A stretch of DNA of 64,000 nucleotides, taken from positions 124,001 through 188,000 of the forward strand of contig FOUN01000002.1 of NCBI GenBank assembly GCA_900114885.1, written 5' to 3'. The notes beneath the pieces are model-generated. The model saw nothing but the letters and a program-made list of their open reading frames with translations. It had not been told where the DNA came from and ran no database searches. Both the position numbers and the translations under genes were made by a program. The stretch comes from Psychrobacillus psychrodurans (GTDB taxonomy: Bacteria; Bacillota; Bacilli; Bacillales_A; Planococcaceae). This document shows positions 1-64,000 of the stretch, piece after piece. Positions within the stretch are counted from its first letter, which is position 1. Every line of letters starts with the position of its first letter.

Positions 1-2
1 AT

Positions 3-929
3 GACCTAAAAGTGCATTATCCTATCCGTGGAGGATTTTTCAATACAGTAGTGGACAATGTTCCTGCTGTAGATGGAATAAGTCTAGAATTTGAAAAAGG
101 CAAAGCATACGGATTAGTAGGTGAATCAGGGTGTGGAAAATCCACAACTGGAAAATCTATTATCGGATTAGAGAAAATTACATCTGGAAGTATTATTTAT
201 GAAGGTGAAAATGTTACAAACAAGGTTAGAGGCAGAAATTCAGCCTATAATCGAGACATACAAATGATTTTCCAAGATGCGCATTCTAGTTTGAATCCTC
301 GTAAACGAGTACAGGATATCATCGCAGAACCTATTCGGAACTTCTTAAAACTTTCTCCTGGTGAAGAAAGAAAAAGAATTAATGAATTATTAGCGATTGT
401 AGGCATGAGTGAAGAAGCAAGATTAAAATACCCTCATGAATTCTCTGGTGGGCAAAAGCAAAGAATTGGTATTGCGAGAGCAATCGCTAGTAATCCTAAA
501 CTAATCATTGCCGATGAACCGGTATCAGCACTTGATTTATCAGTTCAAGCACAGGTTTTAAACTTCTTAAAAGATATCCAAGATGAGTTTGGATTAAGTT
601 ATTTATTTATATCCCATGACCTTGGAGTAGTCAAACATATGTGTGATAACATCTCGATTATGTACAAAGGACGTTTTGTAGAGTCTGGTAATCGCAAAGA
701 CATTTACACAAATCCTCAACATATATATACAAAGAGATTACTTTCGGCAATTCCAGAAGTAAATCCAACAAACCGCGAAGAGCGAAAGGAAATACGAAGA
801 GCAGTAGAAGTAGACTATTTAACGAATCATCACGATTATTATGATGAAAATGGAAGGGTATTTGATTTACAAACTATTTCCGAAACACATCAAGTAGCAA
901 CGAGTGCTCAGAAAAAAGGAGGCATATAG
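3..929 (+). CDS. appF: Peptide ABC transporter ATP-binding protein, AppF/OppF type (5' truncated)
   Basis: One of the two ATPases that power an oligopeptide importer. The reading frame is open to the left window edge: the codons before the GTG at 12 read D-L-K, so GTG 12 is an internal valine of the usual DLKVHYPI segment and the true start lies outside the window. Visible motifs are Walker A (GESGCGKS), the signature SGGQKQR, Walker B (LIIADEP), the H-loop SHDL, and the C-terminal oligopeptide extension (PQHIYTKRLLSAIP). It is followed after 1 base by the first permease. App identity rests on its position upstream of trpS, as in B. subtilis; by sequence alone it could be called OppF or DppF. 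Confidence 0.9.
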   Translation, partial: DLKVHYPIRGGFFNTVVDNVPAVDGISLEFEKGKAYGLVGESGCGKSTTGKSIIGLEKITSGSIIYEGENVTNKVRGRNSAYNRDIQMIFQDAHSSLNPRKRVQDIIAEPIRNFLKLSPGEERKRINELLAIVGMSEEARLKYPHEFSGGQKQRIGIARAIASNPKLIIADEPVSALDLSVQAQVLNFLKDIQDEFGLSYLFISHDLGVVKHMCDNISIMYKGRFVESGNRKDIYTNPQHIYTKRLLSAIPEVNPTNREERKEIRRAVEVDYLTNHHDYYDENGRVFDLQTISETHQVATSAQKKGGI

Positions 930-930
930 T

Positions 931-1893
931 ATGTGGAAAACAATTGTTAAACGTATTCTTGTAATGATCCCACAATTGTTTGTACTTAGTCTCTTAATTT
1001 TCATTATGGCGAAATTTATGCCAGGTGATCCTTTCACGGGACTAATCACTCCAGAAACAGATCCTGCTAGGGTCGAAGAGCTTCGGATTAAAGCTGGTTT
1101 CTATGATCCATGGTATGTCCAATATGTGAATTGGATTGGAAATGCATTCCAAGGAGACTTCGGACGAAGTTATACATTTAACGTGCCAGTTGCTAATTTA
1201 ATTGGAGACCGTGCGATGCATACATTATGGTTATCTTTACTTAGTGTCTTTTTATTGTATTTAATCGCAATTCCTTTAGGAGTATTAGCTGGTAGATACC
1301 ACGATTCGTTCCTAGACAAATCGATTGTTTTCTATAGTTTTATCGTATATGCAATACCAACATTCATTTTAGGATTGATCAATCTGTTCTTCTTCGGCTA
1401 TGAACTAGGTTGGTTTCCAACAAGTGGGACGGTGGATATCAAATACGAGTCGGGTACATTCGGTTACTTATGGAGTAAGTTCTACCATATTTTATTACCA
1501 GCGATTACGTATGCTTTACTTGCTACTACTGCAATCATTCAGTATTTACGTACGGAAATTATCGATTCAAAATCGATGGATTATGTTCGTACGGCGAGAA
1601 GTAAAGGTATTCCTATCAATAAAGTATACTCACGTCATATATTCCGTAACTCATTGTTACCGATTGCAGCTTTCTTAGGTTTCACGATCACTGGACTTTT
1701 AGCCGGATCTATCTTTATTGAAACCATTTTTGGGTATCCAGGTATGGGGAAATTGTTCATAGAGGCTATAAATGGGCGTGATTACAGTGTAATTACAGCA
1801 CTTGTTATGCTTTTTGGATTCTTAACATTATTAGGAAGTCTTTTATCCGATATCATCATGAGCATTGTTGACCCTCGAATTAGGATTGACTAA
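931..1893 (+). CDS. appB: Peptide ABC transporter permease, AppB/OppB type
   Basis: Inner permease of the peptide importer, 320 residues, with an N-terminal membrane anchor (IVKRILVMIPQLFVLSLLIF), a conserved MPGDPF motif after it, several further hydrophobic segments, and the EAA-type loop that contacts the ATPase (region RTARSKGIP..R..FRNSLLP). The start at 931 is chosen over an in-frame upstream codon at 904 because AAAGGAGG lies at 915-922 and the 904 start would overlap appF. The gene is in an operon with the ATPase before it and the second permease after it. Confidence 0.92.
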   Translation: MWKTIVKRILVMIPQLFVLSLLIFIMAKFMPGDPFTGLITPETDPARVEELRIKAGFYDPWYVQYVNWIGNAFQGDFGRSYTFNVPVANLIGDRAMHTLWLSLLSVFLLYLIAIPLGVLAGRYHDSFLDKSIVFYSFIVYAIPTFILGLINLFFFGYELGWFPTSGTVDIKYESGTFGYLWSKFYHILLPAITYALLATTAIIQYLRTEIIDSKSMDYVRTARSKGIPINKVYSRHIFRNSLLPIAAFLGFTITGLLAGSIFIETIFGYPGMGKLFIEAINGRDYSVITALVMLFGFLTLLGSLLSDIIMSIVDPRIRID

Positions 1894-1923
1894 CAAAAAT
1901 AATGGATAAGGAGAGTCCGATTA

Positions 1924-2832
1924 ATGAAAAATACTGAAGCTATTGAAATATCAAAAGAGATGAAAGCAAGCTCTCCCCCGACAGGTTTTCAAGTTATTGC
2001 GCGGGAGTTTATGAAAGATAAATTAGCTATGTTCTCTCTAATATCGTTAATTATCGTTATTGGAACTATTTATATTTGGGCTTGGCAAATAGATCAAACA
2101 CAATTAATGCGAATAAGTTTACGAGACAAGTTAGCAGAACCAGGAGAAAAATTCTGGTTAGGAGCAGATAAAGGTGGACGTGATATCCTTGGACAATTAA
2201 TAGTGGGTGCACGAAACTCTTTGACAATTGCAATTGCAGTTACACTCATAACAAGTTTTATAGGTGTTGTAATTGGTTTAGTGACAGGCTATTTTGGAGG
2301 ATGGATTGATAATATCTTCATGCGCATTATTGATTTCTTCATTACTATTCCGACATTAATGATCATTATTGTATTTGTAACTATGGTTCCAAAATATAAT
2401 ATTCTTATGTTCATTTTGATAATGAGTGTATTTTTATGGGTTAGTACAGCGCGGCTAATTCGAAGCAAGGCACTATCTGAAAGTAGGAGAGATTACATTA
2501 GTGCTTCGAAAACGTTAGGTACAAGTAATTTCGTCATTATTTTCAAAGAAATGATGCCAAATTTAAGCTCTATATTAATCGTGGAAATGACCTTGAACTT
2601 TGCAGGAAATGTAGGACTAGAAACTGGACTATCATTTTTAGGTTTTGGATTACCACCCTCTATACCAAGTTTGGGGTCACTTGTAAGCTATGCGTTCGAT
2701 CCATTCATTATGGAAAATGCATGGTGGAACTGGTTACCTGCAGCATTACTAATCCTGTTGCTTATGTTAGCGATTAATTATGTTGGTCAGGCCATTCGAC
2801 GATCTGCAGATGCACGTCAACGACTTGGTTAA
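1924..2832 (+). CDS. appC: Peptide ABC transporter permease, AppC/OppC type
   Basis: Second membrane subunit, 302 residues. A cytoplasmic N-terminus precedes a first transmembrane helix (about residues 35-55); the canonical OppC motif WLGADKGGRDILGQLIVGARNS-like region follows, then further helices and an EAA loop (SASKTLGTSNFVI). The C-terminal region has the usual LSFLGFGLPPSIPSLGSLV block. GGAG precedes the ATG by a few bases. It pairs with the AppB-type permease to form the channel. Sequence type is clear; the substrate is inferred from family only. Confidence 0.92.
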   Translation: MKNTEAIEISKEMKASSPPTGFQVIAREFMKDKLAMFSLISLIIVIGTIYIWAWQIDQTQLMRISLRDKLAEPGEKFWLGADKGGRDILGQLIVGARNSLTIAIAVTLITSFIGVVIGLVTGYFGGWIDNIFMRIIDFFITIPTLMIIIVFVTMVPKYNILMFILIMSVFLWVSTARLIRSKALSESRRDYISASKTLGTSNFVIIFKEMMPNLSSILIVEMTLNFAGNVGLETGLSFLGFGLPPSIPSLGSLVSYAFDPFIMENAWWNWLPAALLILLLMLAINYVGQAIRRSADARQRLG

Positions 2833-2893
2833 AACGGTTATTAGACGCAGTTGCGTTTGATATATAAAAGAGATAAAAAAAGGAGGAAAAGGA

Positions 2894-4741
2894 ATGAACA
2901 AGAAACTTTTAGCTCTAATGGCATTGCTGTTAACACTTATGTTAGTACTTGCTGCATGTAATTCAGACGATGAATCTGCAAAACCTGCCGATGAGCCGGA
3001 TAAGACAGAAGAAGGTACAGGAGAAAAAGATACAGAAGAAGGTGCTGAGGAAGAAGCTGAACAACCTGCTTCAGATGATTTATTTCCAGTAGTATTGGAT
3101 AATGAAGGAGAAGCTATTGACGGTGGAACTTTACAAGTAGCATTAGTAAATGATTCTCCATTCCAAGGTATTTTCTCTTATACACTTTATGAAGATGCTT
3201 ATGACGCTGAAATTATGAGTTTTTCAAGTAACTCACTTTTTGCTACGGACGGAGATTTCCTTCTAACTGATAAAGGGATTGCTTCATTAACAGTAGATGG
3301 AGATAATAATAAAGCAACAATTAAAATTAGAGAAGGGGTAAAATGGTCAGATGGAGAACCTCTTAAAGTTGAAGACTTAATCCAACCATACCTTATTATC
3401 GGTCACCCTGATTATGCTGGAGTTCGTTACGATTCTGACTTCCAAAATATCGTTGGTGCTGTAGAATACCATGATGGTAAAGCAGATACAATTTCTGGTT
3501 TGAAAAAAGTGGATGAAACTACTTTAGAAATGACGTTTAACAAAGTATCGCCTGCAATATACTCTGGTGGAGATGGACTTTGGGGTTACGCTGAACCAAG
3601 CCATATTGTAAAAGATATTCCTGTTGCAGAATTACTTGAAAATGATGCAGTTCGTAAAAACCCCGTTACTCTTGGGGCATTCAAATTCAAAAAGATAGTT
3701 CCAGGTGAATCAGTAGAATTTGAACGTAATGAGCACTACTGGAAAGGTGAATCGAAACTTGATGGCGTAGTTGTTAAAACTGTTCCAAGTTCATCAGCTG
3801 CTAAAGCTATTGAGACTGGTGAGTACGACATGGCGCTTTCATTCCCAACGAGTGCCTATGAAAATGTAAAAGACCTTGAAAATATTACACTTCTTGGGCG
3901 TCAAGAATTGTACTACTCTTATTTAGGATTCAAACTTGGTAAATATGATTATGACGCAAGCGTTGCAAATACAAATGAAGCAGAATCAAAAATGGGTGAC
4001 AAAGTATTACGACAAGCAATGGGTTACGCTTTAGACGTGGAGCAAGTAAATGAAGTATTCTACTTCGATTTACGTGCACGTGCTAACTCTCTGATCCCAC
4101 CAGTATTTAAATCTTTCCATGATTCTTCGATTGAAGGATATAACTATAATGCAGAAAAAGCTATTCAACTTTTAGATGAAGCTGGTTATAAAGATACAGA
4201 TGGCGATGGTCTTCGTGAAAACCCTAAAGGGGAAAAATTAACGATTAAACTAGCTGCTATGTCTGGTGATGAAACACAAGAACAAGTAATCTCTTACTAC
4301 TTACAAAACTGGAATGAAGTTGGTTTAGATGTACAGTTAGCTACAGGGCGTCTAATCGAATTCAACACATTCTATGACAAAGTACAAGCGGATGATCCAG
4401 AAATCGATATCTTCATGGGTGCATGGGGTACAGGTACAAACCCATCTCCAGCGGGATTATACTCTAAAACAGCGGTTTATAACTTCAGCCGTTATACTTC
4501 TGAAGAACTAGAAGGTCTATTAACAGCAATCGATTCTAAGGAAGCACTTGATTCTAAATTCCGTTCTGATAAGTTCCGTGAATGGCAAGAATATATGCAA
4601 GATGTTTCTGCGGTAATTCCATTGCAATTCCGTTATGAGTTACGTCCGGTTAATGACCGTGTGAAAAACTATGACTTCGGTTATGATACAGATTTCGATG
4701 TAATCGATATTGAATTATTAGCTGATACTCCAGTAAAATAA
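2894..4741 (+). CDS. appA: Peptide-binding lipoprotein, family 5 (AppA/OppA type)
   Basis: Extracellular solute-binding lipoprotein that captures peptides for the preceding permeases. The 615-residue product begins with a lipoprotein signal (hydrophobic stretch then lipobox LAAC, Cys about residue 22), followed by a long acidic linker rich in Glu, Asp and Lys (about residues 25-60), longer than in most OppA proteins. The SBP_bac_5 fold follows (KWSDGEPL, ALDVEQVNE). A calcium-loop-like DTDGDGLRENP segment lies near residue 435, common in this family. The ribosome site AAAGGAGG is strong. It is the last gene of the operon and ends in a good terminator. The order ATPase-permease-permease-binding protein differs from B. 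subtilis app. Confidence 0.88.
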   Translation: MNKKLLALMALLLTLMLVLAACNSDDESAKPADEPDKTEEGTGEKDTEEGAEEEAEQPASDDLFPVVLDNEGEAIDGGTLQVALVNDSPFQGIFSYTLYEDAYDAEIMSFSSNSLFATDGDFLLTDKGIASLTVDGDNNKATIKIREGVKWSDGEPLKVEDLIQPYLIIGHPDYAGVRYDSDFQNIVGAVEYHDGKADTISGLKKVDETTLEMTFNKVSPAIYSGGDGLWGYAEPSHIVKDIPVAELLENDAVRKNPVTLGAFKFKKIVPGESVEFERNEHYWKGESKLDGVVVKTVPSSSAAKAIETGEYDMALSFPTSAYENVKDLENITLLGRQELYYSYLGFKLGKYDYDASVANTNEAESKMGDKVLRQAMGYALDVEQVNEVFYFDLRARANSLIPPVFKSFHDSSIEGYNYNAEKAIQLLDEAGYKDTDGDGLRENPKGEKLTIKLAAMSGDETQEQVISYYLQNWNEVGLDVQLATGRLIEFNTFYDKVQADDPEIDIFMGAWGTGTNPSPAGLYSKTAVYNFSRYTSEELEGLLTAIDSKEALDSKFRSDKFREWQEYMQDVSAVIPLQFRYELRPVNDRVKNYDFGYDTDFDVIDIELLADTPVK

Positions 4742-4750
4742 TATTTTAAA

Positions 4751-4785
4751 AAACCGCTGCTAAATGAAAGTTTAGCAGCGGTTTT
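4751..4785 (+). terminator. Rho-independent terminator after appA
   Basis: A perfect 14-bp stem (AAACCGCTGCTAAA with its complement) around a 6-base loop, ending in a T run. It closes the peptide-transport operon. Confidence 0.9.
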
Positions 4786-4805
4786 TCATATAGTCTTATA
4801 AGGAT

Positions 4806-5991
<1,186 letters not shown>

Positions 5992-6003
5992 TTATTTAGA
6001 AAA

Positions 6004-6250
6004 TAAAAAAACATCATGCATCCCTATAAAAGGGACGAATGATGTTAAATCCGTGGTACCACCCAGCTTGCTAAAATAATTAGCCACTCTTCTTCGTAAC
6101 GTGAAGGGGACGGTATATGCTACTTACTTTCACATATACTGCTCAGAAGCCCATTCCATTTAAAGTATGATCTGTTTGCAGCAACCACAGACTCTCTAAG
6201 CATACATAGGTAAATGTACTTTTCTTCCTCAAAGCTCATTATTTTGTTTT
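6004..6250 (-). promoter_or_regulatory. T-box leader of trpS
   Basis: Read on the minus strand, the leader contains the invariant T-box core (GGGTGGTACCACGG, about 6049-6065), followed by a terminator hairpin with a T run (about 6004-6046) that competes with the antiterminator. In stem I the likely specifier is UGG at 6151-6153, within GAATGGGC ahead of the conserved TTCTGAGC, matching tryptophan. The T-box class is established knowledge; specifier placement is read by eye. Confidence 0.93.
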
Positions 6251-6254
6251 GATT

Positions 6255-6283
6255 ATTATATATAGAAGGAACTCAAAAATCAA
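6255..6283 (-). promoter_or_regulatory. SigA-type promoter of trpS
   Basis: On the minus strand TTGATT (6278-6283) and TATAAT (6255-6260) are separated by exactly 17 bp, just upstream of the T-box leader. Confidence 0.75.
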
Positions 6284-6289
6284 GTACTC

Positions 6290-6637
6290 CTAGTAACTAT
6301 AATAAATGAATAAAGCGATACACATACAAAATAAGCTAGAGAGACCTAATGCAATAATTGGCTTATGTGGAAAAGAAAATATCTGAGACGGTAACCGCAT
6401 CTGTTCTGCCTCTTTTTTCATATGTTTAGGGGTAAAGACTTTACGTGTACTTTCAGTAAAAAAGTCAAAAAAGCCACCTGATACGACATATGTCATTAAA
6501 CCAACAAAAGTAATTGATCCACCAACAAAAAAGGACATGTTTATGTAAGGGACGAGTTGAATATTTTTATAAACTAAAAGCATTAGCGCAAAAATAATTA
6601 CCTGACAGCCAAGAAAGTATATCAATTTTTTTTTCAT
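6290..6637 (-). CDS. DUF3899 family membrane protein
   Basis: A 115-residue protein with predicted helices at about residues 5-22, 30-53 and 93-114, and a charged cytoplasmic loop between them (KVFTPKHMKKEAEQMR). The pattern, including a GGFFDFF segment before the loop, matches the DUF3899 family of small Bacillales membrane proteins; no function is known. GAGGTG precedes the ATG. It lies immediately upstream of the trpS promoter on the same strand, but trpS has its own promoter. Confidence 0.7.
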   Translation of the reverse strand: MKKKLIYFLGCQVIIFALMLLVYKNIQLVPYINMSFFVGGSITFVGLMTYVVSGGFFDFFTESTRKVFTPKHMKKEAEQMRLPSQIFSFPHKPIIALGLSSLFCMCIALFIYYSY

Positions 6638-6801
6638 ATTTCACCTCTATCAATTTTAAATTATAAAATAGACTCAGAAAATATGCAAAAAATTGATTAT
6701 TTAAATTAACAAAAATAAACAATTTCTTTTCCAAACATTCACAATTGTTAGGACAATGTAATGATTTTGTTACGCTATTGTAAAAATATTTAAAAAAAAC
6801 C

Positions 6802-6829
6802 TGTACAAGCTCAAAAGAAAATGTATAAT
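6802..6829 (+). promoter_or_regulatory. Candidate oppA promoter
   Basis: A perfect TATAAT (6824-6829) sits 16 bp after TGTACA (6802-6807), about 45 bp before the oppA start. The -35 box is weak (4 of 6), so the call rests on the -10 box. Confidence 0.45.
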
Positions 6830-6874
6830 AAATATTGTAATGAATTTTTCTGAATATTTAAGGAGGTTATTTAT

Positions 6875-8578
6875 TTGAAGAATAGCAAGCTTGTTTGGCT
6901 TTTAAGCCTACTATTAGTTGTTGGTCTATTCCTAGCTGCTTGTGGTGGCGACGATGATAAAGAGGCAACTAAAGACACAGACGAAAAAGAGGGTACAACA
7001 GAAGAGCCAGAAGTAGTAGCAGATGAGGAACAAGTTTTAAACTTGATACAAACTGCTGAAATTCCAACAATGGACTCAGCTCTAGTAACTGATGCAGTTG
7101 GATTTGATCTACTTAACAACGTAAACGAAGGTTTATACCGTTTGAGTCAAGAAAATATTGCTGTTCCAGCACTTTCTGATGGTGAACCAACAGTTTCTGA
7201 AGATGGATTAGTTTATACGTTCACATTACGTGACTCAAACTGGTCTGACGGTACTCCAGTTACTGCAAACGACTTCGAATACTCATGGAAACGTGCTATG
7301 AACCCAGATACTGCATCTGAATACGGTCCATACATGATGTCTGGCGTTATCAAAAACGCAACTGCAATTTCTAATGGGGAAATGGAGTACACTGAATTAG
7401 GTATTAAAGCCATTGATGAGAAAACATTAGAAGTGACGCTTGAAAAACCAATTCCTTACTTCCTATCACTTATGTCATTTGGAACATTCTTACCACAAAA
7501 AGAAGAATTCGTTACAGCGCAAGGTGAAAACTATGCGAAAAATTCTGAATCACTTTTATACAACGGACCATTTACACTAGCTAACTGGGACGGTACAGGA
7601 TTATCTTGGCAACTACTTAAAAATGAGCAGTACTGGGATAAAGAAACTGTAAAACTTACTGAAATTAACTATGATGTAGTAAAAGAAACTGCAACAGCAG
7701 TTAACCTATATACAAATGGTGAAAAAGATCGTGCTGGACTATCAGGAGAATATGCAATGCAATATGCTGCTGATCCAGAACTATTAACTGAATTAGAAAC
7801 TTCAGTATTTTATTTCAAATATAATCAAGAACGTGGTGGAGAAAAAACTCCACTTGCTAATGTAAATATTCGTGAAGCAATTAGTAAAGCATTTAACAAA
7901 GAAGATTTGGCTTCTGTAGTATTAGCAAATGGTTCAACAGCAGCATATTCATTCATTCCAAAAGATTTCGTTTTTGATGAGGATGGAAATGACTTCCGAG
8001 ACGCTAACGGAGATATGGCTGTGTTTAACGTAGAGGAAGCTAAAGCTGCATGGGAAAAAGGTTTATCTGAGCTAGGTGTTACAGAACTTTCTTTAGAAAT
8101 TCTTGGTGGAGACACTGAACTTTCTAAAAAAATGGATGAATACTTCAAATCTCAATTAGAAACTAACCTACCAGGATTAACTATTACTCTTAAAGAAGTT
8201 CCATTTAATGTTCGTTTAGATCTTGACACAAACCAAGATTATGACATTCAAGTTGCAGGATGGGGACCAGATTACCAAGATCCATTCACATTCTTAAGCT
8301 TATGGGAAACTGACGGTGGTAATAACCAAATGTCATACTCAAATCCTGAGTACGATCAATTATTACAAGATATAAATGGATCATTAGCTCAAGATATTCC
8401 AGCACGTTGGGAAGCAATGGCTAAAGCCGAAAAAATGATCGTTGACCAAGATTTCGCAGTAGGACCAATCTACCAACGTGGTTTAATGTTCCTTCAAAAA
8501 CCTTATGTTAAAGGTGTAATTGCTCACCCATTCGGTGGAGATTATAGCTATAAATGGGCTTATATCGAAGGTAAATAA
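6875..8578 (+). CDS. oppA: Oligopeptide-binding lipoprotein OppA
   Basis: Peptide receptor of the Opp importer, 567 residues. The TTG start is supported by AAGGAGG at 6860-6866. A lipoprotein signal peptide ends at lipobox LAAC (Cys near residue 23), followed by an acidic linker and the SBP_bac_5 domain (YTFTLRDSNWSDGTPV near residue 112, AINKA-type segment ISKAFNKEDLA in the middle, DPFTFLSLWETDGGNN near the C-terminus). A terminator-like hairpin and a separate promoter lie between oppA and oppB, so the binding protein can be made in excess of the membrane subunits. In Bacillus, Opp imports signalling and nutrient peptides. Confidence 0.95.
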   Translation: MKNSKLVWLLSLLLVVGLFLAACGGDDDKEATKDTDEKEGTTEEPEVVADEEQVLNLIQTAEIPTMDSALVTDAVGFDLLNNVNEGLYRLSQENIAVPALSDGEPTVSEDGLVYTFTLRDSNWSDGTPVTANDFEYSWKRAMNPDTASEYGPYMMSGVIKNATAISNGEMEYTELGIKAIDEKTLEVTLEKPIPYFLSLMSFGTFLPQKEEFVTAQGENYAKNSESLLYNGPFTLANWDGTGLSWQLLKNEQYWDKETVKLTEINYDVVKETATAVNLYTNGEKDRAGLSGEYAMQYAADPELLTELETSVFYFKYNQERGGEKTPLANVNIREAISKAFNKEDLASVVLANGSTAAYSFIPKDFVFDEDGNDFRDANGDMAVFNVEEAKAAWEKGLSELGVTELSLEILGGDTELSKKMDEYFKSQLETNLPGLTITLKEVPFNVRLDLDTNQDYDIQVAGWGPDYQDPFTFLSLWETDGGNNQMSYSNPEYDQLLQDINGSLAQDIPARWEAMAKAEKMIVDQDFAVGPIYQRGLMFLQKPYVKGVIAHPFGGDYSYKWAYIEGK

Positions 8579-8613
8579 TTTTGGTAGTTAACAAGTTTTA
8601 AAATCTCATAGTT

Positions 8614-8655
8614 AGAGAGTATATGGTTCCTAATGGATCATGTACTCTCTTTTTA
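8614..8655 (+). terminator. Terminator or attenuator after oppA
   Basis: The stem AGAGAGTA pairs with TACTCTCT around an interrupted loop and is followed by TTTT. It lies between oppA and oppBCDF and may let oppA exceed the downstream genes. Confidence 0.75.
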
Positions 8656-8699
8656 AATGAATCAGAATTAACGAAATATTTAATATTAATAATTTGATT

Positions 8700-8729
8700 T
8701 TGACAATTACCCTGGTTATCTGTTTATAT
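8700..8729 (+). promoter_or_regulatory. Promoter upstream of oppB
   Basis: A consensus TTGACA (8700-8705) is followed 17-18 bp later by an A/T-rich TTTATAT -10 region. It would start transcripts of oppBCDF independently of oppA. Confidence 0.55.
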
Positions 8730-8781
8730 ATATTAGTAACATAAATAATCTTAAAAAATATTTTTTGTAGGAGGTGCTAAG

Positions 8782-9714
8782 ATGGCAAAATATATTACTC
8801 GCCGTGTTTTTTATATGTTTATAACGTTTTTCCTGATTGCGACGGCAACATTTTTCTTAATGAAGGCGCTTCCAGGATCCCCGATTAGCTCTGCTTCAAA
8901 ACTATCCCCTACACAACTTGCGGTAGTTGAAGCGAAATATGGGTTAGATCAACCGATTCCAGTACAATACGCAAAATATATGTTAAATTTGGCGCAAGGC
9001 GACTTAGGTAACTCATTTCAATTTAAGAATGCTAGCGTAACAGATTTAATCATAGATCGTTTAGGACCATCTATGTTACTCGGAACTCAAGGTTTGGTGC
9101 TAGGTGTAGCAATAGGAATACTATTAGGTATGATTGCAGCACTAAGACAAAATACTATTTGGGATTATGGTAGTACATTTGTGGCTATCATCGGTATTTC
9201 TATTCCATCTTTCGTTTTTGCTACTTTTCTTCAATATTGGTTAGCTGTTGAATGGAAGATATTCCCTGTTGGTTTGTGGAAGGATGGCTGGGTGTCCAGC
9301 GTACTTCCATCTATTGCTTTGGCAATGGGACCACTAGCAACAGCTTCGCGATTTATACGTACTGAAATGATTGAAGTTTTAAGTTCTGATTATATTACTC
9401 TAGCAAAATCTAAAGGAGCTACTGGTTTCGAGGTTGCATTTAAGCATGCTTTCCGAAATGCTTTGATTCCGCTAGTTACTGTTCTAGGGCCATTAGCAGC
9501 TGGATTGTTAACAGGATCTCTTGTTATCGAACAAATCTTTGCAATACCTGGTATCGGAGAGCAATTTGTTAAATCTATTATGTCTAATGACTTCTCTATC
9601 ATTATGGGAACAACATTATTCTTCTCTGCGTTCTTAATTGTCGTAATATTCTTAGTAGATGTACTTTATGGTATCATCGATCCACGTATTCGTTTGTCAG
9701 GAGGTAAAGATTAA
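8782..9714 (+). CDS. oppB: Oligopeptide transport permease OppB
   Basis: Channel subunit of the peptide importer, 310 residues. It has an N-terminal anchor helix followed by the LPGSP motif (about residue 30), an extracellular loop, then a six-helix binding-protein-dependent transport domain. The EAA-like cytoplasmic loop (AKSKGATGFEVAFKHAFRNA) contacts the ATPases OppD and OppF. AGGAGG precedes the ATG. The stop overlaps the oppC start by one base, indicating translational coupling. Confidence 0.95.
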   Translation: MAKYITRRVFYMFITFFLIATATFFLMKALPGSPISSASKLSPTQLAVVEAKYGLDQPIPVQYAKYMLNLAQGDLGNSFQFKNASVTDLIIDRLGPSMLLGTQGLVLGVAIGILLGMIAALRQNTIWDYGSTFVAIIGISIPSFVFATFLQYWLAVEWKIFPVGLWKDGWVSSVLPSIALAMGPLATASRFIRTEMIEVLSSDYITLAKSKGATGFEVAFKHAFRNALIPLVTVLGPLAAGLLTGSLVIEQIFAIPGIGEQFVKSIMSNDFSIIMGTTLFFSAFLIVVIFLVDVLYGIIDPRIRLSGGKD

Positions 9715-10733
9715 TGAAACACGACTTACAAAAACCACCTGCAGATTCTTTTGAAAGAATTGAAATTGATGCTAGTCACGCGGAGCGTATTACAAAACCG
9801 AGTTTGAGTTTCTGGCAGGATGCTTGGCTTAGAATTCGCAAAAACAAAGCAGCTATCGTTAGTATGTTCATTTTGGCTCTGATTATTATCATGGCATTTG
9901 TTGGACCAATGATTAGTCCACATGATGCGGAAACACAAACAATCACACATGCTAACTTACCGCCAAAAGTTCCTGGTATTGAAAAACTTGGAATAATGGA
10001 TGGTGTTGGTACTCTAGCAGGTAAAGAAGTAGACTTATATGAAATGAAAAAAGTAGACACGTATTATTGGTTTGGTACAGACGGTTTAGGTCGCGATATG
10101 TTCTCACGCCTTTGGGAAGGTACACAAATCTCTTTACTTATTGCCTTTATAGCAGCTTTAATAGATATGGTCATTGGGGTTGCTTACGGTGGGATTTCCG
10201 GTTATTATGGCGGACGTGTAGATGACGTTTTACAACGAATAGTAGAAATACTTTACGGTATTCCAACACTTGTAATTGTTATCCTTATGCTTTCGTTTAT
10301 GAAACCAGGTATAACAGCGATAATTATTGCAATCACCATTACCGGATGGATCGGAATGTCTCGTATAGTACGCGGTCAAGTTTTGAAATTCAAAAATCAA
10401 GAATTTGTATTAGCTTCACGTACATTAGGTGCTACAAATGGTAGAATTATTACAAAACATATTTTACCTAATATTTTAGGTATTATCATTATCAATACGA
10501 TGTTCACTATTCCAACTGCAATTTTCTTTGAAGCATTTTTAAGCTTCATAGGTCTAGGATTACAACCACCTGATGCATCGCTAGGAACACTTATTAATGA
10601 TGGTTACAAATTGATTCAATTCCAACCACATATTTTACTGTTCCCAGCTATTATTATTAGTTTACTAATGATTGCATTTAACTTACTTGGTGATGGATTA
10701 CGTGACGCACTTGATCCAAAAATGAAAGACTAA
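9714..10733 (+). CDS. oppC: Oligopeptide transport permease OppC
   Basis: Second channel subunit, 339 residues. A long cytoplasmic N-terminus (to about residue 42) precedes helix 1. The large external segment carries the OppC motif FGTDGLGRDMFSRLWEG at about residues 118-134. The EAA loop is near ASRTLGATNGRII. The C-terminal FLSFIGLGLQPPDASLGTLI block is typical. The start overlaps the oppB stop by one base (TAATG). Operon position and motifs agree. Confidence 0.95.
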   Translation: MKHDLQKPPADSFERIEIDASHAERITKPSLSFWQDAWLRIRKNKAAIVSMFILALIIIMAFVGPMISPHDAETQTITHANLPPKVPGIEKLGIMDGVGTLAGKEVDLYEMKKVDTYYWFGTDGLGRDMFSRLWEGTQISLLIAFIAALIDMVIGVAYGGISGYYGGRVDDVLQRIVEILYGIPTLVIVILMLSFMKPGITAIIIAITITGWIGMSRIVRGQVLKFKNQEFVLASRTLGATNGRIITKHILPNILGIIIINTMFTIPTAIFFEAFLSFIGLGLQPPDASLGTLINDGYKLIQFQPHILLFPAIIISLLMIAFNLLGDGLRDALDPKMKD

Positions 10734-10748
10734 TAGGAGGAAAGCATA

Positions 10749-11813
10749 ATGGAAAAGATATTAGAAGTTAATGACCTAGAGCTTTCCTTCCATACATTTG
10801 CTGGTGAAGTTAAAGCCATCCGTGGTGTTAACTTCGACTTGAAAAAAGGAGAAACACTTGCAATTGTAGGAGAGTCTGGTTCTGGTAAGTCAGTTACAAC
10901 GAAGGCAATTATGCGTTTATTGCCTGAGTCAAGTTCAGAATTTAAAAATGGTCAAATTTTATTCAATGGAAAAGATTTGACTAAGCTATCGGATAAAGAG
11001 ATGCAAAAGATTCGAGGGAAAGATATTTCGATGATCTTCCAAGATCCAATGACTTCTTTAAATCCAACGATGACAATTGGTAACCAAATCATGGAACCAA
11101 TTTTAAAGCATCAGAAGGTTAGTAAAACAGAAGCACGTAAAGTGGCAGTTGATCTTTTACGCTTAGTAGGTATGCCTAAACCAGAAGCTCGTATTAAACA
11201 ATATCCTCACCAATTCTCAGGTGGGCAACGTCAACGCATTGTAATAGCTATTGCTTTAGCATGTAATCCACAGATTCTTATCGCGGATGAGCCTACAACT
11301 GCTTTAGATGTAACAATACAAGCACAAATTTTAGAATTAATGAAGGATCTACAAAAGAAAATAGATACATCTATCATTTTCATTACACATGACCTTGGGG
11401 TTGTTGCTAATGTAGCAGATAGAGTCGCAGTAATGTATGGGGGAAAAATTGTAGAAATTGGAACTGTCGATGAAATATTCTACAACCCCCAACATCCGTA
11501 TACTTGGGGCTTACTGAGTTCGATGCCATCACTGGATACAGCAGAAGCAAAATTATATGCAATTCCGGGAACTCCTCCTGATTTATTGTATCCTCCAAAA
11601 GGCGATGCATTTGCTCTACGTAGTGATTATGCATTAAAAATAGATTTAGAAGAAGCACCGCCGTTCTTTAAGGTAAGTGATACACATTCGGCAGCAACAT
11701 GGTTGTTACATCCAGATGCACCAGAAGTAGAACCACCCCTAGCAATTGTAGAACGTATGAAAAAGTTCCCAGGCAGTCGCTATTACGAAGGAACGGAAGG
11801 AGGTACTTACTGA
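10749..11813 (+). CDS. oppD: Oligopeptide transport ATP-binding protein OppD
   Basis: ATPase of the Opp importer, 354 residues. Walker A GESGSGKS at residues 41-48, Q-loop FQDPMTSLNP, signature SGGQRQR, Walker B ILIADEPTTALD, H-loop THDLG, and the C-terminal oligo_HPY region (PQHPYTWGLLSSMP) are all present. AGGAGG lies 8 bases before the ATG. It overlaps oppF by one base. Members of this subfamily carry cysteines for an Fe-S cluster near the C-terminus; here I do not see the usual Cys set in the tail, which is a minor departure. Confidence 0.95.
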   Translation: MEKILEVNDLELSFHTFAGEVKAIRGVNFDLKKGETLAIVGESGSGKSVTTKAIMRLLPESSSEFKNGQILFNGKDLTKLSDKEMQKIRGKDISMIFQDPMTSLNPTMTIGNQIMEPILKHQKVSKTEARKVAVDLLRLVGMPKPEARIKQYPHQFSGGQRQRIVIAIALACNPQILIADEPTTALDVTIQAQILELMKDLQKKIDTSIIFITHDLGVVANVADRVAVMYGGKIVEIGTVDEIFYNPQHPYTWGLLSSMPSLDTAEAKLYAIPGTPPDLLYPPKGDAFALRSDYALKIDLEEAPPFFKVSDTHSAATWLLHPDAPEVEPPLAIVERMKKFPGSRYYEGTEGGTY

Positions 11814-12745
11814 TGGCTGAAAAATTACTAGAAATTAAAAATCTTAAGCAGTATTTCAATCAAGGTAAGCCTAATGAAGTTCGCGCTGTAGATGATATCA
11901 GTTTTGATATTTATAAGGGGGAAACACTTGGATTAGTTGGAGAATCTGGTTGTGGTAAATCCACAACAGGTCGTACAATTATCCGTCTTTACGATGCAAC
12001 AGATGGACAAGTAATATATGATGGTATAAATGTCCACGATAAAAAGTCTAAAAATGATTTAAAGACATTTAACCGTAAAATGCAAATGATTTTCCAAGAT
12101 CCGTATGCATCTTTGAATCCGCGTATGAAAGTACTTGATATCATTGCAGAAGGTCTAGATATTCATGGACTTGTTAAAAATTCAAAAGAACGCAAAGAAC
12201 GTGTAGTTGAATTGTTAGAAACAGTAGGTTTGAATCGTGAGCATGCAGATCGTTATGCACATGAATTTTCTGGGGGTCAACGTCAACGTCTAGGTATTGC
12301 GAGAGCACTAGCAGTTAACCCAGAATTCATCATTGCTGATGAGCCAATCTCTGCACTAGATGTTTCTATTCAAGCGCAAGTAGTAAATTTACTAAAAGAA
12401 TTGCAAGAAGAAAAAGGCTTAACTTATTTGTTCATTGCACATGATTTATCTATGGTTAAATACATTTCCGATCGTATTGGTGTAATGTATTTTGGGAAAC
12501 TAGTAGAACTAGCTCCTGCTGAGGACCTATACAATAATCCAATGCATCCATACACACAATCATTGTTGTCAGCAATACCACTTCCTGATCCAAATTATGA
12601 GCGTACTCGTGTACGTAAATCATATGATCCTGCCTCTCATAATTATCAAGATGGAGAAGAGATAGCGATGCGAGAAGTAACACCTGGGCATTTTGTATAT
12701 TGTTCAGAAAAAGAGTTTGCAACTTTACAAGCTATTTCAAATTGA
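11813..12745 (+). CDS. oppF: Oligopeptide transport ATP-binding protein OppF
   Basis: Second ATPase of the importer, 310 residues. Walker A GESGCGKS is at residues 43-50, followed by FQDPYASLNPR, signature SGGQRQR, Walker B FIIADEPISALD, H-loop AHDLS and the C-terminal YTQSLLSAIPLPDP extension. The start at 11813 is preferred over an open frame reaching back to 11699 because it coincides with the oppD stop (TGATG), has AAGGAGG upstream and gives the standard MAEKLLEIKNLK opening. A terminator follows. Confidence 0.95.
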   Translation: MAEKLLEIKNLKQYFNQGKPNEVRAVDDISFDIYKGETLGLVGESGCGKSTTGRTIIRLYDATDGQVIYDGINVHDKKSKNDLKTFNRKMQMIFQDPYASLNPRMKVLDIIAEGLDIHGLVKNSKERKERVVELLETVGLNREHADRYAHEFSGGQRQRLGIARALAVNPEFIIADEPISALDVSIQAQVVNLLKELQEEKGLTYLFIAHDLSMVKYISDRIGVMYFGKLVELAPAEDLYNNPMHPYTQSLLSAIPLPDPNYERTRVRKSYDPASHNYQDGEEIAMREVTPGHFVYCSEKEFATLQAISN

Positions 12746-12760
12746 TAAGTATAATAAATC

Positions 12761-12787
12761 AACGACCATTCAACCAGAATGGTCGTT
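12761..12787 (+). terminator. Terminator of the opp operon
   Basis: The stem AACGACCATTC pairs perfectly with GAATGGTCGTT around a 5-base loop, with a T-rich tail. Confidence 0.88.
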
Positions 12788-13072
12788 ATTTATTGAAGAA
12801 AATATAAGATTTCTCTAACTAATTTATAGTGGAACCGTAAACATTAATCTCTGCTCCAGGTACTATCTAACTTATCCCGCTGGATAATGATTTATTAAAA
12901 TGTGACCAAAAAATTATATACTGTAAAAGTTTAAAACAGGTATTTATGGGTACAGACAGAGTAAACTTAATAAACTCTAGTAATTTATCTTACTTTTGGA
13001 CTAATGGCACTTTCTTTCATAGATTCAACTTGTTAGAATAGAGTGACTTATAGGAAAGGGATTTTTAAATAT
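12788..13072. other. Intergenic region between oppF and the DUF4015 gene
   Basis: With the opp terminator this makes a gene-free gap of about 330 bp. It should hold the promoter of the following gene, but I find no convincing -35/-10 pair, no structured RNA and no open frame with a ribosome site. Confidence 0.4.
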
Positions 13073-14281
13073 ATGAAAAAACATCTAAGAATAATAGCCT
13101 CTGCATCGATTGCAATGACCGTATTATTGCCTGGAGCAGTTAGCGCAGAAACTAGTTTGTTTTCAAAAGATTTTTCAACTAAGGAGTATAGCTTTCAAGC
13201 AATAGACGAATCTCTTATTTCCTCTTCTAAATTATTTGTTTATGATTCTGGATTGACGTTCAATTATCCAGATGCTGTAAGAGGCGTATATGTAACCGGA
13301 CATTCCGCAGGAGGAGAACGTTTTAATGATTTATTGAATTTAATGGATACTACGGATCTTAATGCCATGGTTATAGACATTAAAGATGATTTCGGTAATC
13401 TTACATACGTTCCAAAAGAGGATTCCCCTCTGACCAAATACGATATAGGTAAACCATACATAAAAGATCCAGAGACAATGTTAAAGAAAATGGAAGAAAA
13501 AGAAATCTATCCTATTGCTCGTGTCGTTATCTTCAAGGATACTGAGCTTGCAGAGAGCAAACCTGAATGGTCATTTGTAGAAGGTTCATCAGTTTGGAAA
13601 AATGGACGGGGTGAAGCATTCGTTAATCCATTTATGAAAGAAGTATGGGATTATAATGTAGAAATTGCAATCGAAGCTGCTAAAATGGGCTTTAAAGAAA
13701 TTCAATTTGACTATGTTCGTTTTCCTGAAGGATTTGAAAAAAGAGAAAATACTTTGAAATACTCTATGGGGGAGTATGAAACTTCCGAATTAGATTTGGT
13801 TCAACGTAGAGTTTCAGCGGTTACAGATTTTGTAGCTTATGCAAAAGAAAAGCTTAAACCATATGGTGCACAATTATCAGTTGATATTTTCGGTTATTCA
13901 GCCACTTTACCAGAAGCACCAGGAATTGGTCAAAATTTCAACAAAATTTCTGAAAATGTAGATGTTATTTCCTCTATGATTTACCCAAGTCATTGGACTT
14001 CTTATTTCGGAATTGCTAAACCAGATTTAGAACCATATAGATTAGTGCAGGAATATGCAAAAGTTGAAAATGCAAAACTAGCAGAGCTTGAAAATCCTCC
14101 AGTTTCTAGACCATGGCTACAAGATTTTACAGCTTCCTATTTGGGGGCAGGTAATTATCAACAATATGGTAAAGATGAAGTAGAGGCGCAGATTAAAGCG
14201 TTAAGTGAAGCTGGTATAAAAGAGTATTTGTTATGGAATGCAGGCAACAAATATTCTAAAGGGGTAAATTATACGCCTTAA
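13073..14281 (+). CDS. Secreted putative glycoside hydrolase (DUF4015 family)
   Basis: A 402-residue exported protein. The Sec signal peptide ends at about residue 26 (VSA-ET). The rest matches the DUF4015 / putative glycoside hydrolase TIM-barrel family: RGVYVTG near the start of the domain, an acidic strand AMVIDIKDDFG, a later strand EIQFDYVRFPE, and SVDIFGYSA. Acidic residues at strand ends (IDIKDD, FDYVRFPE) are candidate catalytic groups by family analogy. The ATG at 13073 is chosen over GTG 13043 because AGGAAAGGG lies between them. It stands alone with its own terminator. Substrate unknown; a wall or exopolysaccharide target is inference. Confidence 0.82.
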   Translation: MKKHLRIIASASIAMTVLLPGAVSAETSLFSKDFSTKEYSFQAIDESLISSSKLFVYDSGLTFNYPDAVRGVYVTGHSAGGERFNDLLNLMDTTDLNAMVIDIKDDFGNLTYVPKEDSPLTKYDIGKPYIKDPETMLKKMEEKEIYPIARVVIFKDTELAESKPEWSFVEGSSVWKNGRGEAFVNPFMKEVWDYNVEIAIEAAKMGFKEIQFDYVRFPEGFEKRENTLKYSMGEYETSELDLVQRRVSAVTDFVAYAKEKLKPYGAQLSVDIFGYSATLPEAPGIGQNFNKISENVDVISSMIYPSHWTSYFGIAKPDLEPYRLVQEYAKVENAKLAELENPPVSRPWLQDFTASYLGAGNYQQYGKDEVEAQIKALSEAGIKEYLLWNAGNKYSKGVNYTP

Positions 14282-14308
14282 GGATAAGGTAAAACTAAAA
14301 TGATTCAA

Positions 14309-14342
14309 GAAGTAGGATGAAATTTAATCCTACTTTTTTTTC
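14309..14342 (+). terminator. Terminator after the DUF4015 gene
   Basis: AAGTAGGAT pairs with ATCCTACTT around an 8-base loop, followed by a long T run. Confidence 0.88.
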
Positions 14343-14687
14343 TTTTTTGAAACCTTTTTACATTCTGAACGTACTATTAAGTATAACAGATATTTTCATT
14401 AAGTATCACTAATTGAGAATGCTATTTTTTTATAATAGAAATGTTTAAGTTCTTTAAATGATGGGTATTAATTAATATGTACCTAAATTGGATTTATTAA
14501 ATATAAGGAATTCTTAATAAGTAACACGAAATTGTGACAGTAATTTTTACAAGGTAAAATTTTCAGTAAAACGTATTTAAAATGAATTAAAAGTGGTGTA
14601 TACTTAGAAAGTATATTACTACATTAAATTAATTATAATCTACCTTATATAACACAGACATTTGAAAGGAAGTGTTTTTTTAAAATG
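14343..14687. other. Upstream region of spxA
   Basis: About 345 bp without a gene. It is strongly AT-rich and contains an imperfect dyad around 14599-14615 (TATACTT and AAGTATA) plus a PerR-box-like sequence listed separately. Multiple promoters are known upstream of spx in B. subtilis; I cannot fix their positions here. Confidence 0.4.
14624..14638 (+). promoter_or_regulatory. PerR-box-like site upstream of spxA
   Basis: TTAAATTAATTATAA matches the PerR consensus TTATAATTATTATAA at 12 of 15 positions and overlaps a TATAAT (14634-14639). In B. subtilis one spx promoter is repressed by PerR. In DNA this AT-rich the match could be chance. Confidence 0.3.
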
Positions 14688-15083
14688 ATGGTAACCTTAT
14701 TCACTTCACCTAGTTGTACTTCTTGTAGAAAAGCAAAAGCTTGGTTAGAGGAACATGAGATAGCATATAAAGAACGTAATATTTTTTCTGAACCACTTAG
14801 TATAAGTGAAATAAAAGAAATCTTAAGAATGACCGAAGACGGAACAGATGAAATTATTTCAACACGTTCGAAAATATTTCAAAAGCTTAATGTGGATTTA
14901 GAAAGTCTTCCGTTACAACGTCTATACGAATTAATTCAGGAACATCCTGGATTGTTACGTAGACCAATTATTTTAGATGAAAAGCGTCTACAAGTTGGTT
15001 ACAACGAAGATGAAATTCGTAGATTCTTACCTAGAAAAGTACGTGCTTATCAATTACTTGAAGCGCAGCGTCTAGTTAACTAG
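14688..15083 (+). CDS. spxA: Redox-sensing transcriptional regulator Spx
   Basis: Global regulator of thiol stress that binds the C-terminal domain of the RNA polymerase alpha subunit. The 131-residue product is the canonical length. The redox switch CTSC is at residues 10-13 in the [11 protein letters not shown] context, Gly52 of the alpha-contact region is in [13 protein letters not shown], and the highly conserved [21 protein letters not shown] block follows. Two ATG codons are adjacent (14685, 14688); the second gives the standard MVTL opening. Its degradation adaptor SpxH is encoded 18 kb away at 32.7 kb, and the ClpC adaptor MecA directly downstream. Confidence 0.97.
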
Positions 15084-15091
15084 TATTATAC

Positions 15092-15145
15092 TAAGCTAAT
15101 TGTTTTTCAAAGTTCGTTTTGAAAAATAATTGGCTTTTCTTTTTT
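15092..15145 (+). terminator. Terminator after spxA
   Basis: A long stem of about 19 bp, with a few G-T pairs (AAGCTAATTGTTTTTCAAA against TTTGAAAAATAATTGGCTT), is followed by a T run. Confidence 0.88.
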
Positions 15146-15162
15146 CCTTCTACTTGCATTCA

Positions 15163-15191
15163 TTGCGAAAATTTTCTACAATGCATATAGT
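15163..15191 (+). promoter_or_regulatory. mecA promoter
   Basis: TTGCGA (15163-15168) and TATAGT (15186-15191) are separated by 17 bp, upstream of mecA and downstream of the spxA terminator. Confidence 0.55.
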
Positions 15192-15307
15192 TTGGTTAAT
15201 AATTTTAAAAGTGAAGCAGGAATCCTTTTCTTTTTTTCACAAACGACATACAATAGTAATAGACACTACACAATTGAGACGGTAAGAAGCGAAAGGAGAT
15301 GTGTTAA

Positions 15308-15976
15308 ATGGATATCGAGCGTATCAATGATAACACTTTCAAAGTATACATTTCATACATCGACATTGAAGAAAGAGGCTTCAGCCGAGATGAAATCTGG
15401 TTCAATAAGGATAAGAGCGAGCAGCTTTTTTGGGAAATGATGGATGAGGTTCATGATGATGATCATTTTGAGGAATTAGATGGTCCCTTATGGATTCAAG
15501 TTCATGCGATGGAAAAGGGTTTGGAAGTGATTGTCACAAGAACGGAAATAACAAAACAAGATGAGCGTATAGCGAGCAATTCGGATGTAGATGATATATC
15601 CAGTAAAATATTTAAAAATGGGGTATCAAGTTCAATTGGCACACATGAATTTGATGATTTTTCAAGTTATATGGATGAATTAGAAGAAATACCAATGGAT
15701 TATACATTTGTTTTTGAAAGCTTCGAGGATGTAATTGGTCTTGCCAAAAAGTTAGATGAAGCAGACTTACAGACCTCTTTGTATTTTTATGAAGAAAAAT
15801 ACTATTTGCATATCATTTTTGATTTTGAAATAACAGAATTTGAATCAGTACTTAATATATTGAGTGTTGTTTCAGAGTTTGCAAATAATTCAAAAACGAC
15901 TATTCATATTATTCAAGAGTATGGAAAACAGATAATTGCCAACGGAGTTCTAGATGAATTAAATAAGCATTTTTAA
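15308..15976 (+). CDS. mecA: Adaptor protein MecA
   Basis: Adaptor that recruits substrates (ComK in B. subtilis) to the ClpC ATPase and helps assemble the ClpCP protease. The 222-residue product is close to the usual 218. It has the N-terminal substrate-binding domain (MDIERIND.TFKVYISY, RGFSRDEIW), an acidic linker (about residues 85-120), and the C-terminal ClpC-binding domain (YTFVFESFEDVIGLAKKL near residue 136 onward). The ribosome site AAAGGAGAT is good. It lies between spxA and coiA, the B. subtilis order. Confidence 0.96.
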   Translation: MDIERINDNTFKVYISYIDIEERGFSRDEIWFNKDKSEQLFWEMMDEVHDDDHFEELDGPLWIQVHAMEKGLEVIVTRTEITKQDERIASNSDVDDISSKIFKNGVSSSIGTHEFDDFSSYMDELEEIPMDYTFVFESFEDVIGLAKKLDEADLQTSLYFYEEKYYLHIIFDFEITEFESVLNILSVVSEFANNSKTTIHIIQEYGKQIIANGVLDELNKHF

Positions 15977-16005
15977 AACCTTCTATTTATAGAAGGTTTT
16001 TTTTT
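15977..16005 (+). terminator. Terminator after mecA
   Basis: AAACCTTCTA pairs with TAGAAGGTTT around a 4-base loop and is followed by a run of T. Confidence 0.9.
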
Positions 16006-16077
16006 AGAACGAAAGTGTCCAGTAACCAATGGGTTCTCGACACCTTTAGAGTGAATAATACTCCTGACTTCTGTTTC

Positions 16078-16172
16078 AGCTGGATGCTTCATTCGGGTGT
16101 TGCCTCAGTCTCCTCGCTTCACAGTAAGATCTCCCTTAGCCATATTCTTCTGGTATCATTACCTTTCAATCA
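16078..16172 (+). repeat. Decayed copy of the GC-rich GTGGACGC repeat
   Basis: The segment begins CAGCTGGATGCTTC, continues with CTCAGTCTCCTCGC and ends CTTTCAATCAA. It aligns by eye, with gaps and many substitutions, to the intact copy at 56307-56412 (AAGTGGACGCTTTC, GAGCCTCCTCGG, CACTTCAATCAA). It is the most degraded of five family members. The flanks (16006-16077 and 16173-16285) show nothing else. Confidence 0.45.
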
Positions 16173-16301
16173 ATAAAAATCTAGCAAAGCCTTTCAAAAA
16201 AATAAAAGAGTAATAGTATAGCAACGGTTCTGTTCAAAGTACTTCGAAATGCTTTATGATCTACTGTTTTCTTATAAGGCATTTTAAAGGAGGTTGCATT
16301 A

Positions 16302-16337
16302 TTGACTGAAAATTTGTATATTTATATATGGAGGTGA
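16302..16337 (+). CDS. Candidate 11-codon leader peptide before coiA
   Basis: A TTG start preceded by a full AAAGGAGG (16286-16293, 8-base spacing) opens an 11-residue frame (LTENLYIYIWR) that stops with TGA at 16335-16337. The stop falls inside GGAGGTGAT, which looks like the ribosome site of coiA. This arrangement would couple termination of the leader to coiA initiation. Alternatively it is a relic of a frameshifted coiA start. No experimental or family support. Confidence 0.4.
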   Translation: MTENLYIYIWR

Positions 16338-17488
16338 TACTAATATTATCAGCAGTAACAGCAAATGGAGAAATTATCATACCAGCACAGTATCCAAGAA
16401 TTTTTTTAGACAAATTGAAGACAAGCAAGAAATTCTCTTGTATACAATGTAATGAACAAGTCATATTAAAAAATGGTTTAATAAAAATACCGCACTTTGC
16501 CCATATTCGTAATATTTCTTGCACTACCGCTTTTTCAGAAGGGGAAAGCGAGGACCATTTAAATGGTAAATTACATTTATATGAGTTCTTTCAAAAGCAC
16601 TCTTCACCAGTTCAACTAGAAGCCTATCTTCCTTCCCTTCATCAAAGACCTGATCTATATGTTCAAAGTGAACCTTACCCTTTTGCAATAGAATTTCAGT
16701 GTAGCCAAATCCCAATTAATACAATTCAGCAGCGAACAGAAGGCTATATTGCTAAGCAAATAATCCCCATATGGATATTAAGAACACCTACAATGTCTGA
16801 ATTCCCACTTCAAGAAATAGGGACTATGCAACTCTCCGCATATCGACAGCAGTTTTTTTACTCAACCCCTAATGGGAAAATAATAATCACCTATTGTCCT
16901 CAATCTAAAAACTTTCATTATATTTCAAATTTAATGCATATAAAGGCAAATAATTATATTGTAAAAGTAAAGAAACTTTCTTTGGAAAAGCAGTCTTGGC
17001 CATTCGCCATTATAAAAAGAAACTCATGGGAGGAATTTCAAAAGTACTTCAACGTATATATGCATCATCGATCTAAACAGATAGACAATCTGTTCTTTTT
17101 TAATAGAAAAGGAATACAATCTCCTTTTCTACAAATATGCTATAGATGGAGAATCCATCCTAAAAACCTTCCTATGTTTATAGGTATACCTACAAAGCAT
17201 GCATCTATTTTTTCAGAGCATGCTGTCGAGTGGCAAATTCAATTTATCGACTATTTGTATAAACTCGACTTATCACTTCAGCAAGCAGATACCCGACATT
17301 GCGAATCATTTCTGTTTTATAGAAACAAACTAACTTCCAAACCTTCAGCTCAACATATAAAGGCGGTAGAATCTTATCTCTATCTATTGCAACGCTGTCT
17401 TATTTCATCAGATAATGTCATATATACTAGTAAAATAAATTACTCATCGATGACGCAGTTGTTATACAGTGAATTCCTTGCAAATTGA
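16328..17488 (+). CDS. coiA: Competence protein CoiA-like
   Basis: CoiA family, a nuclease-like protein expressed in competence and implicated in handling incoming DNA. The product of up to 386 residues has the CoiA opening (LSAVTANGE), a zinc-ribbon-like FSCIQCNEQVILKNG followed by PHFAHI, and the restriction-like core RPDLYV..YPFAIEFQCSQIP (about residues 92-118) with the D...E.Q metal-binding pattern. The start is uncertain: ATG 16328 overlaps an excellent GGAGGTGAT, and the best spaced codon after that site is the non-canonical ATA at 16343. Position between mecA and pepF matches yjbF of B. subtilis. Confidence 0.85.
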   Translation: MEVILILSAVTANGEIIIPAQYPRIFLDKLKTSKKFSCIQCNEQVILKNGLIKIPHFAHIRNISCTTAFSEGESEDHLNGKLHLYEFFQKHSSPVQLEAYLPSLHQRPDLYVQSEPYPFAIEFQCSQIPINTIQQRTEGYIAKQIIPIWILRTPTMSEFPLQEIGTMQLSAYRQQFFYSTPNGKIIITYCPQSKNFHYISNLMHIKANNYIVKVKKLSLEKQSWPFAIIKRNSWEEFQKYFNVYMHHRSKQIDNLFFFNRKGIQSPFLQICYRWRIHPKNLPMFIGIPTKHASIFSEHAVEWQIQFIDYLYKLDLSLQQADTRHCESFLFYRNKLTSKPSAQHIKAVESYLYLLQRCLISSDNVIYTSKINYSSMTQLLYSEFLAN

Positions 17489-17550
17489 TTAGAAAATTGA
17501 GAAAATAGTAAGTGATTCGAAATTCGAAACAATATGAGGGGGATACTAAC

Positions 17551-19371
17551 TTGACTACAGATACAAAGAATAAAATCTTGACCCGTGATGAAGTAGCAGA
17601 AAATTTAACATGGAAATTAGAAGATATTTTTGCCTCTAATGATGAATGGGAAAGGGAATACAAAGAGGTTGCAAAATTGTCGGAGAAAGCATCTTCCTAT
17701 CAAGGGACGATCGATAAAGGAGCAAACGCTTTATTGGAAGTGTTGACTTATCGTGATGAAATTACTTCGAGATTACGTAAACTATATACATTTGCACATA
17801 TGCGTACAGACCAAGATACAGCTAATAGCACTTATCAGGCTATGGACAGCAGGATTAAATCATTGTATGTAAAAGTTTCAACAGAGTTATCCTTTTTAGT
17901 GCCAGAAATTCTTTCAGTAGATGAGTCTGTTATTGCAAATTATCTAGAAGAGAGTAATGATTTACAAATATACCGTCAACTACTTGAAGAAATCAATAAA
18001 GAACGCCCACATGTTCTCCCAAAAGAACAAGAAGCATTACTTGCACAATTCTCGGAGGTAGCTGGGGCATCATCTGATACATTCGGCAAATTAAATAATG
18101 CTGATTTAGAGTTCCCATCTATTAAAGATGAAGATGGCAATGAAGTACAACTAACACATGGCAGGTATTCACGTTTCTTGGAAAGTGAGGATCCACGTGT
18201 GCGTGAGGATGCATTTAAAGCAATGTATGATACGTATGGTAAATTCCGTAACACATTCGCTTCTACCCTAACAGGGAATATTAAAGGAGACAATGTCAAC
18301 GCAAAAATTCGAAACTATGCTTCAGCGCGAGAGGCAGCGATGTCTAACAATCATATTCCCGAGAGTGTATATGATAACTTAGTTAATACAATCAATAAAA
18401 ACGTCCATTTACTTCATCGATATGTAAGTCTACGTAAAAAAGTGTTAGGCTTAGATGAATTGCATATGTGGGATCTTTATACACCATTAGTAAAAGAATT
18501 GAATATGGAATACACATACGAAGAGGCTTGCGATGCGATGATTAAGAGCTTTGAACCTCTAGGTGAAGAGTATGTTTCTATCGTCAAGAAGGGACTTGAA
18601 AGTCGTTGGGTTGATGTAGTGGAAACGAAAGGTAAAAGATCTGGAGCTTATTCTTCAGGGACATATGGTACCAATCCGTATATTCTAATGAACTGGCAAA
18701 ATAACGTAAACAACCTATTTACGCTAGCACATGAATTTGGACATAGTATTCATAGTTATTATACAAGAGCAAATCAGCCTTATGTTTATGGAGATTATTC
18801 CATCTTTGTGGCAGAGGTTGCCTCTACTTGCAATGAAGCATTATTGAACGATTATCTATTGAAAACAATTGACGATCCTAAGAAACGTATTTACCTGTTA
18901 AATCATTGGTTGGAAGGATTCCGTGGAACTGTTTTCCGTCAAACCATGTTTGCGGAATTTGAACATATTATTCATCAGTTAGATCAAAATGGTGAAGCTT
19001 TAACTGCTGACAAGCTAACAGAAGAATATTATAAGTTAAATCAAAAGTACTTTGGTGATGAAATTATTATCGATGAGCAAATTGGATTGGAATGGGCAAG
19101 AATTCCTCATTTCTATTACAACTACTATGTATACCAATATGCAACTGGTTTAAGTGCAGCAACTGCCCTTAGCAATCAAATACTAACAGAAGGTAAGCCG
19201 GCTGTTGACCGTTATATTAATGAGTTCCTAAAAGCAGGTTGTTCAGATTACCCAATCGAAGTATTGAAAAAAGCAGGAGTAGATATGAATACTGCCGATC
19301 CTATTGAGGAAGCATGTCGCGTATTTGAAGAAAAACTAAATGAGTTAGAACAATTACTTTTAACGAAATAA
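17551..19371 (+). CDS. pepF: Oligoendopeptidase F
   Basis: Cytosolic M3B zinc peptidase that cleaves short oligopeptides, likely including those brought in by Opp. The 606-residue product matches the family length. The catalytic HEFGH is at residues 394-398 with a downstream glutamate in VAEVASTCNEALL. The TTG start at 17551 is selected over ATG 17512 because GAGGGGGA (17536-17543) sits 7 bases before it and the protein then begins like other PepF proteins (TRDEVAENLTWKLEDIF). It ends in a terminator; the next B. subtilis gene, yjbH, is displaced by the Pel locus. Confidence 0.96.
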   Translation: MTTDTKNKILTRDEVAENLTWKLEDIFASNDEWEREYKEVAKLSEKASSYQGTIDKGANALLEVLTYRDEITSRLRKLYTFAHMRTDQDTANSTYQAMDSRIKSLYVKVSTELSFLVPEILSVDESVIANYLEESNDLQIYRQLLEEINKERPHVLPKEQEALLAQFSEVAGASSDTFGKLNNADLEFPSIKDEDGNEVQLTHGRYSRFLESEDPRVREDAFKAMYDTYGKFRNTFASTLTGNIKGDNVNAKIRNYASAREAAMSNNHIPESVYDNLVNTINKNVHLLHRYVSLRKKVLGLDELHMWDLYTPLVKELNMEYTYEEACDAMIKSFEPLGEEYVSIVKKGLESRWVDVVETKGKRSGAYSSGTYGTNPYILMNWQNNVNNLFTLAHEFGHSIHSYYTRANQPYVYGDYSIFVAEVASTCNEALLNDYLLKTIDDPKKRIYLLNHWLEGFRGTVFRQTMFAEFEHIIHQLDQNGEALTADKLTEEYYKLNQKYFGDEIIIDEQIGLEWARIPHFYYNYYVYQYATGLSAATALSNQILTEGKPAVDRYINEFLKAGCSDYPIEVLKKAGVDMNTADPIEEACRVFEEKLNELEQLLLTK

Positions 19372-19376
19372 ATGAT

Positions 19377-19403
19377 AAAAGCCTGACGCTAAGTTAGGCT
19401 TTT
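19377..19403 (+). terminator. Terminator after pepF
   Basis: AAAAGCCT pairs with AGGCTTTT around an 11-base loop, followed by A/T-rich sequence. Confidence 0.8.
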
Positions 19404-19479
19404 ATTAATTTGGAGTTATTAATACTATGTTCGAAGTTGAGTTCCAATCATATTCAAAAATTTAAAGGTAGGACGTCCT

Positions 19480-19557
19480 ATGATGTATGGCGAATTTGTG
19501 AAAAGCGGCGCTAATATATTGTATTATATAAACCGACGTGGTAAAGTAAGAGTGTGA
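19480..19557 (+). CDS. Candidate 25-residue small protein
   Basis: An open frame MMYGEFVKSGANILYYINRR, then GKVRV and stop, follows AAAGGTAGGA by about 7 bases. It lies between the pepF terminator and a strong hairpin at 19626, so it could be a short transcript unit. The 12-bp palindrome TAGGACGTCCTA overlaps its start region. I know no homologue; it could equally be chance. Confidence 0.25.
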   Translation: MMYGEFVKSGANILYYINRRGKVRV

Positions 19558-19625
19558 AATAAATCACAAGATAACATACACCCCTTTGTTTGAACGTGAA
19601 CATTTCTCCCATCCCCTTTGTAATT

Positions 19626-19665
19626 GAAAATGCCCTTTCCTCGGTAGGAGGAAATGGGCATTTTC
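19626..19665. terminator. Hairpin (bidirectional terminator candidate)
   Basis: GAAAATGCCC pairs with GGGCATTTTC, and the interior TTTCCTC pairs with GAGGAAA, giving an almost continuous stem. It is followed by T-rich sequence but no annotated gene precedes it, apart from the small frame at 19480. Confidence 0.6.
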
Positions 19666-19692
19666 TGTTTTATCTAATTTAATTACTGTAAG

Positions 19693-19740
19693 AAAAGAAT
19701 TCATTTTGATTACCATAATCAAAATGAATTCTTTTTTTTC
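19693..19740 (+). terminator. Very strong terminator hairpin
   Basis: Two perfectly complementary 20-bp arms (19693-19712 and 19716-19735) around a 3-base loop, followed by T8. It insulates the Pel locus from upstream transcription. Confidence 0.85.
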
Positions 19741-19842
19741 TATACAGTTTTAAAACTACAGATTGAATTGTTGTAATTTTAAAATATGACGGGAAAAGGA
19801 TGAATTGATGAACAGAGGAGGCTAGTCCGGTATTAAGCAGAG

Positions 19843-19915
19843 AGGCTATTCGTATAATGCTCTTAGTAAAATAAGCCTGAAGTCCTGTAAATTAGATGAA
19901 CTATGGCTGTTTATT
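19843..19915 (+). promoter_or_regulatory. Structured leader with alternative pairings, upstream of the Pel locus
   Basis: AATAAGCCT at 19870-19878 can pair backward with AGGCTATT at 19843-19850 or forward with GGCTGTTTATT at 19905-19915. The two pairings exclude each other, the pattern expected of a regulatory switch. It lies about 90 bp before the first Pel-locus gene. I cannot match it to a known riboswitch; the AAGCC...GGCTG frame is only loosely like the c-di-GMP-I class. Confidence 0.35.
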
Positions 19916-20004
19916 AAATTTAAGAGAAATGTAAGAGCTTTTATTTATAATTATGATAACCAAATTAATACAAAAGTAATGTATGTTGAGGGTGGAAAAA
20001 TTAA

Positions 20005-21333
20005 ATGGATATAAAAAGAAGTATATTTTCCTATCTAGCTATAAATGTGGCTATTATATTAGTTCTAATTAGTGCATATTCGTTTATTGCATTTACTATA
20101 CCAGCCAATGCAATAAGTTTAGAAAAAGACACTTTTTATGTATCTGAAAATGGAAATGATTCCAATGATGGGACAATAGATGCACCATGGAAAACAATTC
20201 AAAAAGCAGCAGATACACTGAACAATGGAGAAACTGTATATGTTCGGGGGGGAACATATTCAGAGTTTATTCATATTACAAACTCTGGTTCTAAAGAGGA
20301 AGGATTTATCTCTTTCAAAGCATTTCCAGGAGAACAACCAGTGCTAGATGGAAAAAATTTAGTATTAACAAGCGAAAACCGTGCATTATTTTTTATTGAA
20401 AATGCTAGTTACATTCTAATAGATGGTTTTGAAATCAGAAATTTAAGTACTTCGAATTCCGATAGATATCCTGCAGGGGTACTCGTTAAAGAAGGTAGCA
20501 GCAACATTCAACTCGTTAATAATAATGTACATCATATACAGAATAAATCACCAAATGGAAATGCACATGGTATTTTATTTTACGCTAATTCAGCTTACTC
20601 CATGTCCAATATTGTAATAAAAAACAATGATATTCACCATTTAACTCTTGGGAATAGTGAGGCACTTACACTCAGTGGAAACTTGGATGGTTTCACTATT
20701 ACTGAAAATACGATACATCACAACAATAATATTGGTATTGATGTAGCAGGGTTTTATGAAGCATGTACGATATCCAATTGTGTAGATCAAGTAAGAAATG
20801 GAACTATATCAAATAATAAAGTATATAACAACAGTTCTGGTAAAAATCCTGCGTATAATGGGAGCCACTCTGCAGGGGGGATATATGCGGATGGCTCAAC
20901 AGATATTGTGATTGAAAAGAATTTAATTTATAACAATGATTTTGGAATAGAACTTGCTAGTGAAAATTATGGGAAAAATACAGCCTATGTAACTGTAAAA
21001 GATAATATTATTTACAATAACAATGGCGCTGGAATAATCATTGGTGGGTCAAGTAAGAGTAACGGAGGAGCTTATAAAAATATCATAATTAATAATATTC
21101 TTAGTTTTAATGATCAATTAAATGCAGGCTTTGGTGAAATAACAATTCAAGCGAATGCATCTAAGAATCAATTTATCAATAATACAATTTACAGTAAAAA
21201 TAAAAACAAAACAATACAACAAAATGATAAGGAAGAGATTAGTAATTTATTTATAGGTAATCATATTTATTCATTTGAAAAACAACCTTCCTTGACAAAA
21301 ATAATTATAAACAAGTTAAAGAAAATTCGATGA
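20005..21333 (+). CDS. Exported right-handed beta-helix protein (DUF1565/pectate-lyase-like)
   Basis: A 442-residue protein with an N-terminal signal or anchor helix (about residues 9-33, ending PANA). The DUF1565 opening FYVSENGNDSNDGT, then PWKTIQKAADTL and YVRGGTY, leads into a parallel beta-helix of short repeats rich in Asn stacks (NNVHHI, NNDIHHL, ENTIHHN, NNKVYN, KNLIYNND, DNIIYNN). Such folds occur in polysaccharide lyases, epimerases and hydrolases. It is first in the exopolysaccharide operon, so a polymer-modifying enzyme acting outside the cell is likely by inference. No catalytic residues can be assigned by eye. Confidence 0.8.
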   Translation: MDIKRSIFSYLAINVAIILVLISAYSFIAFTIPANAISLEKDTFYVSENGNDSNDGTIDAPWKTIQKAADTLNNGETVYVRGGTYSEFIHITNSGSKEEGFISFKAFPGEQPVLDGKNLVLTSENRALFFIENASYILIDGFEIRNLSTSNSDRYPAGVLVKEGSSNIQLVNNNVHHIQNKSPNGNAHGILFYANSAYSMSNIVIKNNDIHHLTLGNSEALTLSGNLDGFTITENTIHHNNNIGIDVAGFYEACTISNCVDQVRNGTISNNKVYNNSSGKNPAYNGSHSAGGIYADGSTDIVIEKNLIYNNDFGIELASENYGKNTAYVTVKDNIIYNNNGAGIIIGGSSKSNGGAYKNIIINNILSFNDQLNAGFGEITIQANASKNQFINNTIYSKNKNKTIQQNDKEEISNLFIGNHIYSFEKQPSLTKIIINKLKKIR

Positions 21334-21381
21334 AATAATCAAGAATTGGAATCTAGTAATATATGATGGGAAGGTTTTGAG

Positions 21382-23556
21382 ATGAAAGTATTAATTACTG
21401 GTGGATATGGTTTTATTGGTTCTCATGTGGCGGACAGGTACTACAAAGAAGGTTATGAAGTTTTCATAATCGATGATTTATCAACAGGAAATAGAGAAAA
21501 TATAACATTTAAACACAAAGGTTATATACTTTCAGTTAAAGATCCAAAATGTGAGGAAATATTTAAGTCTTACCAATTTGATGTAGTTGTTCATTTAGCC
21601 GCTCAGGTAAGTGTCGCAATTTCGTTATTAAATCCTCGAGAAGATATAGAAACAAATGTAGTCGGACTAGTAAATATTTTAACACTTTCCCAAAGATATA
21701 AAGTGAAAAAATTCATTTTTGCTTCCTCCGCTGCTGTTTATGGTTTTAATGATCATCTTCCACTAAAAGAAGAAGAAATTAGTAAACCAATTTCCCCCTA
21801 TGGAATTAGTAAGTGGATGGGAGAAGAGTACTGCCAAAAGTGGAGAGAATTACATGACTTCGAGAGCGTTTGTTTTCGATTTTCTAATGTATATGGACCA
21901 AGACAAAGTAATGTTGGAGAAGGAGGAGTCATATCCATCTACTTGGATAGAATTATTAATAACCAACCACTAGATCTGTATGGAGATGGGGAGCAGACAA
22001 GAGATTTTATCTATGTAGAAGATGTCTCAGATGCTATTTTTAGAGCTTCTCATTCTACTATAGCAGGAATCTACAATCTTTCTACAAACACGGAAAATAG
22101 TATAAATAACATAATTGATAAGCTAAAGAACATTCATGGGGATATACGAACAAATAACTTATTAGCAAGAGAAGGAGATATTTATAAATCTGTTTTAAGT
22201 AACCAAAAAGTGATGGACGCACTTGATTGGAGTCCAATGTATGACATGGAAGCAGGTTTGGAACGCACGTATAGCTGGGCTCAAACGAAACAAGGTGAAA
22301 AAGAAAGCGCGGTAACTACTGTTCAAACAAAGAAAAAAATTCCGACTATCTATAAAAAAGTTCAACCCTATATTGAGAATTTGTTAGTTTTTTCAATTAT
22401 TTCTTGGCTCACCTTAACGAACCAGGTAAGTATTTTAGATATGATGGGTATAGGAATTTTTTACATTATGGTGATCGGCGTTATATACGGAAATAGACAA
22501 TCAATTATTGCAGTAGGACTATCTGTATGGTTACTTATTGTTGAAAAATTAATGGAGGGTAGGGAAATGGTTTCCTTATTGTATGATACTTCATTCTTTT
22601 TTCAATTAGCGCTATTTCTATTCGTTGGATTGGTAGTAGGCTACTCTACTCAACGAAAAAACAATATGCTTAGGGAGCAGAAGGCGAAAAGGGAAGAATT
22701 AGAGAACCGATATGAGTTTTTAAACGGAATTTATACGGAAATGAGAGAAGTAAAAGAAGAATTGCAATTACGTATGCTCAAGAGTGGAGATAGTTTTGGG
22801 AAAATCCATTCTATATTAAAAGAATTAGACGGTCTTGAGCCAGAAAAAGTATTTACTAAAACGGTTAACGTTGTGCAAACAATTATGAATGTAAAAAATG
22901 TCTCGATTTATATTTTAAATCAAAATAATACATTCCTAAGATTAATAGCGCATTCTAATGATTCTGAAATAAACCGAGTCAATTCCATAAAAGTGGAGGA
23001 GACAAAATACGTCGGCGGTATTTTAAGTAATGGAAAAGTTTTTGTTAATAAAGAACTTAATCCGAATATACCTTTAATGGCAGCGCCTATTTATCATCGT
23101 GATAGAATTGCAGCAATTATTACGATAAATGATCTCGACTTTGAGAGTTTTTCTCTTTATCATGAAAATTTATTTAAAGTAGTTTCAGAATTAGTGGAAT
23201 CTGCTTTAGGAAGGGCATTTAGCTATATAGAAGCAACGGAAAGGGACCGCTACGTACCTAACACTACTATTTTGAAGAATAACATATTCGAGGAAATCTT
23301 AATTAGCAAAAAAGAAGCGAAAGAAAAGCACAACACTCCTTTCCTATTATTAGAGGGGGTATACGATGAGAAGTCGATTAGCGAATACTCTAGAGAAATC
23401 ACGAGTCTACTCAGAGAAACGGATTATATCGGTCATAGTAAACACAATAATATACTTGTCCTTCTATCTAACACGACCAAACATGACGGGCAAACTGTAT
23501 TATCACGATTTGAGAAAAAAGGGTTCAGATTGAAACTGGTAGAGGGAGAGATATAA
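21382..23556 (+). CDS. GalE-like epimerase fused to PelD-like c-di-GMP receptor
   Basis: A 724-residue fusion. Residues 1-300 form an extended SDR sugar-nucleotide epimerase (TGGYGFIGSH, YGISK catalytic pair, RQSNVGEGG), likely making UDP-GalNAc or a related precursor. Residues about 333-425 hold four membrane helices, about 430-465 a charged coiled coil, about 480-610 a GAF domain, and the rest a degenerate GGDEF domain. RxxD (R678, D681) lies five residues before KHNNI, which replaces GGDEF: the I-site spacing is kept and the cyclase motif lost, as in PelD of Pseudomonas. It should bind c-di-GMP and activate the Pel synthase. The fusion itself is unusual. Confidence 0.85.
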   Translation: MKVLITGGYGFIGSHVADRYYKEGYEVFIIDDLSTGNRENITFKHKGYILSVKDPKCEEIFKSYQFDVVVHLAAQVSVAISLLNPREDIETNVVGLVNILTLSQRYKVKKFIFASSAAVYGFNDHLPLKEEEISKPISPYGISKWMGEEYCQKWRELHDFESVCFRFSNVYGPRQSNVGEGGVISIYLDRIINNQPLDLYGDGEQTRDFIYVEDVSDAIFRASHSTIAGIYNLSTNTENSINNIIDKLKNIHGDIRTNNLLAREGDIYKSVLSNQKVMDALDWSPMYDMEAGLERTYSWAQTKQGEKESAVTTVQTKKKIPTIYKKVQPYIENLLVFSIISWLTLTNQVSILDMMGIGIFYIMVIGVIYGNRQSIIAVGLSVWLLIVEKLMEGREMVSLLYDTSFFFQLALFLFVGLVVGYSTQRKNNMLREQKAKREELENRYEFLNGIYTEMREVKEELQLRMLKSGDSFGKIHSILKELDGLEPEKVFTKTVNVVQTIMNVKNVSIYILNQNNTFLRLIAHSNDSEINRVNSIKVEETKYVGGILSNGKVFVNKELNPNIPLMAAPIYHRDRIAAIITINDLDFESFSLYHENLFKVVSELVESALGRAFSYIEATERDRYVPNTTILKNNIFEEILISKKEAKEKHNTPFLLLEGVYDEKSISEYSREITSLLRETDYIGHSKHNNILVLLSNTTKHDGQTVLSRFEKKGFRLKLVEGEI

Positions 23557-23557
23557 A

Positions 23558-24475
23558 ATGATGTACTTTTACATGACGTATATCGTTTTATCAGGGCTTT
23601 TACTATTACTGATATCCAACAAGAATTTTAAAGAGTGGCTATTAAAAATGATGATTGTAACGTTTTTACCGGTAATTGGGTGGACATTACCAATTGTAAT
23701 TGCAAAAAAATTCATAAAAAATAAAGGAGAATTATTTGGCAGTTATATTAGTCAACAAGACGAGGACATATCATTAGAGATACTAGCAATTCAAGAAAAA
23801 ATAGATAAAGAAAGAGAACTAGATATTGTTCCAATTGAAGATGCTTTAGTAGTAAGTAACTACTCTACTAGAAGGAAAGTAATGATTGATGTATTAAAAG
23901 AAGACACATTGCAATACATGGACATATTAAAAACTGCAGTGCTGAATGAAGATACGGAGACTTCTCATTATGCTGTTACTGCGGTGATGGAGATAAAGAG
24001 AAAACTATCTATATCTATGCAAGAGCTTTCGGTAAAGTTTGACCAAGATAAGGAAGATGCTCATTTATCACTTGCATATGCACTAGTGTTAAAGGCGTAT
24101 ATGAAAAGTGGCTTTCTAGATGAGCAGACCATTAAAAAATATAAATATATTTATATACATGTGTTAAGTCAACTTATTCGAAATGGTAACGAGAACGAGG
24201 AAACGTTTCAAGAAAAAATAGAAACTGAAATGGAAATGAATGAATACTCTGCCGCAGAAACTACTTGCTATGAGTATTTACGTAAATATTCTAATTCGGA
24301 AGATCCTTATATTTGTTTATTGAAATTATATTATACAACTAAATCTACAATAAAAATGCAAGGTACATTGGATGAACTGAAGAAATCGACCATTAAGCTT
24401 TCCAATCGAGCACTTACTATTGTTAGGTATTGGTCGGGGGGAATGGGACATGAGAGACAAAGGGAACTTCTCTAA
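23558..24475 (+). CDS. pelE: PelE-like membrane protein
   Basis: A 305-residue protein with two N-terminal membrane helices (about residues 4-20 and 28-48) and a cytoplasmic helical region of repeated paired helices consistent with TPR-like folds (AVLNEDTETSHYAVTAVMEIK, EMNEYSAAETTCYEYLRKY). Length, topology and position between the PelD-like and PelA-like genes match PelE, the scaffold that links PelD to the synthase in known Pel systems. The start follows the upstream stop by one base. It overlaps the next gene by 26 bases. Confidence 0.75.
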   Translation: MMYFYMTYIVLSGLLLLLISNKNFKEWLLKMMIVTFLPVIGWTLPIVIAKKFIKNKGELFGSYISQQDEDISLEILAIQEKIDKERELDIVPIEDALVVSNYSTRRKVMIDVLKEDTLQYMDILKTAVLNEDTETSHYAVTAVMEIKRKLSISMQELSVKFDQDKEDAHLSLAYALVLKAYMKSGFLDEQTIKKYKYIYIHVLSQLIRNGNENEETFQEKIETEMEMNEYSAAETTCYEYLRKYSNSEDPYICLLKLYYTTKSTIKMQGTLDELKKSTIKLSNRALTIVRYWSGGMGHERQRELL

Positions 24476-26285
24476 AAAAATATACATCATTATTTTATTT
24501 ATATTGCTGTTTGGTGTGTTATTACAGATTTCACGATCGCAATTCGTCTTGAAATTTCAACAAAATCAAAACTTGGTTGAACAAAGAGATAAAATTCTAG
24601 CAGACATTTCCCATGACAATATCGTAGAGAAAAGTGGAGAAAACTACTGTATTTTATATAATTCATCGGATGAATATAGCGCAAAGTTGAAAGATAATGC
24701 GTACCACTCACTGCAATATATGAAAAAGAAATCAAACGAAGTGGATATAACGCAAGAAATGGTCAATTTATCGAACTGCCAAGTAGTTATACTGGCAACG
24801 GACAAGCTAAAAGATATTGGCAAGGCTGAGGAAATTGAGCAATTCGTATTCGAAGGGGGACATATCTTTTTTATGTCCGTCTTAGATATAGAGACAGATT
24901 ATCAAATTTTATATCGCAAATTTGGTATCTCTTCTTTTGATAGTATTGTTGATGCTAAAGGAATGCATTTAACTTCCAATGTACTAATAGGAGAAAAGGA
25001 ACTTTTTATAGACGAGGACTTTATCCATAACTCTGCTATAAGTGTGGATCTAGACGTTGAAACAGAGTTATTAGCGGAAAGTGCCAATAACATACCACTA
25101 TTATGGAAAAGTGAATATGGAAAAGGAGCTTTTATGACGTTCAACGGAGAAATGCTGCAAGAAAAGATAAACCGCGGATTTTTTGCAGGGGCATTAAGTT
25201 TACTGGAACCAAACTTTATATACTCTATTTTCAATTTGAAAGTATTTTACATCGATGATTTTCCTTCTCCGATAGCAAAAGGGACTATCCCAGTTATTTA
25301 CGAAGAATATAGAAGAGACATTGCTTCTTTTTACCAAGAAATATGGTGGCCGAATATGCTGGAAACTTCCAAAAAACACGACCTGAGATATACAGGTGCG
25401 ATTATCGAATCATACAATGATCGAGTGCAACCCCCATTTAATAATACAGAAGATAAAGATAGCCATTACCTTATTTCCTTTGGTCGTGAGCTTATTAAAA
25501 GTGGAGGAGAACTGGGTTTTCATGGATATAACCATCAATCTCTCGTACTTGATAAAAATGTTGCAGCCGAATTTGGATATAAAGAATGGGATAAAAAAGA
25601 GGATATGTCTAAGTCTATAGAGGAACTTCTTATTTATACGAAGGACGCATTTCCTGGTTATACAGTTACTTCTTATGTACCACCTTCTAATGTTCTTTCT
25701 CCTGAAGGAAGGGAAGCGATGAAGAAGGCATGGTCGGACTTAACGGTGATTTCCTCATTGTATGGAGAGGATGAAACTGGACTAGCTTATGTTCAAGAAT
25801 TTGAAATTGCAGAAGATGGGATTATTGAAATGCCTCGAGTTACCTCTGGTTATTTTGAAACAGAATATAATCGCTGGGCTGAAGCAAATACGATGACTGG
25901 AGTTGGTGTGTTTTCCCACTTTGTTCACCCTGATGATGTCATAAGCAGTGACAGAAGTAATAATATGGGGTGGAAAGAAAACTATAAGCTATACGACAAA
26001 TACATGTCCCGTGTGCATAAGACATATCCTTGGGTTCGTGCTTTGCCTGCTACGGAAGCATCGCTAGATATGGCTACAAATCTTTATACTCAAGTAAGCT
26101 GGAAAAATAATGAAAACAGTATTGAAGGAAAGATATCTAACTATAAATCAAAAACATCCTATATCTTAAGATCAGAAAGAAAAATTGGACGATTACACAA
26201 TTGTACGGTTAAGAAAATAGATGATAGTACTTACTTAGTAACTGCGAACGACTCTAAATTCAAAATAGAATTGGGGGGGAACTAG
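24450..26285 (+). CDS. pelA: PelA-type polysaccharide deacetylase (DUF2194)
   Basis: A 611-residue membrane-anchored enzyme: one N-terminal helix (about residues 8-28), an amidotransferase-like domain (QFVFEGGHIFFMSV), then a CE4-like deacetylase domain with YIDDFPSP (D269, D270) and HGYNH (H358, H362), the expected metal and base residues. Family members N-deacetylate the Pel polymer. ATG 24450 is preferred to an upstream frame at 24420 because GGGGGGAA at 24435-24442 precedes it. Unlike Pseudomonas PelA, no glycoside hydrolase domain is visible; that matches what is known of Gram-positive PelA. Confidence 0.85.
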   Translation: MRDKGNFSKKIYIIILFILLFGVLLQISRSQFVLKFQQNQNLVEQRDKILADISHDNIVEKSGENYCILYNSSDEYSAKLKDNAYHSLQYMKKKSNEVDITQEMVNLSNCQVVILATDKLKDIGKAEEIEQFVFEGGHIFFMSVLDIETDYQILYRKFGISSFDSIVDAKGMHLTSNVLIGEKELFIDEDFIHNSAISVDLDVETELLAESANNIPLLWKSEYGKGAFMTFNGEMLQEKINRGFFAGALSLLEPNFIYSIFNLKVFYIDDFPSPIAKGTIPVIYEEYRRDIASFYQEIWWPNMLETSKKHDLRYTGAIIESYNDRVQPPFNNTEDKDSHYLISFGRELIKSGGELGFHGYNHQSLVLDKNVAAEFGYKEWDKKEDMSKSIEELLIYTKDAFPGYTVTSYVPPSNVLSPEGREAMKKAWSDLTVISSLYGEDETGLAYVQEFEIAEDGIIEMPRVTSGYFETEYNRWAEANTMTGVGVFSHFVHPDDVISSDRSNNMGWKENYKLYDKYMSRVHKTYPWVRALPATEASLDMATNLYTQVSWKNNENSIEGKISNYKSKTSYILRSERKIGRLHNCTVKKIDDSTYLVTANDSKFKIELGGN

Positions 26286-26286
26286 A

Positions 26287-27699
26287 ATGAGAATCTGTTT
26301 GATAGCAGAAGGCTCATATCCTTATGTTACAGGTGGGGTATCTAGCTGGATTCATAGTCTAATCACAGAAATGCAAGAACATGAATTTATCGTGTATGCC
26401 ATTGGAGCAGAAACAAAACAAAAAGGGAAATTCCGGTACGAATTGCCCCCGAACTTAGTAGAGGTTAAAGAAATCTTTTTGGATGAATATTTATTCGAAG
26501 AGAAACGATGGGGAAAACGGTATAACCTATCTACAAGTGAACGGAATAATCTCGTTTCACTTGTGAACGGGAGTAACGAGGTTAATTGGAAAGAACTATT
26601 TGATTTAATAAAAAGTAATAAGTTCGAAAATGTCGGAGAATTTTTGTCTAGTAAAGATTATTTTGACCTAGTAGAGTATTTAGGGAAAAATGAATACAGT
26701 CAAGTTCCTTTTACAGAACTATTCTGGACAGTAAATTCTATGATCTTACCCCTATTTTTAACCATTCGCCATGAAGTTCCAAAAGCGGATATATATCATT
26801 CTGTATCTACTGGGTATGCAGGAGTAGTAGGGGCACTTGCAAAGTGTTTATACGATAAGCCACTCCTATTAACGGAACATGGTATATATTCGCGCGAAAG
26901 AGAAGAAGAAATTATAAAGGCGGATTGGGTCAAAGGATATTTCAAAGATTTATGGATCAACTACTTCTATACATTATCCAATTCTATTTATGAGACTTCT
27001 GACAAAGTAATAACATTGTTCAATAGAAATAAAGAAATAGAAATAGAATTAGGGTGTCCAGAAGACAAAATCCTCATTATTCCAAATGGTGTGGATGTCA
27101 TAAATTATAGTAATCTATTGAAAGCTCCTGACGATGGGATCATCCGAATAGGAGCCATCGTTCGAGTGGTGCCGATTAAGGACATTAAAACGATGATTCA
27201 AAGCTTTGCGCTAGTGGAAAGAGAAGTACCAAATGTTGAATTATTCATTATGGGGCCAGCCGATGAAGATGATGCTTACTATGAAGAGTGCATACAATTG
27301 GTGGATGCTTTAGGTGTAAGTAAGGTTACTTTTACTGGAATGGTACAGGTGAAAGAATATGTCGGTCAAATGGATATTCTGATGTTGACAAGTATTAGTG
27401 AAGGACAACCATTAGCAATCTTAGAGGGCTTGGCAAGCTCCAAACCTTTTGTATGTACAAATGTTGGTGGTTGTAGAGAATTGATCAATGGTAGTGGGGA
27501 CGCTGATTTTGGTAAGGCTGGTTTCATAGCACCGGTTATGCACTATGAGGAGATTGCAAATTACGTCATCCAATTATGCCAGGATGCAAACTTAAGAGAA
27601 AAAATGGGCGTAAACGGGTTTAATCGTGTAAAAAATAAATACAAACGAAGCGAATTTATTGCAGCTTACAGGAATTTGTATCAATCGGTAGGAGGGTAA
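26287..27699 (+). CDS. pelF: Pel polysaccharide glycosyltransferase PelF
   Basis: Cytoplasmic GT4 glycosyltransferase that polymerises the Pel backbone from UDP-sugar. The 470-residue product opens with the PelF hallmark (CLIAEGSYPYVTGGVSSWIH), contains LLTEHGIYSREREEEI, the donor-site IPNGVD, and the GT4 C-terminal E-x7-E region SEGQPLAILEGLAS. It begins one base after the pelA stop and is followed within 5 bases by pelG. It is the most clearly recognisable member of the locus. Confidence 0.95.
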   Translation: MRICLIAEGSYPYVTGGVSSWIHSLITEMQEHEFIVYAIGAETKQKGKFRYELPPNLVEVKEIFLDEYLFEEKRWGKRYNLSTSERNNLVSLVNGSNEVNWKELFDLIKSNKFENVGEFLSSKDYFDLVEYLGKNEYSQVPFTELFWTVNSMILPLFLTIRHEVPKADIYHSVSTGYAGVVGALAKCLYDKPLLLTEHGIYSREREEEIIKADWVKGYFKDLWINYFYTLSNSIYETSDKVITLFNRNKEIEIELGCPEDKILIIPNGVDVINYSNLLKAPDDGIIRIGAIVRVVPIKDIKTMIQSFALVEREVPNVELFIMGPADEDDAYYEECIQLVDALGVSKVTFTGMVQVKEYVGQMDILMLTSISEGQPLAILEGLASSKPFVCTNVGGCRELINGSGDADFGKAGFIAPVMHYEEIANYVIQLCQDANLREKMGVNGFNRVKNKYKRSEFIAAYRNLYQSVGG

Positions 27700-27704
27700 A
27701 TAGA

Positions 27705-30700
27705 ATGGCTGGTATAGGTTTTGAACTACGAAAATTATATAGAGAAGAAGGAATTCTTCAAAATATGAAAGCTTATGCATATTCTTCCTTGACAACGATT
27801 GGTCCAATGATCTTATGTATAATTTTAGTGTTTGTCCAACAAAATATGATGTTAGCAAATGGCAGTAGATTTATAGAAAATGAATTATTCATCTCCACAA
27901 TGACGTATTGTTTCATTTTTTCAATCGTTTTGACTTCAGGTCTTTCAATGGTTTTAACTAGATTCATCGCAGATATGATTTATCAAAAAAAATATGAAGA
28001 AATTATCTCCTCTTTTTATGGAGCGTTGATTACCATTTTGCCTATTGGAGGAATTATTACTGGTATTTTTCTATATGGAGTGGAAGAAAGTATCGGATAT
28101 AAAATAGCTGCGTATTTGTTTTTTATAGAACTAATCATTATTTGGATTCAAGGAGTGTATTTATCAGCACTTAAAGATTATAAGCGGATCGTCCGGGGTT
28201 TTGCAATCGGGGTATTGGCCACTATTATTGTAAGCTATATCTTATTCCAATTTACAACATTTAGCGCAACAACAATCTCTTTAGTTGGAATGGATATTGG
28301 ATTTGCAATTATTGTAGGTTCAGCAATGTATCATTTTGAACAAGTATTCCCACGAAATGAACAAAGGAACTACTTTTCATTTATGCGTTACTTTCAAAAA
28401 TATCCTACTGTCTTTTTTAGCGGTTTGTTTGTCTATGCAGGCGTATATGTCCATAACTTTGTTTACTGGTTTTTCTCAGATGATCATTTAATAGTTTCAG
28501 AGAAATTTAAACTGATGCCCTTTTATGATTTACCGGTCTTTTATGCGTATATTTCAGTGGTCCCTTCTCTTGTCATGTTTGTCGTAATAGTAGAAACAGA
28601 TTTCTATGAACGTTTCTTAAACTATTATAAAAACGTAATAGATGGTGGCACATATAAAAGTATGAATATCGCAAAGAAAAAAATGCAAGATGTATTGTTG
28701 CATCGCATCGGTTTTTTAGTAGAAGTACAGCTTCTTTTTACAGCTTTATCTATAGCAATTGGTATTATTTTTCTACCAAAAGTCGGATTTTCGATGGAAC
28801 AATTAGATTTGTTTATTTTATTATGTCTTGCGTATTTTTTCTTTATTATTATGTTTGTCATACTACATGCGCTAATGTATTTTGATGACCAGAAAGGCGT
28901 GTTAGTTATTAGTGCATTATTTTTTTGTTTAAATGGTATTTTAACTTATACCAGCATGAAAATAGGAATAAAAGGACTTGGAATGTTCGTGGCGTCTTTC
29001 ATAGTTTTAATACTAACAATTGGGAGATTAATATACGTCCTATCTAATATTGATTACTATACGTTCTGTTCGCAACCATTAAGCACACATAAGAAACAGA
29101 GAAAAACATATTTCTCATTCTCTAAAATTGTCACGACGCTAGCTATTATTGTCACCTCAAGCTTCATTTTGGTTGGTTGTTCACCGACAAAAGAAAGCAT
29201 AGAGTATACCGAAAAAGTGGAGGAGAAGGCGGAAGTACAGGAAGAAAACAATGAAAAATTAGTGGAAGATAAAAGATTGTATGAACGTGATGAAGATGGT
29301 TCTATCAAGTCATTATATATTACAGTTTTACCTGATGATAAGGAACAACTAGATTGGTATTCTTTAAATCGTATAACGGACCGATATAGTGAAGAAAAAA
29401 TGGATATTATTTTTGCGGAAGGTACAGAGGATGGTAAAGGGTCAAACGAAGGTATGTTTGGCAATGGTGCTGTGGATGCTAATGCGAAAATTAGTCTAAG
29501 AGGTAACACTTCCCGTTATGCTGCTCAAAAGTCATACAAGATTAAGTTGTTTGATACAGCTGGTTTGTGGCAAAATCAGCGGACTATTAATCTAAATAAA
29601 CATATTGGTGATTTAAGCCGAGTTCGAAATAAGCTAAGTTTTGATTTGATGGAGAATATGTCTAATATGACAAGCCTGCGAACGCAATTTGTACATTTAT
29701 ATGTGAAAGACTTATCTGATGGGAAAACTGAAGCATTTCAAGATTATGGTTTGTATACCCAAGTAGAACAACCGAACGAAATGTTTTTAAAAAATCACTG
29801 GTTAGATCCAAGTGGTAACTTATACAAAGTCACTTTTTTTGAGTTTCAAAGATATCCAAATGAAATTAAATCGCAAACAGACCCAACATACGATAAAAAA
29901 ATATTTGAAACGATTCTAGAGATAAAGGGAAGAGAAGAGCATGACAAGCTAATCTCAATGTTGGATGACGTCAACAATATGGCAATGCCGATTGAGGAAG
30001 TAATGGAAAAGCATTTTGATTTGGATAACTTTTTAACATGGACCGCAACGAATATTCTAATGGACAATATGGATACAGACGCCAACAACTTCTATCTATA
30101 TTCACCGTTAAACTCCGATAAATGGTTCATCCTACCATGGGATTATGATGGAGCATGGGAATTACAGAGAAATGAGAATTCTATAAGGCCATACCAAGCT
30201 GGTTTAAGTAACTTTTGGGGAAACACGTTGCATAATCGTTATTTCCGAAATGAAAAAAATGTTCAACAACTAATCGACAAAGTGGAGGAACTATCTAAAA
30301 CAATCAATTCGAAAACAGTCGAAGCACAGTTAAATCAATATGCTGATTTAGTAAAACCTTTCCTGTATAGGGAGCCAGATATTCAATACCTACCAGATTT
30401 GAATACTAATTTTGAAGCGGACTTACAGTTGTTGAAAGATACACCTGAAAGAGCAAAACAAAGGTTTTATGAAGATATTGAAAAGCCGAAACCATTTTAC
30501 ACAGACGATGTCGTCGTTACGGATACGGAGTTATTATTCTCTTGGCAAATTTCTTTTGATCTTCAACAAGAAGATCTTTTTTACACAGTGACTGTCGCTC
30601 GTGATCCATTATTCACAGAAATCTTAGAAGTAAAAAAAGATTTCCGCGAAAATGAATTTAAAATGAAAAAGCCGGAGAATGGTCAATATTACTGGAAAGT

Positions 30701-30803
30701 CACTGTAGTAGACAGTGAAGGAAACGAACAAACATCCTTTGATATGCATATTGATGAGGAAGGAAACGAGTACTTTGGAATAAGGGATTTTAAGGTGGAA
30801 TAA
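27705..30803 (+). CDS. pelG: PelG membrane transporter fused to CotH kinase domain
   Basis: A 1032-residue fusion. Residues 1 to about 460 are PelG (MAGIGFELRKL opening, about 12 membrane helices), the flippase-like partner of PelF. A basic stretch then leads into a helix ending in a lipobox-like LVGC (C492), i.e. a lipoprotein signal now internal. Residues about 525-900 are a CotH-type kinase fold (KISLRGNTSR, LYTQVEQP, and ILPWDYDG with D813 and D815). The last 100 residues resemble a fibronectin-type domain. There is no in-frame ATG, GTG or TTG with a ribosome site just before the lipobox, so this reads as a true fusion. Confidence 0.85.
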   Translation: MAGIGFELRKLYREEGILQNMKAYAYSSLTTIGPMILCIILVFVQQNMMLANGSRFIENELFISTMTYCFIFSIVLTSGLSMVLTRFIADMIYQKKYEEIISSFYGALITILPIGGIITGIFLYGVEESIGYKIAAYLFFIELIIIWIQGVYLSALKDYKRIVRGFAIGVLATIIVSYILFQFTTFSATTISLVGMDIGFAIIVGSAMYHFEQVFPRNEQRNYFSFMRYFQKYPTVFFSGLFVYAGVYVHNFVYWFFSDDHLIVSEKFKLMPFYDLPVFYAYISVVPSLVMFVVIVETDFYERFLNYYKNVIDGGTYKSMNIAKKKMQDVLLHRIGFLVEVQLLFTALSIAIGIIFLPKVGFSMEQLDLFILLCLAYFFFIIMFVILHALMYFDDQKGVLVISALFFCLNGILTYTSMKIGIKGLGMFVASFIVLILTIGRLIYVLSNIDYYTFCSQPLSTHKKQRKTYFSFSKIVTTLAIIVTSSFILVGCSPTKESIEYTEKVEEKAEVQEENNEKLVEDKRLYERDEDGSIKSLYITVLPDDKEQLDWYSLNRITDRYSEEKMDIIFAEGTEDGKGSNEGMFGNGAVDANAKISLRGNTSRYAAQKSYKIKLFDTAGLWQNQRTINLNKHIGDLSRVRNKLSFDLMENMSNMTSLRTQFVHLYVKDLSDGKTEAFQDYGLYTQVEQPNEMFLKNHWLDPSGNLYKVTFFEFQRYPNEIKSQTDPTYDKKIFETILEIKGREEHDKLISMLDDVNNMAMPIEEVMEKHFDLDNFLTWTATNILMDNMDTDANNFYLYSPLNSDKWFILPWDYDGAWELQRNENSIRPYQAGLSNFWGNTLHNRYFRNEKNVQQLIDKVEELSKTINSKTVEAQLNQYADLVKPFLYREPDIQYLPDLNTNFEADLQLLKDTPERAKQRFYEDIEKPKPFYTDDVVVTDTELLFSWQISFDLQQEDLFYTVTVARDPLFTEILEVKKDFRENEFKMKKPENGQYYWKVTVVDSEGNEQTSFDMHIDEEGNEYFGIRDFKVE

Positions 30804-30804
30804 T

Positions 30805-31512
30805 ATGAATTTACACGATAAAAGATTTAGACATGAGTTGAAATATTATTTGCATATATTTGACTACCTTTCACTTCGACAAAAGGTTTCATCTGTTCTA
30901 ACAATAGATAAGAATTCACAAACGCATGAAGGATATGGCATACGTAGCTTGTATTTTGACGGAATACATAATCACTCTCTCTATGATAAAAACAATGGTG
31001 TGTTTAATAGGGAAAAGTACCGTATACGTATTTATAATGGAAGCGATCAAAAAATTAGTTTAGAGAGAAAAAGTAAGTTTGGAGATTTTATTTCGAAGGA
31101 ATCAGCGCCAGTGACACGTGCTGAATACGATGCTATTTTAAAAGGAAATATAGATGTTTTATCTGGTAAGGATCAGCCTTTAATAAAAGAGTTTTATGCA
31201 GCTTTAAAGTATCGAAATTTTCTTCCTACCGTAATTGTAGACTATGTCCGGGAAGCTTATGTATATGAACTGGGAAATGTACGTATTACGTTTGATAAAA
31301 AAATGTCAGCAGGAGTTAATACGATTGATTTATTTGATCCAAACTTGATGCTAGAAGAGCCTCTCTTACCAGAGCAGACGATTTTAGAAGTCAAATTCGA
31401 TCAATTCCTTCCAGATAATATACGTCAATTAGTGCAACCAGAAAGATTTGTTCGCTCTGCTATATCTAAGTACGTTATATGCAGAGAAGAGAATATAAAA
31501 CATTTTAAATAA
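30805..31512 (+). CDS. VTC-domain protein (polyphosphate polymerase-like)
   Basis: A 235-residue protein matching the VTC domain of the CYTH/triphosphate-tunnel superfamily: RHELKYYL near residue 9, IRSLYFD, REKYRIRIYNG, SLERKSK, a later arginine-bearing VDYVREAY, and ILEVKFD near residue 193. These basic and acidic residues line the tunnel in family members that bind triphosphate or make polyphosphate. It has no signal or membrane helix, so it is cytoplasmic. It follows pelG-cotH by one base. Whether it makes polyphosphate here is unknown. Confidence 0.85.
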   Translation: MNLHDKRFRHELKYYLHIFDYLSLRQKVSSVLTIDKNSQTHEGYGIRSLYFDGIHNHSLYDKNNGVFNREKYRIRIYNGSDQKISLERKSKFGDFISKESAPVTRAEYDAILKGNIDVLSGKDQPLIKEFYAALKYRNFLPTVIVDYVREAYVYELGNVRITFDKKMSAGVNTIDLFDPNLMLEEPLLPEQTILEVKFDQFLPDNIRQLVQPERFVRSAISKYVICREENIKHFK

Positions 31513-31536
31513 TAGGTTCTTTTAAGGGGAATAAAT

Positions 31537-32217
31537 ATGAATGATACAATTAACTTTCAAGATGTGATAAAAAAAAGTGTACTTCATCTGGAAGCATTTC
31601 GAAGCGTCTCCTATATTGATATATTTTTAGGGTTAGCATGTTCATTTGCAATTGGCATGTTCATTTATTTTGTCTATAAAAGATATTTTCGTGGAGTTGT
31701 TTACAGTTACAATTACAATGTTTCTTTCGTATTAATGACGATGATCACAACATTAATCATCATGACGATAAGTACAAATATTATTTTATCACTAGGGATG
31801 GTCGGAGCACTGAGTATTGTCCGATTTAGAACTGCGGTAAAAGACCCATTAGATATCGTATACATGTTTTGGGCAATAGCGGCAGGAATCGCAACGGGTG
31901 CCAAAATGTATCCATTAGCAATGATAGGTTCATTGGCTTTTGGCTTGACGCTAGCATGGCTTTCTAAAAAGAAAGTTAAACACCAAGCCTATTTATTGGT
32001 TATCAGACATACAGAAGAGGCAACTGATGACCTAAGAGTGCAATTAAGAAAACTTGATACAAAACTTAAATCGAAGTCAATCAGAAATAGTTTCACGGAA
32101 TTAACTGTAGAAATTAGCTTACGTGACGATAATACTGCATTTATGAAAACAATTGATAACATAAAGGGAATAGAATCATGCTCTTTAGTTAACTATACTG
32201 GCGACTATGCACAATAA
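31537..32217 (+). CDS. DUF4956 family membrane protein
   Basis: A 226-residue protein with predicted membrane helices at about residues 27-48, 63-88 and 105-145, including the conserved LGMVGALSIVRFRTAVKDP motif of DUF4956, followed by a cytoplasmic C-terminal domain of about 80 residues with ferredoxin-like alternation. DUF4956 genes commonly neighbour VTC and CotH genes; the function is not established. It is the last gene of the Pel locus and is followed by a hairpin. Confidence 0.85.
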   Translation: MNDTINFQDVIKKSVLHLEAFRSVSYIDIFLGLACSFAIGMFIYFVYKRYFRGVVYSYNYNVSFVLMTMITTLIIMTISTNIILSLGMVGALSIVRFRTAVKDPLDIVYMFWAIAAGIATGAKMYPLAMIGSLAFGLTLAWLSKKKVKHQAYLLVIRHTEEATDDLRVQLRKLDTKLKSKSIRNSFTELTVEISLRDDNTAFMKTIDNIKGIESCSLVNYTGDYAQ

Positions 32218-32330
32218 AAGTCCTTAGCCGGTGGTCTTTAAATTGAATGTCCAGAGATCTGTATAATGTGGATCAAACAGTCGTAGCAAATTTTCTTTTT
32301 TGGGACTAGCTTTTGGTAGAACACAAATAT

Positions 32331-32378
32331 ACCCTATAAGAAGGACTTTTTTCAAAGTGCCTATCTTATAGGGTAAAT
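32331..32378 (+). terminator. Terminator at the end of the Pel locus
   Basis: ACCCTATAAGA pairs with TCTTATAGGGT around a long loop; a T-rich tract follows soon after. Confidence 0.6.
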
Positions 32379-32468
32379 TTTACTTTTTTTCCGGTTTTTC
32401 ATAAAAAGTAGGAAAGACTCTGGGTCGCGGGACTTTATTAAAGGGATAGTACAGCTGATTTGCGTATC

Positions 32469-32580
32469 AGGTGGATGCGGTTCCAGAGGATGAGCGATGA
32501 ACCATCACCGCCCTTTAGGCTACGTTGTGATGTTTCATTTGTCTCTCTGATCCTGCTAGAGTCGCCACCTTCCACTACAA
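32469..32580 (+). repeat. Degenerate copy of the GC-rich GTGGACGC repeat
   Basis: It starts AGGTGGATGCGGTTCC and ends GAGTCGCCACCTTCCACT (32560-32577), the last part almost identical to the end of the intact copy at 56307-56412. The centre has been replaced by a different hairpin (GATGAACCATCAC with GTGATGTTTCATT). Nothing else is seen in 32379-32694. Confidence 0.65.
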
Positions 32581-32694
32581 TCCATTAGTGCAGTACTTCC
32601 TATAAGAGGTAGCAGAGCTAATCGCTTAGATGATAAGATTGGTCAAGTTTTAGAGAGTTATAGATTATTTTTAATTTACATTGAGACTAATATA

Positions 32695-32733
32695 AAACAA
32701 CAGCCTATCTTTCGTTCAGATAGGCTGTTGTTT
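32695..32733 (-). terminator. Terminator of spxH
   Basis: A perfect 16-bp stem (AAACAACAGCCTATCT and complement) with a 7-base loop; symmetric enough to act in both directions. Confidence 0.85.
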
Positions 32734-32735
32734 AT

Positions 32736-33554
32736 TTATTTTAATCGCCATAACACGGTTGTATTTGGTAAGAGAAGTCTTTCAACTTTTTGTAATAATA
32801 GTAGTTTTTTAAGTTCACGGTCAGCTAATTGATCGGAAATATTATAATAGCTTGCAATTTCATTTGTGGTTAAAGAATGGAATCGATCAAAAAGTTTTTC
32901 CAGTGATGGAGGATCTTGAATTTCTGGCTTTTCATATAGCATTTCTTGCAGGATTTGTACATATATCTCATAAGGATAATTTCCAGCTACTTTTATACCT
33001 TCATCTTCGATATTTTCATTAAAGAATACAATACTTGGAAAAGAGTCCACTTCCATTTCACATGTAATGGATAGGTCGCTTTGAAAGGACCTAGCACATT
33101 CATTGGAAAGAAAGTCACGAGTAAATTCATCTACATCAAGATTAACTTCTTTTGCTATCTCCTGTAATACAGAAAAGGATGTGACGTTTTTAGTGTTCAA
33201 AAACAGATACTCTTGTATTTTTATGAAAAATCGTAAAGCAGCTTTCTTTCCTTGAAATTCTGCAGCTTTCACAGCTATTGAAGGAAAAACAGAGTGTTCA
33301 ATTTGGGAAATATTATAAGAATCATTACCCAAATTGGAACTTGGGAAGTTACACATTATATTTAACTTATTTAATTGAGTACTAAGAACAGTGCGTACAG
33401 TAAAATACTGTCCATACTCTACTTGCAATTTCCGAAGGGTAGGTTGCATATCCCAACAAGTCGGACATAACGGGTCCAAAAACACATACATTTCAAGCGG
33501 CTTGTTTACTAATGGGGATGTGAACGTCTCGGACGGAATTTGTATTCTTGTCAC
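32736..33554 (-). CDS. spxH: ClpXP adaptor protein SpxH (YjbH)
   Basis: Thioredoxin-fold adaptor that delivers Spx to the ClpXP protease under non-stress conditions. The 272-residue product has the DsbA-like CPTC redox motif near residue 30 (DPLCPTCWDMQP), a helical insertion, the cis-Pro strand context SFPSIVFF near residue 184, and a winged-helix-like C-terminal tail. It overlaps yjbI by 4 bases and is probably co-transcribed with it. It acts on the product of spxA at 14.7 kb. In B. subtilis it adjoins pepF; here 13 kb of Pel DNA separates them. Confidence 0.93.
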   Translation of the reverse strand: MTRIQIPSETFTSPLVNKPLEMYVFLDPLCPTCWDMQPTLRKLQVEYGQYFTVRTVLSTQLNKLNIMCNFPSSNLGNDSYNISQIEHSVFPSIAVKAAEFQGKKAALRFFIKIQEYLFLNTKNVTSFSVLQEIAKEVNLDVDEFTRDFLSNECARSFQSDLSITCEMEVDSFPSIVFFNENIEDEGIKVAGNYPYEIYVQILQEMLYEKPEIQDPPSLEKLFDRFHSLTTNEIASYYNISDQLADRELKKLLLLQKVERLLLPNTTVLWRLK

Positions 33555-33949
33555 ATTTCTTCCTCCTCATGACTCATTTGATTGACCATGTGGTTAGCTG
33601 TAAGCTCTAGACGTCTATATAATGTATCGCGAACCTTGCCTTCTAAACCTACTTTATCCATTGCATCTCTCATGCAGGAGAGCCAAGCTTGCGCGCGTTT
33701 TGGCGTAATAGGAAATGGATTATGGCGCATCTTCATCATCGGATGTCCGTGTTCTTCTGTATATAAATTAGGTCCACCTAAATATTGAGTTAAAAATTGT
33801 TTTTGTTTTCTAGCTGTTTCCGATAAATCGTCTGGAAAAATCGGTATAAGCAGCGGATGCTTTGCTACATTGCCATAAAAAGTATCGACAAGCTGATGTA
33901 ATTTCTCTGCTCCGATTTCATCGTAAGGAAGTATTGGCTTCTGTGTCAT
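33551..33949 (-). CDS. yjbI: Truncated haemoglobin YjbI
   Basis: Group II truncated globin of 132 residues. TFYGNVAKHPLL, IFPDDL, QYLGGPNLYTEEHGHPMMKMRHNPFPI (with the proximal-histidine region MRHNPFPI) and AWLSCMRDAM are characteristic. ATG 33949 is chosen over a frame running to 34009 because AAAGGAGT lies just before it and it gives the usual length. It overlaps spxH by 4 bases. In B. subtilis it is encoded beside yjbH and is linked to thiol stress. Confidence 0.92.
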   Translation of the reverse strand: MTQKPILPYDEIGAEKLHQLVDTFYGNVAKHPLLIPIFPDDLSETARKQKQFLTQYLGGPNLYTEEHGHPMMKMRHNPFPITPKRAQAWLSCMRDAMDKVGLEGKVRDTLYRRLELTANHMVNQMSHEEEEM

Positions 33950-34077
33950 TTTCTTACTCCTTTGCTCTAGCACTATACTTATTCTATCAACGAAACCCAA
34001 ATATCTCAAACAATTAGATTATCTCATAGAAAAGCAAAACAGGGAATGTAGTAAAAAATGGATAAATTACGCGTTCC

Positions 34078-34190
34078 GCAAGTAAATTGTACTTAAAAGC
34101 AAGTAATCAAGTTATGAGCGCAAGTATGTTAAAAAGTAACGCAAGTAAATTCTATGACAGAGCAAGTAATGCACCTACCAGCGCAAGTAA
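34078..34190. repeat. 21-bp periodic GCAAGTAA array (six units)
   Basis: The octamer GCAAGTAA (one unit GCAAGTAT) starts at 34078, 34099, 34120, 34141, 34162 and 34183: exactly 21 bp apart each time, with 13-bp spacers that differ from one another. Each core is preceded by A or C. It lies between yjbI and yjbJ. An inverted relative is at 56738-56830. Confidence 0.9.
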
Positions 34191-34365
34191 ATAACTTTTA
34201 AGATAAAAAAATCGAGTATACCTACAAGAAAAGCAAAAGCATCTTTTTGGGGCACTCTAATGGCATTTGTTTGCCTAAGCTACTTCTTTTCTTTACAGGC
34301 AAATAACTTACTATTTTACTTTATTTCCGATAGTAGAAAACATGAACTACTTTTTTCATCTTTTA

Positions 34366-34402
34366 GAGGTGGCAACTCCCGCGGAAAGGGTCCACCTGTT
34401 TC
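34366..34402 (-). repeat. Internally deleted copy of the GC-rich repeat
   Basis: AGGTGGCAACTCCC joins directly to GCGGAAAGGGTCCACCT, the two ends of the family with the central 60-70 bp missing. The rest of 34191-34525 holds A/T-rich sequence with no gene or clear site. Confidence 0.7.
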
Positions 34403-34525
34403 TAAATCTCTACGCTAGTTTCGAATCATGAAGTGCGTTGAAACGGAAATTATAGTTTTTTTCGTTTTTAAAATTCCGCGACCCCATTGATCGCAGGACA
34501 TTTTTATATACTTTCTAATCTTTTA

Positions 34526-34557
34526 AAAAAACAACCTATTAAATTTAATAGGTTGTT
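34526..34557 (-). terminator. Terminator of yjbJ
   Basis: A perfect palindrome AACAACCTATTAAA/TTTAATAGGTTGTT with A7 on the plus strand, i.e. a T run after the stem for minus-strand transcripts. Confidence 0.88.
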
Positions 34558-34567
34558 GTTACTCGGG

Positions 34568-35221
34568 CTATGCTTGGAAGTGATTCATTACTTTTTGAAC
34601 GTAATTTTGTGTTTCTTTATATGGTGGGATACCATCGTATTTTTTTACGGCTCCCGGTCCTGCATTATATGCTGCTAGGGCCGTTTCGATATTTCCGTCA
34701 AATTGAGAGAGCATTTGGCTGATATATTTGGCTCCACCCATTATGTTTTGTTCAGGATCTAACGTATTAGTAACACCTAAATACTTAGCGGTGCCTGGCA
34801 TTAATTGCATTAGCCCTGAAGCTCCAGCAGAACTAGTAGCTGCGGGGTTAAAATTAGACTCTTGTTTAATGATGGATGAAATAAGTTTTTCTGGAACATT
34901 GTAAGTTGCTGCGGCTTTCTTAATTATTTCATCATAATCTGTCCTATTATTTGTAGAAGTGGATGAATAAGAAGAAATGACATCTGCTAAACTACTCTGC
35001 CCAGAATATATATTAGATGGTACAAATACAGGGGAGTCACCACTATATAGTAAAGAAGTTAAATCTTCAGTTGACTGATCTCCTGTATTAGATTGTAGCA
35101 CTTGTCCTAACATATCTGAGAACATGGATGAAGTGGAAGTGTTATTTTGTGAACTCTGTACACTTCCTAGTGATTGCATTGCATTTATCTCCATTAAAAC
35201 TTTTAGGGATTGAATATCCAA
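34568..35221 (-). CDS. yjbJ: Lytic transglycosylase YjbJ (SLT domain)
   Basis: Peptidoglycan lytic transglycosylase, 217 residues. A low-complexity Ser/Gln/Asn-rich N-terminal half leads to the SLT domain: KLISSIIKQESNFNP (catalytic Glu), SAGASGLMQLMPGTA, and NIETALAAYNAGPGAV. The domain is complete. Start TTG 35221 gives MDIQSLK, with GAAAGG 8 bases upstream; TTG 35230 would leave no spacing. No clear signal peptide is visible, as in B. subtilis YjbJ, so the export route is unclear. It overlaps no gene and follows yjbK by 5 bases. Confidence 0.88.
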   Translation of the reverse strand: MDIQSLKVLMEINAMQSLGSVQSSQNNTSTSSMFSDMLGQVLQSNTGDQSTEDLTSLLYSGDSPVFVPSNIYSGQSSLADVISSYSSTSTNNRTDYDEIIKKAAATYNVPEKLISSIIKQESNFNPAATSSAGASGLMQLMPGTAKYLGVTNTLDPEQNIMGGAKYISQMLSQFDGNIETALAAYNAGPGAVKKYDGIPPYKETQNYVQKVMNHFQA

Positions 35222-35226
35222 AGGGA

Positions 35227-35802
35227 TCAACCTTTCAACTTGTTGTTATATTTCACAAGGCGAGCAATTTTTTTGTCAGTGTGTCGAATGGGGATATTGT
35301 GTGAATCTAGCAAATCAAGAAACACTTTTTCTCCATATTTTACATCACTACTCTCATATTCTACCTCAAAATCCTCTGTTTGACTATAAATGGAATGATC
35401 TAAAAAAAGAATTCCATTTTCAAAAGGTACTTGGACACGATTTGTTTGCAAGGTTCCAATACATATTAATGGAGAATCAAGATTAAACTGCTCCAAAAAG
35501 GGAATAGAAGGAAAAGAGGTTTTGGTAATGATTGCATCTCTTTCTTGGTCAGATATATGTACTGTATTCTCTTCCATTACATGTTCTTCTATCGGTCGTT
35601 TAAGTGTAAGCTCATTTTGGTTACTTAAAACACGCAAGCGAAAACCCATCCTATTGTTCTTAAAAAAGTTATCTAGCGTATCAAAATAATAATTCGTTTG
35701 TGAACGAAAGTCCTTATCGTCTACCTGAAAATACGATATAAATAGCTCAAATTCTTGTTTTGTTAATAAATTTTTAAATTCTATTTCTTTTTCGGTTTGC
35801 AT
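35227..35802 (-). CDS. yjbK: CYTH domain protein YjbK
   Basis: A 191-residue protein of the CYTH (triphosphate tunnel) superfamily, putative adenylate cyclase or thiamine/tri-phosphatase type. The signature EIEFKN (ExExK) is at residues 5-10; YYFDT, RLRV, LTLKRP and FLDHSIY..DFEVEYE supply the tunnel residues. It is oriented divergently from yjbL, as in B. subtilis. The substrate is not known; inorganic triphosphate is the commonest in bacteria. Confidence 0.9.
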   Translation of the reverse strand: MQTEKEIEFKNLLTKQEFELFISYFQVDDKDFRSQTNYYFDTLDNFFKNNRMGFRLRVLSNQNELTLKRPIEEHVMEENTVHISDQERDAIITKTSFPSIPFLEQFNLDSPLICIGTLQTNRVQVPFENGILFLDHSIYSQTEDFEVEYESSDVKYGEKVFLDLLDSHNIPIRHTDKKIARLVKYNNKLKG

Positions 35803-35899
35803 AATACACGACCTTTCCTATTATTTCTATTATATGCGCTTTTCAACTAGTTTCAATATGTTAAAATAGTGGAAGAATGGACAGAAAGGAACGATTATT

Positions 35900-36283
35900 T
35901 TGCCTATTACTTATAATGTGCATAGTGGTATTCAATTAGAAAATGATATACGATTTACACTAGAGGTGTTTCCTAATAATCCTAATATAAAAGCGGCTGG
36001 TCAAATGATTACTGATTCGGATTCAAATGCTTTTATCTACCTATTAGAAGATGAGACTGAGTATCATTATTTAAAGTTTGGTCAGGAAGTTTGGCCATTG
36101 CTCGTAAATACCTTAAAAGCAGTAGAAGATCCTTCGTTGCAAATCGGTGAAAAAGAGCTGACTCTACTTGGCTTTAAAGAAGAACTAAATATGCTTATTT
36201 TCAATATTGAAGGTAACGACAATTACGGTGCTGATTTTTCCCGAGCTGTGGAAGAAGCATTTAGCGAAATTTTAAAAGCATAG
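35900..36283 (+). CDS. yjbL: UPF0738 family protein YjbL
   Basis: A 127-residue cytoplasmic protein with a TTG start preceded by AAAGGAACG. It has no signal, membrane helix or recognised catalytic motif. Length and position between yjbK and the RelQ gene match YjbL (UPF0738). Function unknown. Confidence 0.75.
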   Translation: MPITYNVHSGIQLENDIRFTLEVFPNNPNIKAAGQMITDSDSNAFIYLLEDETEYHYLKFGQEVWPLLVNTLKAVEDPSLQIGEKELTLLGFKEELNMLIFNIEGNDNYGADFSRAVEEAFSEILKA

Positions 36284-36315
36284 TACTTAGTTCAAGGGGA
36301 GTGGAGGTCAAGCTT

Positions 36316-36993
36316 ATGGGGCAGTGGGATCGCTTTTTAGAGCCGTACAAGCAGGCAGTTTCAGAGTTAAAAGTAAAATTAAAAGGAATGCGAGCTCAGT
36401 TTGAGAGAGATAATACAAATTCACCGATAGAATTTGTAACAGGTCGTGTCAAACCACTTGCTAGTATTTATGATAAATCATTAGAAAAAGGAATAGTATT
36501 TGAGCCTTCCGATACGTTGGCGCAGGAAATTCCAGATATTGCAGGCTTACGAATGATGTGTCAATTTGTAGATGATATAGAAACAGTCGTAAGTTTACTG
36601 CGTACTAGAAATGATATAAGAATTATTGAGGAGCGCGATTACATTTCTCACAAAAAGCAAAGTGGGTATAGATCCTACCATGTAATTATTGAATATCCTG
36701 TTCAAACAATTCATGGGGAGATAAATATTCTTGCTGAAATTCAAATACGAACATTAGCAATGAATTTTTGGGCATCCATCGAGCATTCCTTGAATTATAA
36801 GTATAAAGGAATCTTTCCAGAAGAAATAAAAAAGAGGCTTCAATATGCAGCTGAAGCGGCATTTCGATTAGATGAAGAAATGTCTTTAATTCGAGGAGAA
36901 ATCCAAGAAGCACAAAAATACTTTAGTGAAAATAAGGAACTTTCTCATCCAAGTCTCCATGAAACCGATACGAAAGAGAGGTCACGTGAATGA
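36316..36993 (+). CDS. relQ: Small alarmone synthetase RelQ (YjbM)
   Basis: GTP pyrophosphokinase of the small alarmone synthetase class, making (p)ppGpp without a hydrolase domain. The 225-residue product shows [32 protein letters not shown], the G-loop region [17 protein letters not shown] and [26 protein letters not shown] 36316 is preferred over 36301, which is itself part of the ribosome site GTGGAGG. It overlaps nadK by 4 bases. The relQ-nadK-yjbO operon is conserved in Bacillales. Confidence 0.94.
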
Positions 36994-37796
36994 AGTTTTT
37001 CATATTGTCTCGAAATGATGATTTATCCAATGAATTAATGGAAAGCGCTAAAACGTATCTAGTAGATTTTGGATTGGTAATAGATGAAGAAAATCCAGAT
37101 ATTGTCTTATCAATTGGTGGCGATGGCACATTACTACATGCCTTTCATAAATACAAACATTTAACCACCTCTGTGGCGTTTGTGGGGCTACACACTGGGC
37201 ATCTAGGTTTTTATGCGGACTGGAAACCAGAAGAAATTGAAAAGCTAGTTATTAGTATTGCGAAGAAAGAATTTGAAGTAATAGAATACCCATTACTTGA
37301 GGTGACGATTAATTATAGACATGGTGAAGATAGTTCAGTCTATTTGGCGTTAAATGAGTCGACTGTAAAATCCCCAGACGTTACTTTGGTAATGGATGTG
37401 GAGTTGAACGGTGATCATTTTGAACGTTTTAGAGGAGATGGATTATGTATGTCTACTCCATCGGGAAGTACAGCGTATAACAAAGCACTTGGAGGTGCCA
37501 TTGTTCATCCTTCCCTAGAGGCAATTCAACTTGCTGAAATCGCATCTATTAATAACAGAGTGTTTCGTACCGTAGGTTCATCGCTTGTCTTGCCAAAACA
37601 TCACTCATGTTTACTAAAACCTGTAAAAGGACCAGATTTCATGGTAACGGTGGATCATCTTCAGCTATTACATAAAGATGTTCTATCTATTAAGTATCGA
37701 GTAGCAGATGAAAAAGTACGCTTCGCTCGGTTTAGAGCATTTCCATTTTGGCACAGAGTACATTCCTCCTTTATTGATAGTGATTTGGAAATATGA
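36990..37796 (+). CDS. nadK: NAD kinase
   Basis: Phosphorylates NAD to NADP. The 268-residue product has GGDG at residues 43-46 ([12 protein letters not shown]), LNESTVKS with the NE motif, and the glycine-rich [15 protein letters not shown]. It overlaps relQ and yjbO by 4 bases at each end, indicating translational coupling. Confidence 0.97.
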
Positions 37797-38704
37797 AGGA
37801 AGAATTAATCCAATTAACATTTCGAATAGATGAACCGCAACAATTACTTCGAGATGCAATTCGCAAATACGGTATTTCAAAAAAAGCATTGACTAGTATT
37901 AAATACGAGGGTGGTAAAATTACCGTTAATGGAGTAGAGAAGACGGTAAGGCATAAATTAGATTCAGGTGATATGGTACAGATTACATTTCCACCAGAGA
38001 AAAAAAGTGACGGACTAATTCCACAGCAAGTACGGTTTCCTATTTTGATGGAGGATAATCATCTTCTCATTCTCACAAAGGCTGCTGGGATTAGTACAAT
38101 TCCGTCTAGAGAGCATCCTACTGGTACAATGGCGAATTTTCTAGCTGGATATTTGGAGGAGAGTGGGTTATCCTCTACTGTACATATTGTAACTAGGCTG
38201 GATAAGGACACATCCGGTATCATTTGTGTCGCAAAGCATCGACATGCTCATCATTTATTAAGTGAAATGCAAAAGTCTGGACAAATCTCACGAACATATG
38301 AGGCAATTGTTCATGGCCATATTCAACAAGATGAATTTCTTATAGATGCTCCCATTGGTAGAAAGAATGGAAGCATTATTGAAAGAGTTATCGATTCTGA
38401 AGGTAAACAAGCCAAAACCTCTGTTCAAGTATTGTCCCGATTTGAAAATATTGGAGAAAAGCTTACGCATGTGCGATTACAGTTACATACTGGTCGGACA
38501 CATCAGATTCGAGTGCATATGATGTCCATAGGTCATCCCTTACTAGGCGATGATTTATATGGTGGCAATCTAAGGTTAATAAATAGACAAGCGCTTCATG
38601 CGAGAGAACTGACCTTGGTTCATCCCTTTACAAAAGAGAAAGTTCATTTAATTGCTCCTTTCCCAGAAGACCTGAAAGAGCTTATTCCCACTATTTCTTC
38701 CTAA
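37793..38704 (+). CDS. yjbO: RluA-family pseudouridine synthase YjbO
   Basis: rRNA pseudouridine synthase of the RluA/RluD family, 303 residues. An N-terminal S4-like region ([20 protein letters not shown]) precedes the catalytic domain with [10 protein letters not shown] (catalytic Asp), and the C-terminal [13 protein letters not shown] and GDDLYGG motifs. The start overlaps nadK by 4 bases. The stop lies within an inverted repeat (CCCACTATTTCTTCC with GGAGGAATGGTGGG), which has no T run and is a weak terminator candidate at best. Confidence 0.93.
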
Positions 38705-38775
38705 TTTATAGGAGGAATGGTGGGAATTCATATTTATAGGGCATTTTGTTGATTATTTCCTAGGGAATATTTTTA

Positions 38776-38804
38776 TTGCTTATTTAATGCTTACTCCATA
38801 CAAT
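38776..38804 (+). promoter_or_regulatory. Candidate mgtE promoter
   Basis: TTGCTT (38776-38781) and TACAAT (38799-38804) with 17-bp spacing. It would give a leader of about 220 nt before mgtE. Confidence 0.5.
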
Positions 38805-38817
38805 AAGTAAGGACAAA

Positions 38818-39008
38818 GTGAAACATCAATCCGGGGGGGATTCTTCATCCTTCACCGATAGTAAGTCGAACCATTCGGGCTTTTATGGGCAATTATCTTC
38901 CACTTATGCTTTTTTACTTGAGCCAATACTTGAAGTGGAAGACATACAAGGTACAAGAACTAGTGCCGATGTTGCCACAGGATGTGGTGACTTTATACTG
39001 CGAGACAA
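38818..39008 (+). promoter_or_regulatory. Structured leader of mgtE, class not recognised
   Basis: Three hairpins are readable: GTGAA...AATCC with GGATT...TTCAC (about 38818-38856), CTTCCACTT with AAGTGGAAG (about 38898-38941), and GCCAC with GTGGT (about 38974-38988), just before the mgtE ribosome site. The expected M-box core (GTTAGGTGAGGCTCC-like) is absent. An open frame from GTG 38818 to 39015 also spans the region but would start only a few bases after the predicted transcript end. Confidence 0.4.
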
Positions 39009-39029
39009 ATGCTGAGAGGAGGGAGAAAG

Positions 39030-40394
39030 ATGAAAGATGAAATGACTCAACAACCTTTAGAAGAATCCGTTTTAATTGATTTTTTATTAAATGATTCAAT
39101 GGATAATTTTAGAGAAGAATTTATGCAACTTCATCCATATGATCAATCTATATTTTTTGAAAAGGTGGAGCCTGATTTAAGGAAGAAAATCTATCATTAT
39201 CTTTCTCCTAAAGAAATAGCTGAGCTATTTGAAGCGACAAAGTTTGATGATGAACAATATGATCTATTTTTGCAGGAAATGGATATTACTTATGCTGCCG
39301 ATATGCTTTCCTTTATGTATACAGATAATGCGGTAGATGTATTAAATGAATTAGGTAAAGATCAAGTTGCAAGTTATTTAAACATAATGGATAGAGAATC
39401 TGCACAAGAAATTAAGGATCTCCTACATTATGAAGAATATACTGCTGGTTCCATTATGACGACTGAATATGTAGCAATTCCTGAGAATTCAACATGTCGT
39501 TCTGCAATGACTATTTTACGTAGTGCTGCACCAGAAGCAGAGACAATCTATTATTTATTTGTAGTGGATGATGATCATAAACTATCTGGTGTAATTTCTC
39601 TTCGTGACTTAATAATTGCAGATGAGGATACGCTCATAAAAGATGTAATGAATGATCGGGTTGTTAGTGTTTTAGTAAGTGTTGATCAAGAGGAAGTTGC
39701 TCGAATGATCAAAGACTATGATTTTCTAGCTGTTCCAGTAGTAGATTTTAAAAATCATTTACTTGGGATTGTAACGGTCGATGATATTTTAGATGTTTTA
39801 GAAGAAGAAGCATCAGATGATTATTCTAAACTTGCTGGGGTTTCCAACATGGATACCTTCGATAAGGGACCACTACAAGCTGCTAGAAAAAGATTGCCGT
39901 GGTTAATCATTTTATTGTTCCTTGGAATGTTTACTGCTAATTTAATGAGTATTTTTGAGCAAACTCTAGATAAGGTTGCATTACTTGCTGTTTTTATTCC
40001 ATTAATCGCTGGTATGGCTGGTAATAGTGGTACGCAAGCACTAGCGGTAGCTGTTCGTGGTATCGCAACTGGTGATATTGAAGAACAAAGCAAGACTAAA
40101 TTACTTTTTAGAGAAGCAGGTACTGGGCTTATTACCGGTCTCATTTGTGGTTTATTAGTAGTCGGTGTAGTATATTTTTGGAAACATGATTTACTAATTG
40201 GCATATTGGTAGGTTCATCTATTTTTGGATCTATTTTTATCGCTACATTAGGAGGGTCTTTTATACCTTTATTAATTCATCGTATGAAAATAGATCCAGC
40301 AGTTGCATCAGGACCATTTATCACAACGGTCAATGACGTAGTAAGTATCTTAATATACCTTGGACTGGCCACGTTATTTATCTCATCCTTGTAG
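39030..40394 (+). CDS. mgtE: Magnesium transporter MgtE
   Basis: Mg2+ channel of 454 residues. The N-terminal superhelical domain (about 1-125) is followed by two CBS domains (EEYTAGSIMTTEYVAIPE and the segment ending VVDFKNHLLGIVTVDDILDV), which bind Mg2+ and gate the pore, then five membrane helices with PLIAGMAGNSGTQAL and FGSIFIATLGG, the ion-path motifs. ATG 39030 follows GAGGAGGGAG; an in-frame ATG at 39009 lies before that site and is rejected. The long leader suggests regulation at the RNA level. Confidence 0.95.
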   Translation: MKDEMTQQPLEESVLIDFLLNDSMDNFREEFMQLHPYDQSIFFEKVEPDLRKKIYHYLSPKEIAELFEATKFDDEQYDLFLQEMDITYAADMLSFMYTDNAVDVLNELGKDQVASYLNIMDRESAQEIKDLLHYEEYTAGSIMTTEYVAIPENSTCRSAMTILRSAAPEAETIYYLFVVDDDHKLSGVISLRDLIIADEDTLIKDVMNDRVVSVLVSVDQEEVARMIKDYDFLAVPVVDFKNHLLGIVTVDDILDVLEEEASDDYSKLAGVSNMDTFDKGPLQAARKRLPWLIILLFLGMFTANLMSIFEQTLDKVALLAVFIPLIAGMAGNSGTQALAVAVRGIATGDIEEQSKTKLLFREAGTGLITGLICGLLVVGVVYFWKHDLLIGILVGSSIFGSIFIATLGGSFIPLLIHRMKIDPAVASGPFITTVNDVVSILIYLGLATLFISSL

Positions 40395-40446
40395 TTTGTA
40401 TCATATTTTTTAAAGTTGCATAAAGTAAAGGAAAAAGGATGTGCTA

Positions 40447-40812
40447 ATGAACGCGTTTAATGATCCTTTAATCTTTATAAAAGGTCCTCCTGTCTTTCAT
40501 CTACCACCAAAAGAACGATTTGAAGCACCATATGAATTGCTAGATGAAAGTACATCGATTTATGAAATACAAAAAAGTTACTCGACAAAGACACTAGCAA
40601 TTATAGATAAATTGAAGTTTTTAGCAAAACCATTTCAACGAAAAGTTTACCGTCCATTAATATTTCATCTAAAGGATGGAGTATCGGTGCAGGGTGAGGT
40701 TGAGAAAGTTGAGGAAGATACAGTTATTTTACTTGTAGGTGCAGAAGAATTATTGACGTATCCTGTAGAAGAAATCGAAAGAATTGTATGGCGAGGAAGT
40801 ATATTGAATTGA
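40447..40812 (+). CDS. cotO: Spore coat protein CotO-like
   Basis: A 121-residue protein whose C-terminal half (KPFQRKVYRPLIFHLKDG then VEKVEEDTVILL and PVEEIERIVW) resembles the CotO spore-coat family, which ends in a small beta domain. It faces the ExsY/CotY-like coat gene, as cotO neighbours cotZ in B. subtilis. GTG 40441 and ATG 40447 are both possible starts: AAAGGA suits the first, AAAGGAT the second. CotO in B. subtilis helps assemble the outer coat. Identification is by position and short similarity. Confidence 0.65.
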   Translation: MNAFNDPLIFIKGPPVFHLPPKERFEAPYELLDESTSIYEIQKSYSTKTLAIIDKLKFLAKPFQRKVYRPLIFHLKDGVSVQGEVEKVEEDTVILLVGAEELLTYPVEEIERIVWRGSILN

Positions 40813-40817
40813 ATGTG

Positions 40818-40847
40818 AGCTATCCTATTATAGGATAGCTTTTTTTT
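40818..40847 (+). terminator. Terminator after cotO-like gene
   Basis: AGCTATCCTA and TAGGATAGCT form a perfect stem with a 3-base loop and a T run. The rest of 40848-41019 shows nothing. Confidence 0.92.
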
Positions 40848-41019
40848 GTTGGAATTATGATTTATCTACAAATGGTGCTTAGTGGACTGTTTCTGGTAAA
40901 TCTGTTATTTCCATAAAAAAAGATGAATTTGTAGGGACTTCAAAAGCAGACAATTTATTGAGTAGATTAAGAATAAATAGTAATATTCTGGCTCAACTCT
41001 AGATTTATATCGTTGCAAT

Positions 41020-41049
41020 AAAAAAACCGCTCGGGTTCGGCCCGAACGG
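41020..41049 (-). terminator. Terminator of the ExsY/CotY-like gene
   Basis: On the minus strand CCGTTCGGG pairs with CCCGAGCGG (one mismatch) around a 5-base loop, followed by T7. Confidence 0.9.
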
Positions 41050-41074
41050 AATAGACACTACAATGATGAAACGA

Positions 41075-41590
41075 TCAGTCACATACATCTAAAAATACAT
41101 CGGCGATACATTCAATTGCACAGAAACAATTCAAGTCAACAGTAATACAGCTACCAGTAAGTCTAAAGTTACGAACTTTACATAGTTTTCTTAAATCGAT
41201 TTTTGTGCCACAGTCGTTCAATAAATCTACTTCATGACGTTCTCTATCAAGTGGTTCTAATACTCTTAAAGTTGCACAACAACCGTCGAAGATATCTTCA
41301 ACACGGAAGTAAACGGAAATACAGTCACAATCAAATCTATCATTATCACGGTAGAACGCTTTAAAAGGATCTCCATCCTTTGTTAATAACATAAATACGC
41401 GTGTGTCAGCTTGATGACGAGTAGGACTTACAAGTCCTCCTAGCGGTTCTAAAAAACAATTTGTCGGACATGGAGGACAATCTGTGTTAGTCGCTTGATC
41501 TTGAATATCTTTAATCGCACGGACAACATCACAAACACAATTTCCAGATCGCGTTACGTCAGTTACATCACCTAAATTTCCACAACCCAT
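41075..41590 (-). CDS. Spore coat / exosporium protein, CotY/CotZ/ExsY family
   Basis: A cysteine-rich outer-coat protein of 171 residues (about 16 Cys), typical of the CotY-CotZ-ExsY family: CVCDVVRAIKDIQDQA near the N-terminus, CPPCPTNCFLEPLGG, FRVEDIFDGCCATLRVL and a C-terminal CITVDLNCFCAIECI. These proteins self-assemble through disulphides into a crystalline basal layer. The ATG at 41590 is preceded by GAGGAGGTG; the frame extends to 41668 without another good site. A SigK-like -10 element lies upstream. Confidence 0.88.
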   Translation of the reverse strand: MGCGNLGDVTDVTRSGNCVCDVVRAIKDIQDQATNTDCPPCPTNCFLEPLGGLVSPTRHQADTRVFMLLTKDGDPFKAFYRDNDRFDCDCISVYFRVEDIFDGCCATLRVLEPLDRERHEVDLLNDCGTKIDLRKLCKVRNFRLTGSCITVDLNCFCAIECIADVFLDVCD

Positions 41591-41617
41591 TAAATTCACC
41601 TCCTCTTCATCTCTTAC

Positions 41618-41626
41618 TAACGTATG
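41618..41626 (-). promoter_or_regulatory. SigK-type -10 element for the coat gene
   Basis: On the minus strand CATACGTTA matches the SigK -10 pattern CATAnnnTA, about 28 bp before the start codon. The -35 AC element is not clear. Confidence 0.45.
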
Positions 41627-41670
41627 TAGGAAGTTCATCTTGATAAGGGCAAATATCTCGTAACCCATTT

Positions 41671-41699
41671 ACATATTTCAACAAGCGACGTGCATACTA
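41671..41699 (+). promoter_or_regulatory. Candidate SigG promoter for the spoVA operon
   Basis: ACATA (41671-41675) and CATACTA (41693-41699) are spaced 17 bp, similar to forespore promoters, and lie directly before a lipoprotein-spoVA gene set expected to be forespore-specific. Confidence 0.35.
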
Positions 41700-41725
41700 A
41701 CACAAAAAAGGAGCAAGTAAATCTT

Positions 41726-42118
41726 ATGAAAAAAAGCGTAATTGTTTTTCTATTGGTTTTCTTATTGTGCGCTTGTTCGAGCGAAAAAGAAAAAGTAATA
41801 TTTCCTGCAGATAATTCCACTTCATTAAAACCAATCATGCAAAAACAGGATTCCATTCATGGGTATAAAGGCGTGATAAACGAGGAAGATATATTAGTGG
41901 CAATTTATATAAACCGTTTTGACCGTTTTAATAAAACTAAGATAGAAAAAAAAATATCAAAACAAATTGAAAAAAAATTCCCAGAAAAAAAAGTACTTGT
42001 CACAGGAGACCAAAAAATAATATGGGAAGTTGAATCCATTATTGATAAGAAGTTGAAGGAGGAAGAACTTAGAAAGTCGATTGAAAAAATAAAATCATTA
42101 TCAAAGGAAGAGACATAA
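41726..42118 (+). CDS. Sporulation lipoprotein, YhcN/YlaJ-like
   Basis: A 130-residue lipoprotein: signal peptide with lipobox LCAC (Cys near residue 17), then a domain with repeated Lys/Glu helices and DILVAIYINRFDRFNKTKIEKK. The upstream position next to spoVAC and the small size match YhcN/YlaJ-type forespore lipoproteins, but sequence similarity by eye is weak. ATG 41726 follows AAAAAGGAGC by 11 bases, slightly long. The stop overlaps the spoVAC start by one base. Confidence 0.6.
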   Translation: MKKSVIVFLLVFLLCACSSEKEKVIFPADNSTSLKPIMQKQDSIHGYKGVINEEDILVAIYINRFDRFNKTKIEKKISKQIEKKFPEKKVLVTGDQKIIWEVESIIDKKLKEEELRKSIEKIKSLSKEET

Positions 42119-42573
42119 TGGACCAAAAACAATTTCAAAAAATAATTGATGATAAAAACCCTAAAGTGCCATATTTTATGAATATTCTTAAAGCATTCAT
42201 AGTAGGGGGAATAATTTGTACAATTGGACAACTAATCACTTTTTTTTATATGCGATTCTTCCCTTTTACAGAAGGAACTGCTGCTAATCCAACGGTTGCT
42301 ACTTTAGTATTTATCGCGATGGTTTTAACTGGAACGGGATTGTATAAAAAGATTGCTCAAATTGGTGGGGCTGGATCAGCAGTGCCAGTTACAGGATTTG
42401 GAAATGCAGTTATCTCAGCCGCTATAGAACATAAATCGGAAGGTTATGTATTAGGGGTTGGAGGCAATATGTTCAAGCTTGCAGGCTCTGTTATATTATT
42501 CGGTGTGCTCTCTGCCTTTGTTGTCGCACTTATTAAAACCATATTAGTGAATATAGGTGTAGTCTCATGGTAA
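42118..42573 (+). CDS. spoVAC: Stage V sporulation protein AC
   Basis: Membrane subunit (151 residues) of the SpoVA channel that moves dipicolinic acid into the forespore and out on germination; SpoVAC acts as a mechanosensitive channel. Four or so hydrophobic segments and the conserved AQIGGAGSAVPVTGFGNAVISAAIEHKSEG region are present. The start overlaps the lipoprotein stop (TAATG), and the 3' end overlaps spoVAD by 7 bases. Confidence 0.95.
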   Translation: MDQKQFQKIIDDKNPKVPYFMNILKAFIVGGIICTIGQLITFFYMRFFPFTEGTAANPTVATLVFIAMVLTGTGLYKKIAQIGGAGSAVPVTGFGNAVISAAIEHKSEGYVLGVGGNMFKLAGSVILFGVLSAFVVALIKTILVNIGVVSW

Positions 42574-43574
42574 ATACGTTTGGTACTCTCCAGTTTACAG
42601 CTAAAGTTTGCATAGCCAATACGGGAATAGTTGTGGGACCAGTAGAAAAGGATAGTACTTATGCCGACTCCTTTGATGAGGTTCTTTCATTAGAGACGGA
42701 AAAAGATGAAACGAATGAGCAGGCACATTCTAGAATGATTGAAAAAGCATGTCAGTGGGCAGCTAAAAAGAGTCATACCCAGGTAGATAAGGTAGATGTT
42801 TTGATAGGAGGAGATCTTATCAATCAACTATCACCGACAAATTTTGCGGCACGAAATTTGGCCATACCATTCCTTGGTGTTTTTTCTGCATGTGCCAGTT
42901 CGATGGAATCGGTTATTCTCGGCTGTCTTTTGTTGGAGTCAGGAAATGCGCGGACAGTACTTGCTGGAGCTTCTAGTCATCATCAAGCAGTGGAGCGACA
43001 GTTTAGATATCCACTTGAATATGGCACTCAAAAACCTAAAACATCCCAATGGACGGTAACAGGAGCAGGTTTTTCGCTATTAGAAAAAGATATAAAAAAT
43101 GCTCCAGTTGTGACTCATGCAACAATTGGCAAAGTAGTTGACAGTTATCAGACTAACCCATTACATATGGGAGCTGCAATGGCATCTGCTGCTAGAGATA
43201 CAATTGAGCGGCATTTAACTAATACGAACAGTAAGATAGCAGACTTCGATGTTATTATGACAGGTGATTTAGGGAATATAGGAATTTCGATATTGAAAGA
43301 AATGTTTCAGGATGAGAATACTGGGGTCGTACTTCAAGACGCGGGAGCTCAGTTCTATGGAAAGGATAAGTTTTTCAATGCAGGTGGCAGTGGAGCAGGA
43401 TGCTCGGCAACAGTGTTCTTTGGTCAAGTATACGAACAGTTAAAAAAAGGTTTTTATAAAAGAGTTTTACTAGTAGCAACGGGGGCGCTATTGTCTCCAT
43501 TAACATTTCAGCAAGGGGAAACAATCCCTTGTATTGCACATGCCATTGAATGCCGTATGGAAAAGAGGGGTTAG
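42567..43574 (+). CDS. spoVAD: Stage V sporulation protein AD
   Basis: DPA-binding subunit of the SpoVA complex, 335 residues, with a thiolase-like fold ([59 protein letters not shown]). It sits on the outer face of the spore inner membrane complex. Coupled on both sides to spoVAC and spoVAE. Confidence 0.95.
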
Positions 43575-43575
43575 G

Positions 43576-43941
43576 ATGATTTCTTCATTAGTAACCGCAT
43601 TTGTAGTTGGCGGATTAATATGTGTCATTGGACAAATTTTCATGGATGTATTTAAACTAACACCTGCACATACATTAAGTACATTAGTTGTGCTAGGTTC
43701 GATTTTAGATGGTTTTGGTCTATATGAGCCGTTGATTGACTTTGCTGGAGCGGGAGCTACGGTTCCAATAACTTCCTTTGGTAACTCATTAACACATGGT
43801 GCATTAGCAGAAGCAGAGAAGCACGGTTTGATAGGTGTTTTAACCGGAATGTTTGAAGTCACAAGCTCGGGTATTAGTGCTGCAATTTTGTTTGGCGTAA
43901 TTGGTGCATTCATTTTTCAAAAACGGAAAACAACATACTAG
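43576..43941 (+). CDS. spoVAE: Stage V sporulation protein AE
   Basis: Small membrane subunit (121 residues) of the SpoVA channel, paralogous to Spo[25 protein letters not shown] and [22 protein letters not shown] are diagnostic. ATG 43576 begins one base after the spoVAD stop, with AGAGGGG upstream; the frame reaching to 43534 is the overlap artefact. The triplet spoVAC-D-E is the minimal set found in many spore formers. Confidence 0.94.
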
Positions 43942-44008
43942 TTGAATCGCCCTTTTTTCCAATCTCCTCTTGCATACAATAAGTTGAAGAGGAGAGGAGG
44001 GAAAGAGT

Positions 44009-44149
44009 ATGTATGGTTACTGTGGCGGAGGTTATCCAGGGTATCAAGGAGGATATGAGAACGGAGGTAACAAGAGTTCTACATTTGTACTAATCGTAGT
44101 ATTATTTATATTATTAATCATTGTTGGTAGAAGCTTTCTCCCTTATTAA
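44009..44149 (+). CDS. YjcZ-type tiny sporulation membrane protein
   Basis: A 46-residue product: a Gly/Tyr-rich N-terminus (MYGYCGGGYPGYQGGYENGG) followed by one hydrophobic helix (TFVLIVVLFILLIIV) and a short RSFLPY tail. This is the pattern of the YjcZ family of tiny Bacillus sporulation membrane peptides. A very strong GGAGAGGAGGG precedes the ATG. It lies between spoVAE and spoVIF, a fitting context. Confidence 0.85.
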   Translation: MYGYCGGGYPGYQGGYENGGNKSSTFVLIVVLFILLIIVGRSFLPY

Positions 44150-44179
44150 TAAAAAATAAAGATGTGAGGGGGAAAAACT

Positions 44180-44425
44180 ATGCAAAATTCATTTTTTAAA
44201 TCAATTGAAAATAAAACTGGTGTATCAATGGATGAACTATTTACGCTTGCCAATGCCATCTCATATGCTGATTTTACAGATGAAAAACAGGTCCGTAAAA
44301 TTGTACGTAAAGTTGGCAAGCTAGCAAATAAACCTGTTTCTCAACAATTAGAAGATGAGCTAACTCGTTCTATTATACAAAGTGGAAGTTCTTTAAGTTT
44401 AAAAGATATTGAAAAATTATTATAA
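44180..44425 (+). CDS. spoVIF: Stage VI sporulation protein F
   Basis: An 81-residue protein matching SpoVIF (YjcC): FFKSIENKTGVSMDELF.LANAIS, DEKQVRKIVRKV and a C-terminal ISIIQSG-like segment. In B. subtilis it contributes to late spore coat assembly and GerE-linked expression. GTGAGGGGG precedes the ATG. Confidence 0.88.
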   Translation: MQNSFFKSIENKTGVSMDELFTLANAISYADFTDEKQVRKIVRKVGKLANKPVSQQLEDELTRSIIQSGSSLSLKDIEKLL

Positions 44426-44503
44426 AATATTTAGATTACTAGGTTTATACAAGAAGAGGATGGGGTAATAAAAAGTAAAGACAATAAAGTGGAGGTGGAG
44501 TTA

Positions 44504-44806
44504 ATGGGATACATTCTTCCAATGCAACCGATTCAATCACAGGTTTATGCAAATCGTATGATATCAAATGATTATAATTTTGCTTATATAGATGATGTAC
44601 AAAACGTAAAATTTAAATCAGATTTTGAGGATCATTTAGAAAAGCAGGAGCAACTTCTTGAAGAAGAGGAACAGCAGTTATCGGAACTAGAAAGACCATC
44701 AATCCAACCTTTATTTAAAGGCTTTATTCATCCGAATCCAGTAAACCTATCTCCGATAATTGCTGAAATAAGTGGCAAAGGAAACAGTGTTAACTTGTAT
44801 GTGTAA
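44504..44806 (+). CDS. Conserved hypothetical protein
   Basis: A 100-residue cytoplasmic protein starting MGYILPMQPIQSQVYANRM, with an acidic Glu/Gln-rich helix in the middle (EDHLEKQEQLLEEEEQQLSE) and a Pro/Asn-rich tail. GTGGAGGTGGAG before ATG 44504 fixes the start. I recall similar short proteins in Bacillales but cannot name a family. It follows spoVIF and ends in a shared terminator, so a sporulation link is possible by position only. Confidence 0.65.
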   Translation: MGYILPMQPIQSQVYANRMISNDYNFAYIDDVQNVKFKSDFEDHLEKQEQLLEEEEQQLSELERPSIQPLFKGFIHPNPVNLSPIIAEISGKGNSVNLYV

Positions 44807-44820
44807 TTCTCATTATCAAA

Positions 44821-44857
44821 AAATCGCCTATCGGTTTCAAACTGATAGGCGATTTTT
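44821..44857. terminator. Bidirectional terminator
   Basis: AAATCGCCTATC pairs perfectly with GATAGGCGATTT around an 11-base loop, with a T run after and A run before. Confidence 0.9.
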
Positions 44858-44961
44858 TGTATTTATCAAATATTAACAAAAGCTCAAATATGTCTTTTAC
44901 CCGGTTTTTCTTAAAAAAGTGGTATGATTTCCAATGAAATCATACCACTTAATAGAATAAT

Positions 44962-45390
44962 TTAAATTTGTTTCTCCATTGCTCTGTGAGGAATGCCAGC
45001 CTCTAAAAATTCAGGTGAAGTAATTGTATAATTTCTTTTTTCATAAAAAAGAATAGCCTGACTTTGCGCATTTAGTTTTAACTTGGTAATTTCGGCGGAA
45101 ATAGAGTAGTCCTCCATGCATTGCATCATTAGATTTCCTAACTTTCTACCACGATAATCAGGAAGAATACAGACGCGTTCGACTTTTCCAATGCCTGGCT
45201 CAATTTCTCTTATTCGACCTGCACCAAAAGGGATGTCACCATCGTATGCTACAAAATGCACAGCATTCGCATCATATTCATCGAGTTCAAGGTGAAGTGG
45301 GACATCCTGTTCCTCTACGAAAACTTTTCTTCTAATTCTAACTGCATCTTCATATTCTTTTTCAGTTTCAACTTTCTTTGCGTACACCAA
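44962..45390 (-). CDS. yjcF: GNAT family N-acetyltransferase YjcF
   Basis: A 142-residue GCN5-type acetyltransferase. RRKVFVEEQDVP, FVAYDGDIPFGAGRIR, the acetyl-CoA loop VCILPDYRGRKLGNLMMQCME, and LNAQSQAILFYEKRNYTI are present. It starts with TTG 45390 (GTG is the next codon), 4 bases after the yjcG stop, with GGAG inside the end of yjcG. The substrate is unknown. Confidence 0.88.
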   Translation of the reverse strand: MVYAKKVETEKEYEDAVRIRRKVFVEEQDVPLHLELDEYDANAVHFVAYDGDIPFGAGRIREIEPGIGKVERVCILPDYRGRKLGNLMMQCMEDYSISAEITKLKLNAQSQAILFYEKRNYTITSPEFLEAGIPHRAMEKQI

Positions 45391-45393
45391 TAC

Positions 45394-45915
45394 TTACTCA
45401 GCTCCAGATAATCTAAATGTTTCGTAAACTGTCCATGATCCATCTTCTAGTTGGTATAAAAGATGAAGACGGTCAATTTCCTCTTCAAATTCTGCCCCAA
45501 TCATTTTTAACTGAGGAAGAATATCATCATGTTCACTTGCACTCAATTTTTGAGCAATTGTAATATGAGGAACAAACGAATAACTTTCCTCATCATTATA
45601 TTGAATTGCATTTAGGTCATTATGAAGTTTAACTAGTTCAGCTGTTGGCTGCACATTAAAGTATATTGCATTGGTAACAGGGGCAAATGAACTAACCTTC
45701 TCTGTTTTTAATGTAAATGGTTTATGATTTTTTACCACTTCTGAAACCTTTTCAGCAATTGACTTTATCTCATTTTCGTCTGCTTCAAATACTCCTTTAA
45801 CTGTCATATGTGGAGTGATTAGAGCATAGTGAGGGTCATAACGCTTTCTATAGGAGTTGGCGAAGTCCTGTACCTTTTTAGATGGAAAAGCAACAATTCC
45901 GTATTTCATTTTCAT
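45394..45915 (-). CDS. yjcG: 2'-5' RNA ligase-like protein YjcG
   Basis: A 173-residue member of the 2H phosphoesterase superfamily: two H-x-T-x motifs, THPHMTVKG-like (HMTVKG) and PHITIAQ, spaced about 77 residues apart. It matches YjcG of B. subtilis (171 residues). The biological substrate is not known. GAGGTAATG sets the start. Confidence 0.9.
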   Translation of the reverse strand: MKMKYGIVAFPSKKVQDFANSYRKRYDPHYALITPHMTVKGVFEADENEIKSIAEKVSEVVKNHKPFTLKTEKVSSFAPVTNAIYFNVQPTAELVKLHNDLNAIQYNDEESYSFVPHITIAQKLSASEHDDILPQLKMIGAEFEEEIDRLHLLYQLEDGSWTVYETFRLSGAE

Positions 45916-45967
45916 TACCTCCTCGAATTTTTACATAAATCACATTACTATTATAACAAATATTTTT

Positions 45968-46690
45968 CTATAGGCTAAAATTTTGCAACAGTGATCTTTT
46001 AATATCTGGTTGCCATAGCTTCCAAGTATGGTCTCCTCTTAATTCGTCATAAAAGGTCAAAAACCCTTTATTTTTTATTAAATTGTTTAACTCTCTATTT
46101 GGAGTGATGAAATCGGTTAATAAACCATCACCTGTTTTCACCGCTTTTTCTTCGGTTCCAATTACATGGTAAAGAGAAAATGCATGAACGTCCTCGTGTT
46201 TTTTCACTTTTTCTAGAACTTCTTCATTTACTAATGGGGAGTGCATTATTACTCTTCCAAACGTATTTGGATAGGCTAAAGCTGTCATAAGTGAAACAGT
46301 CGCAGCTAAGGAGTCTCCTATAAGTGATCTTCCCATACCAACCTGATATGTAGGATATTTTTCATCTATATATGGGACTAATTCTTGTGCTAAAAATCGT
46401 TTATATGCGGCATGCTGAGAACCGTCTGGGTGATATTTGTCTCTACGATCTTTTACGTTTTTATAAGGCACTCCAACAATGATTAAGTTCTCAATTGCCT
46501 CTTCTTCATATAATTCATCTGCAATTCGAGAAATTCTACCTAACTGAAAATAGTCTTTTCCATCGGACGCGATGAGAACAGAATATTTATATAGGGGTGA
46601 AAAGTTTGCTGGCAAATAAATAAGTAGTTGCATTTCTTCCTGTAAAGACTCGCTAAAAAGTGTAATATCTTGTATCGTACCTTTATTCAT
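45968..46690 (-). CDS. yjcH: Putative esterase YjcH
   Basis: A 240-residue alpha/beta hydrolase of the esterase D family. The nucleophile elbow is GRSLIGDSLAATVS with Ser in GDSLA, VLIASDGKDYFQLGRI is the oxyanion region and GDHTWKLWQ near the C-terminus supplies the catalytic His. It heads the yjcH-G-F set, in B. subtilis order, on the minus strand. Confidence 0.88.
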   Translation of the reverse strand: MNKGTIQDITLFSESLQEEMQLLIYLPANFSPLYKYSVLIASDGKDYFQLGRISRIADELYEEEAIENLIIVGVPYKNVKDRRDKYHPDGSQHAAYKRFLAQELVPYIDEKYPTYQVGMGRSLIGDSLAATVSLMTALAYPNTFGRVIMHSPLVNEEVLEKVKKHEDVHAFSLYHVIGTEEKAVKTGDGLLTDFITPNRELNNLIKNKGFLTFYDELRGDHTWKLWQPDIKRSLLQNFSL

Positions 46691-46792
46691 AAGTTCCTCC
46701 TAAGTCATTCATGTTGTAGTACAGAAATTGTATCATATACTAGCAAAGAGGTATAATAAACGAAATGATGAAACAACAAAGGGGATAATAAA

Positions 46793-47377
46793 ATGGATAG
46801 ACAGACATCTAGAGTTCATTCACGTGAAGTGGAGCAGGCTACAAAAGATGCGTTAAAAAGACGTGGAGTTACAATTGAAGAAATTGCAAAAATTGTATAC
46901 GAAATGCAGTTTCCATACAACAAAGGGCTTACTATGGAGCATTGTGTAGAATCCGTAAAAAGCGTGCTAAAAAAAAGAGAAATGCAACATGCTATATTAG
47001 TTGGTATTGAACTTGACGAGTTAGCTGAGAAAAAGATGTTATCTGCACCATTGCAACAAATAGTTGAAGCGGATGAAGGTTTGTTTGGGGTAGACGAAAC
47101 AATCGCGCTCGGAGCAGTATTTACTTATGGAAGTATTGCAGTAACTACGTTTGGTCATTTAGATAAAAATAAAATTGGACTTATTTCGAAATTAGACACA
47201 AAAGTCGGCGGAGCTGTTCACACATTTCTAGATGACTTAGTAGCAAGCATCGCTTCAAGTGCAGCTTCACGATTAGCACATCGTACAAGAGATTTAGAAG
47301 AGGAAAATGAAACTTTTGCAGATATTCCACCAGAAGAAACAGTACCAGAAGCTAAAGTAAAAGGTGCTAGAACCTAA
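46793..47377 (+). CDS. Phosphatidylglycerophosphatase A-like protein (YutG)
   Basis: A 194-residue protein of the PgpA-related family (YutG type): LGAVFTYGSIAVTTFGHLDKNKIGLISKLD and VHTFLDDLVASIASSAASRLAHR are diagnostic. The N-terminal part includes RRGVTIEEIAKIVYEMQ. It would dephosphorylate phosphatidylglycerophosphate, although the soluble Bacillus versions lack the membrane helices of E. coli PgpA, so the activity is inferred. AAAGGGGAT precedes the ATG. Confidence 0.85.
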   Translation: MDRQTSRVHSREVEQATKDALKRRGVTIEEIAKIVYEMQFPYNKGLTMEHCVESVKSVLKKREMQHAILVGIELDELAEKKMLSAPLQQIVEADEGLFGVDETIALGAVFTYGSIAVTTFGHLDKNKIGLISKLDTKVGGAVHTFLDDLVASIASSAASRLAHRTRDLEEENETFADIPPEETVPEAKVKGART

Positions 47378-47412
47378 AACTGTGCAGCCTCTTAAGAGGC
47401 TACACAGTTTGT
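47377..47412. terminator. Terminator between pgpA-like and nuclease genes
   Basis: AAACTGTGCAGCCTCT pairs with AGAGGCTACACAGTTT (one mismatch), followed by a T run. Confidence 0.88.
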
Positions 47413-47415
47413 TTT

Positions 47416-48138
47416 TTACTCCCCAGACTTTTTAAACCCGGCTTTTATAGCTTCCTGCTCGGTACAGAACCATTCTTCAGGATTTGTTTCTACATAATAT
47501 TTACCGCTAGGTATATGATAAATTTTTTTGCCTTGTCGATTAATATTACCCTTGATGTTACATTTTCTAAATGTTTCAATTTCTTGCTCAGTGGTGTTAC
47601 TAGTGATTACAGAAGCATCGAAACCTCGATCAGTCACGTAATTTTTTCTCTCCCATATACCAGTAGTTTTCTCTTTAGCTATTTCGGAAGCTTCCTCGAA
47701 ATTATTTAAGTACTTAGTGTTCGGCGGGAAAATATAAGCCACACGTGCTAGCCCCTCTTCCAGTAACTTTTCTTGAATGCTTTCACCATCAACATAAATA
47801 TACGCAAGCAATCTGCCGTAGTCGTCTATTCGATTTCCTACATCAAACTCAATTGTCACATCTCCACTACTTAATAATTCCTTGTTCCGTTGTGTTGCTT
47901 CTTCACCAAATGGTTGTTTTTTTAATGGGTCATAGTTTGTTTCTGGAGTGTCTATTAACAAGTATCGTACTTTTTCTGTGTTTCCATTATACTTAACTTT
48001 AATAGTATCACCGTCAATAACCTCAACAACTTCTACTGGAATTTGTTCTGTATTCCCTATATTTTGGTTGACTCCATTTTCATCACATCCATACAGGGAG
48101 CAAAAAAGTAGTCCTAAACATAAAATAGACTTTTTCAT
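47416..48138 (-). CDS. Thermonuclease-family lipoprotein
   Basis: A 240-residue surface nuclease: lipobox LYGC (Cys 18), then a staphylococcal nuclease domain (VIDGDTIKVKY, VRYLLIDTPE, GRLLAYIYVDG, EGLARVAYI) with the expected Arg, Glu and Asp residues. The C-terminal 50 residues (RKCNIKGNIN, KIYHIPSGKYY, WFCTEQEAIKAGF) form a small cysteine-containing domain often attached to such nucleases. It is divergent from the glycosylase gene with only about 50 bp between starts. Confidence 0.88.
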   Translation of the reverse strand: MKKSILCLGLLFCSLYGCDENGVNQNIGNTEQIPVEVVEVIDGDTIKVKYNGNTEKVRYLLIDTPETNYDPLKKQPFGEEATQRNKELLSSGDVTIEFDVGNRIDDYGRLLAYIYVDGESIQEKLLEEGLARVAYIFPPNTKYLNNFEEASEIAKEKTTGIWERKNYVTDRGFDASVITSNTTEQEIETFRKCNIKGNINRQGKKIYHIPSGKYYVETNPEEWFCTEQEAIKAGFKKSGE

Positions 48139-48187
48139 TTATATCACCCATAGCAGTTTAACATATAATCGGAAAGGGGATAAAATT

Positions 48188-49030
48188 ATGGCACAAGCCT
48201 TGGAATTAGCATTCAAATATAGTATGGAGGATGTATTAAGTAGACTAGCTTTAGATCCATTAAACTGCGTTGATCTCTCCAATCAAACAGTCAAAATCCC
48301 GATAGATGAAACAATTATAACAATTCAAAGTATCGGAACATTGCATGAACCAAAATTTATGATAAACGGATTAGAGACAGATCAACAATATGAACGGGTC
48401 CTGTCCATATTTCATTTCAATAGAAGTTTAGAGCGTATTCACGAGCACTTTTTAGGAACGAATTTACATTCGTTATTTTTAAAATTTGAGGGAACTCCAA
48501 TTATTACTGACTTTTCGTTGTATGGGAATATTATTAAAAGTATAATTCATCAACAACTAAATCTTTCTTTTGCAAAAACATTAACAGAGCGATTTGTACA
48601 TACATTTGGTAGAAGCAAAGAGGGTATATGGTTGTATCCAGCTCCTGAGATTATTGCCAATCTTGAGGTTTCGACGTTACGCGAAATGCAATTTAGTACA
48701 AGAAAGGCTGAGTATATGATTGGGATATCTAAAGCCATTGCTGAGGATAATTTGAACCTAAAAGCACTTGTATCTCAATCAGACGATTTCATCCTCTCAG
48801 AACTGATAAAATACAGAGGAATTGGTCCTTGGACTGCGGAAAGTTTTTTGTTATTTGGTCTAGGAAGAGAGAATTTATTTCCTTTAGCAGATATAGGGCT
48901 CCAAAATTCACTTAAGCAACTATGGAATTTAGACAGAAAGCCTATGAAAAGTGAAATAGCACCTCACTTAGATTCTTGGTCACCTTATAATAGCTATGCT
49001 GCCTTATATCTTTGGAGAAATATAGAATGA
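48188..49030 (+). CDS. DNA-3-methyladenine glycosylase II (AlkA-like)
   Basis: A 280-residue base-excision repair glycosylase of the HhH-GPD superfamily. HhH motif LIKYRGIGPWTAES and the catalytic aspartate D235 in PLADIGLQ are clear; SIIHQQLNLSFAKTL is the preceding conserved helix. Start ATG 48188 is preferred to an 80-codon extension beginning at 47948, which would run across the divergent nuclease gene; AAAGGGGAT precedes 48188. Confidence 0.9.
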   Translation: MAQALELAFKYSMEDVLSRLALDPLNCVDLSNQTVKIPIDETIITIQSIGTLHEPKFMINGLETDQQYERVLSIFHFNRSLERIHEHFLGTNLHSLFLKFEGTPIITDFSLYGNIIKSIIHQQLNLSFAKTLTERFVHTFGRSKEGIWLYPAPEIIANLEVSTLREMQFSTRKAEYMIGISKAIAEDNLNLKALVSQSDDFILSELIKYRGIGPWTAESFLLFGLGRENLFPLADIGLQNSLKQLWNLDRKPMKSEIAPHLDSWSPYNSYAALYLWRNIE

Positions 49031-49035
49031 AAAAT

Positions 49036-49071
49036 CAGCTTTTCCTTTTATCATATGAAGGGAAAAGCTGA
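49036..49071 (+). terminator. Terminator after the glycosylase
   Basis: CAGCTTTTCC pairs with GGAAAAGCTG around a long loop. No strong T run on the plus strand, so confidence is moderate. Confidence 0.65.
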
Positions 49072-49088
49072 AATCCTATATAATCTAT

Positions 49089-49232
49089 TCAATTAGTTGT
49101 CTCCATTTCATCCTGTTCTTCTTTAAAATATAAAAATGATTCTTCTTCAATTTCATTCATACGTTCTTTATTGAGTCCTAATGCAAAAGCTCCGGTGAAA
49201 ATGGGCTCCCACCAAGTTTCTGTTTCTGTCAT
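49089..49232 (-). CDS. Small acidic protein, unknown function
   Basis: A 47-residue product beginning MTETETWWEPIFTGAFALGL, followed by an acidic helix (ERMNEIEEESFLYFKEEQDEME). GGAGGAAATAAC just before the ATG is a good ribosome site. The frame is compact and flanked by terminators. No family recognised. The 280 bp between it and the aldehyde dehydrogenase gene hold no other gene that I can support. Confidence 0.6.
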   Translation of the reverse strand: MTETETWWEPIFTGAFALGLNKERMNEIEEESFLYFKEEQDEMETTN

Positions 49233-49514
49233 TGTTATTTCCTCCCTTTTAACTGTTTGTTTTTATATATCAATTCTATACCCTGCTAAGTTTCATTCAT
49301 AAACCGATTAATTAAATAATGAATCATTTAGCATAGGCATTCTGAAATCTTATAGACTTATAGTTGCAGTCGAATAAGTTATAAAAGACTTCATGAAAAT
49401 AGTATTCCACGAAAGACACTCTTCATGTATTTCAAAATAAATGTTTGTTCTTTCTTCTATTAGAAATAAATAGTATGATTCCCATAAGAAAAAGATTAAA
49501 AGGAGTGAATATTA

Positions 49515-50903
49515 ATGAAATTCACAGAACAACAACTAAATCATATGTTAGGTGAGCATCAATCATATTTTTATACTGGAATTACTAGACCAGTTGCATT
49601 TCGAATAGAACAGTTGGAAATACTCAAGAATACGATTAAAAAGTATGAAGAAGAAGTTATAGACGCATTATACAAAGACTTAAGAAAAAGTGAATTTGAA
49701 TCATATGTTACAGAAATCGGATTAGTTTATGACAATATTTCTTATATGGTTAAAAATATTGAGCGGTGGATGGAACCAAAGTATGTAAAAACTCCAGTTG
49801 CTTTAATGCCTTCTAAAAGTTTTATCGTAAATGATCCTTATGGTACTGTTTTGATCATTGCACCATTCAATTATCCATTCCAACTTATTATGGAACCGCT
49901 AATAGGAGCTATTGTTGGAGGTAATTGCGCTATTATTAAACCATCTGAAGCTACACCACATACATCTAAAATAGTGAAAAAAATTATTTCGGAAGCATTC
50001 GATCCTAGATACATTCGTGTTGTAGAGGGTGAAAAGGAAGAAACTTCTTTGTTAATTCATGCTCCTTTTGATTTTATTTTCTTTACGGGAAGCGTCCAGG
50101 TAGGAAAGATAGTGATGAAAGCAGCTGCTGAAAGATTGACTCCAATTGCTTTAGAACTAGGTGGAAAAAGTCCAGCAATTGTTGATCATACAGCAAACTT
50201 AGGTATTGCAGCTAAACGTATTGTCTGGGGAAAATTCGTTAATGCGGGCCAAACATGCATAGCACCCGATTATGTATTAGTCGAAGAAGATGTAAAAGAT
50301 AAGTTTATCGAACAAATGAAGAAAGCTATAACTCAGTTTTATGGAAAAGATTTGCAACAAAGTCCTGACCTCGGAAGAATAGTGAATGGTAATCATTTTG
50401 ATCGACTTATGCAGATTTTAGAAGCGGAAAGTGATCATATTATTTTTGGAGGTAAAACGGATCGAGATGATTTATTTATCGAACCCACGTTGTTAAATGG
50501 GGTTGATTTTAATAGTCCCTCTATGGCTGATGAATTATTTGGACCATTGTTACCGATAATTGGTTACAAAGATTTGCGGAGCGTAATTCATCGAATACGT
50601 CAATTACCTAAACCTTTGGCGGCTTACATGTTTAGCGAAAACGAAAGAGCACAGGCATTCTTTCTTCAAGAGCTTCCATTTGGTGGAGGGTGTATAAATG
50701 ATACAATCACACATGCTGGTAGTGCCCATCTTCCATTTGGTGGAGTAGGAAACTCAGGCGTTCAATCTTATCATGGAGAAGCAAGTTTTACTCTATTTAC
50801 CCATCAAAAATCCATAGTGAAGAAAAACACTAATTTACCAATCAATATTGTTTTCCCACCTTACAAAAATAAAGTAAAGCTAGTTAGAGGGTTACTAAAG
50901 TAA
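49515..50903 (+). CDS. Aldehyde dehydrogenase (class 3 type, YwdH-like)
   Basis: NAD(P)-dependent aldehyde dehydrogenase, 462 residues, lacking the N-terminal extension of class 1/2 enzymes. Glu214 (ALELGGKSP) and Cys248 (NAGQTCIAPDYV) are the catalytic pair; FTGSVQVGK is the cofactor loop. A C-terminal hydrophobic tail (LPINIVFPPYKNKVKLVRGLLK-like region) is typical of fatty-aldehyde enzymes. AAAAGGAGTG precedes the ATG. It is monocistronic. Confidence 0.93.
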   Translation: MKFTEQQLNHMLGEHQSYFYTGITRPVAFRIEQLEILKNTIKKYEEEVIDALYKDLRKSEFESYVTEIGLVYDNISYMVKNIERWMEPKYVKTPVALMPSKSFIVNDPYGTVLIIAPFNYPFQLIMEPLIGAIVGGNCAIIKPSEATPHTSKIVKKIISEAFDPRYIRVVEGEKEETSLLIHAPFDFIFFTGSVQVGKIVMKAAAERLTPIALELGGKSPAIVDHTANLGIAAKRIVWGKFVNAGQTCIAPDYVLVEEDVKDKFIEQMKKAITQFYGKDLQQSPDLGRIVNGNHFDRLMQILEAESDHIIFGGKTDRDDLFIEPTLLNGVDFNSPSMADELFGPLLPIIGYKDLRSVIHRIRQLPKPLAAYMFSENERAQAFFLQELPFGGGCINDTITHAGSAHLPFGGVGNSGVQSYHGEASFTLFTHQKSIVKKNTNLPINIVFPPYKNKVKLVRGLLK

Positions 50904-50920
50904 TATAAATGCAGACTTAG

Positions 50921-50953
50921 CCATCATAATTCTATGAATTATGATGGTTTTTG
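50921..50953 (+). terminator. Terminator after aldehyde dehydrogenase
   Basis: CCATCATAATTC pairs perfectly with GAATTATGATGG around a 3-base loop, then T5. Confidence 0.92.
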
Positions 50954-51068
50954 TATAAAACTAACAAAGTATGAATCTAAAAGTTCAAAAGCTTTAGGAA
51001 TGCCTTAAAAACTGATTAACTCTTAATAAAAGGACTTAAATTATACATATTTAAATATTATAACTACA

Positions 51069-51097
51069 TTGACAAATAGAGACTATTTTACTAATAT
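51069..51097 (+). promoter_or_regulatory. Promoter of the GGDEF-EAL gene
   Basis: A consensus TTGACA (51069-51074) and TAATAT (51092-51097) are spaced exactly 17 bp, about 50 bp before the start codon. Confidence 0.75.
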
Positions 51098-51146
51098 TGT
51101 AGGTAATATTGATACTAATTAATCATATTTAGGCGGGGGAAGCAAG

Positions 51147-53327
51147 ATGAAGTCTGTATTTAATACGAATACCGATGAATTATTATATAGAGTTAAAAAT
51201 GCAATTTTCAATGAGTCATTGGCGAGCGATATAGCACTTCAAGAAAAGCTAGAAGATGCCTTTTTTAAGATGGAACTTATGGATTATGCAGTAAATGAAA
51301 CAATGATTATTGCTGTAACAAATAAGTCAGGACAAATATTATTCGTGAATGATCGCTTTAGCGATATTACGGGGTATTCAAAAGAAGAATTAATAGGAAA
51401 CACACATAGAATAATAAATTCGAAAACTCATCCTGAACCTTTCTTTAAAGAAATGTGGTCTACTATTCTAAAAGGGAACACTTGGACGGGGGAAATATGC
51501 AATAGACGCAAGAACGGTGAATTATATTGGGTAAAAACTTATATTATACCTGTTGAAACATACGGTAATGAAACTTATTTTCTAAGTATCCGTACTGATA
51601 TTACACTCGAAAAAGAGAAGGAAATGTTATTACAGTCAAGACTTTTATCATCTTTTGAAACAGTAGTGCACCACATTAACAATTTAGTGTTCAAAGTGGA
51701 AAAAGATAGTGATAATAACTATGGTTTTTCATTATTAACTGGGAAAGTGGCTTCAGACTATCTAGTAAATAAAGGACTTCAAACTATTCAACCTAACAGT
51801 GATTCTATTAAGAAAAAAATAATAACTCCAATCCATCGTTTAAATACATATTTTTCAGAAGAGATGACAGACCGATTATTATTTTATCTTGAAAAAGTAA
51901 ATAATGGTGAGGAAGTCTCCTATAAGGAATGGTTAGGTAATAGATGTGTACATATTACAATCTCCCCTATTGAACAAAATGGAATAATAAGTGGCGGGAT
52001 TGGAATTGGCAATGATATAACAGAACTCGAATCCGCAAGAACCAAACTCTCTGAGCTTGCTTACCGAGACCATTTGACAAATACTTATAACACAGCTGCC
52101 TTAGAAAGAGATATTATACAAAAGATTAACAATCACTTGCCATTTAGTTTTGTGTATATTGACTTGGACCGATTTAAGAACATTAATGATTCCTTAGGTC
52201 ATGTTACCGGTGACTCGTTATTAAAGTTAGTTGCTGAAAGATTAATGAAATTCTACAGAAATGTAGGAGAAATATATCGTATTGGTGGCGATGAATTTGT
52301 CGTGCTGATAGGGAAAAAGCAACAAGATATTAAAACGCTAGAAAATGCAAAAGAAGTAATCCAAAAGATTGAAGAACCATTTTGTATAGAAGGTATGGAA
52401 ATACATATATCGTGTTCTATTGGTATCGCTTGTTTTCCACTACACGGTTCCAATTATAAGGAAATACATCGAGCAGCCGACTTAGCATTAAATATTTCCA
52501 AGGAGTATGGTAAACGTAATGCGGTGCTATTCGATCTAAAACATATGGAAGGCTATGTTAACAAGGTAGGTTTAGAAAGTGACATCAGATCAGGGATAGA
52601 TAATAATGAGTTTTACCTTGTCTATCAGCCTAAAGTCAATTTGAAAAGGGAAACTGTTGATGGCTATGAAGCCTTGATCCGTTGGAATAAAAAAGGCAAA
52701 GAAATTATACCTCCAAATGATTTTATACCTTTCGCAGAAGAAACAGGTCTAATTATTTCAATTGGAAAATACGTTTTAGAAGAAGCATGTAAACAAGGTG
52801 TTTTGTGGATTAAACAAGGGGTTCCCTTTCAAACTATTTCCGTTAATATAAGTCCTGTAGAGCTAGAGCAATATGATTTTCTATCAAACCTGCATGCAAT
52901 TTTAGAGAAAACAGGATTACCTCCGAAGTATTTGGAAATAGAAATGACAGAAAACATTTTGATGAAAAATATGGATAGACTCGTGAAGCTACTGAACGAA
53001 CTAGAGATACTTGGAATTAAGCTAGCAATGGATGATTTTGGTTCAGGTTTCTCTAATTTCCGATACTTAAGTGAGCTGCCGATTCATACTTTAAAAATTG
53101 ACCGTAGTCTCATGGATAGAGTATTCCTAGGCAGAGATGAAGTAATTGTATCCTCCATAATTAGAATAGGTCATAGTTTGGGAATTGAGGTAGTTGCAGA
53201 GGGAGTAGAAACCATAGAAGTCGTGGAGTTTTTAAAGGATCATGACTGTCATACTATACAAGGATATTATTATTCAAAACCAATAGAAGCACATGAAGTA
53301 CCAAGTTTTGTATTAAAAAGTATATAA
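51147..53327 (+). CDS. PAS-GGDEF-EAL c-di-GMP turnover protein
   Basis: A 726-residue cytoplasmic regulator. A PAS domain lies at about residues 45-165 (FVNDRFSDITGYSKEELIGN), a second PAS-like region to about 300, GGDEF at 380-384 (intact) and EAL at 508-510 (YEALIRW), with EIEMTEN, MDDFGSGFSNF and KIDRS supporting an active phosphodiesterase. The I-site position reads RNVG (R371-G374) instead of RxxD, so product inhibition is probably absent. It could both make and degrade c-di-GMP. It lies 19 kb from the Pel locus and is a plausible regulator of it, by inference. Confidence 0.92.
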   Translation: MKSVFNTNTDELLYRVKNAIFNESLASDIALQEKLEDAFFKMELMDYAVNETMIIAVTNKSGQILFVNDRFSDITGYSKEELIGNTHRIINSKTHPEPFFKEMWSTILKGNTWTGEICNRRKNGELYWVKTYIIPVETYGNETYFLSIRTDITLEKEKEMLLQSRLLSSFETVVHHINNLVFKVEKDSDNNYGFSLLTGKVASDYLVNKGLQTIQPNSDSIKKKIITPIHRLNTYFSEEMTDRLLFYLEKVNNGEEVSYKEWLGNRCVHITISPIEQNGIISGGIGIGNDITELESARTKLSELAYRDHLTNTYNTAALERDIIQKINNHLPFSFVYIDLDRFKNINDSLGHVTGDSLLKLVAERLMKFYRNVGEIYRIGGDEFVVLIGKKQQDIKTLENAKEVIQKIEEPFCIEGMEIHISCSIGIACFPLHGSNYKEIHRAADLALNISKEYGKRNAVLFDLKHMEGYVNKVGLESDIRSGIDNNEFYLVYQPKVNLKRETVDGYEALIRWNKKGKEIIPPNDFIPFAEETGLIISIGKYVLEEACKQGVLWIKQGVPFQTISVNISPVELEQYDFLSNLHAILEKTGLPPKYLEIEMTENILMKNMDRLVKLLNELEILGIKLAMDDFGSGFSNFRYLSELPIHTLKIDRSLMDRVFLGRDEVIVSSIIRIGHSLGIEVVAEGVETIEVVEFLKDHDCHTIQGYYYSKPIEAHEVPSFVLKSI

Positions 53328-53370
53328 TTTTTGGTAAGATAATAGTAAGGAATTGAAGGAGGATAAATAA

Positions 53371-54420
53371 ATGACATTTACATTTCATGTAAAAGATACG
53401 GTTTCATTATTAAAGCAGCTGGTAGAAATTCCAAGTCCGTCTGGTTTTACTAAAGAGATTATGGACTTTATGGAGAATATATTAAAACAACTCCAGGTGG
53501 ATTATATACGTACAAATAAAGGTGCGTTAATCGCTACCATAAAAGGAAAAGATGAAACCAAGCATCGACTTCTAACTGCGCATACAGATACATTAGGTGC
53601 TATGGTAAAAGAAGTTAAAGGTAGCGGTAGATTAAAGCTTACTATGGTTGGTGGCTTTAATTGGAATGCTGTTGAAGGTGAATATTGTACCATTCATACA
53701 GCAGATGGTAAAAAGGTTCGAGGTACTATTTTAATGCATCAAACTACTGTACATGTATATAAAAACGCTAGTAGTTTACCTCGTGATGAACAAAATATTG
53801 AAGTCCGTATTGATGAAAAAGTATTAACTGCAGAAGATACACGCAAGTTAGGTGTAGAGGTGGGTGACTTTGTTTCATTCGACCCTCGATTTGAAGAAAC
53901 TGAGGCAGGTTTTATTAAATCTCGTCATCTAGACGACAAAGCAAGCACAGCATTACTACTTCAATTAATCAAAACAATTCAAAATACAAACGTGTCTTTA
54001 CCCCATACAACACATTTCTATATTTCGAATAATGAAGAGATTGGTTATGGTGGTAATTCTAATGTACCGGAAGAAACAGTAGAATATTTGGCTGTTGATA
54101 TGGGTGCTATTGGAGATGGACAATTGTCGGATGAGTTTACAGTATCTATTTGTGCAAAAGATTCTTCAGGACCATACCATTATGAATTCACCCGTCAATT
54201 AGTAGAGTTGGCTAAAAAAGAAAATATTGATTATAAATTAGACATTTATCCTTATTATGGGTCAGATGCATCGGCTGCTATTAGAGCTGGGTATGACGTG
54301 AAGCACGCATTATTGGGTCCTGGTATAGAGGCCTCTCACGCATATGAACGTACACATATTGATTCATTAGAAAATACAGCTAAACTTTTATACAGTTATG
54401 TAAACACACAAATTTATTAA
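53371..54420 (+). CDS. M42 family aminopeptidase/endoglucanase-like peptidase
   Basis: A 349-residue metallopeptidase of the M42 family (YsdC/YtoP type). TAHTDTLGAMV (first metal His/Asp), RHLDDKAS (bridging Asp), SNNEEIGYGG (catalytic Glu and metal Glu) and a late SHAYERTHIDSLENT (metal His) are present. It removes N-terminal residues from short peptides in the cytoplasm. AAGGAGG precedes the ATG. It starts 44 bp after the GGDEF-EAL gene. Confidence 0.92.
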   Translation: MTFTFHVKDTVSLLKQLVEIPSPSGFTKEIMDFMENILKQLQVDYIRTNKGALIATIKGKDETKHRLLTAHTDTLGAMVKEVKGSGRLKLTMVGGFNWNAVEGEYCTIHTADGKKVRGTILMHQTTVHVYKNASSLPRDEQNIEVRIDEKVLTAEDTRKLGVEVGDFVSFDPRFEETEAGFIKSRHLDDKASTALLLQLIKTIQNTNVSLPHTTHFYISNNEEIGYGGNSNVPEETVEYLAVDMGAIGDGQLSDEFTVSICAKDSSGPYHYEFTRQLVELAKKENIDYKLDIYPYYGSDASAAIRAGYDVKHALLGPGIEASHAYERTHIDSLENTAKLLYSYVNTQIY

Positions 54421-54447
54421 GAATCGGGTAATACCAATTCTTTTTAA

Positions 54448-54544
54448 TCTAGCTCCAGCGTCTAAGTTTGCTTGAGTCGTTTTATGCAGGTTAAAGGCAT
54501 ATGAACGATTTTCGAGTCTAAAATAGGCGCTTGCGCTTTTTTTT
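54448..54544 (+). repeat. CTAGCTCCAGCG...GGCGCTTGCGCTTTT dispersed element, variant copy
   Basis: The ends TCTAGCTCCAGCG and GGCGCTTGCGCTTTT are those of an intergenic element I recall as common in Bacillus genomes. The interior here is not the usual GC-rich core. The terminal T run suggests it can also act as a terminator for the upstream gene. A smaller hairpin (AGAATC..., 54420-54446) precedes it. Confidence 0.55.
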
Positions 54545-54606
54545 ACTTGTTTTTTGCTCCCTAAATCCATATGATTAGTAAGTGAATAAGAAGGAGATAT
54601 AACAGA

Positions 54607-56181
54607 ATGGATATAAAATTACAAGATGAAATATTGAAAAGAAGAACTTTTGCAATTATTTCCCATCCAGATGCTGGTAAAACAACTATTACAGAAAAGC
54701 TACTTTACTTTGGCGGAGCAATTCGTGATGCAGGTACTGTAAAAGGGAAAAAAACTGGGAAATTTGCAACATCTGACTGGATGGAAATTGAAAAGCAACG
54801 TGGAATTTCGGTTACATCATCTGTTATGCAATTTGACTATAATAATTGTCGTATAAATATATTAGATACACCTGGACATCAGGACTTCAGTGAGGATACG
54901 TATCGTACACTAATGGCAGTTGATAGCGCAGTTATGATTGTCGATGCTGCAAAAGGTATTGAAGCTCAAACGTTAAAACTATTTAAAGTTTGTCGTATGA
55001 GAGGAATTCCAATATTTACTTTTATAAACAAACTTGATCGTCAAGGTAAAGAACCACTTGAACTAATGGAAGAACTAGAAGAGGTTCTTGGCATTCAATC
55101 TTATGCAATGAACTGGCCCATTGGTATGGGGAAAGAGTTTTTAGGCATCTACGATCGTTATAACGGGCGAATTGAGCAATTCCGTACAGAAGAATCTGAG
55201 AGATTCCTTCCTTTAGATGATGAGGGAGAGCTTGCAGTTGATCATTCAATGAAAGAGACTTCATACTACACTCAGGCTTTGGAAGATATTATGCTACTAA
55301 ATGAAGCCGGTAATGATTTTGATGAGAAAAAAATATTAGCTGGTGACTTAACACCAGTATTTTTTGGCAGTGCATTAACTAATTTTGGGGTTCAAACATT
55401 TTTAGAGACTTATTTACAGTTTGCACCGACTCCTCAGCCACGCATGACAGAACATGAAGAAGAAGTAAATCCGTTAAACGAGGATTTCTCTGGTTTTATC
55501 TTCAAAATCCAAGCAAATATGAATCCAGCGCATCGCGACCGAATTGCTTTTGTACGAATTGTATCTGGTAAATTTGAACGTGGTATGACCGTTACTTTGG
55601 CTCGGACAGGAAAAACCTTCAAAGTGACGCAATCGACTCAATTTTTAGCTGATGATCGTGAAACAGTTGAAACGGCGGTTGCAGGTGATATTATCGGACT
55701 TTACGATGTGGGGAATTATCAAATAGGAGACACGGTTGTTGGTGGCAAAAAAGCTTTTACTTACGAAAAACTACCTCAATTTACACCGGAGCTATTTGTT
55801 AAAGTAACTGCTAAAAACGTACTGAAGTCTAAGCATTTCCATAAAGGGATTTTACAACTTGTGCAGGAAGGGGCCATCCAGTACTATAAAACACTTCACA
55901 CAGAGGAAGTTATTTTAGGTGCTGTTGGACAACTACAATTTGAAGTGTTTGAGCATCGTATGAGCAGCGAATATAATGTGGAGGTACGAATGGAACCAAT
56001 CGGCTCGAAGGTAGCACGATGGATTGAGAACGAGGAAGATGTTAAGGAATCTATGACAGGTCCGCGTTCAATGCTTGTAAGAGATCGTTATGACAATTAT
56101 GTCTTCTTATTTGAAAATGAGTTTGCCACTCGTTGGTTCCAAGATAAATACGAGCATATTAAACTTTATAATTTACTCTAG
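54607..56181 (+). CDS. prfC: Peptide chain release factor 3
   Basis: GTPase that recycles RF1 and RF2 after termination, 524 residues. G1 [16 protein letters not shown] switch [15 protein letters not shown] (G3), NKLDR (G4) and the C-terminal [15 protein letters not shown] domain mark RF3 rather than EF-G. AAGGAGAT precedes the ATG. B. subtilis lacks RF3; Planococcaceae and staphylococci have it, which supports the taxonomic placement. Confidence 0.96.
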
Positions 56182-56188
56182 TATCCAA

Positions 56189-56215
56189 GAGGTTGCCTAT
56201 AAGGTGACCTCTTTC
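56189..56215 (+). terminator. Terminator after prfC
   Basis: AAGAGGT pairs with ACCTCTT around a 13-base loop, with T residues following. Confidence 0.75.
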
Positions 56216-56306
56216 TAATTCTTATAGTATTTGAAGAGCATACATACTTGTTCTAGTTTTTCATATTGAACAGTTCAAGTTGTAGCAATAATATGATTTA
56301 CGTTTC

Positions 56307-56412
56307 AAGTGGACGCTTTCCGCGGGCGGGTCGTGAGCCTCCTCGGTCGCTGCGCTCCTTGCGGGGGCTCACCTGACCACGCTATTCCCGCTGGAGTCGC
56401 CACCTTCCACTT
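56307..56412 (+). repeat. Intact copy of the GC-rich GTGGACGC repeat
   Basis: A 106-bp GC-rich element from AAGTGGACGCTTTCCGCGGG to GGAGTCGCCACCTTCCACTT, with terminal AAGTGGA/TCCACTT and internal inverted GTGAGCC/GGCTCAC. It stands out sharply from the AT-rich surroundings. It is the reference copy for the family in this window (others at 16078, 32469, 34366 and 63761). Confidence 0.9.
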
Positions 56413-56541
56413 CAATCAAATGTGAGAAGATTATTATAAGAAAATTTAGCAGAACGCTTATTACAAAAATGATGATTTTGAAAAGCATATTTACAGGAAA
56501 ACAATTTATTTAATAGTGATTTCCTTAGCTGTAGCAATCTT

Positions 56542-56692
56542 TAGGATGTGCGCCTTTCAAGCCGCATGAGTGCGAAGAATGGGACTTCAAAAGGTTGTAT
56601 GAGCGGGCCGCTTTTGCTGTGACGAGCTTTACGCAGGAGCAATAGCGATCATGTCTGAAGGCTCATGCGTAGTGTGTGGCAAGCCCACATCC
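56542..56692. repeat. GC-richer intergenic element of unknown type
   Basis: About 150 bp bounded by GGATGTGCGCC and an inverted GGCAAGCCCACATCC (GGATGTG/CACATCC perfect), with interior GAGCGGGCCGC and several short dyads. It has a higher GC content than the flanks and no coding signal. It lies between an intact GC-rich repeat and the second 21-bp array. Confidence 0.4.
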
Positions 56693-56707
56693 GTATAGAG
56701 ACTATTT

Positions 56708-56727
56708 AGATGGAGATATCTCCATCT
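56708..56727. other. 20-bp perfect palindrome
   Basis: AGATGGAGAT is followed immediately by its exact reverse complement, with no loop. It sits 10 bp before the second GCAAGTAA array and could be a protein-binding site. Confidence 0.7.
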
Positions 56728-56737
56728 TCGATACCAT

Positions 56738-56830
56738 TTACTTGCGATAATTTTGACTATACTTGCGCTCCTGTATAGGTTTACTTGTGGGTAATGTTGC
56801 ATTACTTGCACTCGATGTTGATTTACTTGT
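56738..56830. repeat. 21-bp periodic array, inverted orientation (five units)
   Basis: TTACTTGC or TTACTTGT (one ATACTTGC) starts at 56738, 56759, 56781, 56802 and 56823, spacings 21, 22, 21 and 21 bp. On the minus strand this is the same GCAAGTAA/ACAAGTAA core as the array at 34078. Spacers differ. The remaining sequence to 57010 shows only the ribosome site of the next gene. Confidence 0.88.
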
Positions 56831-57010
56831 GAAATGGAATATTTATCTAATAGTAAAGTTGAATTGCGCATATCTGAGCAGAATATTACAAAATAAATAT
56901 ATAGATTATGTCAAATCATCTAGACTTATCTTTAAACTTGATAAAAATTTGAACTCTTCTTGAGTAGAGCATATGATAGAAAGAGCAAATAAGAAGGTGG
57001 GCCCCTGAAA

Positions 57011-60000
57011 ATGAAAATTAGTGACTTTTCCATAAAAAGACCCGTATTTACAACTGTTATTATGTTCTTAATCATTATTCTGGGTGGGGTTTCATTTTTA
57101 AAAATACCTGTTACCTTAATACCAGATTTAAATCCGCCAATCGCAGTAGTTGTCACGAATTATCAAGGGGCAAGTCCTGTTGAGGTAGATGAGAAAATTA
57201 CGAAGCCTTTAGAATCTTCACTTAGCACTTTACCAGGTATTGAATCTGTTAATAGTACATCCCAAGAAGGAGCTAATTTCATCCTATTAGAATTCGATTG
57301 GTCTACGGATATGGATGCAATTCAGCTAGATGTCATGCAACGTATTGATATTACACCTCTTCCTGAAGGTGCAGATAAACCAAGATTCTTGAAGTTTGAT
57401 CCTGCACAATTTCCAGTCATCCAACTGTCATTGAATACGAAGGATTCTAAAACAGATATTCAGTTTATAGCGGAGCAATTAGAGAAAGAATTGTTAAGAA
57501 CTGAAGGAGTTGCTAGTGTTAATGTATCTGGTTCTTTGATTGAAGAAGTGCAGATTTTATTGGACCAAGAGAAATTAAAAAGCAAAGGACTTACACAAAC
57601 GGATATTGTACAAGTCATTCAAGCTAATAATATTTCACTTCCAGGTAACCCCATTGAAACAGACGAGAATAAATCATTGACTACTAGGATAATTAGTACG
57701 TTAACATCTGTCGAGGATATAAAAAGTTTGGTAGTAACAGTTAACCCATTGGATGGATCGAGTGTCACGATTGCTGACGTAGCTGCTGTCAAATTAACGA
57801 AGCAAGATCAATTTTCCGAAACTAGAGCAAATGATGAACCTGCTGTTTTACTATCTGTTTTCCAAGAATCTAGTGCTAATACAGCTAATGTCTCCACAGC
57901 TTTCCAAGAAGCATTAGAAAAGCAACTGGAAAAAAATGAGTTTAAGGATGTAAAAGCAAATATACTTTTTGATCAAGGGGATTATGTGAAAATTGCTATT
58001 AGTAATATCGGAACCACCCTAATAACGGGTGGAATATTGGCAATGATTATCTTGTTTTTATTCCTAAAAGGCATTAGAAGTCCGATTATTGTAGGTGTAG
58101 CAATTCCATATTCAGTAATTGTAACCTTTGTTCTTATGTATTTTGCTGGGTTTTCACTTAATATTATGACGTTAGGTGCACTCGCGCTTGGTATTGGGAT
58201 GCTTGTAGATAACTCCATTGTAGTTATTGAAAATATCGAGCGGCATTTAGGGTTAGGAAAGACACCAAAAGAAGCCGCCAGTATTGGCACAAAGGAGGTA
58301 GCAGGTGCTATTACTGCCTCTACTTTAACAACTATAGCTGTTTTTGTGCCTGTTCTGTTTTTATCCGGTTTAATTGGACAAATATTTACTGAATTTGCAC
58401 TTACGATTTCATTTAGTTTGTTTGCGTCATTGGTAGTAGCTCTTACTGTTATTCCAATGATGGCAAGTAAATTACTGAAAAAAACTAAAGGAAACCTTGA
58501 AGCTAAAAGAAGAAGGTCAAAAGCATATAATAATTTTGAGCGTTCGATTAAATGGACTTTAGGTCATCGTGCAATGATATTAATGATCACTGTTATTCTT
58601 TTAGTTGTTTCAGGAATCGGTTTATTCCGAGTTGGAACAGAGTTTTTGCCAGCAACTGATGAAGGATTTGTAACTATTTCAGCAACTCTTGAAAAGGGCT
58701 CTTCTTTTAAGGCTACAGATAATGTTGTAAATAAAGTGGAAGATGTCCTACAAAAAGAGAAGGATATAGAGGTTTATGTGAGTTTTGTCGGTGGCAGTCA
58801 AGAAGGGCAGTCGAGAGGGAGTTCAAGCTCCAATACAGCTGAAATTTCAGTGAAATTAAAAGCATTAGAGGATAGAAACCGTTCTGTTTTTACCTTTGTA
58901 GATGAAGTACAGCCAAAGGTGGTAAAAGCTGTAGGAGGTACCGCAGAAATTAATTTCAATGTGCAGACTGCTTCTGGATCTTCTCCAAATGTAGTGTCAT
59001 TTACTGTTTCATCTAATAATAAGACCACGTTGGACACAGCAGTAAACAAATTACAACAAGATTTGGAAAGCTTAGAGGGAGTTGTAGAAGTTACAAATGA
59101 TTTAAGCACAAAAATGGAAGAAATCCAGATTAATGTCATTCGAGACAAGGCTACGGAGTATGGAATAGCACCAGCTCAAATTGCGCAGACCGTTAATAAT
59201 ATTACAAGAGGGGTATTAACTTCTCAAATTATTGATGAAAATGACCAAGTATTAGGTGTTTATGTGAAATATGATGAGTTATATCGAAGTAACTTGGAAC
59301 AATTAAAGCAATTGCAGTTACGAACTCCATCGGGCCAGTATATTGCCCTACAGGATGTGGCAAATGTAGAAATAGCAGAAGGACCTGTCGTAATTCGAAG
59401 TGTTGACCAAGCTAGTGCGGTATCATTTTCAGTAAAATATGAGTCCATGTATTCGTTAGGTGAAATGTCTGATTTAGTTGATGAGATTATACAAGATCAG
59501 AAATTGTCAGAGGATATTGCAGTATCTTATGGCGGTGATCGAGAATTATTGGATAACTCCAAGAATGATATGATACTGGCAGTATTACTTGCAGTGGTAT
59601 TAGTATTTATTGTTATGGCAGCACAGTTTGAATCATACAAATACCCTTTTGTCGTTATGTTTACTGTACCACTTGTAGTCATAGGTATCTTTATAGGACT
59701 CTTTACTACTAATTTACCAATCAGTATTTCAGCCATAATTGGAGTTTTAATATTGGTTGGAATTGTTGTAAATAATGGTATCGTATTAGTCGATTATATA
59801 AATCAACGCAAAATAGATGGAATGTCTTCATACGAGGCAATTATTACATCTGTCCGCGATAGAGTCCGACCGATATTGATGACTGCGTTGACGACAATAT
59901 TAGGACTCGTACCTTTAGCTTTAGGAATTGGGGAAGGTACTGAGATTAATCAACCTATGGCGGTTACTGTTATTGGAGGATTAATAAGTTCTACTTTTCT

Positions 60001-60070
60001 TACTCTATACGTAGTTCCAGTTATATATAGTTTTTTTGATAAAGAAACTAGATATAATAAAGTATCGTAA
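57011..60070 (+). CDS. swrC: RND family efflux transporter, SwrC/AcrB type
   Basis: A 1019-residue inner-membrane RND pump with 12 predicted helices in two repeats and two large external loops. It opens MKISDFSIKRPVFTTVIMF, has LGALALGIGMLVDNSIVVIENIERH in helix 4 (paired Asp of the proton relay appear as GMLVDNS), AGAITASTLTTIAVFVPVLFLSG, and LVGIVVNNGIVLVDYIN near the end. In B. subtilis SwrC (YerP) exports surfactin and is needed for swarming. No adaptor or outer-membrane partner is present, as expected for a monoderm. AAGGTGG lies before the ATG. Confidence 0.93.
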   Translation: MKISDFSIKRPVFTTVIMFLIIILGGVSFLKIPVTLIPDLNPPIAVVVTNYQGASPVEVDEKITKPLESSLSTLPGIESVNSTSQEGANFILLEFDWSTDMDAIQLDVMQRIDITPLPEGADKPRFLKFDPAQFPVIQLSLNTKDSKTDIQFIAEQLEKELLRTEGVASVNVSGSLIEEVQILLDQEKLKSKGLTQTDIVQVIQANNISLPGNPIETDENKSLTTRIISTLTSVEDIKSLVVTVNPLDGSSVTIADVAAVKLTKQDQFSETRANDEPAVLLSVFQESSANTANVSTAFQEALEKQLEKNEFKDVKANILFDQGDYVKIAISNIGTTLITGGILAMIILFLFLKGIRSPIIVGVAIPYSVIVTFVLMYFAGFSLNIMTLGALALGIGMLVDNSIVVIENIERHLGLGKTPKEAASIGTKEVAGAITASTLTTIAVFVPVLFLSGLIGQIFTEFALTISFSLFASLVVALTVIPMMASKLLKKTKGNLEAKRRRSKAYNNFERSIKWTLGHRAMILMITVILLVVSGIGLFRVGTEFLPATDEGFVTISATLEKGSSFKATDNVVNKVEDVLQKEKDIEVYVSFVGGSQEGQSRGSSSSNTAEISVKLKALEDRNRSVFTFVDEVQPKVVKAVGGTAEINFNVQTASGSSPNVVSFTVSSNNKTTLDTAVNKLQQDLESLEGVVEVTNDLSTKMEEIQINVIRDKATEYGIAPAQIAQTVNNITRGVLTSQIIDENDQVLGVYVKYDELYRSNLEQLKQLQLRTPSGQYIALQDVANVEIAEGPVVIRSVDQASAVSFSVKYESMYSLGEMSDLVDEIIQDQKLSEDIAVSYGGDRELLDNSKNDMILAVLLAVVLVFIVMAAQFESYKYPFVVMFTVPLVVIGIFIGLFTTNLPISISAIIGVLILVGIVVNNGIVLVDYINQRKIDGMSSYEAIITSVRDRVRPILMTALTTILGLVPLALGIGEGTEINQPMAVTVIGGLISSTFLTLYVVPVIYSFFDKETRYNKVS

Positions 60071-60086
60071 TATTCAGAAAAAAGCG

Positions 60087-60116
60087 GAAGAGTCTTCATT
60101 TGAAGGCTCTTTTTAC
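60087..60116 (+). terminator. Terminator after swrC
   Basis: AGAGTCTTCA pairs with TGAAGGCTCT (one G-T) around a 2-3 base loop, then T4. Confidence 0.8.
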
Positions 60117-60142
60117 GTATAATGAGAAAAGGGGTGTATCGT

Positions 60143-61231
60143 ATGACGAAAGCACTAATAACTGGATTTCCAGGTTTTTTAGCAAAAAATATTATAAAAG
60201 AATTACACGAGCAACAGGTTTATACGAAGATTTATGTCCTAGTTCTTCCTTCTCAAAAGGGAGTAGCGGAAAGTATGATTGGGGAAATTTATCAAGATCA
60301 ATTATATACTTCCTTTATAGAAATAGTAGAGGGAGATATTACAGTTCCTAATGCGGGGATACATCAAGATATTCTTAGAGAGTTAAGAAAAGAAGTTGAA
60401 TATGTTTGGCATCTTGCCGCTATTTATGATTTAGCTGTATCGAAAGAAATTGCATGGAAAGTGAATGTTCATGGTACAGAAATGTTTAATAAATTAGTAA
60501 CACAATTCTCCAAACTAAAGCGATATATCTATTTTAGTACAGCATATATAGCAGGTTTGCGAGAAGGCAAATTATTAGAAACGGAATTAATTAGACCAGA
60601 GGGTTTTAAAAATTATTATGAGGAAACAAAATATGAGGCAGAATTACTTGTTGAAAAGTTAAAGGAAATAATACCTGTTACAATTATTCGACCAGGTATT
60701 GTAAGGGGACACTCAGAAACCGGAGAAACAATTAAGTTTGATGGCCCGTATTTCTTTGTTAACATGATTTCAAACTTGAGGAAGCTTCCTTTCCTACCAT
60801 ACTTAGGTAAATCAAGCGCATCTATTAATGTTGTACCTATTGATTATATTACAAAGGCATCCATCTATTGTTCATTTAGTGATGAAGCATTAGGACAAAC
60901 CATACATTTGACCGATCCCAGACCATATCCAGCAGAAGTGGTTTATAAAGCATTTGTAAAAGAAATCACTGGAAAGTATCCAAGAGGAAGGTTACCATTA
61001 TTAATAGCAAGATCCTTTGTTGCCCTATTTCCAGTGCGGAAATTTTTACAGGTAGAAAAAGAAACGTTAGATTATTTAACTTGGAACGCAACATTTGACA
61101 CGACAAATGCCGAATCCATTTTAAAAAAAGGGAAAATAACATGCCCAGATTTTATACTGTCTATCCCAGCTATGATTACATTTTATAATGCCCATAAAGA
61201 CGATTCAACATATCATATTCCTTTAAAGTAA
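60143..61231 (+). CDS. SDR family NAD(P)-binding protein (acyl-CoA reductase/male-sterility-like)
   Basis: A 362-residue extended short-chain dehydrogenase: TGFPGFLAKNI cofactor loop, EGDIT, HLAAIYDL, STAYIAG, and YEETKYE as the Tyr-x3-Lys catalytic pair, then TIIRPGIVRG. The type resembles NAD_binding_4 (male-sterility/thioester reductase) enzymes. ATG 60143 follows AAAAGGGG and gives MTKALITG; the frame start at 60122 is before that site. Substrate unknown. Confidence 0.85.
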   Translation: MTKALITGFPGFLAKNIIKELHEQQVYTKIYVLVLPSQKGVAESMIGEIYQDQLYTSFIEIVEGDITVPNAGIHQDILRELRKEVEYVWHLAAIYDLAVSKEIAWKVNVHGTEMFNKLVTQFSKLKRYIYFSTAYIAGLREGKLLETELIRPEGFKNYYEETKYEAELLVEKLKEIIPVTIIRPGIVRGHSETGETIKFDGPYFFVNMISNLRKLPFLPYLGKSSASINVVPIDYITKASIYCSFSDEALGQTIHLTDPRPYPAEVVYKAFVKEITGKYPRGRLPLLIARSFVALFPVRKFLQVEKETLDYLTWNATFDTTNAESILKKGKITCPDFILSIPAMITFYNAHKDDSTYHIPLK

Positions 61232-61238
61232 TAATTAG

Positions 61239-61266
61239 TTTACAAAAGTTTGGAATATGTTATAAT
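61239..61266 (+). promoter_or_regulatory. Promoter of the manganese riboswitch transcript
   Basis: TTTACA (61239-61244) and a perfect TATAAT (61261-61266), spaced 16 bp, about 35 bp before the riboswitch core. Confidence 0.7.
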
Positions 61267-61291
61267 TAATAACATAATTAAATAGACTCTT

Positions 61292-61378
61292 GACTAACGT
61301 CAAAGGGGAGTAGCTATAGGGAAACCTATTTCATAGTCGTCATTACGTGGTTTTTGCCACCGGTTATGATAGCAATTT
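61292..61378 (+). promoter_or_regulatory. yybP-ykoY manganese riboswitch
   Basis: The class hallmarks are present: AAAGGGGAGTAGC (about 61302-61314), TCGTCATTACG (about 61337-61347) and CCGGTTATGATAGC closing the stem. This RNA senses Mn2+ and turns on exporters, usually by disrupting a terminator, which follows at 61396. It precedes a TerC-family gene, the classic partner. Confidence 0.95.
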
Positions 61379-61395
61379 TTTTAAATTTTGCTTAG

Positions 61396-61433
61396 CAAGA
61401 CCTTTGCCTTTTTTAAAGGCAGGGGTCTTTTTA
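61396..61433 (+). terminator. Riboswitch-controlled terminator
   Basis: AAGACCTTTGCCTTT pairs with AAAGGCAGGGGTCTT around a short loop, then a T-rich run, between the aptamer and the coding start. It is the likely expression platform. Confidence 0.88.
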
Positions 61434-61454
61434 TATGCAAAAAGGAGGACTTTG

Positions 61455-62225
61455 ATGGACGCGTCATTATTGTTAGAGTACGGATGGGTAATATTAGTAT
61501 TAGTTGGTTTAGAAGGGTTACTAGCTGCTGACAATGCGGTAGTAATGGCGGTAATGGTGAAACATTTACCAAAAGATCAACAGAAAAAAGCGTTATTTTA
61601 TGGATTATTAGGTGCGTTTGTATTTAGATTTTTAGCGTTATTTATGATCACTTTCTTAGTGAATATTTGGCAAGTTCAAGCAATAGGAGCAGCATACTTA
61701 TTATTTATTTCGATTAAACATATCTATGATCAGCGGAAAACTCCGGGACCACATTTAGACGTGGAAGGTATGGAACCTAAAAAAGGCTCTGGATTCTGGA
61801 TGACTGTATTAAAAGTAGAGCTGGCAGATATAGCATTTGCAATAGACTCTATGTTAGCTGCAGTTGCAATCGCGGTAACATTACCACATTGGGGAGAATT
61901 TGAAATCGGTGGTATAAATGGTGGGCAGTTTGCAGTAATGTTCATTGGTGGAGTTATCGGTTTGATAATTATGCGATTTGCAGCACATAAATTCGTTCAG
62001 TTACTGGAAAAAATGCCTACATTAGAAACAGCGGCATTCTTAATAGTAGGATGGGTTGGGGTTAAACTTGCGGTTATGACATTAGCACATCCGAATGTTG
62101 GAGTGTTAGATGAGCATTTCCCTCACTCTACTCCTTGGAAGATGACATTCTGGATTATATTACTTGGGATAGCAATTGGTGGTTACCTACTAGGTGTTGC
62201 GAAACAGAAAAAAGAGGCTAATTAA
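61455..62225 (+). CDS. ykoY: TerC family manganese exporter (YkoY/MeeY-like)
   Basis: A 256-residue integral membrane protein of the TerC family, with 7-8 helices. GLEGLLAADNAVVMAVMV and VELADIAFAIDSMLAAVAIA carry the paired acidic and Asn residues that bind the metal. In B. subtilis YkoY (MeeY) exports Mn2+ and supports metalation of secreted enzymes. ATG 61455 follows AAAAGGAGG; an open frame from 61347 runs through the riboswitch and is rejected. Confidence 0.93.
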   Translation: MDASLLLEYGWVILVLVGLEGLLAADNAVVMAVMVKHLPKDQQKKALFYGLLGAFVFRFLALFMITFLVNIWQVQAIGAAYLLFISIKHIYDQRKTPGPHLDVEGMEPKKGSGFWMTVLKVELADIAFAIDSMLAAVAIAVTLPHWGEFEIGGINGGQFAVMFIGGVIGLIIMRFAAHKFVQLLEKMPTLETAAFLIVGWVGVKLAVMTLAHPNVGVLDEHFPHSTPWKMTFWIILLGIAIGGYLLGVAKQKKEAN

Positions 62226-62229
62226 ATTA

Positions 62230-62279
62230 GGGAGTGTAAAAAGTTAGTTTTAACTATCTTTTTACGCTTTTTTTTTTTA
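62230..62279 (+). terminator. Terminator after the TerC gene
   Basis: AGTGTAAAAAG pairs imperfectly with CTTTTTACGCT around a loop containing a second small stem (TAG/CTA), followed by a very long T run. Confidence 0.88.
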
Positions 62280-62323
62280 CAATGAGATAATGATTACTTG
62301 GAATGCCGAAAGGAAATAAAATT

Positions 62324-63676
62324 ATGAAGCAACCACAAATAAAAAAGAAATTAAAATTTACACCAGCTCAAGTAATTGTCACTTATTATTTCATTGCAAT
62401 TGCTATTTCTGTTATTCTTCTACGTTTACCAGGTGTACATAAACCAGGGGTTGAAGTAGCGTTTATCGATAGTTTGTTCACTGCAGTAAGCGCTGTTTCC
62501 GTTACTGGTTTAACTGCTGTTAGTATTTTAGATACATACAGTGTATTTGGCTACTTTATGCTTATTCTTATTCTACAACTTGGCGGAATTGGGATTATGT
62601 CATTAGGAACATTTATTTGGTTAATTGCAGGTAAGAAGATTGGACTACGTGAAAGACAATTAATAATGGTCGATCATAATCAATCCAGTTTATCAGGTGT
62701 TGTTCATCTGATTAAAGAAATAGTTAAAATCCTTCTACTTATTCAAATTATCGGTGCGATATTATTAACTTTATATTTTACACAGTATTTTGATACGTTA
62801 AAACAAGCAGCGATGCATGGAATTTTCACATCTGTGTCCGCAACAACTAATGCAGGATTTGACATTACTGGGCAATCATTATTTGCATACCATAATGATT
62901 ATTTTGTGCAAACGATAACAAGTATATTGATCGTATTTGGAGCAATAGGTTTTCCTGTTTTAATTGAAGTAAAAGAATTTTTATCGAACAAAAACAAGAA
63001 CTTTCGTTTTTCTTTATTTACAAAGCTAACGACAATCACATATGGAGCGCTTCTGCTTTTTGGAGCAGTTATGATATTTTTATTAGAACTTTTTAATTCC
63101 TTTAAGGATATGCCATGGCATGAGAAGTTTTTTACTGCATTTTTCCATTCAGTATCTACACGATCAGCCGGTTTGACGACTATGGATGTTACACTATTTA
63201 GTGAAGGTACCAATTTTTTAATGAGTGTTTTAATGTTTATAGGGGCTTCACCAAGTTCTGTCGGGGGTGGAATTCGTACTACAACTTTTGCTATTGCGCT
63301 TCTTTTTCTAATCCATTTTTCAAGAGGAAAAGATAATATTCAAGTATTTAATCGAGAAGTACACTTAATAGATGTCTATCGATCATATGCTGTTATTATT
63401 CTGGCTTTAGTCATGGTTTTCACAGCTACATTGTTACTTTCCGTTACGGAGCCTGATGTACCAATTTCCTCTCTAATATTTGAAATAACATCTGCTTTTG
63501 GAACATGCGGTATGAGTCTTGGTATTACGGAGGATTTGTCGAATATAGGGAAAATAACTATAATGGTTCTGATGTTTATAGGAAGAGTAGGTTTAATTTC
63601 TTTCTTGTTTACACTAGGAGGAAAGCATAACAAAACAAAATATCATTATCCAAAAGAACGCGTAATTATTGGATAA
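62324..63676 (+). CDS. ktrB: Potassium channel subunit, KtrB/KtrD type (TrkH family)
   Basis: Potassium-translocating subunit, 450 residues, with four M1-P-M2 repeats. The four selectivity-filter glycines are visible in SAVSVTGLTA, SATTNAGFDI, STRSAGLTTM and FGTCGMSLG. It works with a cytoplasmic RCK subunit (KtrA/KtrC), which is not encoded nearby, so it may be a KtrD-type orphan. ATG 62324 follows GAAAGGAAAT; ATG 62303 precedes that site. Confidence 0.92.
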   Translation: MKQPQIKKKLKFTPAQVIVTYYFIAIAISVILLRLPGVHKPGVEVAFIDSLFTAVSAVSVTGLTAVSILDTYSVFGYFMLILILQLGGIGIMSLGTFIWLIAGKKIGLRERQLIMVDHNQSSLSGVVHLIKEIVKILLLIQIIGAILLTLYFTQYFDTLKQAAMHGIFTSVSATTNAGFDITGQSLFAYHNDYFVQTITSILIVFGAIGFPVLIEVKEFLSNKNKNFRFSLFTKLTTITYGALLLFGAVMIFLLELFNSFKDMPWHEKFFTAFFHSVSTRSAGLTTMDVTLFSEGTNFLMSVLMFIGASPSSVGGGIRTTTFAIALLFLIHFSRGKDNIQVFNREVHLIDVYRSYAVIILALVMVFTATLLLSVTEPDVPISSLIFEITSAFGTCGMSLGITEDLSNIGKITIMVLMFIGRVGLISFLFTLGGKHNKTKYHYPKERVIIG

Positions 63677-63760
63677 TATTAAAGAGGTTGGGACAGAAGT
63701 AGAAATTTATAGGATTAGGAGAAAGCTATATTAAATGATGGATATTTAATGAAATTTATT

Positions 63761-63852
63761 GGAATGGAGGGGCGACTCCTACGGGAATAGCGTGACGCCT
63801 GAGACTACAGGCTCAGGCCACGCCCGTGGAAAGCGTCCCTGGAATGGAAACC
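63761..63852 (-). repeat. GC-rich repeat copy nested in the terminal-inverted-repeat element
   Basis: GGCGACTCCTACGGGAATAGCG opens and GTGGAAAGCGTCCC closes, in the opposite orientation to the copy at 56307; the interior has the inverted pair GCCTGAG/CTCAGGC. Confidence 0.8.
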
Positions 63853-63870
63853 AATTTTATGCACAGCAAA

Positions 63871-63907
63871 AAAACAGCATTTTTCTCACAGAGAAAAATG
63901 CTGTTTT
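63871..63907. terminator. Perfect 17-bp hairpin
   Basis: AAAACAGCATTTTTCTC and its exact reverse complement flank the loop ACA. The A-run/T-run ends would allow termination in either direction, including for the potassium-channel gene upstream. Confidence 0.75.
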
Positions 63908-64000
63908 GGCTCTGTCCCACCTCATTTTAAGAAATAGGAAAGTATTTATAAATGACCTGGGAACACTGTGTTTGCAGTACCCTATAAAAATGAATAATGC

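Follow-up and report, generated by a model that had tools for sequence, protein, structure and literature searches.

The closest described systems are the Gram-positive pelDEADAFG operons of Whitfield et al. (2020; PMC7112168) and the pel locus of Streptococcus intermedius (PMC12345266). The available text of both papers already places genes for CotH, a VTC-type polyphosphate polymerase and a DUF4956 protein beside pel, so this association, in print since 2020 (PMC7112168), is not new. As far as the available text of PMC7112168 goes, CotH of streptococci, clostridia and bifidobacteria is the product of its own gene, and the PelD epimerase motifs are altered in those groups and intact in Brevibacillus. 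S. intermedius has CotH-, VTC- and DUF4956-type genes beside pel (SIR_1591-1594). According to the available part of that report, deletion of the CotH-type or DUF4956-type gene more than halved aggregation in one medium and altered the Pel level; aggregation persisted in all four accessory-gene mutants, and deletion of the VTC-type gene is not reported to affect it (PMC12345266).

The DNA analysed here, a 64,000-nucleotide stretch of Psychrobacillus psychrodurans (the window), holds what its sequence shows to be a Gram-positive pel operon in which PelD carries an epimerase domain, in a Psychrobacillus-like Planococcaceae host. Eight co-directional ORFs (20005-32217, + strand) encode, in order, beta-helix, epimerase-PelD, PelE, PelA, PelF, PelG-CotH, VTC and DUF4956 proteins; from 5′ to 3′ the intergenic gaps are 48, 1, -56, 1, 5, 1 and 24 bp.

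19692-19736, +: terminator-like hairpin at the boundary between the upstream gene and the operon; 20-pair stem, then a T-run (pattern match only)
20005-21333, +: beta-helix protein, 442 aa, N-terminal signal-like segment; PF13229 right-handed beta-helix, 41 bits
21382-23556, +: SDR (UDP-sugar 4-epimerase-like)-PelD fusion, 724 aa; PF01370, 195 bits; weak GAF
23558-24475, +: PelE candidate, 305 aa, two N-terminal hydrophobic segments; by position and profile
24420-26285, +: PelA deacetylase-type protein (DUF2194); PF09960, 517 bits; DUF2334, 41 bits
26287-27699, +: PelF glycosyltransferase (GT4); NF038011, 381 bits (cut-off 100)
27705-30803, +: PelG-CotH fused ORF, 1032 aa; PF16933 at residues 1-454, PF08757 at residues 596-912
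27705-29066, +: PelG exporter domain, residues 1-454; PelG match, 419 bits
29091-29180, +: internal type II signal peptide (basic stretch, hydrophobic core, lipobox LVGC); Cys492 at 29178-29180
29490-30440, +: CotH kinase-fold domain, Asp codons at 30072 (D790) and 30141 (D813); CotH match, 214 bits, 5JD9 alignment and conservation
30805-31512, +: VTC-domain (polyphosphate polymerase-like) protein, 235 aa, no hydrophobic segment; PF09359, 124 bits
31537-32217, +: DUF4956 membrane protein, 226 aa, putative C-terminal ACT-like domain; PF16316, 46 bits (cut-off 30.6), model and fold comparison
32695-32733, +: terminator-like hairpin 3′ of the operon; 16-pair stem (pattern match only)

A preliminary description had read these as eight co-directional genes with mostly short gaps (here -56 to 48 bp) forming a monoderm pel operon, a reading that Pfam and NCBIfam matches, including those to PelF and PelG, bear out. 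It was also right on the 1-5 bp gaps from pelA to the VTC gene (1, 5 and 1 bp) and on the pelE-pelA overlap, which spans 56 bp from the listed TTG at 24420 or 26 bp from the ATG at 24450, the likelier pelA start. The PelF GT4 and PelG exporter genes adjoin, as the Gram-positive pelDEADAFG operon requires. Allowing for fusion, the order PelD-PelE-PelA-PelF-PelG-CotH-VTC-DUF4956 recurs in 22/22 Planococcaceae pel loci, these being the loci above cut-off among 200 genomes of the family. Each terminator-like site is weak evidence, because the hairpin scan gave 9 against 5.4 expected.

The locus shares with the operons in the available text of PMC7112168 the core genes, the downstream accessory trio and the PelD epimerase domain; it differs in being led by a beta-helix gene and in belonging to a genome in which no GH114 match was found. 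The beta-helix protein is a candidate Pel-acting or matrix protein. Its gene is found, by profile match, in 15 of the 22 Planococcaceae pel loci and in 21 of 106 PelG loci, one of those 21 with a GH114 relative alongside. The PelE candidate matched no Pfam or NCBIfam family and is assigned from its place in the operon and from a profile, seeded with the window, that has a match in each of the 22 Planococcaceae loci. PelA also gave a Polysacc_deac_1 match, below cut-off.

PelD has three hydrophobic segments, a GAF match just under cut-off (22.0 against 22.4), intact GGYGFIG and YGISK epimerase motifs, and an I-site-like RETD with a degenerate GGDEF position after it, while Pfam gives no GGDEF match; the functions attached to these motifs are in part those we presume. 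In part they follow the available text of PMC7112168, where the epimerase motifs are altered in the groups named above and intact, as in the window, in Brevibacillus. The RxxD pattern is present in 21/22 Planococcaceae PelDs. The window's protein thus combines the transmembrane, GAF and degenerate GGDEF features of Gram-positive PelDs with an I-site RxxD, and a c-di-GMP site is predicted.

The first of two results that go further than the published association is the fusion of PelG to CotH through a conserved internal lipobox. The two genes form one ORF in 17/22 Planococcaceae pel loci and in 32 unique loci in all, whereas CotH is separate in the groups described in the available text of PMC7112168 and in the S. 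intermedius locus of PMC12345266. In a tree of 106 PelGs, 31 fused proteins fall in one clade (SH-aLRT 100) and there is one separate origin, making two; all five members of the sister group have a separate lipobox-type CotH. The same junction type occurs outside the 31-member clade in L288 and in two Fusobacteriaceae PelGs (L277, L295), the latter two joined via the lipobox to unrelated repeats. The preliminary description had overlooked this lipobox.

A basic n-region (with a net charge of +3 to +8 ahead of the core), a hydrophobic core and the lipobox Cys are present in 32/32 fused proteins; position -1 is Ala or Gly in 31 and Ser in one, and position -3 is Leu, Met or Ile in all 32. Within the 31-member clade the Cys column has undergone no change, while the other 56 linker columns changed 4-23 times each (median 16), the lowest being -3 and -1 with 4 changes each. 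Lipoprotein signals are N-terminal, and this one spans roughly residues 463-492 within an ORF of 1032 aa; no in-frame ATG, GTG or TTG is present between C-45 and C-12 in 11/32 fused ORFs, the window's included. The junction is therefore said to work like a lipoprotein signal rather than to be an ordinary one. A simple hydropathy scan counts 11 segments in PelG ahead of the junction, which, literally read, would put the PelG end outside; over this count we relied on the 12-helix topology that we take PelG to have, together with the basic stretch before the core. A literature search, thin on subscription journals, found no paper on a conserved internal lipobox joining an exporter and a lipoprotein.

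The CotH domain aligns with the spore kinase CotH (5JD9) across fragment residues 107-422 (E 2.3e-15), the Asp pair included, and so has both the domain and the catalytic aspartates of the family. The position of Asp790 is Asp in 77/81 Pel-linked CotHs (replaced or missing in 4) and that of Asp813 in 80/81; their spacing of 23 equals that of D228-D251 in B. subtilis CotH. Unlike the spore protein, the window's CotH is part of an exporter polypeptide, behind a lipobox, with no spore-coat context. A profile of 33 VTC relatives matches Vtc4 structures (E 6.5e-15), and R73, R75, E87, K89, R149, R160, E195, K197 and K222 are present in 71/71 Pel-linked VTCs. The last three lie outside the Vtc4 alignment obtained, so that we presume their equivalence to the Vtc4 active site. 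With the active-site Arg, Lys and Glu residues of a VTC polyphosphate polymerase in place, polyphosphate synthesis is predicted. The VTC/TTM domain and the aligned active-site residues are those of yeast Vtc4, but the window's protein has 235 aa and no added domains, and its constant neighbour is DUF4956 instead of the yeast membrane subunits. The window's genome also has PPK1.

By model and fold comparison, DUF4956 may consist of an MgtC-like membrane part and an ACT-like C-terminal domain. VTC and DUF4956 occupy identical genome sets in the phylum sample (64/398). The preliminary description held CotH, VTC and DUF4956 to be additions to the Pel core that travel with it, and expected co-occurrence beyond this genome. 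This stands within the Planococcaceae, where the trio lies directly 3′ of PelG in 22/22 PelG loci and DUF4956 is found in 22/22 genomes with PelG against 69/178 without (200 genomes, p 6e-9), but not across the phylum, where the PelG-DUF4956 association is not significant (4/13 against 60/385 genomes, p 0.14). Of 74 sampled DUF4956 loci, 37 hold the trio as a cluster without Pel. Its gene order there usually differs from that of pel loci and is mostly VTC-DUF4956-CotH (L179, L191, L194 and L293 have the exact pel order); the available text of PMC12345266, by contrast, did not find the arrangement outside pel. That VTC-DUF4956(-CotH) mostly occurs without Pel had also been overlooked. In 24 of the 74 sampled loci a Cthe_2159-type protein is encoded and CotH is absent. 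OmpR-type two-component systems are found close to 32/74 phylum pairs and 32/52 non-Pel Planococcaceae pairs of VTC and DUF4956, against 1/22 Planococcaceae pel loci. CotH and VTC also accompany a polysaccharide-type glycosyltransferase in the VTC-CotH-HEAT-glycosyltransferase loci of a Planococcus maritimus plasmid and of C. perfringens NELoc-2 (PMC2879425, available text); the glycosyltransferase of the related L083 and L172 is a chitin-synthase-type GT2, not PelF/PelG. The trio are thus not Pel parts in general, the second result that goes beyond the published association.

By homology to studied Pel systems, epimerase-PelD, PelE, PelF and PelG would synthesise and export a GalNAc-rich polymer, with PelA as its deacetylase on the outside. 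The PelG exporter and the CotH kinase-fold domain would be translated as one chain; since the junction is an internal lipoprotein signal peptide, we infer that Lgt attaches a lipid there and that signal peptidase II cleaves the chain at Cys492. The products would be PelG and a lipid-anchored CotH on the outer face, beside the exporter exit, where CotH, in equal dose and co-localised, may act on the polymer itself or on an anchor or matrix protein and thereby alter Pel retention. VTC, presumably cytosolic, and DUF4956 form a near-obligate pair, which would have come to pel along with CotH and may be linked to it in function. The phosphorylation of polymer or anchor that the preliminary description proposed is plausible and fits the conserved catalytic residues. 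As a whole, a Pel operon whose PelG-CotH polyprotein is cut at an internal lipobox, with CotH acting at the exit, is probably the best explanation. The altered Pel level and aggregation of the S. intermedius CotH- and DUF4956-type mutants speak for it; points against it are that a CotH outside the cell lacks an evident source of ATP, that 4/81 Pel-linked CotHs do not have the first Asp, that L288 has a credible internal start, and that the VTC-gene mutant of S. intermedius has no reported aggregation effect.

PelG-CotH might instead stay permanently uncut; the junction would then be an ordinary transmembrane helix holding CotH on the outside, and its lipobox a relic of an ancestral lipoprotein CotH. 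A plain tether is compatible with function, as a signal-anchor lacking any recognised lipobox is found in many separate CotHs of pel loci; by a rough pattern match, rows without a lipobox number 22 against 17 with one, so lipidation is not needed in general. A relic should decay, however, and the Cys is unchanged in 31/31 clade members amid changing linker columns and recurs in L288 and the Fusobacteriaceae PelGs, which makes this reading unlikely in our view. Separate synthesis of CotH from an internal start, the fusion being merely apparent, we consider very improbable. Some in-frame start codon does fall between C-45 and C-12 in 21/32 ORFs, and that of L288, after AGGAG, is credible; but the other 11, the window's among them, have none there, and a Shine-Dalgarno-like sequence accompanies such a start in 1/32 fused ORFs (L288) against 20/24 separate lipobox-CotH genes in pel loci. 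This scoring covered ATG, GTG and TTG in that interval and left out rare codons (ATT) and nearer or farther starts, a few of which have purine-rich sequence upstream.

As to function, CotH, VTC and DUF4956 could be regulators of Pel output, through protein phosphorylation and phosphate sensing, rather than modifiers of polymer or anchor. The available text of PMC7112168 proposes such a role for CotH; in that of PMC12345266, deletion of the S. intermedius DUF4956-type gene raised Pel and deletion of the CotH-type gene lowered it. The putative ACT-like domain of DUF4956 and the two-component systems near many pairs point the same way. Against this, a lipobox or signal-anchor places CotH outside the membrane, away from cytosolic regulators, and such a system adjoins only one Planococcaceae pel locus; regulation is accordingly a possibility that we rate below an even chance. 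Alternatively, VTC-DUF4956 could work like the yeast VTC complex, synthesising polyphosphate and moving it to the far side of the membrane, where extracytoplasmic CotH would use it as phosphoryl donor. CotH outside the cell has no obvious supply of ATP, which is scarce there; the VTC positions aligned with the Vtc4 catalytic Arg pair are invariant in 71/71 Pel-linked proteins, the VTC and DUF4956 genome sets coincide, and yeast VTC couples synthesis to translocation (PMC9911596, available text). This donor role is nonetheless improbable: CotH uses ATP in vitro, a third gene other than CotH accompanies DUF4956 in the Cthe_2159-type loci, DUF4956 seems to resemble MgtC and not a known channel, PPK1 is at hand in the same genome, and the available text of PMC12345266 reports no aggregation effect for the VTC-gene mutant.

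Cleavage at the lipobox with CotH acting at the exit thus remains our preferred reading. Through the fusion, CotH is made in the same dose as the Pel exporter and is physically tied to it, which places an otherwise unexplained accessory kinase at the polymer exit. The conserved internal lipobox, if functional, would be a way to obtain an exporter and a lipoprotein from one ORF. PelG-CotH might even found a class of membrane polyproteins (exporter and surface lipoprotein in one chain, with an internal lipobox as the site where signal peptidase II separates them), in whose fullest version VTC-DUF4956 would supply polyphosphate across the membrane as donor and the tethered kinase would phosphorylate Pel or its anchor at the exit; this is a speculative extension to which we give little credence. 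As a portable cluster in which CotH is often replaced by Cthe_2159, the trio would be best studied as a general surface module rather than as part of Pel.

The eight co-directional pel-type genes of the preliminary description were confirmed by open reading frame and Pfam/NCBIfam results:

20005-32217, + strand: eight-gene operon (beta-helix protein, epimerase-PelD fusion, PelE candidate, PelA-type deacetylase, PelF, PelG-CotH fusion, VTC, DUF4956)

A pattern scan placed terminator-like hairpins on both sides of this unit. A chance gene order was rejected, as the order is shared by all 22 pel loci of the family (Planococcaceae), where the epimerase motifs of PelD are likewise kept (22/22; RxxD pattern in 21/22). 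By PelG, Psychrobacillus vulpis comes closest of the named species among the best 80 of 562 relatives (86% identity), which makes a Psychrobacillus the probable host. Riboswitch control was discarded, no Rfam family reaching the gathering score within the operon; the sole Rfam match reported is a T-box leader lying outside it (6028-6241, - strand, 144.7 bits). A promoter scan was uninformative (59 sites against 62.6 expected).

The leading beta-helix gene (20005-21333) is present in 21 of 106 PelG loci, 20 of which carry the PelG-CotH fusion, and a GH114 hydrolase relative in 23. The two are nearly mutually exclusive, occurring together only in locus L249 (p 0.04). GH114 has no match in the genome carrying the window. 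As a lead only, the beta-helix protein might take the place of the Pel hydrolase.

Gram-positive pel operons and the epimerase-type PelD have already been described by Whitfield et al. 2020 (PMC7112168), who also report adjoining genes for CotH, a polyphosphate polymerase and DUF4956 in streptococci and clostridia, with a variant of this group in bifidobacteria. For the C. perfringens NELoc-2 locus, a published table gives VTC, CotH, HEAT and "chitin synthase" as consecutive genes (PMC2879425). The accessory genes beside pel were deleted in a 2025 study of Streptococcus intermedius (PMC12345266). According to the accessible sections, aggregation in one medium fell by more than half in mutants of the CotH-type and DUF4956-type genes, Pel level being lower in the former and higher in the latter; aggregation persisted in all four accessory-gene mutants, and no effect is reported there for deletion of the VTC-type gene.

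Co-occurrence of pel with CotH, VTC and DUF4956 (the trio) beyond this genome, as envisaged in the preliminary description and scored here through PelG, held in the family and not in the phylum. Among 200 family genomes, PelG exceeds the cut-off in 22, and DUF4956 is present in 91; all 22 PelG genomes fall among the 91 (Fisher p 6e-9), and in all 22 pel loci the trio lies directly 3' of PelG. These family counts leave aside three PelG matches below the cut-off (L024-L026); also left out were five repeats of family loci (L212-L214, L232, L259) and one locus lacking a PelG label (L247). Among 398 Bacillota genomes searched at E 0.001, DUF4956 and VTC each occur in 64, the genome sets being identical (62 of the 64 score over the DUF4956 cut-off). 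CotH occurs in 56 genomes and in 50 of those 64; 46 of the 50 have no PelG over the cut-off. PelG itself exceeds the cut-off in 13 phylum genomes, with DUF4956 in 4 of the 13 versus 60 of the 385 others (p 0.14); of the 10 such genomes without a trio next to PelG, 8 were included in the locus comparison. The trio therefore goes closely with pel within the host family, but not across the phylum. Of the 14 named controls, Corynebacterium glutamicum and Methanosarcina acetivorans match all three trio families and have no PelG match.

In view of the many trio loci without Pel, a Pel-specific machine was rejected, with a reservation that concerns the strict pel gene order (below). Of 74 phylum loci (all 75 DUF4956 matches minus the window's own), 39 have CotH within 6 kb of DUF4956, Pel being also there in 2; a Cthe_2159-type protein (family assigned by Pfam in 5 representatives) is near DUF4956 in 24 others, neither partner in 10, and one is unlabelled. 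Locus labels, assigned with profiles built from the window or from collected loci, miss weak relatives; a VTC or DUF4956 label was given in 73 of the 74, the exception being L129, where Pfam models nonetheless match. The 37 CotH loci without Pel extend more than 6 kb on both sides in 25 cases, the rest being limited by contig or stretch ends; contig ends do not explain the missing PelG, because the 46 genomes with the trio families have none over the cut-off anywhere. VTC lies on the same strand within 400 bp for 65 of 70 labelled DUF4956 genes, and likewise in 51/51 non-Pel family loci and 22/22 pel loci. Without pel, the arrangement VTC-DUF4956-CotH is found in 31 loci of the phylum set and 12 of the family set. 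The pel order, CotH-VTC-DUF4956, appears without pel in 0/74 phylum loci, in 3 of the 52 non-Pel family loci (L179, L191, L194; 52 of 83 matches, 83 being the rows of the family DUF4956 search minus the 22 in pel loci) and on one plasmid, Pseudobutyrivibrio pNP95 (L293), inside a polysaccharide cluster. The statement in PMC12345266 that the arrangement was not found outside pel thus holds almost without exception for the strict order, but not for the trio regardless of order. The gene order on a Planococcus maritimus plasmid is VTC, DUF4956, CotH, a 689-aa protein, a HEAT protein and a glycosyltransferase; loci L083 and L172 share it, with GT2/chitin-synthase-like enzymes, the HEAT protein being found in L083. 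On a tree of 181 VTC plus DUF4956 pairs, the 66 Pel-linked pairs need 2 changes, and CotH-type and Cthe_2159 partners 10. We read the trio as a portable module that probably joined pel once or twice and was then retained.

In the genome carrying the window, a second VTC-DUF4956 pair (L103, C20:43000-54725) has a Cthe_2159-type protein and a two-component system of OmpR type in place of CotH and Pel. Several family VTC-DUF4956 loci (L152-L157, L161, L163-L170) have no CotH or Cthe_2159 nearby.

Residues tied to activity are largely kept. At the two Asp-pair positions of CotH, Asp is found in 77 and 80 of the 81 Pel-linked proteins, and in 55 and 54 of the 55 remaining ones; the positions are equated with B. 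subtilis D228 and D251, tied to kinase function (PMC7821199), through an alignment with a different CotH and the spacing of 23 residues. The Lys aligned with K609 of the window is K or R in 81/81 Pel-linked CotHs; in the 55 outside pel (L058-L203) it is K in 10 and Tyr in 37, the alignment there being possibly unsure, and the activity of free-standing CotHs may differ from that of Pel-linked ones. VTC active-site positions are invariant in 71/71 Pel-linked proteins; among the 118 others, 116-118 keep them. In the alignment with a Vtc4 chain, R73 and R75 fall on R267 and R269, which we take, with a three-residue offset, as R264 and R266 of yeast VTC (PMC9911596). The DUF4956 model (mean pLDDT 76.6, pTM 0.58) shows five longer helices together with a C-terminal domain of ACT-like type. 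Sequence comparison of DUF4956 with the PDB gave no meaningful match; fold matches span only residues ~144-224, so that the membrane part is barely compared, and this ACT/ferredoxin-like domain is shared with NikR, elongation factors and others including MgtC, one of many tied matches.

Polyphosphate as donor for CotH is an attractive idea, given that CotH sits outside the cell. As a general rule it is opposed by the result with the S. intermedius VTC-type mutant (PMC12345266, accessible sections), by the Cthe_2159 variants of the module and by PPK1 in the window's own genome, which also rules out VTC as the sole polyphosphate maker; PPK2 has no match in that genome.

PelG and CotH form one ORF in 17/22 family loci. 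Among the best 80 of 562 relatives, the fusion occurs in 18 of the 79 named loci that received a PelG label (three of the 18 repeat family loci), these being from Psychrobacillus, Rummeliibacillus, Solibacillus, Brevibacillus invocatus, 13 Paenibacillus records and one Lachnospiraceae MAG; the remaining 61 have a separate PelG with the full trio (31), part of it (6) or none (24). This brings the unique fused loci of the family set and those best 80 of 562 to at least 32, a recurrence that rules out an assembly or frameshift artefact. On a tree of 106 PelGs, 31 fused proteins form one clade (SH-aLRT 100) adjoining five with separate lipobox-type CotHs, and L288 is a second origin. None of 19 plasmid records carries a full-length fused relative. 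In L142 and L146, the fused gene is followed by a tandem copy of CotH, encoded separately and bearing a lipobox of its own. The accessible text of PMC7112168 and PMC12345266 does not mention the fusion, and a search of mostly openly accessible literature found no report of an internal lipobox or signal peptidase II polyprotein joining a transporter.

The junction runs from a basic stretch through a hydrophobic core to a lipobox. A hydropathy scan finds 11 segments in PelG ahead of it, so the orientation of PelG here leans on the basic stretch and on a 12-helix topology for PelG. The lipobox Cys (Cys492 in the window's 1032-aa ORF) is present in 32/32 fused proteins, with Ala/Gly at -1 in 31 (Ser in one) and Leu/Met/Ile at -3 in all. 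Within the 31-member clade, on a tree made from PelG columns only, the Cys column undergoes 0 changes, as against 4-23 (median 16) in the other 56 linker columns and 4 each at -3 and -1. On the PelG tree, separate CotHs that have a recognised lipobox are interspersed with those that lack one, the labels needing 10 and 11 changes (all transitions) under a rough pattern that misses some (L229) and includes at least one doubtful case (L238). A plain tether is thus tolerated where the genes are separate, and the uninterrupted conservation of the Cys in the fusion favours retention of processing itself. Separate translation of CotH from an internal start is unlikely, because 11/32 fused ORFs have no in-frame start at C-45 to C-12 and a Shine-Dalgarno-like sequence precedes such a start in 1/32, versus 20/24 separate lipobox-CotH genes. 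In two Fusobacteriaceae PelGs, from Propionigenium maris (L277, 909 aa) and Cetobacterium somerae (L295:8001-10112, 703 aa), the C-terminal end is made up of a lipobox and unrelated repeats that form a Gly/Tyr/Asp-rich domain; by sequence, both reproduce the exporter-lipobox architecture without CotH. We favour a pathway in which the exporter PelG and the kinase-fold lipoprotein CotH would be translated as one chain, signal peptidase II would cleave it at the internal lipobox, and CotH would act at the exit of the polymer.
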